Positions 1 through 64,000 of a DNA stretch of 64,000 nt are shown one piece after another. Position numbers and translations under genes: made by a program. Position 1 is the stretch's first letter, and each line of letters opens with the position of its first letter. The notes beneath the pieces are model-generated. The model had not been told where the DNA came from. It was given only the letters and a program-made list of their open reading frames with translations, and did not search any database. The stretch spans positions 38,753,296 to 38,817,295 of the forward strand of contig NC_030386.2 of the NCBI RefSeq assembly GCF_001625215.2. Direction: 5' to 3'. This DNA is from Daucus carota subsp. sativus (lineage: Eukaryota > Streptophyta > Magnoliopsida > Apiales > Apiaceae).

Positions 1-1
1 T

Positions 2-180
2 TGTTCAATTGCTTTTGTTAAAAGACAAGCGAATAGGGTAGCTCATCTCGTAGCTAAATTGCCTTGTTCTCTAGATTGTCAAAATGTTATTACGTCTCCT
101 TCAGGGGTGTTGTTGGAGGCTTTATTTTCTGATGTTTCTTGAGTTTATGAAAGCATCTTTCTTCAAAAAAAAAAAAAAAG
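2..180 (+). pseudogene. 3' end of a LINE (RNase H C-terminus) with poly(A)
   Basis: Frame 2 is open from the window edge to a TGA at 140-142. It reads like the C-terminal end of the RNase H domain of plant L1-type LINEs, with the block VKRQANRVAHLVAKL. A run of about 14 A follows at 165-179, as expected at a LINE 3' end. Only the tail lies in the window, so whether the rest is intact cannot be seen. Confidence 0.65.
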
Positions 181-1008
181 AAAGGTTATAATTACTTTTT
201 GTGTTTAATATAAGATTAATTATCAATTTATATTTTTTTATAAAACTAAAACAAAATATACATATATGTCAGAGTGATGAATTCAAAATTTTAACTCTGT
301 GATATAGTTATAGAATCACTTATAATTAATTATAACGACTTGCTCCAAGTTTATAAATTTCAAAATTAATGTTCAATACTATCATCTTGTTTAAGATTCT
401 TTATTCATAATTTGTATCCTACAATATTACGGTCGTTTTAAGATGGGTTTTGGCTTGATCCCTTATCCATTCATAGTTTATTTTTCATTTATACTTTATT
501 ATATTATAATGACTTGTGTTGATTAAAAATATACTTATATTACCAATATCCTAAAGAATGAATATATAGTGGAGGACAAAGTTGATAGTAATGGATCTGT
601 CTAAAAAAAGGTTTAGTCAAAATAAGTAATTATTCTTGAATAAACTTGTATACATACTTTTTCTAAAAATATATATTAAGAAAGAGATTGTTTAGCAAAT
701 ATAGATAGTTATTTATAATAAATACATAATAATATCATGTTCAAAAAAATAATAGTTTAATGATAAATAAGATATCTGATATAAAATAATTTTTTTGGAA
801 AAAAATTGGCCTAAATATTTTGATCATAAAATAAAAAAAATAATTCCAGATATTATATATAAAAAAAAAAGTACACGTCCCAGTCCCCAGACAAAACCGG
901 TCAAACCTTTGGACTTTTATTACTTTGAGATGCAACTCATTAAACAACAGACCACATGCCATATCTAACACACCAATCAAACATAAACTATACTTACATG
1001 TCTGTAGC
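181..1008. other. AT-rich intergenic stretch, no gene seen
   Basis: Very AT-rich DNA with frequent stops in all frames and no recognisable coding or repeat signature. It presumably holds the upstream region of the hydrolase gene that starts at 1067. Confidence 0.5.
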
Positions 1009-1016
1009 TATATATA
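1009..1016 (+). promoter_or_regulatory. Putative TATA box of the DUF676 hydrolase gene
   Basis: TATATATA lies 50 bp upstream of the start codon at 1067, a plausible core-promoter position with a short leader. This is positional inference only. Confidence 0.45.
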
Positions 1017-1066
1017 CCTCTTTATTTTCGTCAACTAAACACAACTAAAAAAACATAAATTTTCAG

Positions 1067-4000
1067 ATGGAGTTGAACAAGAGTTCAGAGCAGATGGGTA
1101 ATGAAAAGATTAAGACTTTGATAAATGTTAAGAAGATCAAGAAGAGGAGATTTAAGGGTTTGAAAATGGGGTGTTTTGGGATGAGAAGAAGGGATGATTA
1201 TGGTCATTCTACTTTGGAAGAAGCTGATGTGGATGGGAATCTTGATATGGAGTCTGCTTCTAATTTTGGGTCGGGTCGGGTTGACCCGACCCATCTTGTT
1301 GTTACTGTTAATGGTATCATTGGCAGGTCAGTCTGTTTTAGCCTCTACTTGCCCTTTTCAGAATTTTGCATAATTTGTTTTTTAATTTGGTATGGGTCGG
1401 ATTGACCCGAGCGGACACATTTTCTTGTTACTCTGTTAATGGGATAATAATTGGCAGGTCAAGTCAGCCTCTAGCCCTGTACTTACCCTTTTTAGACTCT
1501 TGCATAGTTCAATTTTTTTTCACTCAGGAAAAAAAAGTTTGATCTTTGTGGTATTAGGATATGTTGTTTATGATGTAGTGATATTGGTATGTTTTTGTAT
1601 TGATTATCTGAAATATGGGGTTTTATAATGTGATTTACGAAGTTGGAATGTAGTAATATTTGTGTATTAATTACATTTTGGTTCAGTGAGGGCATTAAGG
1701 CTGTTTATCTAATTTGGTACAAATGTGATGTACCTGGATATGGCAAGTTGGCTTGATTCTGCATTGCAGAGGTATTTTGTTCTTCATGGAAAATTGGGAA
1801 TAGTTATGATAGTCTTTGCTTTAGATGTCCAGATTCTTGTAAAATATCAAGTAGCCTCTTTCATCACATTTGTGTGTTCTCGTTATGTATTTGTTTTTGC
1901 CCATAAGAAAATTATGCAGTTTACTTGTGTCTATATATATATGTCAAGTGCAATTCTTTATGGTATCCATACTATATTACTGTTATTATGTCAAATATAA
2001 GTTGTAATATTCAAGTTTTATCTAATATGCATTTTTGCAACTTGTGTGAGTTGTAGTTTCCGGGAAATATATTTTAATCAATTATTTAGATCATTAAAGT
2101 GTTGGGTTTTTTATTTTCCCAAATTGAACTTTGCAAATGGTTTGCATCAAAATATTTTCACTGCACAAGCCTTTCTATTTATGCCATGTATGTGTATTAA
2201 TAGTGTTCTTCATGTCTGTAGTGCACAAGATTGGAGATATGCAGCAAAGCAGTTTTTAAAAAGATACCCCCACGAAGTTGTTGTGCACTGTAAGTTTCAT
2301 ATAAATACACCATTCATTCTCATGTGTTTTCCCTGGTTTGCTGTATTGAGGTCTTGTAGGTTATGCATGACCTTTTTCATATTAGTTGATGAACAATAGA
2401 GTTGATGATGCTGTTGTACTTGCGGGGTTCCGGATTTAGGTGGTTGGGTACTTGCAAATGTTATTCAGTTCCGAAAGAAACAATTTTCCCTGTAAAACTT
2501 GTGATACGTGTGTAACTAATCATCAAAATATTATTTCTAATGCTTCTAATCTATGTTAATCATCTTCCTCTTCCTGTATATAAATAAATTGACCAGACAC
2601 AGTTACGACTATGCTTTATCATCCAGCATAAATCTCTAGATCCAATCAACAACCTCTCCAACTATATCAACTTACAAGAACATAGAAGATTAACCAGACT
2701 GAGTGATCAATATGGAAGTGAGTGCAAGAAGTATATCATGCTTCTTGAAAAAAAAAGCTTGGAAAAGAAAAAACTTTACTTGAGTAAAATAATTGAATAT
2801 ATAAGTTTGTAGTATATGGATAATGAAGCGGTGGTAACTATACGGTATGGTAGAAACACCTCACATATCTTTTGAACATTTGCATGGTAATGCCAATAAC
2901 TTTGCACTTCTTGATTGTAACGGGATGGGGAAACCATACAGATATGGATGAAATTGAAAAAAGATAGATGATATAGCTTTGTATATTAAGGAAATTTGTC
3001 CTGGGAATTGGGGAACCTACTTTGAGCACGACGAGTCAATGATTCATGCATGGACAAATAATTTAACTAGAGGTGTTGCTCATATATACCGCATAACCCT
3101 GACTTAGCTGTAAGATCCTTTTTTGGCTATGTGGAAACTTTAAGCAAGGATCTTTTTGTCACAAAAGTTACTAACATATACTGGTTTGCATATTTGCTCT
3201 ATGCAGGCAGTGAATCTAATCATTCAATGTTAACATTGGACGGTATTGATGTGATGGGAAGCAGATTAGCAGATGAGGTTTGTAGTGGCATCTATATTGA
3301 TTCCTATTCTGAACTCTTTCCTTCGTGATGGCTGATTTTTCTCATATGTAGTTTCTGTCATCTCCTTAGAGTTGATTGATATATCTATGCAAGAATTTCG
3401 AATTCTTCATCCGCAACACAAGGTTATAAGCTTGATAACGTTACCTTTCAGGTGTTAAGTGTAATAGAACGTCATCCTGGTCTTCAGAAAATTTCTTTTA
3501 TAGGTCACTCACTTGGTGGCCTAATATCAAGATATGCTATTGCTAAGCTTTATACAGAGGAAAGATTTGAGAGAACTGGAAATTCTTCATACAAGGAACA
3601 TGAATTTAAAGGAAAAATTGCTGGACTAGAGCCTATGAACTTCATAACCTCTGCATCACCACACCTCGGTTGCAGAGGGCATAGACAGGTGATCAGTTTG
3701 GGCTCTTCTTGCTCATCTCTTATCCTTTCCTGATACCATCTTGAATGAACTTGAGGAAGCCATATGTATGTTGATACTTCCTGATTTTTTTTAGGTAAAG
3801 TTTACATTTAGATATTCTGCAAACCCATGTACTCCTGATGCACATCGTAGAACCGTATGCTCACCTCTGCAACTTTAAATTAAGTTGGCATGTTTAATGA
3901 TGGATATGTACAAATGTTTTGTCCTTGATAGGTAATAAGGTTAGCTTATATGCCATTCATTCGTTTCAGTAACAAGAGAACGATTTCGGTAATTTATATA

Positions 4001-6394
4001 GGAAATATAGCAGGGACGTTTATGTATTATCCTTGCTTTTGGAGAAGGGCTTAAAACACTGCACAAAACTTGCTCCAACACTAGTAGATCTCAGTTATGG
4101 AAATACTTTTTAAGATGCTTTGATATTTTCTACTTTTTACCAATTTTATTTAATATGTTCACCTTTAGTATTGTTATCGTTGACTCTTACATCCGTATGT
4201 TGGATTCATAACACTGCTGTTGGGCAGTACCATAAACTGTCAAAAGATAAACTGTTGCCATGTTGCTTGCTTTTTTCTTTTGACTATTTTGACACTGTCA
4301 TAAAAATTTACCAGCTACCAGTTATTGTGTCATTTGTGGCTCCTGTTTCTTATTTTCTATGGGCTTTACAAATGCAGATTCCCTTGTTCGGTGGAATTCT
4401 TTCCATGGAAAAAGCAGCAGCACGTATATCTTGGCTTCTAGGCAGAAGCGGGAAGCACCTGTTTTTGACTGATGCACGTGATGGGAAACCTCCTCTTCTG
4501 CTTCAGATGGCAGATGATTGTGAAGATCTTAAGTTCATGTGAGCTTTCATGAAATAATAGTGAAACATCAATTGGTTTTGCAAGAGAATATGTTTTGGTC
4601 TTGCCTTCAGTCTGTCTGATGCCCCCTCCCCACCCTAATTTCACATATTTGTGTCTACAGATCAGCTTTGCAATCCTTCAAGCGTCGGGTGGCCTATGCA
4701 AATGCACATTTTGACAGTATCCTTTAATAGTTTATACTTAATTTGATTTCTACAGTTATCATTATTTTGTATTATAAGACTTGTTTTAAAGCATTAGATT
4801 TCATCATCACATGCTAGATGTAATAATATAAACATAGGTAGTGGCAGAAGGCACATCATGTCTATCTAAGGAACCCATTCAGTACTTTACTCTAGAATAT
4901 AATAAATATATTCAGCAAATTTTTCCGGTCCTTCGCTCTAGAATATTATAAATGTATATAGTAAATCTTTTAATTCTCTTCTACAGTATTACTTTGCATC
5001 TGAATATCTGTAATGCTACAACATATAATTACGTAGTATCATTTTTAGCCTGACCTATCTTCATTCTTCAGAGGTGGATTTGTTAAACCTCAAGCTTTAC
5101 AAGCAAATGATGTGTCTAGGAAAGATAATTGGTTTTGTCTGTTGAGGCATTAGTTTTTATTTTTTGTTGTCATACAGAGTGCAGATTTACATCTATACTT
5201 GCTAGCTGCAAGCTGATAGGTAAAATAACTCATTGGCAATTATGTACCTCTGAAAATGACTACCCATAACTTATCGTTTTGATTCTCCTTTCACATTTAT
5301 ATTTCTGCTATATTCAAACATTCACTATGCTTCGTAGTTCTGGTATTCTTTTTATATAATTGTTACAGTATCAGGCACACCAATGATACAAAAGCTCTCT
5401 TGTCCACTTAACATTTTTCTTCTTAAGAAATTGTAGGATGGAGTACTTCATCCCTTAGGCATCGAAGCAAACTTCCAAAGGTACAAATTAAATACTTTAA
5501 AAAGAAAATTTGTATTAAAATATAATTGGCTACCTCTCCTAATCATCTTGATTTTTGTTTTGGCTTTAGCATCTGAAATTTCCAAGAAATGATAGATATC
5601 CTCATATTATAAATGAAGAGACAGCTAGAGCTGACAATTCTTCTAAAGCCCAAGCTAAAGATTACAAGACCGATGACATGGAAGGTTGGTTTATTATCCG
5701 GGCTTATTCTAACTAGTTAACTATGATTAGATAAGAATGCGTTCAGTTGAAGTCTAGTCCTGAGTCCGCCAAATCTCATCTGTAAATTGTTTTTTTGAGC
5801 TAGCAACTTAATTAGACAAAATATATGTTAGAATGCAAGAACATGGAACTTCATTTAACTGTGCTTCAATAACCTTTGAAACACTTCCTTCATGTTGAAT
5901 CATTTTGTTCTTTAATTTTTAAGCCTTCAACTGCTAGATGAAGTCATTAATACTAAATGTCATTAATTTTAACAGTCTTTATCTGTGTACCATTACAATT
6001 TCAGAGGTGATGATAAAAGGTTTAAATAAAGTAAGCTGGGAAAGGGTGGATGTAAGCTTTAAAGGAAGTAGACAAAGACTTCTTGCACACAATACAATTC
6101 AGGTGAGTATTTTTCATTCTTGCATTTGGATGTCATAATCAGGATATTTAAGTATCATTTAGCAGTGAATATCAACTGTTTTAAACAATGATGTAACTTT
6201 ACATGCTTATATCGAGGGAATGCACAAAATGGCCAATACAGTATTACCATCGCACTTTGCATATAGCACAAATAAATTTCATTACTGCCACGCTAAATGT
6301 GATCTTTTATTATCATGTTCAGGTTAACTCACCCTTCATGAATTCTGATGGAGCTGATGTAATTCAACATATGCTCGACAATTTCTCATTGTAG
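1067..6394 (+). CDS. Putative serine esterase/lipase, DUF676 (ROG1-like) alpha/beta hydrolase
   Basis: Ten exons join in frame: 1067-1326, 2222-2289, 3207-3277, 3452-3688, 4378-4538, 4661-4716, 5428-5480, 5570-5684, 6005-6102 and 6323-6394. The total is 1191 bp, or 396 residues. All introns are GT-AG. The basic N-terminus leads into VTVNGIIGSAQDWRYAA, the usual entry to this domain. The nucleophile elbow GHSLGG in exon 4 places the probable catalytic Ser at about residue 153. LTDARDGKPPLLLQM in exon 5 and the C-terminal LLAHNTIQV probably supply the acidic residue and His. For exon 7 I chose the acceptor at 5427 rather than the next AG at 5436, because it restores the family block KIVGWSTSSLRHRSKLPK. 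Plant homologues are annotated as putative lipases; the substrate is unknown. No frameshift was seen. Confidence 0.9.
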
Positions 6395-7064
6395 GAGCTG
6401 CACAATTTTTTAAGCTAAATTACTGTCCCACTCGGAAGTTCATTCCAAAAGTGCATGCACGTAAGCTTCCAAAATTTTGTCACTTTAACGCTGACATTAT
6501 TCTTTCTGGAAATGTAGAAATGAGTTATTTATAGCTGTTAGTTATAATTTTTTGGGGACAACATTTGAACTTGTTCATGCCCCCCAACCTGTATATTAGT
6601 GTATGAGTTTGTTGTAAGAGTATAATACAGGTGCCAGTAAAATGAAGGGCACAGTAAAGAGTTTAGATCCTACAACATTCACGGGCCTCTCAATATTGTA
6701 ATATATTTTCTTTGAAACAAGTTAAGTTTCAATTGTTAGTAAAAAAGTTTATGTTGCATATATAAATCCCGTCATTTGTTCAATCTATCTGTATGCAGTG
6801 ACCATTTAGCTACTTTTTGCTAATAGATATATTCTGACATCGACAATACATCACAGGTGTAGTTTGGCAAGGATATTCCCCGGATGAAACTTACAAAATC
6901 TAGCTATTCAGTTTTCTGTACAAATATTAGGCCTGTGTTATGTACAAAACTGATGGAGTTTGAAAACAGTCTAATTAGAACTCAATCAAATGAGAAACCA
7001 CATATATGCACAATATTATGAACACAATCTGTGTATATACACCCTCATAATCTTGCTGCTTTTG
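6395..7064. other. 3' flank of the hydrolase gene, nothing else seen
   Basis: AT-rich non-coding DNA. It must include the 3' UTR and polyadenylation site of the hydrolase gene, but no single poly(A) signal can be chosen with confidence. Confidence 0.4.
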
Positions 7065-7113
7065 ATTTGGTTCACGGTAAGAAAATGGAATTAAGTATCA
7101 CCCTCACAAGTCA

Positions 7114-7326
7114 TAGCGAGAGTGATGTACCAGTTATCACGTATAACTTCATGTTTGTTTTGATTTGGTTTAGCGAGGGTGACGTACCAGTTATCATGTA
7201 TAACGGTATGTTTGGTTTGATTTGGTTTACGGTAAGGAACGGACTTGGTTTAGCGAGGGTGACGTACCAGTTATCATGTATAACGGTATGTTTGGTTTGA
7301 TTTGGTTTACGGTAAGGAACGGACTT
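7114..7326 (+). repeat. Short tandem repeat, 80-bp unit
   Basis: The motif TAGCGAGGGTGACGTACCAG occurs at 7171 and again at 7251, and the 80-bp unit between them is copied almost perfectly to about 7326. A diverged, shorter copy (TAGCGAGAGTGATGTACC) starts at 7114, 57 bp before the first full unit. The short open frame across this region only reflects the repeat and is not called as a gene. Confidence 0.8.
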
Positions 7327-8558
7327 TTACGAAGAAAAGAAAAGGGCTACTCTATGAAGTCTGTGCCCATACATAATTTCCTCAAAAGAGTTTGATTGAA
7401 GAGATGGGCCAACAGATAACTGGCACATAGTTTTGCTGGAGTAGCACAAACAATACACAAAAAAGTTTGCTACTCTACAATTCCCCTTTTAAGCCAATAA
7501 TAGCACAGTGCTACTACTATTTTGCCCATTACTCCAATTCCTAGAATTTAGTAACCTACCACAAATGGCCTTCCTAGGGAAATAGATGCACTGTTTGCAT
7601 GAAAACAGTGGCCAAAGTGTAAATTAATAGCGTGTATAAAAAGATAAGAAATGCTCTCTGCTACAACTGTTGGTGCTCACATTCCCAAATCAAAAGGTTA
7701 CAAACTAGTCCATAATGCACTGTGCCCATAGGCAGGGGACAAAAAGATTTTCAAATGCATGGATAGTGATAACCCACACCTGTAATTCACTTGTCCTCTT
7801 TATTTGTCACCTTGTGTTTTTTATACAGTGCTTTTGGTATCTTTTTTCTCTGCTTTTCTTTTTAGTGTCCAGTAGTACTCCTGTATTTGTACATGTCATG
7901 TATGCCCACACGGAGGTAGATCTGTTGCTTGATTGATTGATTCATCATTATCACCTTAACTTTTGTTACTGATTCCTAGAACCCTTTTCACTTTGGCCTA
8001 AGTTTACCATTTCTTGTTTTATCCCATGATTAGTCTGACCATCTTCCGTAAACACTCAGCGATGCAACAGTCAAGTGTCTACTTGTTATCTGTTAAGTCG
8101 GGATTCTACATTCCAATATGGGGATTAATTATGTTACTGGGAGTAATCAGATTGCAGTATAGTAAATAAATGTGGAAAATGCAGAAAGCTGTAGATGTAC
8201 TATTACTGTAGTTTTGATTGGAGTATTGTTTGGTTCACTACTTGAGTCCTTTATTGGAGTTGTTACTGTTATTCTACAGTGTAAAGATATTGGTTGAAGA
8301 CCACTCTTCTTGATACACAACTTTCTGAGGCTCTTAAAACGAGGCACAAGTCATTCAAGAAGGCTTTTTCTACCATTAAGTTGCTTTCATTGCTCATTCA
8401 AGTCCCATCATTCTTACACCAACATTAGAGCATTTTCAAGTTCTTGTTAAACCCTTTATGTAGATAGATATTCTGCCTTTGTTCATTAGTCCAAAGTCCA
8501 AACCCTACTTTTCTGAACTTCAATTTTTTGCAGCAACTTCTCTTTGTCTAGTGATAAA
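7327..8558. other. Intergenic stretch upstream of the EPFL gene
   Basis: Mixed-composition non-coding DNA without coding signal in either strand. The last few hundred bases are the likely promoter and 5' UTR of the peptide gene at 8559; no clear TATA box could be assigned. Confidence 0.4.
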
Positions 8559-9114
8559 ATGGTTTACATTCTCAGATGCCACAACAATGGGAATTTAATC
8601 ATTTTCTTCATCTTTTTCTCGGTTTCCAGCTTACCCCATCTCAATTTCATGGCTCAAGGTTAGTGACTTGTTGGCATAATTTTGTCGATAATATTCACAT
8701 TTTAATTGTGTTTTTTTTTATTTGCTCTGATTTTCAGGTAGAGTGATGCACAACCATATTGATATCAATGTTGGTCAGGTGAGTATTTCTCCGACTTTCA
8801 TGTTTCGTGTACTAAAAACGTTGAAGTTTTAGTAACTAAGTTGTGTCTGGTGACAGACTGAAGTTCTGGTGATGAGGAATTTGATAGGGTCAAGGCCCCC
8901 GAGATGCGAGAGGAAATGCACAAATTGCGGGCATTGCAGAGCAGTTCAAGTCCCGGTTGCGCCATTACAGAAAAAAGGTGAGCAAGAAACAATCGGCAAA
9001 TTAAGCCACCACATTTATGCTTCTGCTGCTTATTATTCCAGAGGGAACGATATATCGAATTACAAGCCCATGTGTTGGAAATGTCAATGCGGAGATTCGT
9101 TCTACAACCCGTAA
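8559..9114 (+). CDS. EPIDERMAL PATTERNING FACTOR-like secreted peptide
   Basis: Three exons (8559-8658, 8738-8778, 8857-9114) with GT-AG introns give 399 bp, or 132 residues. The N-terminus has a hydrophobic run (LIIFFIFFSVSSLP), an evident signal peptide. The C-terminal half is the mature EPF/EPFL module: GSRPPRCERKCTNCGHC, then the loop, then NYKPMCWKCQCGDSFYNP at the extreme C-terminus. From memory it is closest to the EPFL1-3 group, EPFL2 in particular. Such peptides are processed from the precursor and bind ERECTA-family receptors with TMM to set stomatal spacing, leaf margin or inflorescence growth. The family usually has six cysteines here; this protein has seven, the extra one in PMCWKC where Ser or Gly is usual. 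The precursor is short. Confidence 0.9.
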
Positions 9115-9403
9115 CTCCATGTAACATTTATCGAAAATTTTGATCTTGTGGGAGGAGAAAATAAGAGACTCTTCAACTGTTTATATCTCAAATGTGTTTA
9201 TATGACTGGATTTGCAGTTGTGTGTTTCTCCTCATGTTTGTAAATTTTTCGGCATTTTTATCGTTTCGAGATTCCTGTAATGCAAGTTTTGTTCATAGCA
9301 TTGAGGCTTAGTGGTGTTATATCTGGTAAATATTTCATTCTTGTGGCATGATTGTTGACCAGAGTGTTTCAGTTCAATGTTTTTCCTAGGGAAGAGAGGT
9401 TAG

Positions 9404-9560
9404 ACACTTTCTTTCATCCGTCCCTCTCATTTCTTTACCCTTTTTTTACTGCTCGACACCTCTCATTTTTTTTACAGTGCAAACCCTCTCATTTCTTTAT
9501 CGTTTTTTACTGCTCGACACCTCTTATTTTTTTTTTACAATTTTTTGCACTGCTCGACAT
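9404..9560 (+). repeat. Imperfect 61-bp direct repeat with MITE-like end
   Basis: The block CTCTCATTTCTTTA...ACTGCTCGACACCTC occurs twice about 61 bp apart (GCTCGACACC at 9451 and 9512), with poly(T) runs. The start, CATCCGTCCCTCTC, resembles Stowaway-type termini seen elsewhere in the window, so this is probably the remnant of such an element. Confidence 0.45.
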
Positions 9561-10970
9561 GTATTTTAACGTGCATATAAAACATAGTTTGATAACTTAT
9601 GCGAGTATTAGAATATGTGCCGAGCTCCTTTAACAAATGAGGGGGGCGGAGGTACAAAGTGACACTAACAACATAAGTGTTTTTATTTTTGACCAAATTC
9701 GAACTCTCGAGAATGAGGTGATACCGATGTTTGGTCCACGAAATATAATTGAATGGAGCAAAGTGAGATGGTGAAGCGACCATACTCGTTTTTCATGATA
9801 GGAGAGGATGGACCCCTGACCATGTGGACGCAGAGAGCGCAGAGGAAGGGCAGAGGAGACTCATTTAATTTTTGCAGAAATGCTGCAGGCGACTATATAA
9901 CCCAGCGTCTCGTCCTGTGTCAATTTATTAATGTAATTACCGGACAAGATTCTTTTTAAAAAATGATATTTTTGCATTCAACTTAATTAATTCAACTATA
10001 TAATTCATCTTATATTAACAAAAATACTATGATCACTTTAATAAATTTATTGTTTATAATAAATGTAATTAAATTATTTATTTTTTAAACATGAGCATGT
10101 AAAATAATGTCTGCATAAAATATTTTTCATTTGAAATGATAGTAAAATTATATATATATATAGATAAATATATTAATAGCGAATTAAGTTTATTTGACTT
10201 TTATTCAAACTTTTATTCGGAGTTGAGACAGTTTAAAGTCTCACAAAACACACAGACTTTTACCGGGCTAGTTTTTACACTGATACTTTTATATCATATT
10301 TGTGGGGGGCCCAAGTCAATGCAGTATCCAGCCAAATTTTTCGAAATTGTCCGAACCAGAACGGACAAGATTTTTCATACTTCTTTTTTTGAAGCTAAAG
10401 ATTTTTCATATTTTTAAAACTAAGAAATAAAAAATAATAATAAGTATTTTCAAAAAATAATAATAATAAGTTATGCGAGTGTTTCGAATTTGGACAACAA
10501 ATCTGTACTTCATGCATGCGCTTATTACACCGTTTCGACACACGTTCCGTTTGAAATTTTTCTGATTAAATTAATCCAATTTTAACTAAAATTTATTAAT
10601 ATTATACAAAATTAAAAATCATATTGTCGATAAATATATATAATTTACTTTTAATAGTTTTTGCATTCTTAAGAGCAAACATTTTGATTTGAAAGTAATG
10701 ATAATAATTCGTTGATTTGATACATGAGGACTTATTTTAACCGATAACGAACTATAGTTATCTCTTGTAATCAACTCAATTCATAGTAGATTCTCGTGCA
10801 ACCAAAATCATACGCATACATGCACAAAAAAATTAAAATTTTAACCATCTATGACATTCAAAATTTCTGTAAATTATCAATCAATCTCCAAATTAGTACC
10901 GGTAACTTACTATAATTAACTATAACATTCAAAAAAAACTAGCTGTTATTCTTGAAAATCTAGAGAAGAG
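9561..10970. other. AT-rich intergenic stretch upstream of the LBD gene
   Basis: No gene is supported. ACTATATAA near 9892 resembles a TATA box but no coding region follows it. The remainder is AT-rich with short homopolymers. Confidence 0.4.
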
Positions 10971-10974
10971 CAAC

Positions 10975-10982
10975 TATATATA
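10975..10982 (+). promoter_or_regulatory. Putative TATA box of the LBD gene
   Basis: TATATATA lies 77 bp upstream of the start codon at 11060, in a CT-rich leader context. Positional inference only. Confidence 0.45.
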
Positions 10983-11059
10983 CAATCAAGATTTTCATAA
11001 TCTTCCTCTCATTACCATCAAATTTTCTAGTAGATTTTCGTGATCAAATAAAATCTCCG

Positions 11060-11967
11060 ATGAATATGAATTCGGGTCGATGTGCAGCTTGCAAGTATCT
11101 AAGAAGAAGATGTCCTAGGGATTGCATCTTCTCTCCATATTTCCCTCCAACGAATCCTCATAGATTCTCTTGTGTTCATAGAATCTTTGGTGCCAGCAAT
11201 GTCGGAAAGATGCTTCAGGTAATGATGGATACTAGTACTTATTAGCTTATAAGTTATAAGTTATTTTCAGGAATAAAAATGACGGATTTCGTTTTGTAAT
11301 GATCAGTAAATGGCAAAGATTTCATTCGAGGGGTATTCATAATTGTACGTATTTTTAGAACTTAATATATATGCTTCACCTTAAGTATTACTTCCTCCCT
11401 CATTCTCAATTCTTTATTGCTTTTTTTATTACTTGAACACGTATTATAAAAATTTTGTTTTGTACATAAAATTTGAATAAAAAATATGAAAATATATTTT
11501 ATAAGAGTTTTAAAAATCTGTTTGTTGAACCCTCGTCCCTCCATTCTCAATCTAAAGAAATTAGACGGACAGAGAGAATATCATTTTTGCAATAATTTCA
11601 TTAATGTTGTGATCAAATTTATAATTATTTGTTGCAGCAACTGCCGGTTGAATTAAGAGGAGAAGCTGCGGAAACATTATATTACGAGGCGCAATGTAGA
11701 ATGGAGAATCCGGTTTACGGATGCGTGGGAATCATAACGCAATTGCACCAACAAATAAATGAAGCCGAGAGAGAATTAGCGAGAGCGCAGGCTCAGATAG
11801 CGTTTCATCGACACGCCTCAAATGCGCATCGTCCCCTGCCGCAACAGGACCAACTTGAAGTTGAACCATCTGCACCTGAAGCTGTCACTGACTCGTCGTG
11901 GCTTGATCAAAATGAATTTGATGTTTCGGCGTTGATGAGCCCGCTTGATCCGGCTTGGTTTCTCTGA
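11060..11967 (+). CDS. LOB-domain transcription factor, LBD23/24-like
   Basis: Two exons (11060-11218 and 11638-11967) join in phase 0 to 162 residues. The LOB zinc-finger-like block is complete: Cys8, Cys11, Cys18 and Cys22 in CAACKYLRRRCPRDC (CX2CX6CX3C). It is followed by the GAS block starting FGASNVGKMLQQLPVE, the conserved NPVYGCVGII, and a leucine-zipper-like helix (ITQLHQQINEAERELARAQ), which marks a class I LBD. The intron sits at the usual LBD position, between KMLQ and QLP. LBD proteins are nuclear, plant-specific DNA-binding factors that control lateral-organ and root development. From memory the domain is most like Arabidopsis LBD23/LBD24. The short acidic tail after residue 120 has no domain I recognise. 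Confidence 0.93.
11391..11577. mobile_element. Diverged Stowaway-like MITE inside the LBD intron
   Basis: CTTCCTCCCTCATTCTCAAT on the left and GACGGACAGAGAGA on the right resemble the Stowaway-type ends seen elsewhere here, and TA lies immediately left of the element. The right terminus is degenerate, so the exact end is uncertain. Confidence 0.5.
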
Positions 11968-12738
11968 AAACCGAGAAGATGTTCTTTGCTAGTTTCATGC
12001 ACTCTGTTTACCGTTTGATTTCGCATGAAATTTTATTCAGTTTCATTCTTAAATGAACACTATATTTTATTGCATAATGACGTGAAGTTGTGGTCGATAC
12101 TATTATATGTCGGCATGATACATTTTCTTCCAAGTATTTTGAATTAATTATCTCCGTCCTATTTAATTGTGTATACAGTTTTTTTTCAATAATTGACACT
12201 TATTTTAAAATGAATATAAAGTATACTGTCATAATTTTTTTTTAATTTTAAAATTAAAACACCAATTTTTTTTATAGAAGTTAGAAAATAAAAAATAATT
12301 TGTGAAATTATAATTTAACGACACGTTAAAATACGTGCTAAGTGCTGCCTCCAAACATGTATACATACTGCACAGTAGTAATTTGAAATATTACAGTAGT
12401 CGGGCCATTACTGTTTTAAAGTTTTATCAGTACCGGTAGTTTCAAAAAAAAAAAAATGTTTTATTAGTATCAGTGATAATAAAAACAACTAACTGAATAG
12501 TCGAAACTAATACTGTATCAGAAATAATGTGAAAATGAAATGGAAAGTCAGCCTCGAACATTAGAACAAATAATCCTCCACCTGTAAAAAGTAAAAACAC
12601 AATGATGTACCCACTCGGCCGCTTGCATCTGTCAATAAAATTTTAATCCTCCAGCAATATTGGAGAGTAGCCTAACAATATTTCATAGTACTTGCAGTGC
12701 CAGGCATTGATCTCCATATCTTTTAGTTTCTAACTTTC
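11968..12738. other. 3' flank of the LBD gene, non-coding
   Basis: AT-rich DNA containing the LBD 3' UTR. No other gene or clear repeat was found. Confidence 0.4.
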
Positions 12739-12740
12739 TA

Positions 12741-12927
12741 CTCCCTCCGTCCTCTTAATAGTTTACCCACACTGTTTGCACGTATTTTGAGACTTTTATA
12801 AAGTATAACTTCATAACTTTTATTCAGAGAAAAAAAAATTAAAAAATATATTATGAAACTATACTTTAAATGAGCGTGGGAAAACATGCCAAAAAGTAAC
12901 GTAAAGAAATGAGAGGAACAGAGGGAG
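12741..12927. mobile_element. Stowaway-like MITE
   Basis: The element starts CTCCCTCCGTCCTC and ends with GAGGGAG, and is bounded by TA dinucleotides (12739-12740 and 12928-12929), the Tc1/mariner target site. It is 187 bp and non-coding, with a self-complementary AT-rich centre (TAAAGTATAACTTC against ACTATACTTTA). Confidence 0.8.
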
Positions 12928-14204
12928 TATTATAGTATTCATAGCTTGTGTAATGATCGAGTCATTTTAATACTCGTACACCGGTCTTTTTTTAAATCAA
13001 AACCAGACTAATTTATTGATTATCAGAATCACTTACATCAATAAGAAAAGATGGTATAGCAAACCATTCCTCACGGTCAGAATTTGAATTAGCTACCCTA
13101 GCTATAGTATGAAGGGTGAATTTAATGAAATGGACTGAACAGGATCTTAAATCCTTTACAAGAGAGAGCAACAATCACTAATGATAGAACCCTGAAAGGA
13201 GGAATCATCCGAGTTATTCTGTAAAAGCCTAAATCAAATTTCATGAAAACATTTATAATTGCCAGCTTCTTAAGCCAGGACAGAGCCTCTTTAAAAGCCA
13301 TGGCCTCAGCTATTTTCGGATCAACAATACCCCATAAATTACCCCCACATCCTGCAACAAAAGTTTCCATTATTGTCTCATATAAAACAATCAAAAAACT
13401 GCGAAGGTTTTCACCTAAAACTGCTGCATCAACATTACAAGTATACCAGCCCGCTATTGGTCTTTGCCAGGCAACCACACAGTCAACACCTCGTTGATTT
13501 CAAGGGAGAGAACGATAATGGCTTACTTGGACCTGCCGCCACTGAAAGAGAATGGTACTAACACTGTTCACAGCACCTCATTACCAAGTCAGATTTTGGT
13601 AATGATTCTTCCAAAACCACCTTATTTGTATGAGCGCATAGGCCCCAAGCTACTGCACGAAACAACTCTATCTTTTGTAGATAAACTTCCAAAACATATC
13701 AAGATTTTCTGCTCTGTCAATATATCTTCGAGGTGGGGCAAGTTCAAATTAGAAATAGCCCAACAGTGCTGTGAATAGAGGCAATGAAATAGCACACGGT
13801 CCATAGATTCTAAACCCGACTTGCAAATTGAGCATATCGGATCAACATCATGTTTCCTCCTTGAATTCTTTAAGGTAGGAATGCAATTTCGAAGAACTCT
13901 GCGGACAAAATTCCTCATCTTTGGAGGGACATATAACGTAAGAACATCCTAAAACTGATTTGGACATTCTAGAATAGGACCAAAGCTTTAAACATTTCAT
14001 ATCCGTAAGAACATCCTAAAACTGATTTGGAAGCTTGGCAATCAGTCTATATCCGCTCTTTTACTGTGTACTAGCCCTTCTCCCACAGCCAAGCGTCCTC
14101 AGTATCAAAATAACAGAGGTATCCGAAGAATCCTAGTAGCATCTTGATGATTGAAAATGTCCTGAATTAGATCTCGATCCCAAGTTCTTTCATCAGGTAG
14201 CAAC

Positions 14205-14326
14205 AAACTCTACACCTGTTGCCAACAATGTGTTGGTGCGGTGTACCCCCTTGCGGGTGGTCAGGAGTTCGACTCCCGGGTGTGTGCGCGTTTCAATTAG
14301 CAAAAAAATAAAACTCTACACCTGTT
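14205..14326 (+). mobile_element. 90-bp tRNA-derived SINE with perfect 16-bp target duplication
   Basis: AAACTCTACACCTGTT occurs at 14205-14220 and again at 14311-14326. The 90 bp between them (14221-14310) contains AGTTCGACTCCCGGG, which fits the polymerase III B box. Upstream is a tRNA-like head (GGTGCGGTGTACCCCCTTG), and the right end is CAAAAAAAT. These are the hallmarks of a tRNA-derived SINE inserted into the older LINE. Confidence 0.85.
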
Positions 14327-14390
14327 CCCTCCAACTGCGAGACAATGGTCCTAGTAACCCTAGGATCCTGCCATTTACTAATAGACTTGC

Positions 14391-14836
14391 CATTTCCCAC
14401 TTTCCGTATACTTCCTGCACATTAAGTTCTTTAGCCTCGATGATACTATGCCATACGAAACTCGGGTTACTCATAATGCCAGCCTCTTCAAAAGAGCCAG
14501 AAGAGAAATACCTTGCCTCCAATAATCTAGAGATGAAAGACTGGGGTTCCATCATCAATCTCCATGCTTGCTCTCCCAGTAAAGCTAAGTTGAAATCTCT
14601 GATATTCCTGAACCATTTCCCACTTTCCGTATACTTCCTGCACATTAAGTTCTTTAGCCTCGATGATACTATGACATACAAAACTCGGGTTACTCATAAT
14701 GCCAGCCTCATCAAAAGAGCCAGAAGAGAAATACCTTGCCTCCAATAATCTAGAGGTGAAAGACTGGGGTTCCATCATCAATCTCCATGCTTGCTCTCCC
14801 AGTAAAGCTAAGTTGAAATCTCTGATATTCCTGAAT
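14391..14836. repeat. 223-bp tandem duplication within the LINE remnant
   Basis: The block starting CATTTCCCACTTTCCGTATA occurs at 14391 and again at 14614, and the two copies are nearly identical over about 223 bp. The same LINE protein segment is therefore encoded twice in a row on the minus strand. Confidence 0.85.
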
Positions 14837-15201
14837 CCCATGCCCCCCAATTATTTTGGGCTACACTAACGATCCCAAAACATCCATCTAATACCTTCCC
14901 CTATTGTCGATATTTAAACACCACTTGTATACTAATTTATAATGTGTTACAAAAAAAACGATATGGTTGATCGTTGTATACTCTAAATTTCAGTAAAATA
15001 AATGCATTTTGTAGTTATGGGCAACAAGCAATTCATCCATTGAGGGAATGCGTTGACACCCAGGATAGCGTTTATTTTTGTTTATTGCAATGTCCCACAA
15101 AAAACATATTGAATTCAGCCATTCAGGTGATAAAAGAGTCACACTTTATTCCTTTGTGCTAAATTTTGTCAAGATTAAACATTTTGCAATGTCCAAAGTT
15201 A

Positions 15202-15420
15202 CTCCATCTGTCCCAAAATAATACTCTTTGACTTTTTGCACGTAATTTGAGGAATACAAAGAATATACTTCCTCTTATTTTTTTCAGATTTCTTTTTCTT
15301 AATAAATCTCAAGCTCTATATTTTTATTCAGAAAATCTGGAAAAAAAAATGCGAAAATATCTTTTTACACCTCAACTTACGTGCAAAAAATCAAAGTGAC
15401 TATAGTTTTGGGACAGGGAG
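15202..15420. mobile_element. Stowaway-like MITE
   Basis: 219 bp bounded by TA, starting CTCCATCTGTCCCAAAATAA and ending TTTTGGGACAGGGAG. The ends are inverted copies, and the interior pairs as well (GACTTTTTGCACGTAA against TTACGTGCAAAAAATC). Confidence 0.8.
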
Positions 15421-15422
15421 TA

Positions 15423-16586
15423 GGTACAAAATGAAGTGAAGAGAAGAAACTAATACCGATCTAAACAATGTTTATGTGATCACTGAATGCAAACACAGGC
15501 TCAAATATCAGAAGAAATTATCCTCTATCACCAGCAAAACCAATTCTACACAAACTTACATCAGTCGCTAAATTTATGATTATTTATCAATTTCCGGGAG
15601 TACCTGAACCACTAGGAGATTTTCTAACCCCAAACTCATTGTCGGAAAATGCAGTACCTTTCTATTACCCCTTTTGCACTGATATGTACATTCAGATATC
15701 GTGTAACAGACCTAAAAGCTTTCAGCCTGTACTAAAGGAGGTGAATATGTGCTCATACTCGACAGTGAAATTAGTTATCTGACGGAGTGTTATTTCTGCA
15801 ATAGGCATTTGCTTACCAGGAGATTTATGTCAATGAATAATACTCCATGCTCTCGGATGTTAATGTCTATGTTGAACAGATGAAGATCCTGGATACAATA
15901 TTAGCAAAAACATTAGATAACAGGGCATTTATCAGATTAAATATATAAATAAAACTACTCGGAATTAACTGATTTGACATGCAACTGTCAAATAGGATAT
16001 ATACAATTTCAACTAAACAACAAGTGATCCTCACAAAAACAGAAGTAAAAAACAATTGATTGCATCAGATATAGTGTTAGAAGTAAGATTTTTTAAGTCC
16101 CAAATCACTGGAGAAATCTTTACATAAAATGAAAATTACAAACCATGTGGTGAACTCTTATTTGCCAGGTGATAAAGTTGATTACAAGACCTTATATAAT
16201 GCCTGGTTTATCTATACCCCACCATATCAATATCTGTCTCCGTCATTCAAAGTATTATCCAGCTCTCTCTCTTTAACAATGGCAAAGAAGCCAAGCTTGT
16301 GTTGTCAAAAGATCCCCCTCCACTAATCTCAATATCTATCTCTGACCTCTGTAGCCATAACTCTATATTCACATTCACGGAAGTCACAAAAATCATGAAA
16401 CATCTCCGCCAATGACATATGTAGGGAAAAACACTAATTATAAACATTAACCCAAGCAACAGAATTTTAATCATTTATCTCAAAATCAAACACCAAATCC
16501 TATAAAAATCAAACAAATACAAATAGACCCCCGTTTAAAATTAATATAGGGTCTCTTGTCACTAAACATGACCTAGTCAAATAAAG
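15423..16586. other. Non-coding stretch, nothing identified
   Basis: No reading frame with a family signature on either strand. It lies downstream (3') of the minus-strand SRO gene. Confidence 0.35.
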
Positions 16587-16588
16587 TA

Positions 16589-16839
16589 CTCCCTCTGTCC
16601 CATTTAATTCTATACATTTCTTTTAAACTGCTCGACACGCATTTCAATGCTCTTATAAAATATAGTTCCGTAACTTATTTTTGAGATTTTCTTTTTCTGT
16701 ATAAAAATATAACATCCAAACTTTAATTCAGGAAAAAAAAAATTTAAAAATAAATTGCACAAATACACTTTGCAGGAGCATTAAAGTCCGTGCCGCGTCC
16801 CCGTCCCCCAATGTATACTACTCAGGGGGACGGAGGGAG
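16589..16839. mobile_element. Stowaway-like MITE
   Basis: 251 bp bounded by TA (16587-16588 and 16840-16841), starting CTCCCTCTGTCCCATTTAAT and ending GGGGGACGGAGGGAG. The interior is similar to the element at 26263 (AAACTGCTCGACACGC, TAAAGTCCGTGCCGCG), so both belong to one family. Confidence 0.85.
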
Positions 16840-16841
16840 TA

Positions 16842-18386
16842 GTTATTACATCCTAGCTCGGTAACTCTTGGCGTTGACTTGGTTCTTGTTTATTTCATTT
16901 TTTATTATCATTCTCACTAGTAGTAAAATATGCAGTTCAATCAACTACTCGTTACAATTTCAGACAATCAGAAAAAGAACGGAAATGCTGGTGAACACGC
17001 ATATCAGATAACTTCATATTCCTTCTCATCCAGAGGACCAGTACATGCTGGCTCACTTCCAGATTTCACTTCATGTATGAATGATTTTAAAATCTTTTGA
17101 CTTACAATAGTGCATCTCCAAAGTTGAATATCGGTGATCAGCATAATTCCTGAGGGTTCTAATCTGAAGACTGAAATGTTGCAACTGAATTCCCTGCCAT
17201 AAAGAAGTAACAGCTTACCAATGAATTTAAAATCTCAAGACAGGACTTCAGAAGTATCTATTTTTAACAGGAACATAAAGAAACAAATATTACCTTTCAC
17301 ATGCATCCCTTCAGTTCCTCATCCATTGCTTGCCACATCAAGAAATCTACTGATAATTGCTAACTACTAAATCATACACACACCTCCATGATATAACAAG
17401 AAGCATGTAGATTAGCCAAATAGCACATATAATAGCACAGATATATCTTTCCAAACAGCATGTAGATTAGCCAAATGCCACAAGGACAACAAAGAATGAA
17501 GGGATTTGTATAAAAAACAGATATTATGGATAGATGAATACAGATATCAGCAGAACCAACATAGTTCATGTGTTCACCATAAGATAGAACATTGAACATT
17601 TAAACATTCACAAAATCGAACTTTAAAAAAATAAAAGTTCAGCCATAACTAAAGATTAATTCAATTTAAAAGCATTCTATTCCATACTGGAATTAATAAA
17701 TGGCCTAAGTTTCAACTATTAAAAAAAATTCGGCCCATCTAAGAATTTTAGAATTCAGAAGACATGTGAAGCATATATAATATTGATTTTTTGAGGAAAA
17801 GTAAGAATTACAAATTAATGGCGTTAATATAATTTAGTGGTTTAAACTAGAGTTTCTCTATCCTAAATTATCTTTAAACACTTTGCACTGTGCGATGGTC
17901 TTATATGACAATGCGCATATACAAATTTATTTGGACAAGCTCAAGCTTTAGTAGCAAACAGCCATGTATCATTTACAGGACAGGTTTGACACAGAAATAA
18001 TTGAAGAGTAGATGGAGATGCAAACTGACGGCAATCGTTAGCTCAGTATAGGTCTGGTCAACAAATATTACAGAGAGCTATGAGGTCAAATGATAGTTGA
18101 AAAGACGCAAGTAAAACAGAATTTATCTCTTCCTTGCTGAATAAAAAAAGCTATAACATAACAATAGGGCAAAATAAACCATTAACTAGCCTTACATTAA
18201 AATAATAAATATCCACTTGGTCATCGAAACTACATAAATAAATCTGTTCCCTAATTTCTAGTAACATATGTGATATTTTCTCCTTCAGCATTTTTGTAGG
18301 CTGCGTTTATGTGTCAATTTAAAGACATACTAGTTTTAAATCCTTCCAAATCCCAACACCAAGTGATAGTTTCCACAACTTCATGA
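16842..18386. other. Non-coding stretch downstream of the SRO gene
   Basis: It probably includes the SRO 3' UTR. A 20-bp direct repeat (AGCATGTAGATTAGCCAAAT) appears at about 17402 and 17458. No other gene was recognised. Confidence 0.4.
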
Positions 18387-21300
18387 TCACCCCCGGACCT
18401 CCTGGATTGCAGTGCGCAACATTTGATCCCCTACAACTGATCGCAGTTTTTTCATGAAGATGCCTTTTGGCACTTTTCCCGCCTGTAAAATAATTAGGGA
18501 ATTCCTGAATGAGTTTTTCAAAATTTTAGGGGGGTTTCTATAGTTGAGAGTAAAACAAGGCGAATTAATGAATTTAGAGATATGTAAGTGTTTAGATGCA
18601 GAAGCATAGAAGAACAGATCAGAAGTGTACAGAATTCAGTTAAACTTGCAGGTAGGACAGAATGGAGAGCAAAACAGTAGAGGGAGAGGCTGGTGGAATC
18701 CATTTTATTTTCTTCATTCAAATCATCCTGAGATATTAGAACTGACAGATATTTATAGGCCTAGTCTTGTAACTAACTCTGACAAGACAGAAATGCTATA
18801 ACAGCCAATAGTAATGCTATGAAACAAATCTTAACACGACCAACTAGTGCCTATTTCTATTAGTCTATGTTATTCCTGACAATATGTGTGATGCTTCTAA
18901 CAGTTTTGCCTAGGCGTCACAGCAGAGACAATAAGTCAGGTGTCCTTTCTGCCTTGCCCCCATCATGCAGGGCCTTGACAAGGAAATGTTGCCACCACAA
19001 GGGATACTCAGCCGATAAAGCAATGTCATTATTTTAACACCAATTAGTCCTATACTTACTAATGGTTCAATTTCACATTGAACCCTAAAAAGATAATAGT
19101 CAATAGTGTTGTTTCTTATAATTATATGCTATCAAGAATATGGTAATATAGTACAAAAATAAATTAACTCTGTGGATGTATAGTAGGCTCGTAAGCGCAT
19201 ATTTTTTTAACAGTCACCTAGGAGCAAGTCCAAGAGATGCCTTACAGTAACTCGAACTTTGATCAAAAATCCAAATTTGGGGCAGTTTTGTCCTAAATCA
19301 CTCCAACCGTGGACTAAAAAGTGATCCAAATTTGGATCAGTGAATAGTACTGGTCCAAATTTAGATCACTACTATTCACTGATCCAAATCTTTTTAATAT
19401 TAAAATTTTGTTACTTTTTATTATTTGATGATTTTGTTAATGTTATTAAAGGGTAAATTAATTAATATTAGAATATAATTAAAACGACGATTAGTTATAA
19501 AATAAAATTTCAAAATACATGAAATAAAATAATACAACATAAATAATTTAACAATAAATTTAGGATGCACGTGATTTAAACGAGATGGGTCCGAATTTAT
19601 CAATCGCTACCGAAAATCAAAATGCCCATCCTGAATTTTGAAATATACTGATTGAACATTTGTCGGAAGAATATACTAATTCTAAGAATTAGTACTTTTA
19701 CGTAATATTTTAATATTTTTAATTTAAGCTGGGGATGGTTCAAGAAGAACTTTATTATCATGGTAGCTAGTACCTTTTAATCTCTGCCCTGCAATGATAA
19801 ATAAGACTAGAACCGCTTTTTCGAAAATTGTTTGACACGTGATACTCCCTCCGTCCCACCAGATTCCTTACAGTTTCCTTTTTTGGACGTCCCACTCATT
19901 TCTTTACATTACAAAACTTTCCCAAAATAGTTAATGGGTCCCCCGTTTCCCACTTTTTCTCCTTTTTCACACTACTTTTACTCCACTGTCTCTCTTTTAT
20001 ATATTAAAAATCAATGGGTCCCACCATTTCACCAACTTTTCTTTCTCTTTTCCACTATTTTATACATATTTCTTAACCTCCGTGCCCAAACCCAACGTAA
20101 ACAATTGAGTGGGACGGAGGGAGTATATAATTGCGTTGTTTAAAATTCTTAGACACGTGGCCCACACACAACATTGAAGTGTTACATTTCTATCGTGCTA
20201 TATATAATATGATTTTGAAACACATGATATAAATTAAAATTGAAAAAGTATAATTATATTTTTTAACGGCTTGGGGAGCGCAAATATAAAAACAAAAAAT
20301 ATTTATCAACATAAATTTTGAAAGGAAGCATAAAACTAAAGTTTTGATATAAATATTGGACACAAAATTTTATATAAAAAACACACAACACAAAAAAAAA
20401 TATAAAAATAATTAATAATTTAAAGAACAGAACAATGATATTTACAAAACACAAACATTCCTACACATATTTTTTTTTAAAATGTTATTTAAAATTAAAA
20501 AAACTTAAAATTACATTTTAATATGATACAAGGTACAAATACATAACACATATAAAATACTGAACAAAAGCATATATATACAAACAATACAGTACGGTAC
20601 ACATAAATTTTTTTATAATAAAATATAAAATAATTTTTTAATATAAAATACAGGACACATTAAAGAATTCAAAAGAAGAAAATGGAAAATTGAAAGTACA
20701 GATATAGAAGACATCAAAATACAAAACAAGTAGAAATATAATATCAAATAATACAAACATTATACTTTTATAAAAAAGTACAAACTAAAATATAAAACAA
20801 AAATATACATTAAAGTATATAATACCAAACACAAAAAAACATATTGAAATAACTTAATATAAAAAAACACACATCACAATAAAAATATATAAAAATATTT
20901 AATAATTTAAAGAACAAAACAATGATATTTACAAAACACAAAACATTACTACACACATAATTTATTTATTATCAAAAAATGTTTTTAAAATTAGAAAAAC
21001 TCAAAATTACGTTTTAATATGATACAAAGTACAAATACATAACACATATAAAATACAAAACAAAAGCACATACATACAAACAAAAGCACATACATACAAA
21101 CAGTACAATACACGTAAAAATTTTAAAAAATGCATACTAAAATATAAAATAATATTTTATTTTTTAATATAAAATACAAGACACATAAAAAATTCAAAAC
21201 AAGAAAAAAAATAGATAATTGAAAGTACAGATATAGAAGGCATAAAATTACAGAACAAGTAAAAATATAATATCAAATAATACAAAACACTATACTTTTA

Positions 21301-24300
21301 TAAAAAAGTAATAACTAAAATATAAAACAAAAATATACATTAAAGTATATAATACCAAACACAAAATAACATATTGAAATAACTTAATAAGCAGGTAAAT
21401 TGTTTTATAAATAATTATATTACATAAAAGATAAATTCAATACAGATATTTTTGAATAATAGAAAACATGGAAATAGAAAAAGATAAAAAGAATCATAAA
21501 TAACAACATTGATTGTAAATTGTAAACATGCTTGTCATGCCTTCATATAATGTGTGAGCTTCTTATCCATTCATTCATTTTTCTAAAGGGTTCCTAAGTC
21601 ACCAAATATAGAGCTTGTTTGGCAAACCCAAATAAGCACTTCTTCTTCCAAGAAGTTGACTCCTACTTTTCTTGACCCATTTCTGTAAATAAGCATAAGC
21701 ACTTTTAAGAGGTTCTGGAGATATAAGTTAGAAGTTGAGAATACTAGCTTTTTTCTCAGAGCTTCTACTTCTTTTCCGAACACTTTTATAACTTATAAGT
21801 TTTAACTTACTTCTCACTTCTGCTCCACTTCTTTACTTTATGTAAGAAGTAACTTCTTTTAAGCTAACACAAACGGCCCCATAGTGGTTACTCATTGAGA
21901 AGGCCCATATCTAGTTGTTGATATTATAGTTATAATTAATGATGAAATTAATTAATCTATTTTTAAAATATTTACAATCAAAGTATATGAATATAAATAT
22001 ATAATAATAATGAATGAATTTGGATTTATATTTGGATCACATGATTGAAATAAGATCTGGATCCCGTCCTAAATTTAGATCAATTGATGATCCAAATTTG
22101 GATATAGGGTTGGAGTTGGCCTATGATTTAAGTTAAAATTTGAGGCATTTGATTAAAAAAAGTTGATCCAACGGTGTCTTGGTGATGCCTTATAGTACTA
22201 TCTTCAAGCCTTATTTTCAAGGCACCTCTCTCCTTGCCCTATTTTATATCATATAATTCAATGTTACATACATTCTATCTATGTACCTTATATTGTCCTT
22301 TAATGATGAAAGAACACCTTCAATAATAAAATTTGAAATATATAGTTGGGATAAGGCACATTGTTGGAGTTGAAGATAGTTAAATATGTCCTAAATCACT
22401 AGGACATCATTTTTTATATTATATTTAAGGCTTAAAATAGGACATTGTTGGACTTGCTCTAAGCTTCTAATCACATCTGAGATGCCTTCTACTCAACAAG
22501 GTGTTGCATCACTATCTAGGGATCATTTAGAAGTTTAAAATACATTTAAAAAAAAATAACTGATCCATGATTGTCTAGGTGAAGTGGAGATGTTATTGAG
22601 ACAGTTAAAAGTATTATATACATGAAGATAACAAAATTCTTACAGTTCAGCTTTGTTACATACCTTGTAAGTACAGCACAATGCTTGCAACTCTGGTACT
22701 TTGGAGGAAGGAAGTGAACGTATCAGATTCGCAAAGAATTTTGCAGTCATTGCATTAGACACTTTCGGCAGCCACATCAAGTTCAGTTTTGCAGATGATT
22801 GGCCCACCCGGGGTGTTGTGGACAATTGGCCTGACAAAAAAAACGTTAACATGATATAAGACTAACCCAAAAATATCACAATTTGAAACATAGTCCAGCC
22901 AGGCAGCACCATTAGCACAAATGTAGTTACCTAAAACATCAATGTTATGCTTGTAGCTCACAATGCACTCCGGAAGAATGTGAGTGTTCATATTAGCACC
23001 CCACACTATATACCATTTAGGGTTACTAACATCATCAACACCTGTATCAAATTCCGGACTTGATGGATATAACTGCTGGGAACCTGCTTGAACCTTCTCA
23101 CACTTGCCCAATATAAGCCGGCACAATATTACATGATTTTCGCCTATGTCAGGCGGCATTACACTGAAATTCATACCAAAACCAGTTAGTTTCACTAAAC
23201 TTGATCAGTCAAAATCCCATTAACCAAAACACACTTCTATTTTGCTAAGCATAACATGCTTTCTATAACAACATCAAACTTGGAAATTACCTAACCCGGG
23301 ATGATTTAATCGGGGACAAGTATATACCAACCCCAAAAGCTTCTCCTAGAGAAGCCTTCTCGGGACTGCTAAACCCGTAACTCAAAATCCTCTGCACACC
23401 CTCACTCGAACACTTAATCCAAGCAAATGTCACATTGGCCTCACCTCTAGCAGCCTTCGTCATCTCCACCTGATTCAGAAACCCCTCATACCGCGCTCTA
23501 TCCAACGGTGCAGTCCTGGTAACCTGATGAACCCCAGTAATCTCGGCTCCAATCCCCTTAATCCCACCCCAATTCAAAAACAAATTCCTCACAACCATAC
23601 CCGCCTTCCCTCCCTCTCCCATAACTTTAACCCTATTCCACCTCCTCGACTCCATTTCCTCACAAACCCCCTCCCTCCTCCTCTTTATCCCATCCTCATC
23701 TGTACAACTCCCCACACTCTTCACCTCTTCTTCCACCACATCTCCCCCCTCTCTCTTTCTCTTATTCCACAATCCCCCACCATTAACCCTAATCCCATCC
23801 CCCTTATTCAACAATTTACCACCACTAACCCTAATTCCATTCCCCTTATTCAACAAATCACCAACACTCGCCCTAACTTCATTCCCCTTATTCACCAATT
23901 CACCGCTACCAACCCTAATTTCATTCCCCTTATTCGACAATTCACCGCCACCAACTCTAATTCCATCCCCCTTATTCACCAATTCACCACCACTAACCCT
24001 AATTCCATCCCCCTTATTCACAACATCACCACCACTAACTCTAATTTCAATCTCTAACTTCCCTAACCTCCCCAAATCCCCCAAATTCACATCCTCCCTC
24101 TCTCGAAAACCCGAAAACTCAAAATCTCCCCCAACAACAAACTTGGGAAACCAACTCCTCCCCTCCACATCAATCCACCCAACCGACACCTCAAACTCCC
24201 CCTCAAAATCACAAACCAACATCCTATAAAAATCAAACAAACACAACACTCCCCCAATCTCCACCTCCACCACACCGCTCTTCTTTACAAAACAATCCCT

Positions 24301-24543
24301 AACCATCTCCACCACACTCCCCTCAAAATCCACCCAATCGCCGCCGCTATTATACAACAAACGCGCCACCACGCCACTGTTTTTAAAACAACCGTAATTC
24401 TGTAACAAACTCTGTACATAAAACGACGCCGTGTTAGTACTGTTAGAAGACTCAAAAAATCGCCGATCTCGAAATAAATTAACGTTAGGCTTATTTACAG
24501 GCTTCCGCGCGATCCGATCGCTGAGTAGAATCGACGAGTTCAT
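18387..24543 (-). CDS. RCD1/SRO-family protein (WWE, PARP-like, RST domains)
   Basis: Four exons on the minus strand: 24543-23291, 23163-22931, 22830-22664 and 18482-18387. Together they are 1749 bp, or 582 residues, with GT-AG introns and matching phases. Residues about 40-135 are a WWE domain (ARLLYNSGGDWVDFE, VEVEIGGVLCLFDFY, WIDVEGRSWFPK). Residues 167-264 are seven 14-residue repeats. Residues about 315-500 are the catalytically degenerate PARP-like domain (FAWIKCSSEGVQRILSYGF, FGVGIYLSP, NPKWYIVWGANMNTHILPE). The C-terminus is the RST domain (VPKGIFMKKLRSVVGDQM). RCD1/SRO1 proteins are nuclear hubs that bind transcription factors through RST and modulate stress and development; they are thought not to be active PARPs. 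The final 31 codons lie beyond a 4.2-kb intron. The start is the first Met of the long frame. Confidence 0.92.
18500..18900 (-). mobile_element. Possible LTR remnant inside the SRO intron
   Basis: Read leftwards, CCTATAAATATCTGTCAG followed by GAAGAAAATAAAATGG resembles the TATA and polyadenylation layout of a copia-type LTR. No second LTR, primer site or coding domain was seen, so this is tentative. Confidence 0.25.
19845..20123. mobile_element. Stowaway-like MITE
   Basis: 279 bp bounded by TA (19843-19844 and 20124-20125), with inverted ends CTCCCTCCGTCCCAC and GTGGGACGGAGGGAG. It lies inside the large SRO intron. Confidence 0.88.
20391..21392. repeat. Diverged tandem duplication, about 500-bp unit
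   Basis: Ordered blocks recur at a spacing of about 490-530 bp. AATAATTTAAAGAAC is at 20414 and 20901, TTTTAATATGATACAA near 20517 and 21012, and GTACAGATATAGAAG near 20696 and 21224. CATTAAAGTATATAATACCA follows in each copy. The copies differ by substitutions and small indels. No coding frame is present. Confidence 0.75.
21606..21885. mobile_element. Probable hAT-like MITE
   Basis: The segment runs from GAGCTTGTTTGGCAAACCC to CTAACACAAACGGCCCC. Its interior is self-complementary and rich in AGAAGT and ACTTCT. GGGCCGTTTG-type ends are common in plant hAT MITEs. The terminal inverted repeat is weak here and the target duplication is unclear. Confidence 0.45.
23752..24045 (-). repeat. Coding minisatellite, seven 42-bp units in SRO exon 1
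   Basis: Seven consecutive 14-residue units of the type IRVSGGELVNKGDG occupy residues 167-264 of the SRO protein. The unit length is exactly 42 bp, so copy-number change keeps the frame. They lie in the linker between the WWE and PARP-like domains. Confidence 0.9.
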
Positions 24544-26262
24544 TTTGAATAGATGGATGTAATAAAGCTTTTGCGCTTGAGCTTTTGAAAAATCTAGAAG
24601 TCTACGTAGAGGGGCAGTTTGTGTGTATTGTGTGTGTATATATGGGGGTTTTCCAATTCTGTGTAGGATTTGGAGTTTCTTACTCGGTTTCGGTGAATTT
24701 ACGCTTTTGCCCCTGATAATGGCATTTATCCGGCTTCTGTTACTTGTGTTCTAAGTTATTGTGTTCTATTTACAAATGTTTTTAGTATTAATATATGTTA
24801 TTAATAATAATTTTATTTTTTTTTAACTAATTATATTTAAGAGGATAATGATAAAGTTTTTGTCTTATTATATATGATGAGTGTTTTTAATATTTGAAAT
24901 TATTTAATAAAAGAAGAGTAATAGACCTAATATGTTGTAGACTTCTAGTTGTATAAAGAGAATACTGAACTGAAAAGAACATGACCAAACCAAAACCGAA
25001 AAGAACATGACCAAACCAAAAATTTGTACGACTACAAATTATACCCATGTTGGTTTATTATAGTATTGTATAGTATAGATTTAAGTATAATTTAAATACC
25101 TTTCCTAAAAAAAAAAGGATAATTTAAATACCTATAGACTATAGCTTGATGTATAAGATTTTATTAAGAAATATTATTGGAAAACTTTGGTTAAATATTA
25201 GTTCAAAACTGATAAAATATATTCTTTTATTTTAAATTACATGTCTTTTTCGGCCTTTTTTTATCAAAGTAATCAAATTTTGATTGGAAAATAAATATAA
25301 TTGTTTTATAATATAAATATATAAAATATCCATAATTTACTTTAAACTGAAATTTTCTGAATTATAGAATTATATAAAAATAAATTATGAGATTTACTAA
25401 AAATATTAGACTACTCTGACGTAAAAATTAAAGATAGACACGTAATATGAAATGGATAGAATAATAATTTTGATATAGATTTAATTAAAAAGATGGTAAG
25501 ACATAAGTATAAACGAAATCTTGTTTGGTTCGTAACTGAAGTTTAGAGATCAGAATTAAAAGTTTTTATAGCACACACGAAGACAACTGAATTATCTACA
25601 ATTTGAGGTGGTTCGACATTAGAAATCTAGTTGAAACAACTTAGAGTATAATCTATTTTGAGAGAGGATTTTGTATACATTAGAAGGATTGTTTTAACAA
25701 ATAGGATACATAAATTGAACAATAATTCATGATAGCCATCGAACTCTAGTTTTGTTTTGTCTCGCATTTATTATATAATTTAGTAAATATATAAAATTCA
25801 TTAATATATTTTCCGAATTTTTGAATTATAAGATATAAAAGACTTGAAATTAATATTGATATCATTTATTTTATGCGAACGATACTACTCAACAATAAAA
25901 ATCTATAAATATTTAAAGTTTTGTTTAATCACCTATTTAACCACTGTAAATATTTTCCACCACTTAGATTCACCTAATTATTTCGATAACAGGTTGCTTT
26001 TGTAAAACGGATAAAAAACGGACCGTTGCGCCACGAGTAGGGGGACTGGGGAGTCAGAGTGGCCATTTGCTACTCATAATTACTACTCCAGAAAGGGCGT
26101 ACGCGTATCCGGTATAAATGAAAAAGTAGGCCAAGCCTTATTTCTTCGTTGGCGGCTCTTTGGCTTTAACGTGAGGTTCTGTAATTGCTTTGGCCCCAAG
26201 TTAGCCGGCCATGATTTTGAATACACGCTGACTTAATGACCTCATTCAAGTCGTGTTTTTTA
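24544..26262. other. SRO promoter side and AT-rich intergenic DNA
   Basis: A TATATAT at 24637-24643 lies about 95 bp upstream of the SRO start (minus strand) and could be its TATA box. The remainder is AT-rich without coding signal, apart from a short direct repeat of AAAAGAACATGACCAAACCAA near 24977 and 25001. Confidence 0.4.
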
Positions 26263-26535
26263 CTCCCTCTGTCCCGGTCAATTGTATACGTTTCTTTTTC
26301 ACTGCTCGGACACGCTTTTTAAGGCTCTTATAAAACATAGTTCCACAACTTATTTTTAAGATTTTCTTTTTTTGTATAAAAATATAAATGTTATACTTTT
26401 ATACAAAAAAAGAAAATCTTAAAAATAATTTACAGAACTATACTATATTGAAGCATTAAAGTCCGTGCCGCGCCCCCGTCCCCCAATGTATACTATTGAC
26501 TGGGACGGAGGGAGTATTGACTGGGACGGAGGGAG
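26263..26535. mobile_element. Stowaway-like MITE with a duplicated 21-bp right end
   Basis: The element starts CTCCCTCTGTCCCGGTCAAT after TA and ends GACTGGGACGGAGGGAG at 26514. The terminal 21 bp (TATTGACTGGGACGGAGGGAG) is repeated immediately, giving a second end at 26535 followed by TA. The interior matches the family of the element at 16589. Confidence 0.85.
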
Positions 26536-26757
26536 TATATCAATAGATGAGGACTTCCACCGCTACTGTGAGTTGATTTAGTAATATGAATAGTCCAACA
26601 TCTTACCAAATCTTTAAGCTTCCAGATTGCATGCCACCACTTAATCTTGTGATACTTCCGAATTTCAATTTAAAATTGAGTTAATGAGATCTTTTTTAAA
26701 TTATATATAATATTAAATTTTAAATTATATTTGTCCAAACTGTATGCTACTGTACTA

Positions 26758-27005
26758 CTCCCTCCGTCTCATAATACTTCCTGAGTCTTGATCACATTTG
26801 CCAGCACACATTTGATCGTGAATATCTTTGATTTTGTATTAATTAGTATTAAATATATAAACTTCATTGTATTAAAGTTCTCATGAATAAGATCACTCAT
26901 AATTATATTTAGTCTTATACATTGAATGTAAATTAGTAATTTGACTCAGCTTATGAATAATTCCGACATTTCAAACGGAAAAAGTAAAATGAAACGGAGA
27001 AAGTG
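26758..27005. mobile_element. Degenerate Stowaway-like MITE
   Basis: The left end CTCCCTCCGTCTCATAATAC follows TA. The right end is decayed (GAAACGGAGAAAGTG) and lacks a clear TA. The element is inferred from the one good terminus and the pairing of the ends. Confidence 0.5.
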
Positions 27006-27081
27006 TGTTAATTAATGAAAATTACTCTTACCCCGGTAATTGTGAAAATTTCGGTGCAAGTACAAGTTTGAACCTGTAATA

Positions 27082-27305
27082 CTCCCTCAGTCTATTTTTC
27101 TTTATCACGTTTACCAATATACGTTTGTGATCATTAAAATCTTTTCATATTAGTATTAAATATAAAAATTTTATCATATTAAAATATTCATAAATACAAA
27201 ACCAATAAAGTCACTTATCACTATATTTAATCTTATAAATTAGACATACAATACTAATTTATTCTCGACACATAAAACGAGAAAAGTTTTTTGAGGAGGA
27301 GGGAG
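27082..27305. mobile_element. Stowaway-like MITE
   Basis: 224 bp bounded by TA (27080-27081 and 27306-27307), starting CTCCCTCAGTCTATTTTTCT and ending GAGGAGGAGGGAG. It is AT-rich and non-coding. Confidence 0.75.
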
Positions 27306-27307
27306 TA

Positions 27308-28340
27308 GTATTTTGTTGAAATCCAACTGAAGATGCTCTGGAGACTGGAGAGTGAAATATGAGGTGAAAGCAGTGATCACTGATCGGAGCACAGGAACGT
27401 ACCGTTTGGTAGAATCCCTGTGAATTGTGAACAGGAGTTTAGGGTTGGTGGATCAGAGGTGTACGAGGAGCCTGTCACTCTGTCAGGCTGTCATCTGCTT
27501 ATCTCATTATTGAGCAAGGCCTGCATGCGAAACACAACCTTGTAATGTTTTTTATTTATTTGGTTTATTGGACTGGTTCTGTATGGGCTCAAAAAAGTTG
27601 GGCCGAGAGGCTTTTATTTTATGACAAAAGAAATCATTCATTGTGGGCCGTTTATTGGTTTATTGTACAGTTGTGGAACACCTAAGTAATAAAAATATTC
27701 TTTCAACGGTTCACTAGTCCAGCCTGTGTTATATGGTTTTGAGTTTTTCTTTGGAGCTGCCTTTATGGCTTTATCAGTGAGCCAAGACCCGGATTTCTTA
27801 ATTTACATGGAGAAATCCTCTAGATTTAACAGTCTTCATATATTTTTATTTCTTTTACTTAAGATTAGTTTATAATTTAATAAATATATTCAGCTAATAC
27901 CCGAATTTCTTAATTATATGAACAAATTTTCTAAATTTATAGTATTCAAATATTATTATTTTTACTTTAAGTTAATTTCTTTATAATTAATGAAAATATA
28001 CTTATCATGCACCCTAAATAATAAAATAACAAATATATTTTGAGTAGCGTGGAAGTTTTTTTTTTTTTTTTACAGTGAGTAGTAGCGTGGAAGTTGGAAC
28101 TATTAACCCTCGACATACATTTTATTGTATGACTCTGCTTAGTGAGTGTATCATCTCACAAAAAGATTGAGATTACTTATCCACTTAACTTATCCGAATC
28201 TCTTTTTTATTTTCTAAAATTATTATTGCCAGGGTGAGAGTTAATTTTAAATTATTCTTTTTTCAATATCATTTAGTTATTTATTATTGTATATTATAAG
28301 AATTTAAAATAATTAAAATATTTTATTATTATGATAATTT
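27308..28340. other. Intergenic stretch, no gene seen
   Basis: Non-coding DNA with homopolymer runs (a T-run near 28051-28070, followed by a second copy of AGTAGCGTGGAAGTT). No coding family was recognised. Confidence 0.4.
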
Positions 28341-28345
28341 TTTTG

Positions 28346-28426
28346 AGATATTATTATTATTATTATTATTATTATTGTGATAATTATTCTTATAAGAAGC
28401 TACTATGAGTATATAGATTAATTATA

Positions 28427-28484
<58 letters not shown>

Positions 28485-28486
28485 TA
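28346..28486 (+). repeat. (TTA)n microsatellite
   Basis: Two runs of ATT/TTA triplets, a short one near 28351-28376 and a long one of about 20 units at 28424-28484, lie in the xylulose kinase promoter region. Confidence 0.95.
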
Positions 28487-28546
28487 ATGTAATGTGGCAC
28501 CCTTATCCAAAACAACAAATTTATACACAATCACACTTCACACACA

Positions 28547-28554
28547 TATATATA
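28547..28554 (+). promoter_or_regulatory. Putative TATA box of the xylulose kinase gene
   Basis: TATATATA sits 107 bp upstream of the start codon at 28661. Positional inference only. Confidence 0.45.
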
Positions 28555-28660
28555 GCCACAAACTAACCGGCTCTTGATTTGGTTGAACTCGTGAAATTCA
28601 TCTCGTGGGGTTGCTTGTAATTTGATTAGATTTTGTGGGTACCAATCACAATTTGCTCTA

Positions 28661-32895
<4,235 letters not shown>

Positions 32896-32950
32896 AGTCA
32901 TGGCATTGCAGGTAGGTAGCATGTTTAAAAGTTCACCGAGTATCAGACTC

Positions 32951-32977
32951 TTTTTTTTTTTGGGGGGGGGGGGGGGG
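32951..32977 (+). repeat. T-run followed by G-run behind the kinase gene
   Basis: About 11 T are followed by about 16 G in a row, 55 bp past the xylulose kinase stop codon. The tract could lie in the 3' UTR. Long G homopolymers also invite sequencing error, so the exact length is uncertain. Confidence 0.8.
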
Positions 32978-34081
32978 TTGTTCAATCTAAATAAGATTGA
33001 ACATATGTGTAAATAACGAATAATGAGGAATGCTTGGATGCTATCTTCTTGTTTCTCCTTTGTTGCTTTTGGGTTGACGTAATGTTGATTCTTGAACTCA
33101 ACTATGGTGGTGAACTCAATATAGTTCTATTTTGAAAAATACATAGCTTTACATGCAACAATATACCCGTTCTGCATAAACTTGCTTATCACTTTTTTCA
33201 AATTTACTGAACAATACTTGGGTTCCTGTGTTGAATAATCCTGTTTTCAGTTTAAATATTTACAATTAAGTTGTTCGCTTGATCTTATCAAGCAAAGGAC
33301 TTGATGAGGCTGACCAGTTCCTACTTCCAGAGTTCACAAAGTAAAACGATGCAAACAACGAAAGCACAAAACAAAATGCAGATGATAGAGATACAAACAT
33401 GTTAGAGTTGCCCCCATTTTTCCTTATAAACAACCATAAAAATAAGTAGATAGAGTCGTTGTTGCGGATAATTCAAGTTTCAGCGAAGGCATGAGTGCGA
33501 TACGAATTTTCTTTCAAAGACATCATGTATGCCTTTAGTATTCCCTCAGGACACTGGTAGAAATAGTATATATTCAAATTGTAAATTGCAAGTACAGTCA
33601 AAATTGTACAAGCTTCAACTTTTCGAGTACCTTTCAGAGCCCCCTTTGCCTTAAATAGGCAAAGACAAGAAGCTAGAAAAAGTAAACACAAGATACCAAG
33701 AAAAACAAGAACTCACCACAGGTAGAAAAAACACACTATTCATAACTTAATACATGAACAAAACTTAAAATGTTAAATCTTTTCTATTTTTCTTAAATAA
33801 ACACTGGTGAGAATTCCCTTGCAGTCAGTAATAGAAAAATGTGGTTTTTATAAGCAAAAAAATAAATTATAATGCCTGGCTCCATCCTGTTTGCCCTTTG
33901 GAGAAGAAGAGAGTTGAGTTGGTTACTTGGTTGCTACCTACATTATTGAAATCCCCAGATTGACCTCAAGCTGCACCTCATTGTTTCTAGCAGCAAGGGC
34001 ATTCTTGTCTTTACAACCCCACCAGATTTCCCAGAAAGTTGTAGCCATTTTCTTCATTTTCTGGACTCCAAACCTCTGTTC
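32978..34081. other. Intergenic stretch, no supported gene
   Basis: A 72-codon minus-strand frame near 33473-33691 has no family signature and was not called. The remainder is non-coding. Confidence 0.35.
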
Positions 34082-34114
<33 letters not shown>

Positions 34115-34132
34115 TTTCAGAGAGAGAGAGGG
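34082..34132 (+). repeat. (GA)n microsatellite
   Basis: A run of AG dinucleotides at 34083-34111 and a second short run at 34120-34131, followed by GAA-rich sequence. Confidence 0.9.
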
Positions 34133-34906
34133 GAAATGTGAGAAGAAGAAGAAGTGATTTGGGAGTTAATGTAAAAGTTGGAGACTTGTTTGGTTTTGGG
34201 AATATTTGGTTGGCCGGTGAAAGGCCATTTTCAACTTCATTCATTACTTAGTAATTGTGTTTTGTTATTGGGAATTAATATTTGCACAGTACAAACATAC
34301 ATTCTCATTCATTCCTCTTCCTGCTTTAAATATTCATTTTCAGCCTTTTCTGACTAAAACTACATATGTTATGTCTAGGCCTGCTCACCTATTTGCCTGT
34401 TCTCTGCTTCAGAGTAATTTAATTTTTTCCTATTTTGTTTTTTTCATAATATTTTAATCGAGAGATTACTGTATTCATTATGAGTTTATTATCCGGGAAT
34501 CATGCTTGGGAGGATAAAATTTTATTGTGTGTGGTAAATTTCAAAAGGGTCATTAGATAAAATTGATCTAATAATTTAAATTAATTATTAGTTTGTATTT
34601 TATTTTTGGTTTGTATTTGATCACTAACCTATATATATGTCATAATATTTAAATAAATAATTTGTTTGATGGTAAATATTTCGGGTCTCACGATAAATAA
34701 TTCATATTTAGATTGAATAATGTGTTTGAGAGTCAATATACTAGAGTCGAACCCAACTATTCGGGACAACAGAAAATAAACCCATCACTGGACAATACAA
34801 CCGTGCTCAGTTTTTTTACGTTTTTAGGACGTGCAGAAGCACTTATTGAGAACGGAGTGAGTACGGTGAATGGTTTGAGCACCGACGAGTAACGAGTCCT
34901 CAGCAC
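34133..34906. other. Intergenic stretch, nothing identified
   Basis: AT-rich non-coding DNA between the GA microsatellite and the hAT-type element. Confidence 0.35.
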
Positions 34907-35320
34907 TAGTGCTGTAATCCGATCCGGGCAGCTCGCGAGCTCGCCCGGCTCGAACTCGTTTTGATGGGCTTGGCTCGGCTCGTTTAGTTAATCGAGCTCG
35001 AGTTCGGGCAGAGATTTTGGCTCGTTTTGTTAAACGAGCCGGCTCGGCTCGACTCGTGAAAATTAACGAGTCGGATTCAGGTAGCATTTTAGACTCGATT
35101 TAGTGTTAAATTAAACGAGCCGGCTCGCCCGACTCGTTAAACTCGGCTCGTTTAGCTAAACGAGCCAGCTCGACTCGACTCGTGAAAATAAACGAGTCGA
35201 GTTCGGGCAAAGATTTAGGCTCGTTTTCTTAAACGAGCCGGCTCGGCTCGACTAAATAAAACTCGGCTCGAATTATGCCCGGCTCGAAACTCGGTTCGCC
35301 CGGACCGAATAACAGCCCTA
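34907..35320. mobile_element. hAT-type MITE, 414 bp, with perfect 8-bp target duplication
   Basis: CTCAGCAC occurs at 34899-34906 and again at 35321-35328. The element between them starts TAGTGCTGTAATCCGATC; the reverse complement of its right end starts TAGGGCTGTTATTCGGTC. About 19 of the first 23 bases match. An 8-bp duplication and TAG-type ends indicate the hAT superfamily. The GC-rich interior is built from repeats such as ACGAGCCGGCTCGGCTCG alternating with GACTCGTGAAAATAAACG. It has no coding capacity. Confidence 0.88.
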
Positions 35321-35328
35321 CTCAGCAC

Positions 35329-36568
35329 CCTCTTCAAAACAAAAATCACATAAACGAAAACTTGTAGCAAAAAAAAAAAAAAAACTAAATGAGATGCATG
35401 CATTTAATAATGTGGGTGCAGGTGTTATTTTGAGATGGAGCCAGAAGAGAACTGGGTGATGTTTGCATAATTTGCACTGTCCCATCATCTGCGTTCCAGA
35501 CCCAGCAACTGACCCACGCCATATCCTGCTGGGTTACTTGTTTAGATATCTTTCTCGTGATGCATATATGTCATGTCGAGTTGTTTAGCTTAATTTTAAA
35601 AAAAAATTATTATTTAAAGGAAATAATTGAATTATTAGTGAGTAGTTAATTTGATTTGTAAATCATCAAATGTGTTTGTATAAATTTTTTTATAAATCAA
35701 TTAAGTAGTTGGTAATTAAATTTATAAATTATAAAAAACAGCTCCTTGTTACCAAACATGCCCTAAATGTCTGGCTTCACTTGTTATCATTTTACCGTTA
35801 AGATTGTAATTATTTATATTTTATTGAAAGACTTGGAGTACATGCTACAACATAATACTTGGTGTTGCAGGAGAACCCTAACTAAAGCCAGATTAAAGCT
35901 TAATTAGTGGAAATTCATGCTTGTCCCACTATCTTCTTCCCCAACAAGAAACCCCATTCTACCATAGTAATGAAACACTAGTTGTGGAAAAGAGAGGTAA
36001 GAAAAGAAAGATAGAAAGTAGCTTATGCTTTGCCCACTCAACCCTATAGGCTCTAGCTCAAATGGAGACAAAGATGCTCAACAATCAGTGAGGTTCTGTG
36101 TTCTTTCTTTTTATCAATGGATAGCCAAGTGTGAGTAGACCATCCACAAACAAAATCACAATCACTTAATAAAATGCAGAATCAGAAACCCACTTTGCCA
36201 CAAAAGGAAGCACCTTTAGATCAGGGGCCTTCAGCATCTGTGCATGCTTTTTCTTGGTTCATTCCATTCTGTAAAGACCTTGATGGTAGCAAAAAACAGG
36301 AAGCAAAAAAGATCTAGACTTATTAAAGCAAGTAATTGTTATTACGGTATCTCGAGTTTGGATCTGGTACACAAGACTCCCGCATCAGCAAAACCTGAGA
36401 AGGTCCGATGTACGTTGTCCTGACCATATTTTTGATAAAGTTGATATGGCCTATGGGACAGATTCTATTTATAATTTACCTTTCTGAGGTAGAACAAAGT
36501 GAGTAAAAACCTCAATTCTTACCAGAGTATGCTGATACTATGCTACTTTACCAGGAATCCATCAAAAT
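35329..36568. other. Intergenic stretch and 3' flank of the receptor kinase gene
   Basis: Non-coding. The right part presumably contains the 3' UTR of the minus-strand receptor kinase. No repeat or other gene was recognised. Confidence 0.35.
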
Positions 36569-39514
36569 TCATGTGATCTTTGGCGGCTTTGTTACATTTT
36601 CTGTATCCTTGGGTTTATTCAATGACTTGCAAGATTTGAGTCTGCATGGATCTGCCTCGAGTAGTAACCGGACAACCTCAACCATAGTCGGACGAAGGGC
36701 TGGTGACTTGCTTGTACAACGAACAGCAATCCGAAGAACCTTAATAATTTCATCCTTGAATGAGGCTGATATTTGTTTATCTAGAACCTCCATCACCCCT
36801 TCTTTAGTCTCAACCTTGCTGGACACCCAATTTATAATGTTCTTGCTATCTCCGAACTCTGCCTCCACAGGCTTCTTCCCGGTGATCAGTTCCATTAGGA
36901 CCACACCGAAACTGTAGACATCACACTTGGTGGTTGCTTTAGAAGAGTATGCATATTCTGATATTGGATTAAACAACATTAGGCATAATGTAGCAAAGCT
37001 AATTAGTATCTTAAAACTAATTTTAAGTTGGATTAGTAGTTTACCTGGGGCCAAATAGCCATAAGTCCCTGCAATTACAGTTGTTGTGGAGTCTTTCCCT
37101 CCTTGTGCGCGTAAAACTTTGGCAATGCCAAAGTCTGCAACCTTGGCATGGTTGTTGACATCAAGTAAGATGTTGGTTGATTTGATGTCCCTGTGAATTA
37201 TAGGGGGGAGTAAGTCATGGTGTAAGTAGGCCAAGCCCTGTGCGACGTCCAGTGCAATATGATGGCGAGTAGGCCAATCCAACAGGATGTTTCCTCTGTG
37301 AAGTGAATCCCATAGGTTTCCTTTAGGCATGTACTCATAAACCAGCAGGTTTGAATCCAAACTTGAGAAATAGCAGTACAACTTGATGATGTTTTTGTGC
37401 CTTATGTTGCCTAGTGTTTCAACTTCTGTTCTAAGCTCCTTGTTGATGACTACTTGATCATCCGAAGAAGGATCTTTCATTGCTTGACGCCAGAGCCTCT
37501 TGATGGCTATAATATCTCCACTGCTCAACTCAATTTTATACACTACACCAGATCCACCATGATCAATTATGTTTTTATCAACCAATGCCTCTATGATTTC
37601 AAAGTGATCAAAGCTTATTCGATGAAAGCTTTTGACATCGTATGATGAAGAAAAGGTGTCTTGGTGTTTTACCACTGCTCTTTCTTTACTCAACCAGCGC
37701 TTCAGGAATAAGAGAGCTCCAATGATCACAATTCCCACCGAAATCCCAATCAACCAGGTGCCATTGACCTTTTTACGGTACGTTTGGGGACACGAGGGGA
37801 AGTTTGTATCTGATGAACTGAGATATTTAGGAACACAGAGAGATGGATTGCTTGAAAAGCTTTCCAGCATTCCTCCATCTATAAATGGCTTGGGAATGGA
37901 GCCAGAAAGCAGATTATTTGAAAAGTTCATAGAGTTTGGAAGCAAATCACAGAGACTTTCGGGAATATTACCCTTTAAGAGATTGCTGGAAAGGTCAAGA
38001 AGATTAAGAGATTTTAATGATGATAGGGTATCTGGTATCGAAGAACTGAGCTTGTTTTTTTGCAAAACCAAAGAATTTAGCCTTCTTAGGTTGCCAATTT
38101 CAGAAGGCACTGGACCAGATAAAAGGTTATTGCTGAGATCAATCTTAACAAGATTGATAGCATGAGAGATTTCAGGAGGGAGAATACCAAATATCATGTT
38201 TCTCTGTAGGAGCAATTCAGACAAGTTCTTAGCATTTCCAATTGTTTTAGCTAGTGAACCAGTCAAATTATTGTAACCCAAATCAATGATTGACACCCGA
38301 GGAAGGCCTAATATCCCTTCTGGTATGGAGCCCTGCAGGTAGTTTCGACTGATACGTAGTCGCAGAAGAGATAGGCAGCTTCCATAAGTTTCTGGAAGGC
38401 CTCCTGAAAACATGTTATCCAGGGCACAAAAGTATAACAGCTTCCCTCCGTTGCATATATCAGCTGGCAGTTCCCCAGATAACCGATTTTCTGACAAATC
38501 AATAGCATTCATAGGTGACCATTTCCCTAGATCTTTCGGAACCTGCCCTGTCAGGGAATTGTCATAAAGAGATAATATTCTCAAGGTTGTCGAATTGGCA
38601 ATCACTTCAGGAATGCTTCCTGTGAGGCTGTTGTTGTAGAGTTGCAAAACCTCAAGCTTTGGAAGGCTACATATAGATCTAGGCACTTCTCCGGTCAGAA
38701 AATTGACAGAAAGATCAAAATCTACGAGCTCAGTAAGATTTCCAAGCTCCTCAGGGATTTCACCAACAAGTTGATTGTAGTAAAGCTCCAACATACGCAA
38801 GTTCTTGAGCAAACCAATTTGTGCTGGAATCTTACCTGTAAAAAAATTCCCACTTAATTCGAGATCAACAAGTGCTGTCATGTTCCCTATAGACTCTGGA
38901 ATTCGACCTTGAATATTGCATGTTGACAGTATCATGTACTTAAGTTTCGTCAGCTTGGAGAAGTTCTCAGGCAATTGCCAAAAGCTAAAACCTCCATTTT
39001 CATTGAAATTCAGTAACTCAAGATTGGTGAGGTTGGTGACAGACAAGGGAAATTCACCCGTAAAATAATTGTATGACAAGTCAAGCAGCTTCAATGATGT
39101 CAGGGGCGAAAGGTCTGGTAGCGGTCCAGTGAGATTCATGGAGGTCATGTTAAGCTCTTCGAGGAATGAGCATCTGGTGATGCTGTCAGGAAATTTGCCA
39201 TGTAGGTGGTTGTGTCCAAGACGAAGAACACGCAATTCAGGGAAATAAGTGCACACATCTTCTGGAAAACGTCCTGACAGAGACCACCCTGAGACATCAA
39301 TCTTTACGACAGAACCTAGACTATTGCATTCGACGCCTGTGAAGTTGCAGACTGGTTTTGATCCATTTAAGTCCCAACCTGCCAACAAATTCCCCGAAAG
39401 AGACTTCTTCATGAGACTCAAGAATTGAGCCTGATCATCACGAGCCCTAGCTTCAAGCCTTAAGGCCGATAAAGAAAAGAGTAAAACAATAGAAGAGAAA
39501 AGAAATTGAGCCAT
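36569..39514 (-). CDS. CEPR1: LRR receptor-like kinase, CEPR1/XIP1 type
   Basis: Two exons (39514-37045 and 36957-36569) give 952 residues, against about 966 in Arabidopsis CEPR1. A signal peptide (residues 1-22) is followed by the LRRNT segment with WDLNGSKPVCNFTGVEC. About 20 LRRs run from residue 70 to 560, then a transmembrane helix (587-604) and a kinase domain from about 635. The ATP-binding Lys lies in IAIKRLW, the catalytic loop is HRDIKSTN and DFG is present. The glycine-rich loop reads DHGGSG, so its first Gly is replaced by Asp. CEPR1 binds C-terminally encoded peptides at the plasma membrane in vascular tissue and signals nitrogen demand; xip1 mutants have altered phloem. A TATATA near 39596 may be its TATA box. 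Confidence 0.92.
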   Translation of the reverse strand: MAQFLFSSIVLLFSLSALRLEARARDDQAQFLSLMKKSLSGNLLAGWDLNGSKPVCNFTGVECNSLGSVVKIDVSGWSLSGRFPEDVCTYFPELRVLRLGHNHLHGKFPDSITRCSFLEELNMTSMNLTGPLPDLSPLTSLKLLDLSYNYFTGEFPLSVTNLTNLELLNFNENGGFSFWQLPENFSKLTKLKYMILSTCNIQGRIPESIGNMTALVDLELSGNFFTGKIPAQIGLLKNLRMLELYYNQLVGEIPEELGNLTELVDFDLSVNFLTGEVPRSICSLPKLEVLQLYNNSLTGSIPEVIANSTTLRILSLYDNSLTGQVPKDLGKWSPMNAIDLSENRLSGELPADICNGGKLLYFCALDNMFSGGLPETYGSCLSLLRLRISRNYLQGSIPEGILGLPRVSIIDLGYNNLTGSLAKTIGNAKNLSELLLQRNMIFGILPPEISHAINLVKIDLSNNLLSGPVPSEIGNLRRLNSLVLQKNKLSSSIPDTLSSLKSLNLLDLSSNLLKGNIPESLCDLLPNSMNFSNNLLSGSIPKPFIDGGMLESFSSNPSLCVPKYLSSSDTNFPSCPQTYRKKVNGTWLIGISVGIVIIGALLFLKRWLSKERAVVKHQDTFSSSYDVKSFHRISFDHFEIIEALVDKNIIDHGGSGVVYKIELSSGDIIAIKRLWRQAMKDPSSDDQVVINKELRTEVETLGNIRHKNIIKLYCYFSSLDSNLLVYEYMPKGNLWDSLHRGNILLDWPTRHHIALDVAQGLAYLHHDLLPPIIHRDIKSTNILLDVNNHAKVADFGIAKVLRAQGGKDSTTTVIAGTYGYLAPGKLLIQLKISFKILISFATLCLMLFNPISEYAYSSKATTKCDVYSFGVVLMELITGKKPVEAEFGDSKNIINWVSSKVETKEGVMEVLDKQISASFKDEIIKVLRIAVRCTSKSPALRPTMVEVVRLLLEADPCRLKSCKSLNKPKDTENVTKPPKIT
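36958..37044 (-). other. 87-bp stop-free intron in the receptor kinase gene
   Basis: The intron starts GTAAAC and ends ATATCAG, is exactly 29 codons long and contains no in-frame stop. It splits the Glu codon of the APE motif (GYLAP then EYAYSS). Removing it restores the normal activation segment, so it is an intron and not coding sequence. Confidence 0.85.
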
Positions 39515-40767
39515 GTTAGAGGATGGAGAGTATATTATATGTTTCTGGAGAGGAGTTTTTTATTTTTGCTGCTGCAGATTAGTAGAAGAGAGCTGTATAT
39601 ATGGTATACAGAACGTCCTAGTGTCGTACCCAATAAACAAGACTCCGAGGTTGTGCAGTAGTGAATTCTTTTAGTAAAGCAACTTTTTTTAAACTCCACT
39701 AACACTTGGTAGAGAATAACATCAACGCACACCTTTTCTACTGATGTAATGTGTAAACAAGCTAAGTAATCCAGGCCCCCCCTTGGAATCATTAGCTTTT
39801 CGAAGAATTGCTTCAATAAATTTATTAATTTGCGCACATTTATAATTTGGGTGGTTGATCATCATATAATAATATGAGTTTCAGTGCATAAACTAGTACA
39901 AGCATTCTGGTATACTCCAATTTTTTTTTCTCTCCAGGGTCCCCATTATATTCTGCTTTTTTGTGGCAGTTTCTTTGCATCCATGCATTCACTCCCTCTA
40001 AGTTATTTCTTTATTCTGGTTGATCTTCTTGTTAGAAAGGCAGCTCTTTAGCCTTTCCCTGGGAGTTTGGCTCTGCTGCTTTCGAGTTTCGATATTATTG
40101 AAGCAGTACTGTCTGGTGCAGTTGAAAGGACTATTCTGAAGTGGTTTTATTTTGAGTGCAGATGGTGCCATAGAGTATTCATTTGACATTTTCCAGAACT
40201 AGTGGTTTGTCATTGGTGTATTAGTTGTAGTCGGCCCGCCCGACCCGATCGATCCTCGCATTATTCGAGTTGGAAAATCGGGAATTTTTTTGGGTACAGG
40301 AGAGGAGAGGGATGGTAAAGTCATCCGATAAGAATCATGATAAATTTTTAATTACGCAAACTCATTTAAACATCCTATGGTTCATATTGTGAAAATTCGC
40401 AAAAAAAAAAAAAATATGAAAAAATGTCTAAAATTTGTATTATAGTTTTTCCCTTTTTTGAGTGGAAAATATTTTTGCAATAATTAGTTTAAAATTTTGA
40501 AATTAATGAGCGACATGATTCCCTCGTTTTTCTGAGAAAGCAGAAGAACAAAATAACTCGATTACAACTTACAAGTAGCAGTGGGCCTTAGTGGCCCTGG
40601 GTTGGGCTTCCTACCTTAGTGACATATCCAATATTAACAGTACTGACTGTTCGATCCATAATCTTCTTTTCTTTTATCAGGTCCGATCCATAATCTTTCT
40701 TTCTAAATTTAAATCCATAATCTTGCCTACACAGTACAACTATGAACATTCGGGGTAATTAACACAT
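39515..40767. other. Upstream region of the receptor kinase gene, no gene seen
   Basis: Non-coding DNA including the CEPR1 promoter side. Small open frames on the minus strand lack any family signature. Confidence 0.4.
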
Positions 40768-40768
40768 A

Positions 40769-40805
<37 letters not shown>
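40768..40805 (+). repeat. (ATT)n microsatellite
   Basis: About 12 ATT units in a row upstream of the first NAC-like gene. Confidence 0.95.
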
Positions 40806-41135
40806 TTATCGGGGAAAGGAGATGCGTAATTCTCCTCTAAAATATAGTAACATAATTTATTTAATTTTTTTTTTGTCATTTAGAATTTTTTAAAAATAAG
40901 TTATAAAACTGTACTTCAGAAGACTATTAAAATATGTATCGAACAAAAAACATATAAAAATAAATGAGACAGAAGGAGTAATATTTTTATATTATTATAT
41001 ATTTATTATGATTTTCTAATTTTATAATAAAAATAATTATATGTTATTTTAAAAATAAAATAAAATTAATTTGATCGATCCTCAATATTCCCCTGGCACG
41101 GAGTATTGAAAACCAGTCATATCCATCAGCGCGCG

Positions 41136-41141
41136 TATATA
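41136..41141 (+). promoter_or_regulatory. Putative TATA box of NAC-like gene A
   Basis: TATATA follows CAGCGCGCG and lies about 140 bp upstream of the start codon. The second gene has the same arrangement (CAGCGCGCCTATATAAAT at 45832-45849), which supports a shared, duplicated promoter. Confidence 0.55.
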
Positions 41142-41277
41142 ACTTCCCCCAGTGTTATTCACCCCGCAAACACACCCCATTACACACACTGATACACACA
41201 CACTCTAAGTAACTATTACTACTCTATTAGCACTTCAAGAAAACAACAACAAGAAGAAGAAGCCCCCATTAAAATCC

Positions 41278-43765
41278 ATGGCAGAACTGCCACTAGGCTG
41301 CAAGTTCGCCCCATCAGACACAGAGATATTCATATACTTGGACAACAAAGTAAATGGTCATAAACACCCAAATGTCAAGCTTGACCTTGTTAAAGAACTT
41401 GACATTTATGAGTCCTGCCCTCAAGATCATCAAGGTATTTTAATAACCCTGTTTTTGTTTATCTTGTTTGTTTTCTTGATCATGGTGGTCTTTGCATTTC
41501 AAGATTTTCTTGTTAATCACACATTTTATGTATTGTGCATTACTAGTTCAACTTGGATGATCATGAACTGTAATTTGCAAGTGTTTTTTTGTGTGTTTTC
41601 TTGATCATGGTGTGTGCTGATTCTTGGTTTCTTGAATCTTGATGGGTGATTATTGTTTTAGCCTAATGTGTCACGATTTTCGGGTTTACGACATTTTTTT
41701 GTCCTCAATGCTGCATGCACATATGCATGATGAGGATTTAATTGACCTGTTGTGATAAAGAATTAGACTGGGTATAAGCTGGTTTAGGAATTCGAATTCG
41801 ACCCATAAGGCGTAAGTTAGTGTTAACTTAAAATTGTGGAATTTTTTTAGAGTTTGGTAATGGCTTATAGGAGATTAGAGCCTTGTTAGAAAACCTCATA
41901 ACTGGTAAATTCATACCTAGTAGTTCTATCTTGGCACATTGTAGTAGAAATTGCAGTGCTGACCGGAATAAAGAACCTGACCTTCTGATGTTTCACTGGT
42001 ACGATCTGCAGTCTTGAATTCTAATGCGCCTCATAATATGTCTGAATGCTCATACCAGAACCTCTCGGTTACACCTGAAGGGAGGTATTTTTCCCTAATG
42101 ATGGAAACATAACCATCTCGTAAAAGGTCCTTGACCATGTTGTCACAAGAATTTATAAATGCTTTGCGTTAATTATGTAACGGGATGTCAATCCATATTT
42201 TTGTGTCAAGAATCAAACTCTCTGCCTTTCAAAGAAGTTTTATCAATGAAACTTCACCATACACCAGGCTCGCTAGCCACACCTAGTCTTCATTTGTTTC
42301 TGATACTTGCATCTTAGTGGCACAATGACTGAAAATGGCATGATATAAATTGAAAAATAACAGAATTTGGTTTCAGTAGGAATGAAAGAGTTGAATGTCT
42401 CCAAATCAAACTTATATGCATTAAATCCTGCTGTAATGGAATGTATTTATTAAAGTGGAAATGTATCATAAATTTCTTAAGGCTTGAGCAAAGAAGAGTG
42501 TACCTACATCTTCGCAACAAGAGTTGGTAAATATCAAACAGCCAGTCATCACAGTAATCGAAAAACAAGGGACGGGAAAGGTTCTTGGAAAATAAACAGA
42601 TCATCTGTGAAGTCCACACAAGGAACCAAGAAGCTCTTGACTTACTATCTGAAAAGTGAAAATTCAAGTGGCGAGAAGGAAAAGCGAACTGACTGGCATA
42701 TGCTTGAGTATGCACTAGAACCAGCTAACGCAGAGGTGTGTGTTTTATCTTACTGTATGTTTTGATTTCATTTAAATTAGTTAAGTTGATTGTTGACGAT
42801 CCTTAAAAAGTATACTTTGTTTTTACTTGCCAATGGCTTTACAGGTGAAGGTGAATGAGGGGAAGGTGAATGAGACGGTTTTGTGTCAAATTACCAAGGG
42901 CAAGAGGTATAAAAATACTGAAGTGACGGATGCAAAACAGGACGGTGATAGTTCTCCTGAAGATGGAACAGGCCTAGACAAAAGTGGAGTGAAGTTAATG
43001 ATGAATAAATCAAGTCAGGAGAATCAACAGAACACTGCTGCACTAGCGAATGAAGAGATTATTCTTATTGATTTCTTCTCAGGTGGCGTTGAGAATCAAC
43101 AGAACGCTGCTGCACCAGCAAGTGAAGGGACTGTTTTTACTGATTTGGGCTCAGATGGCGTTGAGAATCAACAGAACACTGCTGCACCAGCAAATAAAGA
43201 GATTGTTTTTACTGATTCGGGCTCAGATGGCGTAGAGAATCAACAGAACACTGCTGCACCAGCGAATAAAGAGATTGTATTGACTGATTTCTTCTCAGAT
43301 AGCGTTGAGAATCAACAGAACACTGCTGCACCAGCAAATGAAGAGACGGTTTTTAATGATTTGGGCTTAGATGGCGTTGAGAATCAACAGAACACTGCTG
43401 CACCAGCAAATGAAAATATTGTTTTTACTGATTTCTTCTCATCTGGCGTTGAGAATCAACAGAACACTGCTGCACCAGCAAATGAAGAGACGGTTTTTAA
43501 TGATTTGGGCTTAGATGGCGTTGAGAATCAACAGAACACTGCTGCACCAGCAAATGAAGATATTGTTTTAACTGATATGGGCTCAGATGGCATTGAGAAT
43601 CAACAAAACACTGCTGCACCAGCAAATGAAGATATTGTTCTTACTGATTTGGGCTCAGATGGTGTAGAGTCAAGCCAAGGTCATGATCTGCCCAAGAACA
43701 CTACTTCAGCAGCAGAGAATGATGTGGATCTGAGTTTAAGGCTGTGTACTGGTTCGCAAAACTGA
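41278..43765 (+). CDS. NAC-like protein A with 24-residue repeat tail and LSLRL motif
   Basis: Three exons (41278-41434, 42482-42735, 42845-43765) give 443 residues. The first 137 residues are a divergent NAC domain. LPLGCKFAPSDTEIFIYL corresponds to subdomain A and KELDIYESCPQDH to B. RKTRDGKGSWKI corresponds to C, TYYLKSENSSGEKEKRTDWHMLEYAL to D, and ETVLCQITKGKRYKN to E. The first intron falls where NAC genes usually have one. After a linker come nine 24-residue repeats (43016-43663), then ENDVDLSLRLCTGSQN at the C-terminus. DLSLRL fits the EAR repression motif LxLxL. NAC proteins are plant transcription factors that bind DNA through this domain; here several canonical residues are changed, so binding is uncertain. 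Inference: a repressor-type NAC. It is tandem with gene B. Confidence 0.82.
43016..43663 (+). repeat. Coding minisatellite, nine 72-bp units in NAC-like gene A
   Basis: Nine units of exactly 72 bp, each beginning GTTGAGAATCAACAGAAC or a close variant. They encode VENQQNTAAPANE followed by a variable acidic segment ending either DLGSDG or DFFSDS. The unit length preserves the frame. Confidence 0.95.
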
Positions 43766-45242
43766 CAGGTCATATTGATATGTTCAATGCAAGGCTACAT
43801 CGCGTGATAATAATTTGAATTCTGAAGAGGTCTTATATGGATATTCCGAGCATATGTACAAGTTTTATAGGACACAGTAACTATACATTGTCTTTTTGTT
43901 GAAGATCTCTGTGTTTCCGACGTATGATCCTTGCCCTGTTGCATTGGCTTTTAGTTACGAAAGGAGAAGTTTTCTGTGTTGTAAAAATAAGAACAAATTT
44001 ATCAGTGCTCTTCTGCCAAGTTTCTCTGTTCCATTTTCATACATATTCTACAAAAGTTTCTATGTGTTCCATATTGTCAACTTAGTCGTTTAATCCCTTA
44101 CTTACTTCTCCTTCACAGAATGAAGTTGAGAAGCACTGATAAGTAGTGCATACTTGAATTCCATTCCCCCTTCTTGCCTCTCTATGATTCAGCAGCTTTG
44201 TAAGCTCCCTCTCGATTGCAAAATCATAATTTTGAGATAAAAAGTAGCTGTTCTCATGCTATGTCTTGTGTTAGAGGGAGGAGACTATTAAATTTAAAAA
44301 ACAAAATCACCGAATCTATTAAAACATTATTTTCTTAACATCTTTTCTAAATTTAAAGTGAACGTGTTTAAAGACGAATCGGAGATACTCTTATGTCATT
44401 TCAGATCCCTCGACAACACAAAAGTTTTACTGAATATATCAAAATGGTATAGAATCAATCAATCAGATAGTAATAAACATAGAGCTTCCACTAATATACT
44501 ACTTAGCATAAATAAGGGGGGCTTTGATGATCCATAAGGCTATAATTTGGATCGAGCAATCCGAATTTCAGATGTAACTTGAACCAAATTTAATTGAGTC
44601 GCGCGAGCCGACTCGTTTAACTTTATCGAGTCAAAACTTTTATTCAATTACGAGGGCGAACCGGTTTTCACCAATCGGTCAAGACGACTCGTTTAAATAT
44701 ATAATATAGTCTAATTCTCTGTACAAACTCGGCTTGTTTACTTTCATGAGTCGAGTCGAGCCAGCTCATTTAACTAAACAAGACAAAACCTCTGCCCAAA
44801 CTCAACTCGTTTAATTAAACGAGCCGAATCGAGCCCGGTTAAACGATTTCAAGTCGGCCGTTGAATTATGCCTCTTTAAATCATAATAATTTATAAATTA
44901 TTATTTTTTAAAAAATATAATATCACTCTGGCAATACATAAATAAATAATATCATTCTTTAAAATATGAGACACATTTTATCATGAGCTCTACCTTATTT
45001 TTTAAAAATGTACCCACTCCGGAAAAAAATATAATACCAATCTTTAAAATGAAAAAACACATTATTATATTGAGAATTATACTCTCTCTGTTCGACCCAC
45101 ATTTTAATTCTCTTATAAAATATAGTTCAATAACTCATTTTTAAAAATATTTCTTCAGAGTAAAATTTTAAATATTAAATTTTTTATTAAAATGATAATA
45201 TTTTAAAAATAAATTATAAAATTATATTTTATAAAAATATTA
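43766..45242. other. 3' flank of NAC-like gene A and AT-rich spacer
   Basis: The first 230 bp are nearly the same as the sequence after gene B at 48480, so the duplication covers the 3' UTR. Around 44580-44870, repeats of ACTCGTTTAA/AACGAGCC resemble a decayed relative of the hAT element at 34907. A weak Stowaway-like end occurs at 45081. Confidence 0.55.
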
Positions 45243-45705
45243 CAGGGGTGTATTCGATTGGGATTTTAATGCATTGTTTTTAGTCTATGGATTTTAATGG
45301 ATTGTATGGGATTTTGATTTTTTGCGGATTCTTGATGAAATGTCGCAGAGTTGATAGGATTTAGGTACAATGCTTCAAAATCCCATTGAATTTGGTGGGA
45401 TTTCAAAAAACTTAAAATACACTGAAGAATGCCACAAAATCCATCATTTTATGAAATGAAAAAAAATCCATCAGCATTTGAATACCATCAGATTTTAATG
45501 GATTTTAAACAATCCCAATTGAATACCATCGGATTTTAAAGCATAATTTAAAATCCCAATTGAATACCACTAGATTTTGTAGCATAGTTTAAAATCCCAA
45601 TTGAATACCTCAAGATTTTAATGGATTTCAAACAATCCCAATCGAATACCCTCGGATTTCATGAATGCAAAAAAATGCTTTAAAATCCCAATCCAATACA
45701 CCTTC
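45243..45705. mobile_element. Tourist/PIF-Harbinger-like MITE
   Basis: 463 bp flanked by TTA on both sides (45240-45242 and 45706-45708), the three-base target duplication of PIF/Harbinger elements. The left end CAGGGGTGTATTCGATTGGG matches the reverse complement of the right end, GAAGGTGTATTGGATTGGG, and continues inward. The interior repeats TTTAAAATCCCAATTGAATACC several times. Non-coding. Confidence 0.8.
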
Positions 45706-45840
45706 TTAGAGTGTATACGGTGTGACATGTACTCCTCAATGCAATGGAATGCAGGGACTGCCAGGGAGTACTATCTTATTTTGAAAAAGAAAAAGGGAAA
45801 AGAATTTTATACCTGGTTTTTTGTATCATGTCAGCGCGCC

Positions 45841-45849
45841 TATATAAAT
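45841..45849 (+). promoter_or_regulatory. Putative TATA box of NAC-like gene B
   Basis: TATATAAAT follows TCAGCGCGCC, the same context as upstream of gene A. It lies about 230 bp before the start codon, with a GA-rich leader in between. Confidence 0.55.
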
Positions 45850-45901
45850 CTCTGCAGCGGCTGAATTACACCAACAGACCACTAGTATACATTATACAGA
45901 C

Positions 45902-46050
45902 TACAGAGAGAGATTATTAGAGAGAGAGAAGCCATTCGAGAGAGGGAGAGAGAGAGAGAGATTAGCTATTAGAGAGAGAGAGGTTAGCTATTCAGGAGAG
46001 AGAGATTAGCTACTAGAGAGAGAGAGAGGGCGAGAGAGAGGGAGAGAGAT
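45902..46050 (+). repeat. GA-rich microsatellite in the presumed leader of NAC-like gene B
   Basis: Interrupted runs of AG dinucleotides with ATTAGCTATT spacers fill the space between the TATA box and the start codon. Gene A lacks this tract. Confidence 0.9.
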
Positions 46051-46073
46051 TCTTGGTAAAACCCAGTGCATTA

Positions 46074-48479
46074 ATGGGGAAGGTAACTTTAGGCTACAAA
46101 TTTAAACCAAACGTGGACGAGGCATTCAAATACTTACGCAAAAAGGTGTACAATATTCAAGAACCAAATGTGGAGTTTGAGTCGCTCAAGGAAATTGATG
46201 TTTATCAGTTTTGCCCTCCTGATCATCCTGGTATATTCACAACCCCTTTCTTTTTTATCTTTATTTCACTAATCTTGTTATTGTTTCTAGTTTTCTTGAT
46301 CATGGTGAATCAATATCGTATATTTAGTTTCTTCCCTTTGTGTAAATCTTTAATTTCATTATTCTTGTTTGTGCTTGTTTTCTTGATCATGTTATTTATT
46401 CTACTTGTTCTGAGTTGTGAAAAATTGTTTGGGCATATGGTGAAATGAATATTCGGCACTTAAATAATCAAGTGTCATGATCTTGACATCAAGGTAATAA
46501 ATTACAAGAATCTGCCTCGATTACCCGTGTTCTTGAAATCAAGATAGTGTAACAATTAGACCCCTGAGTTGAAATTAGAATGTATTTAGCTATTTTCATC
46601 GCGTAAGTGCAGGTCGTATGAAATTATATGTTCTCTAAAGAATTTGCAAGAATATTTTTACATGAAATTTACTCTGAACTCAATAGATTTACCATTTGAT
46701 CTGGCTAATTCATGTGATGTGCATTGATTATGAAATACTCGCACCTCTGTGATCGTACTCTATATTCTCCCTGTATTCATACATCATAATCATCTGCCAG
46801 CCACACAGAATCTCATATATGTTTCTGATACTGGTGTCTTGAACTGAACAATTAGCTGGTTAAATTTGTGTAAAAGTAGCACTATAAAAATTGAACATTA
46901 ACGGCAACTGTAGAATTTGAACAACCAAAGATACTGGTTTCAATATGTATGAAGCAGTAAACCGTCTCCAAGTCTAACTGCGATTTGATCATGGTTTAGC
47001 CTTTGTTCTCTGATCTTATCATGTTTACTATCTATTTGCAATTAAGCTATTTCTTGTTCTTGATGTATTTGGTTATTTGGTTTTAATTTGTTTGTTGGAC
47101 GTTACTTTATGACCAACAAATGTGCAATATATTTATTAACGTGAAAATAAATCACAAAACAATTTAGAATTGAGCAAAGAAAAGTGTACTTACATCTTCA
47201 CACGAAGAGTTGCTATAAGCACACTATCACGTAAGATTGATCGGAAAACGAAGGACGGGAAAGGTGCTTGGGTTATGAGCGGATCCGATGAATTCAAGAT
47301 GGGAATGAGACACAATCTGGTTTACTATCTTAAAGGGGGAGATGTAAAGGGAAGGGGTCTGAAAACTGACTGGCTTATGCAAGAATATGTACTACATGCT
47401 GATGCAAAGGTGTGTTATATGTATATTCATAGTTCATTGTATGCTTATCTGTAAAATCAAATTAGTTAACCTAATTTTTAATGATCCTTGAAGAAGTATA
47501 AATTTCTATGCTCTGGCCAATCATGATGCAGGGGAAGGCGGATAAGACTATGGCCTTGTGTCGAATTTATACCAGGAATCCGAAAGAGTGTAAAGGAACA
47601 GATGGAAGCAAAGAGGAGTTAATGATGATTGAATCAAGCCAAGAGTATCAACAGAAGAACATAGTTGCTCCAGAAAACAAAGAGCTTGTTTGCACGAATC
47701 TGTACTTAGATAGTGACGAATCAGGCCATGGTCATGATCAACTGAAGAACACAACTTCAGCAAAAGAAGAGATTATTTTGACTGATTTCTTCTCAGATAG
47801 CGTTGAAAATCAACAGATCACTGCTGCACCAGCGAATGAAGAGATTATTCTTATTGATTTCTTCTCAGGTGGCGTTGAGAATCAACAGAACGCTGCTGCA
47901 CCAGCAAATGAAAAGACTGTTTTTACTGATTTGGGCTCAGATGGCGTTGAGAATCAACAGAACACTACTGCACCAGCAAATAAAGAGATTGTTTTTACTG
48001 ATTCGGGCTCAGATGGCGTAGAGAATCAACAGAACACTGCTGCACCAGCGAATAAAGAGATTGTATTGACTGATTTCTTCTCAGATAGCGTTGAGAATCA
48101 ACAAAACACTGCTGCACCAGCAAATGAAGAGACAGTTTTTAATGATTTGGGCTTAGATGGCATTGAGAATCAACAGAACACTGCTGCACCAGCGAATAAA
48201 GAGATTGTATTGACTGATTTCTTCTCAGATAGCGTTGAGAATCAACAGAACACTGCTGCACCAGCAAATGAAGATATTGTTTTTACTGATTCGGGCTCAG
48301 ATGGCATTGAGAATCAACAGAACACTGCTGCACCAGCGAATGAAGATATTGTTCTTACTGATTCGGGCTCAGATGGCATAGAGTCAAGCCAAGGTCATGA
48401 TCTGCCCAAGAACACTACTTCAGCAGCAGAGAATGATGTGGGTCTGAGTTTAAGGCTGTGTACTGGTTCGCAAAACTGA
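46074..48479 (+). CDS. NAC-like protein B with 24-residue repeat tail and LSLRL motif
   Basis: Three exons (46074-46230, 47168-47409, 47532-48479) give 448 residues. Exon 1 has the same 157-bp length as in gene A and intron phases are the same. The NAC domain reads LGYKFKPNVDEAFKYL, KEIDVYQFCPPDH, RKTKDGKGAWVM, VYYLKGGDVKGRGLKTDWLMQEYVL and ALCRIYTRN. It matches gene A only moderately in this domain, but the repeat tail and C-terminus (ENDVGLSLRLCTGSQN) are nearly identical. The tail has eight 24-residue units at 47802-48377. Subdomain E (ALCRIY) is closer to ordinary NAC proteins than in gene A. The start is the ATG at 46074, just before the domain. Function is inferred as for gene A: a NAC factor with a possible repression motif. 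Confidence 0.82.
47802..48377 (+). repeat. Coding minisatellite, eight 72-bp units in NAC-like gene B
   Basis: Eight 72-bp units with the same consensus as in gene A. The first five unit variants follow the same order as in gene A (ending FFSGG, DLGSDG, DSGSDG, DFFSDS, DLGLDG). Confidence 0.95.
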
Positions 48480-49700
48480 CAGGTCATGTTGATATGTTCA
48501 ATGCAAGGCTACATCGCGTGATAATGATTTGAATTCTGAAGGTCTTATATGGATATTCCGAGCATATGTACAAGTTTTATAGGACACAGTAACTATAGTA
48601 ACTATACGTTTTCTTTTTGTTAAAGGTCTCTGTGTTTCTGACTTGTGATCTTTGCCCTGTTGCATTACCTTTTAGTTACGAAAGGAGGAGTTTTCTGTGT
48701 TGTAAAAAAAAGAAAAAATTTATTTCCGAGATAGTACGTTCATTTTGTCATATGATGATTGATCTCTTCAACAGTATGTCTTGCTAGATGATAGCTGTTC
48801 GCACTATCACTGAAACTGCAGTCTGCAGGACACTTCATTTTGTCTTGGATATGTTTGCTTGTACACTGAGGGGATCTATGATTGGTCTCTTCGGGGGCAC
48901 CAAGCACCCTGTGCCTCTTACTAAATCCGCCCTGCTTATTCTCGTTAATGTTTTAGCTGAGTTCTTCGCTCGTTGCTCTTTTGATGGTAGCCTGTCTCAG
49001 GAAGTCCTATCTCACAACCTGCACAAGGAGGTGATCATTGTTACAAGTACTTACATTCCGATCCTTCATCCATTGCCACAGCTTTGTTCGATTTATCATG
49101 CCACTTCAGATCCAGCAAGAACAACACAAAGGTTTTACTGAATATCGAATCAAATAATAAACCTAGAGCTTACATAAGGCGTTCTCGATGAATCCATAAC
49201 AAAATTTATAAAAGATTTATTTATGAACTAGATTACTTTTTTGTTAAAATATATCAAGACAAAATTTTGATTTGGCTTGCATCCTTTATTTAATATAAGT
49301 AATATTCTATCAATTATAAAATTTTCACAAATGAAAAAAGTTAATTATTGAAATTTTTCTGAATTTTCTGAATAAACACATACGACACTTCAATTTTCTG
49401 TTAACCGAACATATACTCCTCTTCTTTTTAAACTAAATTCAAATTCCATTTTTATATTTTTTTTCTATGAATTTTTTAATTTTTTTTAATTTTATCATCA
49501 CATTTTCCTAATCAGGTACATATCATATAATTTAACAAAAAATATTTATTTTGACCGAACTTTCCAAAATATCGATGTCGATAATACATTTAACAATTGA
49601 TATATTAAAAATGAAATAAGTGACATAATTGATGATTAATCTATTTGTTAAATATTATTATTTTTTAAATTCGTAATAACTGTAAAATGATAAAACACAT
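48480..49700. other. 3' flank of NAC-like gene B, no further gene
   Basis: It starts with a near copy of the gene A 3' flank. Around 49098-49180 it again resembles the sequence at 44396-44500 (TTTTACTGAATAT, AATAAACCTAGAGCTT), so the duplicated segment extends at least this far. A 117-codon frame at 48788-49141 shows no family signature and was not called. Confidence 0.5.
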
Positions 49701-49706
49701 TATATC

Positions 49707-49756
49707 AAAGTTGCTATAAGCCTTCTGTCGAAAAAAAAAAAAAGTTGCTATAAGCC
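49707..49756. mobile_element. Severely truncated retroposon: poly(A) between 16-bp duplications
   Basis: AAAGTTGCTATAAGCC occurs at 49707-49722 and at 49741-49756. Between and partly overlapping them lie only TTCTGTCG and about 13 A. This is the expected footprint of a LINE- or SINE-type insertion that lost almost all of its body. Confidence 0.65.
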
Positions 49757-49786
49757 TACGTATGATTGATCGGAAAGCGCACAATT
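49743..49786 (+). pseudogene. Possible remnant of a NAC-like exon 2
   Basis: GTTGCTATAAGCC...GATTGATCGGAAAGCG resembles gene B exon 2 at about 47211-47248 (GTTGCTATAAGCAC...GATTGATCGGAAAACG). It could be the trace of a third tandem copy. The match is short and this is a weak call. Confidence 0.35.
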
Positions 49787-50014
49787 CACCCTTGCTCAAA
49801 TTACCGGAGTTCGAATCTTGTCAAACGACTGTTCATTATTAAGTCTTCCTAATACTGAGAGGTCTTCCCAGTATTAATAAACCTCCACATAAGAGTTCTT
49901 CATATGTAAAATGCAAGAAAACTTAATCTAAATTCAAGGCCTAGCTACACTTAAACAAGCAAGCGCAAGAATTCTGAACACAATAGAAATAGCGTATTTA
50001 CATAAATATAAATA

Positions 50015-52297
50015 TCAACATCTAGCATATTTACAAGCAGCATGTTTCGAACTCCACTTCGAACCACACCTATAGCAGAATTCATATGAACATCTGCAAG
50101 TCATATGAGAACAACCCTGTGATTTTTCGACATAAAATTTGCAGCTAGGACATTTCCTCCAGTTGTTCTTCTTAGCGATCTTTTCCACCATGAGATCTAT
50201 TCCCCGTTTCTTTTTACCACTTAACTTGAGAAATTCGTGGCATGTGAATTCTGGATGCCAAGGGACCTGGCACTGTGCACAAAATGTTCGTTGGCATACG
50301 GGGCATTTTGTTTCAGTGACTTCTGATCCTGAATCATTAACAAGCATTATGGAACAATCCCTGAAAGGACAGTAGAGCTTCTGCGATTCTTCTATCATGG
50401 ATTTGCAAAGAGACTCATCCCAGCAGATTAGAATGTCTTCACTAAACATCCACCTACAAGCGCCTGAATCTAGTGTTGTATTGCATTTTACGGCAGGGCA
50501 GGTGACGATCTTTACTTTGTCTTGAACTTTGGTTTCAACGTGTTTGCTTGTACAGTTGTCACAAAAAGAGTGAGAGCATGTACTGTTTGTGAACATCTGC
50601 CAGGATTCTTTGTGTTCCATACAAATTTCACAGAAGCTTTCAGATGGTTTGACAACTTTGTCTATAACCTTTTCCGACTTTGTTTCTGATAGTGGTAATA
50701 ACTGGATAGTAGAGGATGATGCACTGATTTCAATCTTCGAATTCAGTTGAGAAGCGCACAGATTATTTTGAATATGCAATTCTTTTTCTCTTTCAGGCTC
50801 CTTAATCTGCGCTGAAAGCAATAAACATCCACTCGAATTACTACTAAATCACATGAACAATCTGAATGGTCTCATACACGACAAACCTCAAATGTGCATC
50901 GATACACGTCTTGCCTGAAAAGGCAACCATTAAGCAGACCAGGGCGAGCAACAAAAGGGATTTACCAAATTGCATCAAAAAGTATAGAATCAATTGTAAT
51001 AATATTAGAACATCCACTGCTTGGCCAGGAAAAGGGTGGTTCTGATCTCTAAACAATTTTTATAAGAAGAATTTGGCCGTACTGGTGTTAGTTTGGTAGT
51101 AAAAATACTAGAGTTCAACTGTCATATATACGGAGATTGTATTAACATCAGCCAATATTAGTCAAATAAAAGTGCACGGTGAGATGAACCAGCAAGTAGT
51201 AGTTAATCGTTATGCCCTGTAGTTTTCTTGGGTATATTTTATTATGCCTCGCAGTTTGATAGAGCATGAACATTATTTCACTCTGGCAATGAATTTCAAA
51301 TTAGAACAAGATAATAGTTCAAATTAACAAGAACTAACGAGCTTACAAGATTTAAAAAGGCCAGTTTACATAATTACATTCGGCAAAAAAGAGAGGCCAA
51401 TTCACGACTTTGCGAAAAAACAGAGAGATCTGTTTACTTTCACCAAGCAAGCACAGTAGCAACACTATGTAGCAACATCTTTATTTCGCGTAGGAATCGT
51501 GTAGATCACTTTTTTCACAACCAATAAGATCCAAAAGCAAGAAAGCGACTAAATATTAGTTTAGTCAATCAGAAAACTTGAAGTGTTAAACTTGTATTCT
51601 TACTCATGCTACAGGCTTCTTAAGTGTTCTGCCATCACAAACTATGTTGCATAACATCATAATTTCATAGTTCAAACTTTTGCAAATTCCGTATAATTTC
51701 ACACTAACTAATCCGATATTAGCATAATCAATCAAGAATAAATTCACGGGCAGTTCTAGCAACAGGCACCCCTAAACATTTTTCGACATACTTTCATCAT
51801 TCTAAATTTTATAAACTTATAAAAGTGTTTCACAAAATTAAAAAAAATATACACGTATTTTTCGAAAATGTGTCTGGCGCCCGGTTAGAAAATAATCATA
51901 AATCCGCCCCAGTCAAATCATGTCAATTATCAACCTAATCCAGGATCAGCTCCAAAAGCATATATTAGGTATGGAGTAGCTATCAAATAATGTATAAAAT
52001 TGTCAAGTGCTCAACTAAAAATAATTTATATACAATCCCGTAACTAAAAAAATTGCATTTTGATTGATGGATAAAAAAATATATTTTGAGCCAAATCAAG
52101 AAGCAGCTGATGAAATTATTGTAAATCAACACCCAAAATTTGTAAACACCTATACCTTGATCGACGGTGTTGAGCTCCGGCGAAGCATCGCCGGGACGAT
52201 CAAACTCCGGTGAATCAGCACAGTTTTTGATCACTCTCTTCTTCTTCTTCTTGGAGTAGAGAGCGCAAAGAAGTGAGCTCAGCATCACTTTCACCAT
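50015..52297 (-). CDS. RING-IBR-RING (RBR) E3 ubiquitin ligase
   Basis: Two exons (52297-52156 and 50811-50015) join in phase 1 to 312 residues. RING1 starts CEICMEHKESWQMF and has CSHSFCDNC. The IBR covers LYCPFRDCSIM, CPVCQRTFCAQC and HPEFTCHEF. RING2 is WRKCPSCKFYVEKSQGCSHMTCRCSYEFCYRCG, in which the Cys of QGC aligns with the catalytic Cys of RBR ligases. RBR enzymes take ubiquitin from an E2 onto this Cys before passing it to the substrate. The protein is small, like plant RNF144/RSL1-related RBRs; the target is unknown. The N-terminal 70 residues have a lysine run (YSKKKKKRV) and no domain. Exon 1 was chosen because its phase fits and its ATG opens a short coding block ending at GTATAG. 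A potential cryptic exon at about 50886-50913 would break the frame. Confidence 0.85.
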
Positions 52298-52765
52298 GAA
52301 TCATACGTGTCTGATTATCAGCAAGGCTAACGTGTGATTGAAGCTGAAGAAACATGTAAAAACAAAAATTGGAGAAAATTGTTAGTGAAGAAAGATGATA
52401 AATAAAAATGAAATTGGAAGTGTCGGGTGGATATTTATGTCGATCAATAGGTAGAGTCGCAGAGAGACGTGGCTTTAGTTGTTATTCAACACCTCGACAC
52501 TTGTTTTAGAAACGGTATCTAATTAGTGAATAATGATGATGCATGGTCGCTTTATATTATTTTATTAGCCACCTATTTATAATTATATAGTCCCAAGGCC
52601 TGGGCAGCCTCTTGTTAATTTTATTCGGAGAAATAAAGTTATTTTTATTTTGAGCCGAGAAATGTTTTTATCTGTATAAATCTCCTATAAATCTCGGGTA
52701 AACATAATCAACATAGAAAATTGAAGAAAATTCTAACGAAAAGAAATGTTTGGTTCTGGTTTTTA
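52298..52765. other. Upstream region of the RBR gene, interrupted by the gypsy insertion
   Basis: Non-coding. The LTR retrotransposon inserted about 470 bp upstream of the RBR start codon. Confidence 0.5.
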
Positions 52766-52770
52766 TGTTT

Positions 52771-53166
52771 TGTTAGAGCCAAAGTTCTGCCGGATGCCAA
52801 AGCCTGAATATGACCTGAAACAGAGAAGAATGCGAGGGTTTGTCCCCCCGATTCACCTCCGGTGTGAGAATAAGTTAGTGGCTCTAGGAAGGGTTTAGAG
52901 AACTGCAAGCGAGTATGTAAAAGTGTATGTATGAATGTGTATAAAGTTGTGTATATCTATTACCCTCGATTTACCTTCTTTATATAGGGGGGAGATGAAC
53001 CTGAGCTTTGTAACGTTCCCCCCCCGATGCGGGAGGGAAATGATGGTGAGTAAAGGAGGCGGGATTCTCTCGCTCGACCGTTGCAGTAGTAATGGTGGAG
53101 TTCGAATGATGGGCTGGACCTGCTTTGGGCCGTAGTGAATTGGGCCGAAAGGCTTATAACCCAACA
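52771..53166 (-). repeat. 3' LTR of the Tat-type gypsy element
   Basis: 396 bp, read leftwards from TGTTGGGTTATAAGCC to GGCTCTAACA. It is the same as the other LTR at 61994-62388 apart from one extra C in the run at 53019-53026. The outer flank is TGTTT at 52766-52770, the target duplication. Just inside it, at 53167-53176, is CCTGGGGACA on the minus strand, the likely short polypurine tract. Confidence 0.95.
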
Positions 53167-53417
53167 TGTCCCCAGGCTTCGGCCGGGTTGCAAACGCGGC
53201 CGAAGTCTAAGTTTGTTTCGACCGACCGATCGGACGAGGTGTTAGGCTGGGAGATCGACAGATGCTTCGGTATGATTTCAAACGTTTGATCCTGCCGACG
53301 CGTGGTGTCGCTTGAGCATTTCTTGGGTTGGATGACGTTACCTCGAGATGTGCGTTAAATCTGGGCCGTGCATTCCAAAGGGTGCATTAAATGAGGCGCG
53401 CCTTTTCATAATTTGCT

Positions 53418-53425
53418 TATAAATA
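53418..53425 (+). promoter_or_regulatory. Putative TATA box of the antisense gene in the gypsy element
   Basis: TATAAATA in the context TTGCTTATAAATACAAATC lies just inside the element, facing right. A leader with a GTAAGT donor at 53576 and an acceptor ending 53984 (TTTGCAG) follows, suggesting a 5' UTR intron. Confidence 0.55.
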
Positions 53426-53988
53426 CAAATCATTACTCGGTTTCTTTTCATATTTCCAACATCTCCTCATTTTCTTTGCAACTCCCCGCTCTCTCAGACT
53501 CCTACTCTCCAGCAACCGGCGACGGTCCCAGTTCCGGCTTATTTCCACCGTTTCTTTCCGTTCTTTCTCCAACAAGTAAGTTCCTCTTCCATCCTCGTCG
53601 ATTTTTCTTACTGTCTTTGTAGAATGTTGTTAGATATCATGGATTCTTTGTATTGTATTTTCCGGCGAGTAGTTTTCTTTTGCCGTTTGTCTACATTGTG
53701 CTGGTTGTCGTAGATTAGGATTGTATTTTCCGGCGGTTCCCAGTTTTTCAACTTAGGTCTTGCCGCCGCTTCCCCCTCCGTTTTGCTGCTTTTATTTGTA
53801 TTTTAATTTCTGTCGCGTCTTGAATGTTGGTCGATTCGCTGCTTGGGTTGGCTCTCTAGGGTTAGGTTTGGTTGAGTCACGTTGGCCCGACCCGATTCGG
53901 CCCTCTGTACTCGGGCTTACTTCTTTTTCTTCTTTTTCTTTCTTTCCGAGTACAAGGCTTATGTTTGCCTTCTCTCGTTTGCAGGCAA

Positions 53989-55767
53989 ATGGATCGGTCG
54001 GGCGACGTAGTGGGTACATCTTATTCGGCTGCGGATCACTTTAGCGATGCGCTGAAGTTCCCCATGGCCAACTTCCCCTCTTTGTTGACCGAAGCGGACC
54101 TGAAAACGTTTCGGATAAAGTACCAGATCCATCGGTCCTGGGATATCTATGCGGCTGTTCCGGCTGACTGTATCTATCAGACCCCTGAGTCGGAGGACGG
54201 GCATCGGTGCGTTGGTATTTCCGAAAACGCTTTTAAGTGTGGTTTTCGGTTGCCGATGCTGCCCCTCCTGAAGAAGCTTTTGAAACAAATGGGGATCGCC
54301 CTGGGTCAACTGGATCCGAACGGGTTCACCTACATCAACGTCTTTCAGCATAGATGTTTGATGGCTGGCGTTTCTCCTCGGCCGGCTCTCTTCTGGAATC
54401 ATCATGATTTTAAGAAGAACGCCAAGAGCAATGGTTTCTACACCATCGGTCGCAAGACCGGCCGGCCGAATTGGTGCGAAACCAACTCGAGTAACAAGGG
54501 GACGCACGAACGGTGGTTCTTCTTGGGGGGTCACTCGATCCACAAGTTCTCGACGTGGAGAGAAGTCGACCCTTCGGTTATTACCACTCCCCATCTGGTC
54601 GGCAGGGATTTGGAGGACTTTGAGAAATTAAACAAAGTCCAGGAACCGAACCGAATCCTGTTGTCGATGAGTCGGGAAAAGGAGTGGCTCTTCACTCTTT
54701 GGGGTAGTGACGGTAGTCTCTTGTTTCTTCTATGCTTTTCCTTCTGATAGTCAATTGCTGGGTTTATATGTGCTTTATTGTTTTAACACTTGTCTTTTTT
54801 GTGCAGTGTCTTCCCGAACCGAAGCTCTCAAGAGGAAGACAGCGAAGGCAATGGCGGCCAGGAAGGAGGCCGAAGCAAAGGCTCGCGGCGAGCCGACGGC
54901 CGGGGCTATAGTTCAGGCCGATGCTTCCCGGGATAAGACTCCCGAGGTCGGTCGAGCGGATGGAATAGTCGAGAAATCCTCCGAGGTTGAGGAGGTTTCG
55001 GCTGTAGAAGCACCCAGGAAGAGGAATAGGCCGGACGGCTCGTCTGAAGTCCGGCCTTATGTCCCGGAGTGGTCGGTTCTGTCGACCGACTCAATCGCGA
55101 TCCTTGCTCCCGATCGGATTAAGGATGTCGCGGGCGATCTCTGCCGATCGCAGGTCTTGCCAGCCGACCGAGGAACTTACGAGTCGGCGACTGCTTTGCA
55201 AGCTTGCGAACAACTGATGTGTTTCCTTTCTTTGGTAAGTGCCACCGTTCTTCATCTATTTGTGTATATAGGTTCTGGATATGTTTTTTGACTTGTCTGA
55301 ATTTTGTGCAGGCTTCTCCTTGGGCGGCGGCGGTGACCGACAAGGTCCAAGATATGCAAAAGCAGATGGCTGGGGTCAATGCCCTCACTATTCGGGCCAA
55401 TCTCGCCGAGAGCACTCTCGCGGCCCTGAAGACGGAGCTGGACGCCGCCCACCAGGACCTGAAGGACCTTCGGGAGTCTGAAGGTCGTCTGAAGGGTCAG
55501 GTCGACACTCTGACCAGGAGGGTTCAGCGCCGCAACCTGGCACTGAAGGCCGCCCGAAAGAAGGAGAAGAAGACGAGGAAGCTTCTTGAGAAGACCGAGG
55601 ATCGGTTCCTTGATATTGGATATGACGAGGCGGTCCGTCGGGCCCACAAGGAAGGCTTGGATCATAAGTTGCTTTTGGACGAAGGCGCTTCTGATCCGGT
55701 CGGCCGTGAGGATCCGGACGAACCCCTTGTTGTTTCATCCGATCCCGAGACTGACTACTCGGAGTAA
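53989..55767 (+). CDS. Antisense accessory gene of the gypsy element (gypsy-type transposon domain)
   Basis: Three coding exons (53989-54703, 54807-55234, 55312-55767) join in phases 1 and 0 to 532 residues. The first ATG lies five bases after a splice acceptor, so a non-coding first exon is likely. The N-terminal 240 residues (FPSLLTEADLKTFRIKY, GFRLPMLPLLKKLLKQMGIALGQLDPNG, RWFFLGG) resemble the plant 'putative gypsy type transposon' domain, also seen in retrotransposon-derived proteins. The middle is basic and Ala/Glu-rich (EALKRKTAKAMAARKEAEAK). The C-terminal third is a long coiled coil (STLAALKTELDAAHQDLKDL) with an acidic end. It runs opposite to gag-pol, between pol and the 3' LTR. 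Antisense extra ORFs are known in Tat elements; their function is unknown. Confidence 0.8.
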
Positions 55768-55781
55768 TTCTGTACTTTCAT

Positions 55782-55875
55782 TGGCCTTCGGGCCATTTAT
55801 TTGTAAAAACGATCTGCCTTCGGGCTTCATATAAATATTTCGCCTTCGGGCTTTGAATTAATTTTGCCTTCGGGC
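55782..55875 (+). repeat. Four GCC-UUCG-GGC hairpin motifs between converging genes
   Basis: GCCTTCGGGC occurs at 55784-55793 (within TGGCCTTCGGGCCA), 55816-55825, 55842-55851 and 55866-55875. Each would fold in the + transcript as a short stem closed by the very stable C(UUCG)G tetraloop. They lie right behind the stop codon of the antisense gene. Confidence 0.7.
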
Positions 55876-56501
55876 TTGCTTTTCGTACTTAGTCTTATCT
55901 CCATACATGCTTTTGTTTCTGATGTATGTCTTAGATAATGTATGTCTTCGACCGGTCAGTCTCCATGCTTTTTGTTTTGTTGTCGCAACTTTTAGGCCGA
56001 CCGATCAGCTCTTATGCGACTGTATGTCTTAAACCGAAGGGTTTCGATACATGTTCGATATATATATATATATTTTTTTTTTTTTTTATGTATGTCTTTG
56101 ACCGTTCGGTCTCAATACAATTTTAGCAATTTCACGTCTGACCAATAAATCTTGATACACGCTAATTGGATTCGGAAATGTGCGTCTTTAGCCTAAAATA
56201 TTGGCTTCAGCACAATGCCTCGATCCCCCAATATTTGGGGATTGTTATTATCTTTAAGTTATGCATTCGATCGGCCCCATTGTAGATAAAAACAATCGTG
56301 CAAATATTAAGTTAAATGAAGGCCAGCTCCTTCGGTCCCGTAATTCTGATCAGGTGGCCCCGAGTTACGGGATCGGTCGGAGTGTTAAACATTTTGAAAT
56401 TACTCAAAAAAAATTTGAAGTAGGAGCTTTTATTCATTGTAAGGGAAACAATTACATAATTGTAAGGAAGTACCGAAAGTAAAATGTTCGGACGGGAAGC
56501 C
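55876..56501. other. Spacer between the convergent genes of the gypsy element
   Basis: Non-coding. It contains several variants of GTATGTCTT...GACCG(G/T)TC(A/G)GTCTC (near 55923-55965, 56024 and 56091), a (TA)n run followed by a T-run at 56057-56088, and the expected 3' ends of both transcription units. Confidence 0.55.
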
Positions 56502-59500
56502 TTACTGATAATATTTCCGGAGCTGGGAAGCATGCCAAGTGTTCTTAATGGGGCTTCCATCCGGAGTGGCAAGTTTGTACGTTCCCGGCCGAACTATCTC
56601 AACAACAGTGTATGGGCCTTCCCAGTTTGGCATAAGTTTTCCTTGCTTCGTCGGCATGGAAGTAGCCAAGTCTCGGAGAACCATGTCCCCAACTCTGAAA
56701 GAGCGTTTTCGGATACCCGAATCATAATATTGAGATGCTTGCTGTTGGTATCGGACGTTCCTCTGATGGGCGGCTTCTCTTTCTTCTTCCAAGAGATCCA
56801 GGTTGCCTCGGAGGCCATATTCATTGGTATCAGGATTGAAGACCTGGGTTCGGTAAGATTCCAGTCCAACCTCAACCGGGACAAGCGAGTCGGTCCCGTA
56901 AGCTAACCGAAACGGCGTTTCTCCTGTCGAAGAGCGAGGAGTGGTTCGGTATGCCCACAGGACCCAAGGGAGCTCTTCGGCCCATAATCCCTTAGCTTCT
57001 CCAAGGCGCTTCTTAATTCCGTGAAAGATGATCTTGTTAGCTGCCTCAATCGCCCCGTTCCCTTGGGGATGACCGACCGAGCTGAATCTCTGTTGAATGC
57101 CGAAGTTGGCCAAGAATTCCTTAAACTTCTTCCCAACAAACTGAGTGCCGTTATCGGACACACACACCATCGGTATTCCGAACCTTACAATTATTTGCTC
57201 CAGGAAGAATTTCTTGGCAGCCTGTTCGGTGATAGCCGAAAGTGGTCGGGCCTCGACCCACTTTGTCATGTAATCAATGGCCACTATGCAATATTTGGCT
57301 TGCCGGGTGCTGGTCGGTAGGATTCCAACTATGTCGATGGCCCACATGGAGAAAGGGATTGGGCTGAGGACCGAAGTCATTTCTTCCGGGGGTTGCTTCG
57401 GAACATTGCTGTGGATTTGACACTGTCGGCATTTCTTTGAATAGTTGGCCGCATCTTCCCTGAGGGTTGGCCAAAAGAATCCCTGTCGGAGTATCTTTAG
57501 GGCTAGGGATCGGCCGGCCAGATGTTCGCCGCAGATGCCTTCATGAACTGTCTCCAGAGCCAGAAGTTGTTCCTCTGGATCCAAGCATCGGAGCAGGGGC
57601 TGAGAGACTGATCGCCTAAAGAGTCGGCCCCCGATCAGTGTGTAGCTAGCTGCTCGGTACTTTATCTTTTGGGCTTCCTTCTTTTCTAAGGGCAGGAACC
57701 CCTCTTCTAGATATGCTCGGATGGGGGTCATCCAATTTATGCCTTGATGAATCTCCAGGCAAGCTTTCTTGTCGACCGAAGGCATCTTGACCTCCGTCAG
57801 GTAGATAGACCCCGTCAAATTCTGTGTTTCGGCCGAGGCTAAACGAGAGAGAGCATCGGCGCGGCCATTGTCCTCCCGACCGATGGCGCTTAATTCAAAT
57901 GTTTCGAAAAACAGAGTTTGTTCCCGTACTTTAGCGGCGTAAGCCTTCGTTCGGGGCTCTTTCTGTTCATACTCCCCAGAAAAGTGCTTGACAACCAGCA
58001 TGGAGTCACTGAAGGCCCTCAAATGCCTTACTTCCAGGTTTTTCGCTAGACCCATGCCTGCCAAGAGGGCTTCGTACTCGGCCTCGTTGTTGGTTAAAGG
58101 GAAAGTGAACCGGATGGCTTGACAAATCTCAAATCCCTCGGGACTAGAAAGGATCAATCCGGCCCCACACTTCGACCCGGCCACCGACCCATCCACAAAC
58201 AACTTCCACTTTCCTGGAGTCCGGATGAGCTGTTCCTTCGGCTCCAAGTCCTTCGGCCCGGAAAAGATGCACTCCACCATGAAGTCAACCAAGGCTTGGG
58301 CTTTAATTGCTGTTCGGGGAACGTACTCTAAGTCGTATTCCCCCAATTCTACAGACCAGGCGACGACTCTGCCCGAAGCCTCTGGTCGGCTGAGGATCTT
58401 CTTCAAAGGTTGGTCGGTGACCACTTGTATCGTTCGCCCTTGGAAGTAATGTCGCAATTTTCGGGAGGCCATGACCAGCCCATATGCGAACTTCTCGGCG
58501 TTCGGGTATCGGCTTTCGGCATCCCTCAGCATATGAGACACATAGAAGACCGGGTGTTGGTTATTCTCGTGCTCCTTCACTAAGACCGCACCAAGGGTTC
58601 GGTCAGTTACTGCTAAGTACAGCTGGAGGGTCTCCTTCGGATCGGGCCTTAGCAATAGAGGGGCTCTAACCAGATATTCCTTTATTTCTTCGAAGGCCTT
58701 TATGCAGTTCGGCCCCCACTCAAAATTCTTGGCTCCCTTCAAAACTTCAAAAAATGGGAGCGCTTTTTCTGCCGACCGAGAGATGAACCTTCGGAGGGCT
58801 GCCAGTCGCCCGGTCAGCCTCTGAATGTCCCGAATGGTCTTCGGGGCTTCCATTTCTAATACTGCCTTTATTTTTTCAGGATTCGCCTCGATCCCCCTTG
58901 CGCTGACCATATACCCTAGGAACTTGCCACTACAAACCCCGAAGGTGCACTTGGCGGGGTTGATCTTCATGTTGTTCCGTCTTAGGGTCTCAAAGCATTC
59001 CTTGAGGTCATCGGTATGATCTCGAAACAAGGACTTTACTATCATATCATCGACGTAGCATTCCATGTTTCGGCCTATCTGATCGGCGAAGACTTTATTC
59101 ACCATCCTTTGAAAAGTGGCCCCCGCATTTTTCAGACCGAAGGGCATCTTGATGTAAGCATAGGTTCCCTTCGGGGTGATGAATGCTGTCTTAGGAATAT
59201 CCTCGGCATCCATGGCGATCTGATGATAGCCTGAAAATGCGTCTAAAAAGCTGAGTATTTGATAGCCAGAGGTGGCATCTATCAGCTGATCGATGTTCGG
59301 CAGAGGGTAATGATCTTTCGGGCAATTTTTGTTGAGGTCGGTATAATCGACACACATTCTCCATTTGTTGTTTGACTTTTTGACCACCACCACATTTGCC
59401 AACCACTCGGGATACTCTATCTCTTCAATAAACTTGGCCTCCAATAACTTCTCCACTTCGGCCTCAATCACCTTCTGCCTCTCCACAGCGAAGTTCCTCT

Positions 59501-61943
59501 TTTTCTGCTTAACGGGCACAGCCTGTGGATGAACATTTAGTCTGTGCCGAGCGATCGACTCATCCAACCCTGGCATATCCTCGGGCCCCCAGGCAAAAAC
59601 ATCATGGTAGCGACGGACCACATCAATCACTTTTTCCTTCAACCCTGGTTCCATATCTTTGCCGATCCGAACCATTTTTCCCGAGCATCCTGCATATAAT
59701 TCCACCTCTTCGGTTTCAGTGCCCGGTTCGGCTATCGGGTTTGAGAGATCATTTCCAAACTTCTCCAACTCAATATGGAGGGCATGGCCGCTGCCCCCAG
59801 GACCATCTTCGGTTCGGCGCCGTTTGTTTCCTTCGGCGCCACCTAGATCCTTATCTTTCTCCAAGTCTTCCAGCATAATGATCCTAGCTGCCTTCTGATC
59901 ACCTCTCATCTCTCCCACCCCCTTTTCGGTCGGGAACTTCAACTTAAGATGGGGAATAGAGGCAATGGCTTCGAAAGCAGTGAGAACAGGCCTCCCCAAG
60001 ATGGCATTGAAGGGACTCTCGACTCGGACCACATAGAACTTGACCTGCTTTTCCACAGTATAAGGGGATTTACCGAGCAATAGGGGCAAGTGGATCGTAC
60101 CTTCAATCGGGACCGGCTGGTTGCCGAAACCATAGAGGGGTGCCTCATAGCAGGTATCGATCTGCTTGCCTTCCAGGTTCATCTTCTGGTAGGTGTTGTA
60201 GTAGAGGACGTTAACAGAACTTCCCCCGTCAACCAGAACCTTCCAGATCTTGTTTTGGCCGATCACGGGATTAATGACCAACGGATCCTCGTGCGGCAGC
60301 ATAACATCCTCATAATCTTCTTGTGAAAACATTATAGGATACGACTGTTTGGTGGAGTTGATGCTATAGAGGTTGTAGACCTGTCGGGCGTACTTCTTCT
60401 TAGCCGTTTTGCTACTTCGGTCCAGAATTGTTCCCCCGAAAATCGTTCGGACCTCACCTCTGTACCTCTCACCTTCTTCGGGCGCCTTCCCTTTATCTTC
60501 TTTGGGACCCAACCGATCCCTCAGATCCTTAACATACTGGTTTAAATCACCAGCCTTGACCATCCTCTCTATTAACTTCTTCAAGTGGTAGCATTCATCG
60601 GTATTATGCCCGTTGTCCCGATGGTAGTCGCAATACTTATCAGAGTTCTTCTTGTAATCTGGGATCTTCATCTTCGGCGGTCGAACGAATCCTGGTTTCC
60701 CTTTAATTTCGTTAAGAATCTTGGAGACAGATGTATTCAGAGGAGTGAACACAGTGCTGTCTCTATCTCTCCTTCGTTCGGCCCCCCTATCCGGCTTTTC
60801 ATCCCTTTCATCTCTCCTGCCTCGGTGGCCATCATTTCTTTTTCCCCTGCCGTCCGAACGGGAACTGTATCGATCATCTTTCCGGTCGCTCTTGTGTCCC
60901 CCGATGGATTCCATCTTCCTTCTGATGCTTTCTCCCCGCAAATAGATGTCATTCAGCGATTTGGGGGGTATATCATACAAAGATGATCGGAGCTTCTTAC
61001 CCTTCACCGGATCCAGACCAGCCGTCAGGAACCCTGCAGCCTTCACCTTATCCAGATTAGTGACCATCCCAGCTTCTTCCTTGAACCTGGCCAAGTAATC
61101 GCCCAACTCCTCATTGGGTCTCTGTCGGCAATGAATTAGGGCTTCTGTATCCTTCTCTCTTCGGCACAAGTGAGAGTAGTGCCTCAAAAACTTGCGTTTC
61201 AATTGATCATAAGAACTGACCGACCTTGGTCGTAGGGATCGGTACCACATCGTAGCGGATCCCTTCAGGTAGGTCTTAAACATCTTGCATAGCATGATGT
61301 CACAATGCCCCATTCCAGTCATCAGGGACTCGTACTTGTCGCAGTGATCGATCGGGTCGCCCTTCCCGTTAAATTCATTCATCTTCGGGAACTGTCTACC
61401 CGGGGGCGGCCGATATTGCTCGATCTCCTCGACTATCACTGGCTCATGGGTCAACGTCTTGTCCCCAAACATGGCCTTCTCCATTCGGCGAAGTCGGTCC
61501 CTAACGTGGGGACCTTCCTCTCCTTCGGTATCCGAAGGTGTGACATGCCTGTGACGAGGCCCTCGGGAATGCGACTCGGAGTCCGAAGACCCGTCTTGGT
61601 CTTCCCGATTCCTCTTCTTATTTCCTTCGCCTTCCGGCACTCGATCTCCTTCGGCCTCCAAGGCCTCTCGGAGAGCTCTCTCTTGGAGCTCAATCTCTTC
61701 CCTTTGTAGCTGGAGGGCCTTTAGCCGGAGTTCGTCGGCTTCCCTCTTCTTGGCTAGTCGGGCAGCTTCTTGCTCTTTGGTCTTGGAAGATTGGGCTTTA
61801 GCAGCCTGCTCTTCTCGCCATTTCAACAGCATCTGCTGTTGTTCTTCGGGGGTGGGCAACAGCCCTTCGGGACTATTGCCAAAGTCGAAACCTGGGTTTG
61901 GGTTGGAGGTATTTCCAGTGGTTTGTTCGGTTGTGTTTGTCAT
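56502..61943 (-). CDS. Gag-pol polyprotein of a Tat-type Ty3/gypsy retrotransposon
   Basis: A single intact frame of 1813 residues. The N-terminus is charged and probably coiled coil (35-115). The gag domain spans about 185-350 (FNGKGDPIDHCDKYESLM). The zinc-knuckle-like CDYHRDNGHNTDEC follows near 438. The protease active site is VDGGSS (Asp572). Reverse transcriptase carries MCVDYTDLNKNCPKDHYPLP and YVDD at 963-966. The first RNase H follows RT, and a second lies near 1250 (KWKLFVDGSVAGSKCGAGL). Integrase has an HHCC-type zinc region (HEGICGEHLAG, CRQCQIHS) and the acidic triad in WAIDIVG, VSDNGTQF and GAIEAANK. Two RNase H domains point to the Tat lineage. The ATG lies about 30 bp past the primer-binding site. 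No stop or frameshift is seen, so the enzymes may be functional. Confidence 0.95.
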   Translation of the reverse strand: MTNTTEQTTGNTSNPNPGFDFGNSPEGLLPTPEEQQQMLLKWREEQAAKAQSSKTKEQEAARLAKKREADELRLKALQLQREEIELQERALREALEAEGDRVPEGEGNKKRNREDQDGSSDSESHSRGPRHRHVTPSDTEGEEGPHVRDRLRRMEKAMFGDKTLTHEPVIVEEIEQYRPPPGRQFPKMNEFNGKGDPIDHCDKYESLMTGMGHCDIMLCKMFKTYLKGSATMWYRSLRPRSVSSYDQLKRKFLRHYSHLCRREKDTEALIHCRQRPNEELGDYLARFKEEAGMVTNLDKVKAAGFLTAGLDPVKGKKLRSSLYDIPPKSLNDIYLRGESIRRKMESIGGHKSDRKDDRYSSRSDGRGKRNDGHRGRRDERDEKPDRGAERRRDRDSTVFTPLNTSVSKILNEIKGKPGFVRPPKMKIPDYKKNSDKYCDYHRDNGHNTDECYHLKKLIERMVKAGDLNQYVKDLRDRLGPKEDKGKAPEEGERYRGEVRTIFGGTILDRSSKTAKKKYARQVYNLYSINSTKQSYPIMFSQEDYEDVMLPHEDPLVINPVIGQNKIWKVLVDGGSSVNVLYYNTYQKMNLEGKQIDTCYEAPLYGFGNQPVPIEGTIHLPLLLGKSPYTVEKQVKFYVVRVESPFNAILGRPVLTAFEAIASIPHLKLKFPTEKGVGEMRGDQKAARIIMLEDLEKDKDLGGAEGNKRRRTEDGPGGSGHALHIELEKFGNDLSNPIAEPGTETEEVELYAGCSGKMVRIGKDMEPGLKEKVIDVVRRYHDVFAWGPEDMPGLDESIARHRLNVHPQAVPVKQKKRNFAVERQKVIEAEVEKLLEAKFIEEIEYPEWLANVVVVKKSNNKWRMCVDYTDLNKNCPKDHYPLPNIDQLIDATSGYQILSFLDAFSGYHQIAMDAEDIPKTAFITPKGTYAYIKMPFGLKNAGATFQRMVNKVFADQIGRNMECYVDDMIVKSLFRDHTDDLKECFETLRRNNMKINPAKCTFGVCSGKFLGYMVSARGIEANPEKIKAVLEMEAPKTIRDIQRLTGRLAALRRFISRSAEKALPFFEVLKGAKNFEWGPNCIKAFEEIKEYLVRAPLLLRPDPKETLQLYLAVTDRTLGAVLVKEHENNQHPVFYVSHMLRDAESRYPNAEKFAYGLVMASRKLRHYFQGRTIQVVTDQPLKKILSRPEASGRVVAWSVELGEYDLEYVPRTAIKAQALVDFMVECIFSGPKDLEPKEQLIRTPGKWKLFVDGSVAGSKCGAGLILSSPEGFEICQAIRFTFPLTNNEAEYEALLAGMGLAKNLEVRHLRAFSDSMLVVKHFSGEYEQKEPRTKAYAAKVREQTLFFETFELSAIGREDNGRADALSRLASAETQNLTGSIYLTEVKMPSVDKKACLEIHQGINWMTPIRAYLEEGFLPLEKKEAQKIKYRAASYTLIGGRLFRRSVSQPLLRCLDPEEQLLALETVHEGICGEHLAGRSLALKILRQGFFWPTLREDAANYSKKCRQCQIHSNVPKQPPEEMTSVLSPIPFSMWAIDIVGILPTSTRQAKYCIVAIDYMTKWVEARPLSAITEQAAKKFFLEQIIVRFGIPMVCVSDNGTQFVGKKFKEFLANFGIQQRFSSVGHPQGNGAIEAANKIIFHGIKKRLGEAKGLWAEELPWVLWAYRTTPRSSTGETPFRLAYGTDSLVPVEVGLESYRTQVFNPDTNEYGLRGNLDLLEEEREAAHQRNVRYQQQASQYYDSGIRKRSFRVGDMVLRDLATSMPTKQGKLMPNWEGPYTVVEIVRPGTYKLATPDGSPIKNTWHASQLRKYYQ

Positions 61944-61974
61944 GGTGTTGTTTTATGAGAAATTCTACTTGCAG

Positions 61975-61992
61975 TTCCCACGGACGGCGCCA
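61975..61992 (-). other. Primer-binding site of the gypsy element
   Basis: Read leftwards, TGGCGCCGTCCGTGGGAA starts one base after the 5' LTR. TGG is the complement of the tRNA CCA end. The first nine bases would pair with a tRNA-Asp 3' end as I remember it; the rest does not clearly fit, so the primer tRNA is unassigned. Confidence 0.75.
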
Positions 61993-61993
61993 A

Positions 61994-62388
61994 TGTTAGA
62001 GCCAAAGTTCTGCCGGATGCCAAAGCCTGAATATGACCTGAAACAGAGAAGAATGCGAGGGTTTGTCCCCCCGATTCACCTCCGGTGTGAGAATAAGTTA
62101 GTGGCTCTAGGAAGGGTTTAGAGAACTGCAAGCGAGTATGTAAAAGTGTATGTATGAATGTGTATAAAGTTGTGTATATCTATTACCCTCGATTTACCTT
62201 CTTTATATAGGGGGGAGATGAACCTGAGCTTTGTAACGTTCCCCCCCGATGCGGGAGGGAAATGATGGTGAGTAAAGGAGGCGGGATTCTCTCGCTCGAC
62301 CGTTGCAGTAGTAATGGTGGAGTTCGAATGATGGGCTGGACCTGCTTTGGGCCGTAGTGAATTGGGCCGAAAGGCTTATAACCCAACA
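61994..62388 (-). repeat. 5' LTR of the Tat-type gypsy element
   Basis: 395 bp, starting TGTTGGG and ending TCTAACA when read leftwards. CTATATAAAG at 62201-62210 (minus strand) is the likely LTR TATA box. It is flanked on the right by the target duplication TGTTT at 62389-62393. Confidence 0.95.
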
Positions 62389-62393
62389 TGTTT

Positions 62394-62801
62394 AAAATTT
62401 TCAATTCTTATATATTATATGTGTAAGATTTTAATTTTTATTTTATCAATAAGCTATCTTGAGAAAAAATTCATTTGTTTGGAGCCGTTTATATCATCTT
62501 TTTTGTATTATTCACATATTGTTGGAGTAGCGTTCTAAAATATTTAATTTACTAAAAATTTTGATTAATTTTTATAAAATATTTGGATAATTTATTGATC
62601 ATACATGATTTGATAAAGAATTGTCATATAAATCAATCGATTAATTCTAACTATATGATAGACCGGAACTCATTCATCCCAAAAGATAAAATTATTAAAT
62701 CCTAAAATTAAAAAGATGATTGGACCAAGCTGAACTTTTTTGGTTATTGATGTTACTGCACACTGCACAGTGACACTTGCTTTGTAATTTGTATTAATAA
62801 A
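62394..62801. other. AT-rich intergenic stretch, nothing identified
   Basis: No coding signal or recognisable repeat between the gypsy element and the next MITE. Confidence 0.4.
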
Positions 62802-62803
62802 TA

Positions 62804-63095
62804 CTCCCTCCGTGTTCACTTTGGAAGTAAAAATTTGTCCCGGTTTATCTGTCCATTTATACTTTCAAAACTAATTTAATGATAATTTTTCAAATATATC
62901 TCCATAATTTCAATTTTCAAGGTTTGACTTTATTTAAAACTTGGTTGTATTCATGTTTTCAAGACATAAAGTAGGGGTATTCCACCATTTTCAAGATATT
63001 AATTAGAGGTATTCAATGAAAAAGTTCATACAATCAATTATTTCTTGGTATATGTTTTTTTTCCTAAATGGACAGATAAAAAAGGACGGAGGAAG
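62804..63095. mobile_element. Stowaway-like MITE
   Basis: 292 bp bounded by TA (62802-62803 and 63096-63097), starting CTCCCTCCGTGTTCACTTTG and ending AAAAAAGGACGGAGGAAG. The interior pairs (TTTGTCCCGGTTTATCTGTC against GACAGATAAAAAAGGAC). Confidence 0.8.
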
Positions 63096-63097
63096 TA

Positions 63098-64000
63098 GTA
63101 AAACTTGCCGTAAAGTAATCGATAGATGATGACATAGGTCAGCTAAGTTTTTCGTTCATCTCTGTTTATTTTATGATTGTCTTTACCAACTTGATATCAG
63201 AATTTCAGAGACGCGTTTTGTTTAGTGGATGATATTAGTAGTTTAAAAAGATCGACGCGCTTCTTTTGATTGTTACGTTCTCTCATCAAACAATGGGCTG
63301 GGCCTCACAGCGAGTTGGATTAGTTTAGTACCGACTTCTGAACTACCCAGTATTCAGCAATCAAAATAAGCTTCGTCTCTGCAAAGCTTCTTTTTTGCCG
63401 GCTTCTCTCCGGTGAGTATGCTGCCGTAAAGAAGTTAGTATTGAAAAATTTATTTTCTGGTAATTTAATCTTATTTAAATAATTTTTGGAAATAATTTAT
63501 AATAATCTTTTCATTTTATAAATAATATATAATCCAATTAAATGTAATTGTAACAAAATTCAATCACATCAATTAAAAATTACTTCTTATTTATTATTGA
63601 ATTTTTTATTTATGAAAAATAAATACTCTTTCTAAATCAAGTTAAGCGATCGCGATATATTATTCCATTCCAATAGAGATAAACATTATTCTTAATTTAA
63701 ACAAATATTATAATTTTGATGGATAAACAAATTCTTCCGATTTTAAAAATGATAGATATCCTTAAATAACGACAAAGGTTAGGCTATTTTGCAGTAGTGG
63801 ATCGATTATTATGAATTTGGCAAAGATAGCGCTAGAACGAATTGATGATGAGATCGTAGAAGCCACGAATTTTAATTTGTGATAGCATCAATACCATTGA
63901 GGTTGCTAGACGTCAATCCAAATTGTATGTCTCACTTATTTCTAGTAGTAGAATTAAATTTGAGGCCCTGAATATTAGCCTAACAGGGTCTTCCAATCCA
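63098..64000. other. Window-edge region, possibly 5' end of another gene
   Basis: A CT-rich stretch near 63355-63410 ends in CCGGTGAGTATG, which looks like a leader exon followed by a splice donor. A short frame from an ATG at 63811 stops after about 24 codons. Neither is enough to call a gene; the segment may belong to a locus outside the window. Confidence 0.2.

Follow-up and report, generated by a model that had tools for sequence, protein, structure and literature searches.

Near-identical 72-bp repeat tails on two diverged tandem NAC genes of carrot and their probable origin by gene conversion

Two neighbouring genes of Daucus carota subsp. sativus raise the question of how the ends of two proteins can be nearly identical when their beginnings are only moderately alike. 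The genes lie in a window of 64,000 nucleotides (the whole stretch of DNA that was analysed; contig NC_030386.2, positions 38,753,296 to 38,817,295 of the forward strand), and positions given below are those of the window if not stated otherwise. A preliminary description had offered three options: gene conversion or unequal exchange that homogenises the 3' halves, or a new 3' half copied recently onto an older duplicate.

Layout of the two genes and their arrays

Genes A and B form a tandem pair on the forward strand, each with three predicted exons that encode diverged NAC (PF02365) proteins. By predicted splicing gene A spans 41278-43765 and encodes 443 aa, and gene B spans 46074-48479 and encodes 448 aa. 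With GT-AG introns and an intact frame in both, according to splice predictions from the sequence, the two genes have the same exon layout, as had been described before:

41278..41434, + strand: gene A exon 1, start of the NAC domain (ATG, GT donor, frame)
42482..42735, + strand: gene A exon 2, remaining NAC domain (AG/GT splice sites, frame)
42845..43765, + strand: gene A exon 3, linker, array and C-terminus (open frame 42797-43765)
46074..46230, + strand: gene B exon 1 (splice prediction, frame)
47168..47409, + strand: gene B exon 2 (splice prediction, frame)
47532..48479, + strand: gene B exon 3 (splice prediction, frame)

The spliced proteins match the Pfam NAM profile PF02365, which has a gathering cut-off of 27 bits, with 68.6 bits for A (profile positions 1-122) and 59 bits for B (positions 3-122). 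A and B resemble the NAC family in this near-complete match and in the location of the domain in exons 1-2 of three, but differ from it by a tandem array of 24-residue units that serves as tail. The nearest solved structure, ANAC019 (1ut4), aligns with the domain of gene A, for which this comparison was made, over ~132 residues (E 3e-8). In the canonical NAC subfamily a WKATG-type segment contacts the DNA. This segment is not conserved in either protein, A having GSWKINR and B GAWVMSG versus GYWKATG in ANAC019. Since it is altered in A and B, we refer to both as diverged NAC proteins, which in this feature fall outside the canonical DNA-binding subfamily. Of the promoter context that had been regarded as shared, only a 17-bp TATA block was recovered (41126-41142 in A, 45831-45847 in B). 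It is the best local match upstream of the two genes, with a score of 29 versus a maximum of 28 among 300 mononucleotide shuffles, but a repeat insertion upstream of B is unmatched in A.

The third exons contain the following repeat elements:

43019..43666, + strand: gene A 72-bp array, nine units a b c d e h e i j (both e identical)
43667..43765, + strand: gene A terminal quasi-unit and C-terminus (LSLRL, an EAR-like LxLxL motif, at 43730-43744)
47643..47804, + strand: old diverged repeat module present in B only, a degenerate unit followed by unit z (72% match to part of A)
47805..48380, + strand: gene B 72-bp array, eight units a b c d e d i j (both d identical)
48381..48479, + strand: gene B terminal quasi-unit and C-terminus (LSLRL at 48444-48458)

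Each full unit (n=9 in A, n=8 in B) encodes 24 residues, and seven units (a-e, i and j) correspond in order between the genes. The order of the first five variants had already been recognised as the same in both arrays, and these units show 3, 3, 1, 0 and 3 mismatches of 72 between A and B, followed by 3 for unit i and 5 for unit j. Together this amounts to 18/504 mismatches, a value that was matched by none of 100,000 random pairings. Independent expansions with unrelated unit order, the finding that would have spoken against a common origin of the arrays, are not observed, the units pairing by position across the two genes. Different unit types deviate from each other at 6-13/72 positions within A and 3-15/72 within B, with B i/j at the low end. 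For units a-e the closest unit is the counterpart in the other gene and not another type. The counterpart is also closest for unit i of A and is tied with j for unit i of B, while unit j pairs across the genes in A only, since B j is closer to B i (3) than to A j (5). In each array one unit has an identical copy two units further on, e in A and d in B, a duplication that is probably younger than the exchange proposed below.

Unit z, which precedes the array of B, consists of a terminal-type start joined to a d-type end and differs by 17/72 from its closest unit. Positions 47643-47762 of B align with 43595-43711 of A, that is, with the last unit and the terminal quasi-unit (72%, E 9e-12). Since this approximates the divergence of the NAC exons, the repeat type seems to be old and its homogenisation young. 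Comparisons between units give dN and dS of similar size (0.146/0.130 in A, 0.142/0.177 in B), and the variable positions of the 17 units are evenly distributed over the codon positions (11, 10 and 10 of 24). Both features indicate that the exact unit sequence is weakly constrained, with the frame being kept. SUMO-interaction motifs shared by the units were considered and rejected, as by eye only unit a resembles the consensus.

Contrast in divergence and the edges of the tract

Over exons 1-2 (133 codons) A and B show a dS of 0.875 and a dN of 0.442, with a protein identity of ~45% in exon 2, in agreement with the moderate similarity of the NAC domains noted earlier. The part of exon 3 upstream of the array has a dS of 0.766 (36 codons). 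In contrast, dS is 0.039 and dN 0.025 for units a-e (120 codons), and 0.057 and 0.033 for units i and j together with the C-terminus (80 codons). The synonymous comparison of exons 1-2 with the tail (Fisher p 6e-16, from rounded counts; dS 0.88 vs 0.04-0.06) thus yields the contrast that had been predicted, and not an even identity over the exons, with which the prediction would have been incompatible.

The near-identity extends into the 3' UTR, where 220 of 235 aligned bases are identical (93.6%) with two gaps of 2 and 9 bases, so that arrays, C-termini and the ~230 bp of 3' flank are indeed as similar as first described. Since this similarity includes non-coding sequence, protein constraint is not its cause. 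The divergence of the 3' UTR (6.4%) is somewhat above that of the array, and therefore more than one event is possible. It is highly improbable that strong purifying selection or a mutation cold spot has kept the tails alike since the duplication: the almost invariant first half of the unit would fit this explanation, but synonymous sites and the 3' UTR are little changed as well, and the even spread of variable sites over codon positions, together with similar dN and dS between units, does not indicate a tightly constrained protein. Near-identical arrays are also difficult to assemble. However, it is hardly credible that an error in assembly or polishing transferred one array to the other locus, as the copies are ~4% different, have unequal unit numbers and their own exact duplicates, and differ by indels in the UTR.

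When identity was followed along the alignment, as had been suggested, a three-segment change-point model confined the near-identity to a tract between 42993/47617 and 44002/48723. The tract and its surroundings comprise:

43019..44002, + strand: proposed conversion tract, gene A (change-point estimate 42993-44002)
43766..44002, + strand: gene A 3' UTR portion of the near-identical tract (220/235 identical to 48480-48723)
47805..48723, + strand: proposed conversion tract, gene B (change-point estimate 47617-48723)
44393..44443, + strand: collinear diverged patch 3' of the A tract (matches 49098-49154)
49098..49154, + strand: collinear diverged patch 3' of the B tract (matches 44393-44443)

Identity is 95.6% inside the tract (864 aligned columns), 55% before and 42% after it. 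Three segments describe the alignment better (log-likelihood -1531) than two (-1776) or one (-1856), and the best identity segment scores 675 versus a maximum of 49 when the columns were permuted 2,000 times. The near-identity of the tract is therefore significantly above the surrounding paralogous divergence. The alignment used for change-point and permutation analysis left out the middle units, which differ in number, and the old module of B (47643-47804); the 5' edge of the tract was set at 43019/47805 by unit register.

Diverged homology is found on both sides of the tract, strong on the 5' side, where it includes exons 1-2, and less firmly on the 3' side, where it consists of one short patch ~380 bp away. 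Upstream, introns 1 and 2 retain short old similarity only (local scores 44 and 42 vs shuffle maxima of 37 and 29). Downstream of 44002/48723 identity drops to 33-43% in four 100-column windows and to 42% over 489 columns, and the ~390 and 374 bp between tract and patch do not align. The patch itself is 79% identical over 57 columns, with ~20 more following (E 6e-8), and scores 56 versus at most 38 in 300 shuffles. As a collinear remnant it would separate gene conversion from the end of a duplication, and its shortness makes it the weakest point of our argument. Alternatively, the original duplication could have ended at this 3' edge, the patch having arisen by chance or by transposition, a reading that the shortness of the patch and the unalignable stretch before it would suit. 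The patch was further considered as a dispersed repeat, a reading that we do not favour. A genome DNA search with 44360-44520 returned this region itself only, but it likewise missed the diverged copy in B; since the search is blind to that copy, diverged copies elsewhere are possible.

The 3' edge also bears on the unequal exchange that had been put forward. A crossing-over between A and B, with later loss of a third copy, would leave a hybrid with the 3' half of the other gene, and thus identical tails on old fronts, and the arrays are natural sites of mispairing. It is nevertheless unlikely, as identity should then continue beyond the tail into the flank downstream, and what we observe is a stop at 44002/48723 followed by the diverged collinear patch. 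We consider as quite unlikely that a reverse-transcribed 3' transcript end served as template for the repair of the other gene. The tract lies within one exon and the 3' UTR, crosses no intron and ends in A-rich sequence ~240 bp past the stop, all of which would suit such a cDNA, but no poly(A) tail is present at the tract edge in the sequence inspected, and any conversion within exon 3 would be intron-free as well. Among the options mentioned, gene conversion between the 3' halves is the best fit to the data. We therefore regard it as likely that ~1 kb was transferred recently by ectopic gene conversion between the old tandem duplicates A and B.

Relatives of the tail and the probable course of events

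The window is part of contig 6 (40.9 Mb) in a genome of 441 Mb and 11 contigs. Queried at the DNA level with the array of A, this genome yielded A and B only (2/2 candidates), and a protein search with a shortened tail of B placed all seven of its matches in A and B. With 150 of 225 candidates scored, the NAC domain has at least 164 matches in the genome, of which many are single exons. The closest other NAC gene found is gene C, located 454 kb away on the opposite strand of the same contig (39255472-39256233 in contig coordinates), which consists of a single open exon and has no array. Searched with gene C, the genome returned, after gene C itself, B (2e-12) and A (1.6e-8), with other NAC loci at best at 2e-6 among the 25 matches listed. 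Genome searches queried with A and with C revealed no relative that outranks A, B and C.

The exon-2 NAC tree comprised 34 loci minus L010 (no match) and L009 (too short), thus 32, plus A, B and C; among its rows L005 represents gene C, and the overlapping loci L008 and L037 have identical rows. A, B and C are set apart from the 31 other rows (97/87), but the tree does not resolve the trio: B groups with C (93/89), and A and B are not sisters. This grouping speaks against our reading, but it is based on 80 columns and the branches of A and B are implausibly long.

At its C-terminal end gene C reads ENDIDLTLKLATMIQ compared to ENDVDLSLRLCTGSQ(N) in A (9/15 identical). This match has an E of 0.13 if taken alone, and its credibility derives from its position and not from the score. 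Since C has a similar motif without repeats, the array probably grew in a pre-existing tail. We propose that the common ancestor probably possessed this C-terminus already, the array expanding between domain and motif. That an entirely new 3' half was copied onto an older duplicate is less likely, as repeat-less gene C ends in a similar motif and B keeps the old diverged repeat module 5' of its array.

Starting from gene conversion as the favoured cause, the following course of events is the most likely. A and B would go back to an old tandem duplication of a diverged NAC gene, with an EAR-like LxLxL motif at the end of its protein, and early duplication of a 24-residue tail unit would have created an in-frame array. 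Much later ~1 kb, comprising the array, the C-terminus and ~240 bp of 3' UTR, would have been copied non-reciprocally from one gene to the other, the repeat units providing long and easily mispaired homology that favours ectopic recombination. After the exchange the arrays would have changed separately by gaining the second e in A and the second d in B, while the NAC domains, untouched by the exchange, went on diverging. The direction from B to A is weakly favoured, as the old module is still present at the 5' edge in B, whereas A joins abruptly. With a rate of 7e-9 per site per year, we estimate an age of ~3-5 million years for the tract versus ~60 for the genes.

Tandem paralogues of plants are known to undergo partial (ectopic) gene conversion. 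A and B share with such cases a high-identity tract inside diverged paralogues; what sets them apart is the coincidence of the tract with an in-frame minisatellite and the escape of the DNA-binding exons. The process is thus an ordinary one in an unusual setting, a minisatellite tail on diverged NAC genes. A light literature test on NAC genes with repeats or gene conversion found no such tail and returned a paper on an apple WRKY10 promoter; among the titles listed for carrot NAC tandem duplication none dealt with NAC tails, and a search on partial conversion in tandem plant genes returned a mammalian paper only.

The pair provides a clean two-gene example of a transcription factor whose tail evolves by recombination and whose DNA-binding half evolves by point mutation. 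With A and B one can also ask whether a minisatellite that stays in frame makes gene conversion between paralogues more frequent, and in this way lets duplicates go on sharing their effector domains. With a ~20-fold difference in silent divergence between gene fronts and tail, trees or dates based on entire NAC proteins can conflate two histories.

Possible role of the tail

One LSLRL each in A and B and LTLKL in the tail of gene C represent the LxLxL pattern. Together with their preceding residues these C-terminal motifs, DLSLRL (A), GLSLRL (B) and DLTLKL (C), are close to DLELRL of SUPERMAN, although the likeness of the three proteins to EAR-motif repressors (LxLxL or DLNxxP), which recruit a co-repressor and repress transcription, is one of sequence pattern, and five residues make a weak signature. 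A report on such repressors (PMC6479872) gives DLELRL as the minimal repression motif of SUPERMAN and counts NAC as one of the prominent families of DLN repressors in rice. A literature search on NAC proteins with an EAR motif and on VNI2 returned nothing. Judged from these patterns, A and B may act as NAC-type DNA-binding regulators with different DNA-reading surfaces and a common acidic repeat spacer that ends in an EAR-type motif.

The best AlphaFold2 models of the A and B tails agree with each other at low confidence, the mean pLDDT over five models ranging from 54.6 to 38.2 in one tail job and from 60.1 to 38.0 in the other. As a solenoid we would accept regular two-strand coils in a reliable structure, and the models are taken as a lead only. 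AlphaFold2 tends to over-predict solenoids on repeats; a literature search on such artefacts found nothing. Curlin repeats and beta-solenoids (CsgA, 8c50) are the candidate known systems with which the modelled tails may be compared. As a speculation, and a rather doubtful one, we suggest a modular concerted evolution, in which minisatellite-aided recombination would keep one effector tail, a putative beta-solenoid with two strands per unit or an assembly-prone, curlin-like spacer with an EAR end, on two regulators with free DNA-reading surfaces, so that different genes might be addressed through one partner.

Nearest relative found for the tandem NAC-like genes

Among the relatives that we found for genes A and B, the two tandem NAC-like genes with 72-bp arrays, the nearest is gene C, which lies on the same contig (locus L018, contig 6, 39250500-39260400). 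Its NAC domain is intronless, unlike that of genes A and B. Judged from this structure, gene C could be a retrocopy or a gene that has lost its introns.

Upstream region of gene B

Two features were observed in front of the gene B coding region:
45247-45702, MITE-like element with the inverted ends GGTGTATTsGATTGGGATTTTAAwGCATT
45938-46051, long GA-rich run in the 5' UTR, with GAGA repeats of an imperfect 44-bp period

The MITE-like element contains 41-bp tandem repeats and ends ∼370 bp upstream of the start codon; no second match to it was found within the 64-kb window. In the genome, the 40 best-scoring of 2314 first-look candidates, including the copy at 45247-45702, are 98-100% identical. 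Since these best copies are so similar, at least part of the family spread very recently. In contrast to the GA-rich 5' UTR of gene B, GA is nowhere repeated four or more times in succession in the leader of gene A.

Other repeats and putative mobile elements in the window

Three further features were noted:
14390-14835, tandem duplication of a 223-bp unit, copies 98% identical
23287-24750, minus strand, gene encoding a WWE domain (PF23467)
56502-61952, minus strand, long open frame

The WWE-domain gene, presumably encoding an SRO/RCD1-like protein, carries an in-frame minisatellite (23761-24046, 42 bp, 6.8 copies) in addition to the NAC arrays. The long open frame, read by eye, resembles a Ty3-type retroelement polyprotein, and the frame 53866-54744 matches Transposase_28 (gypsy-type).
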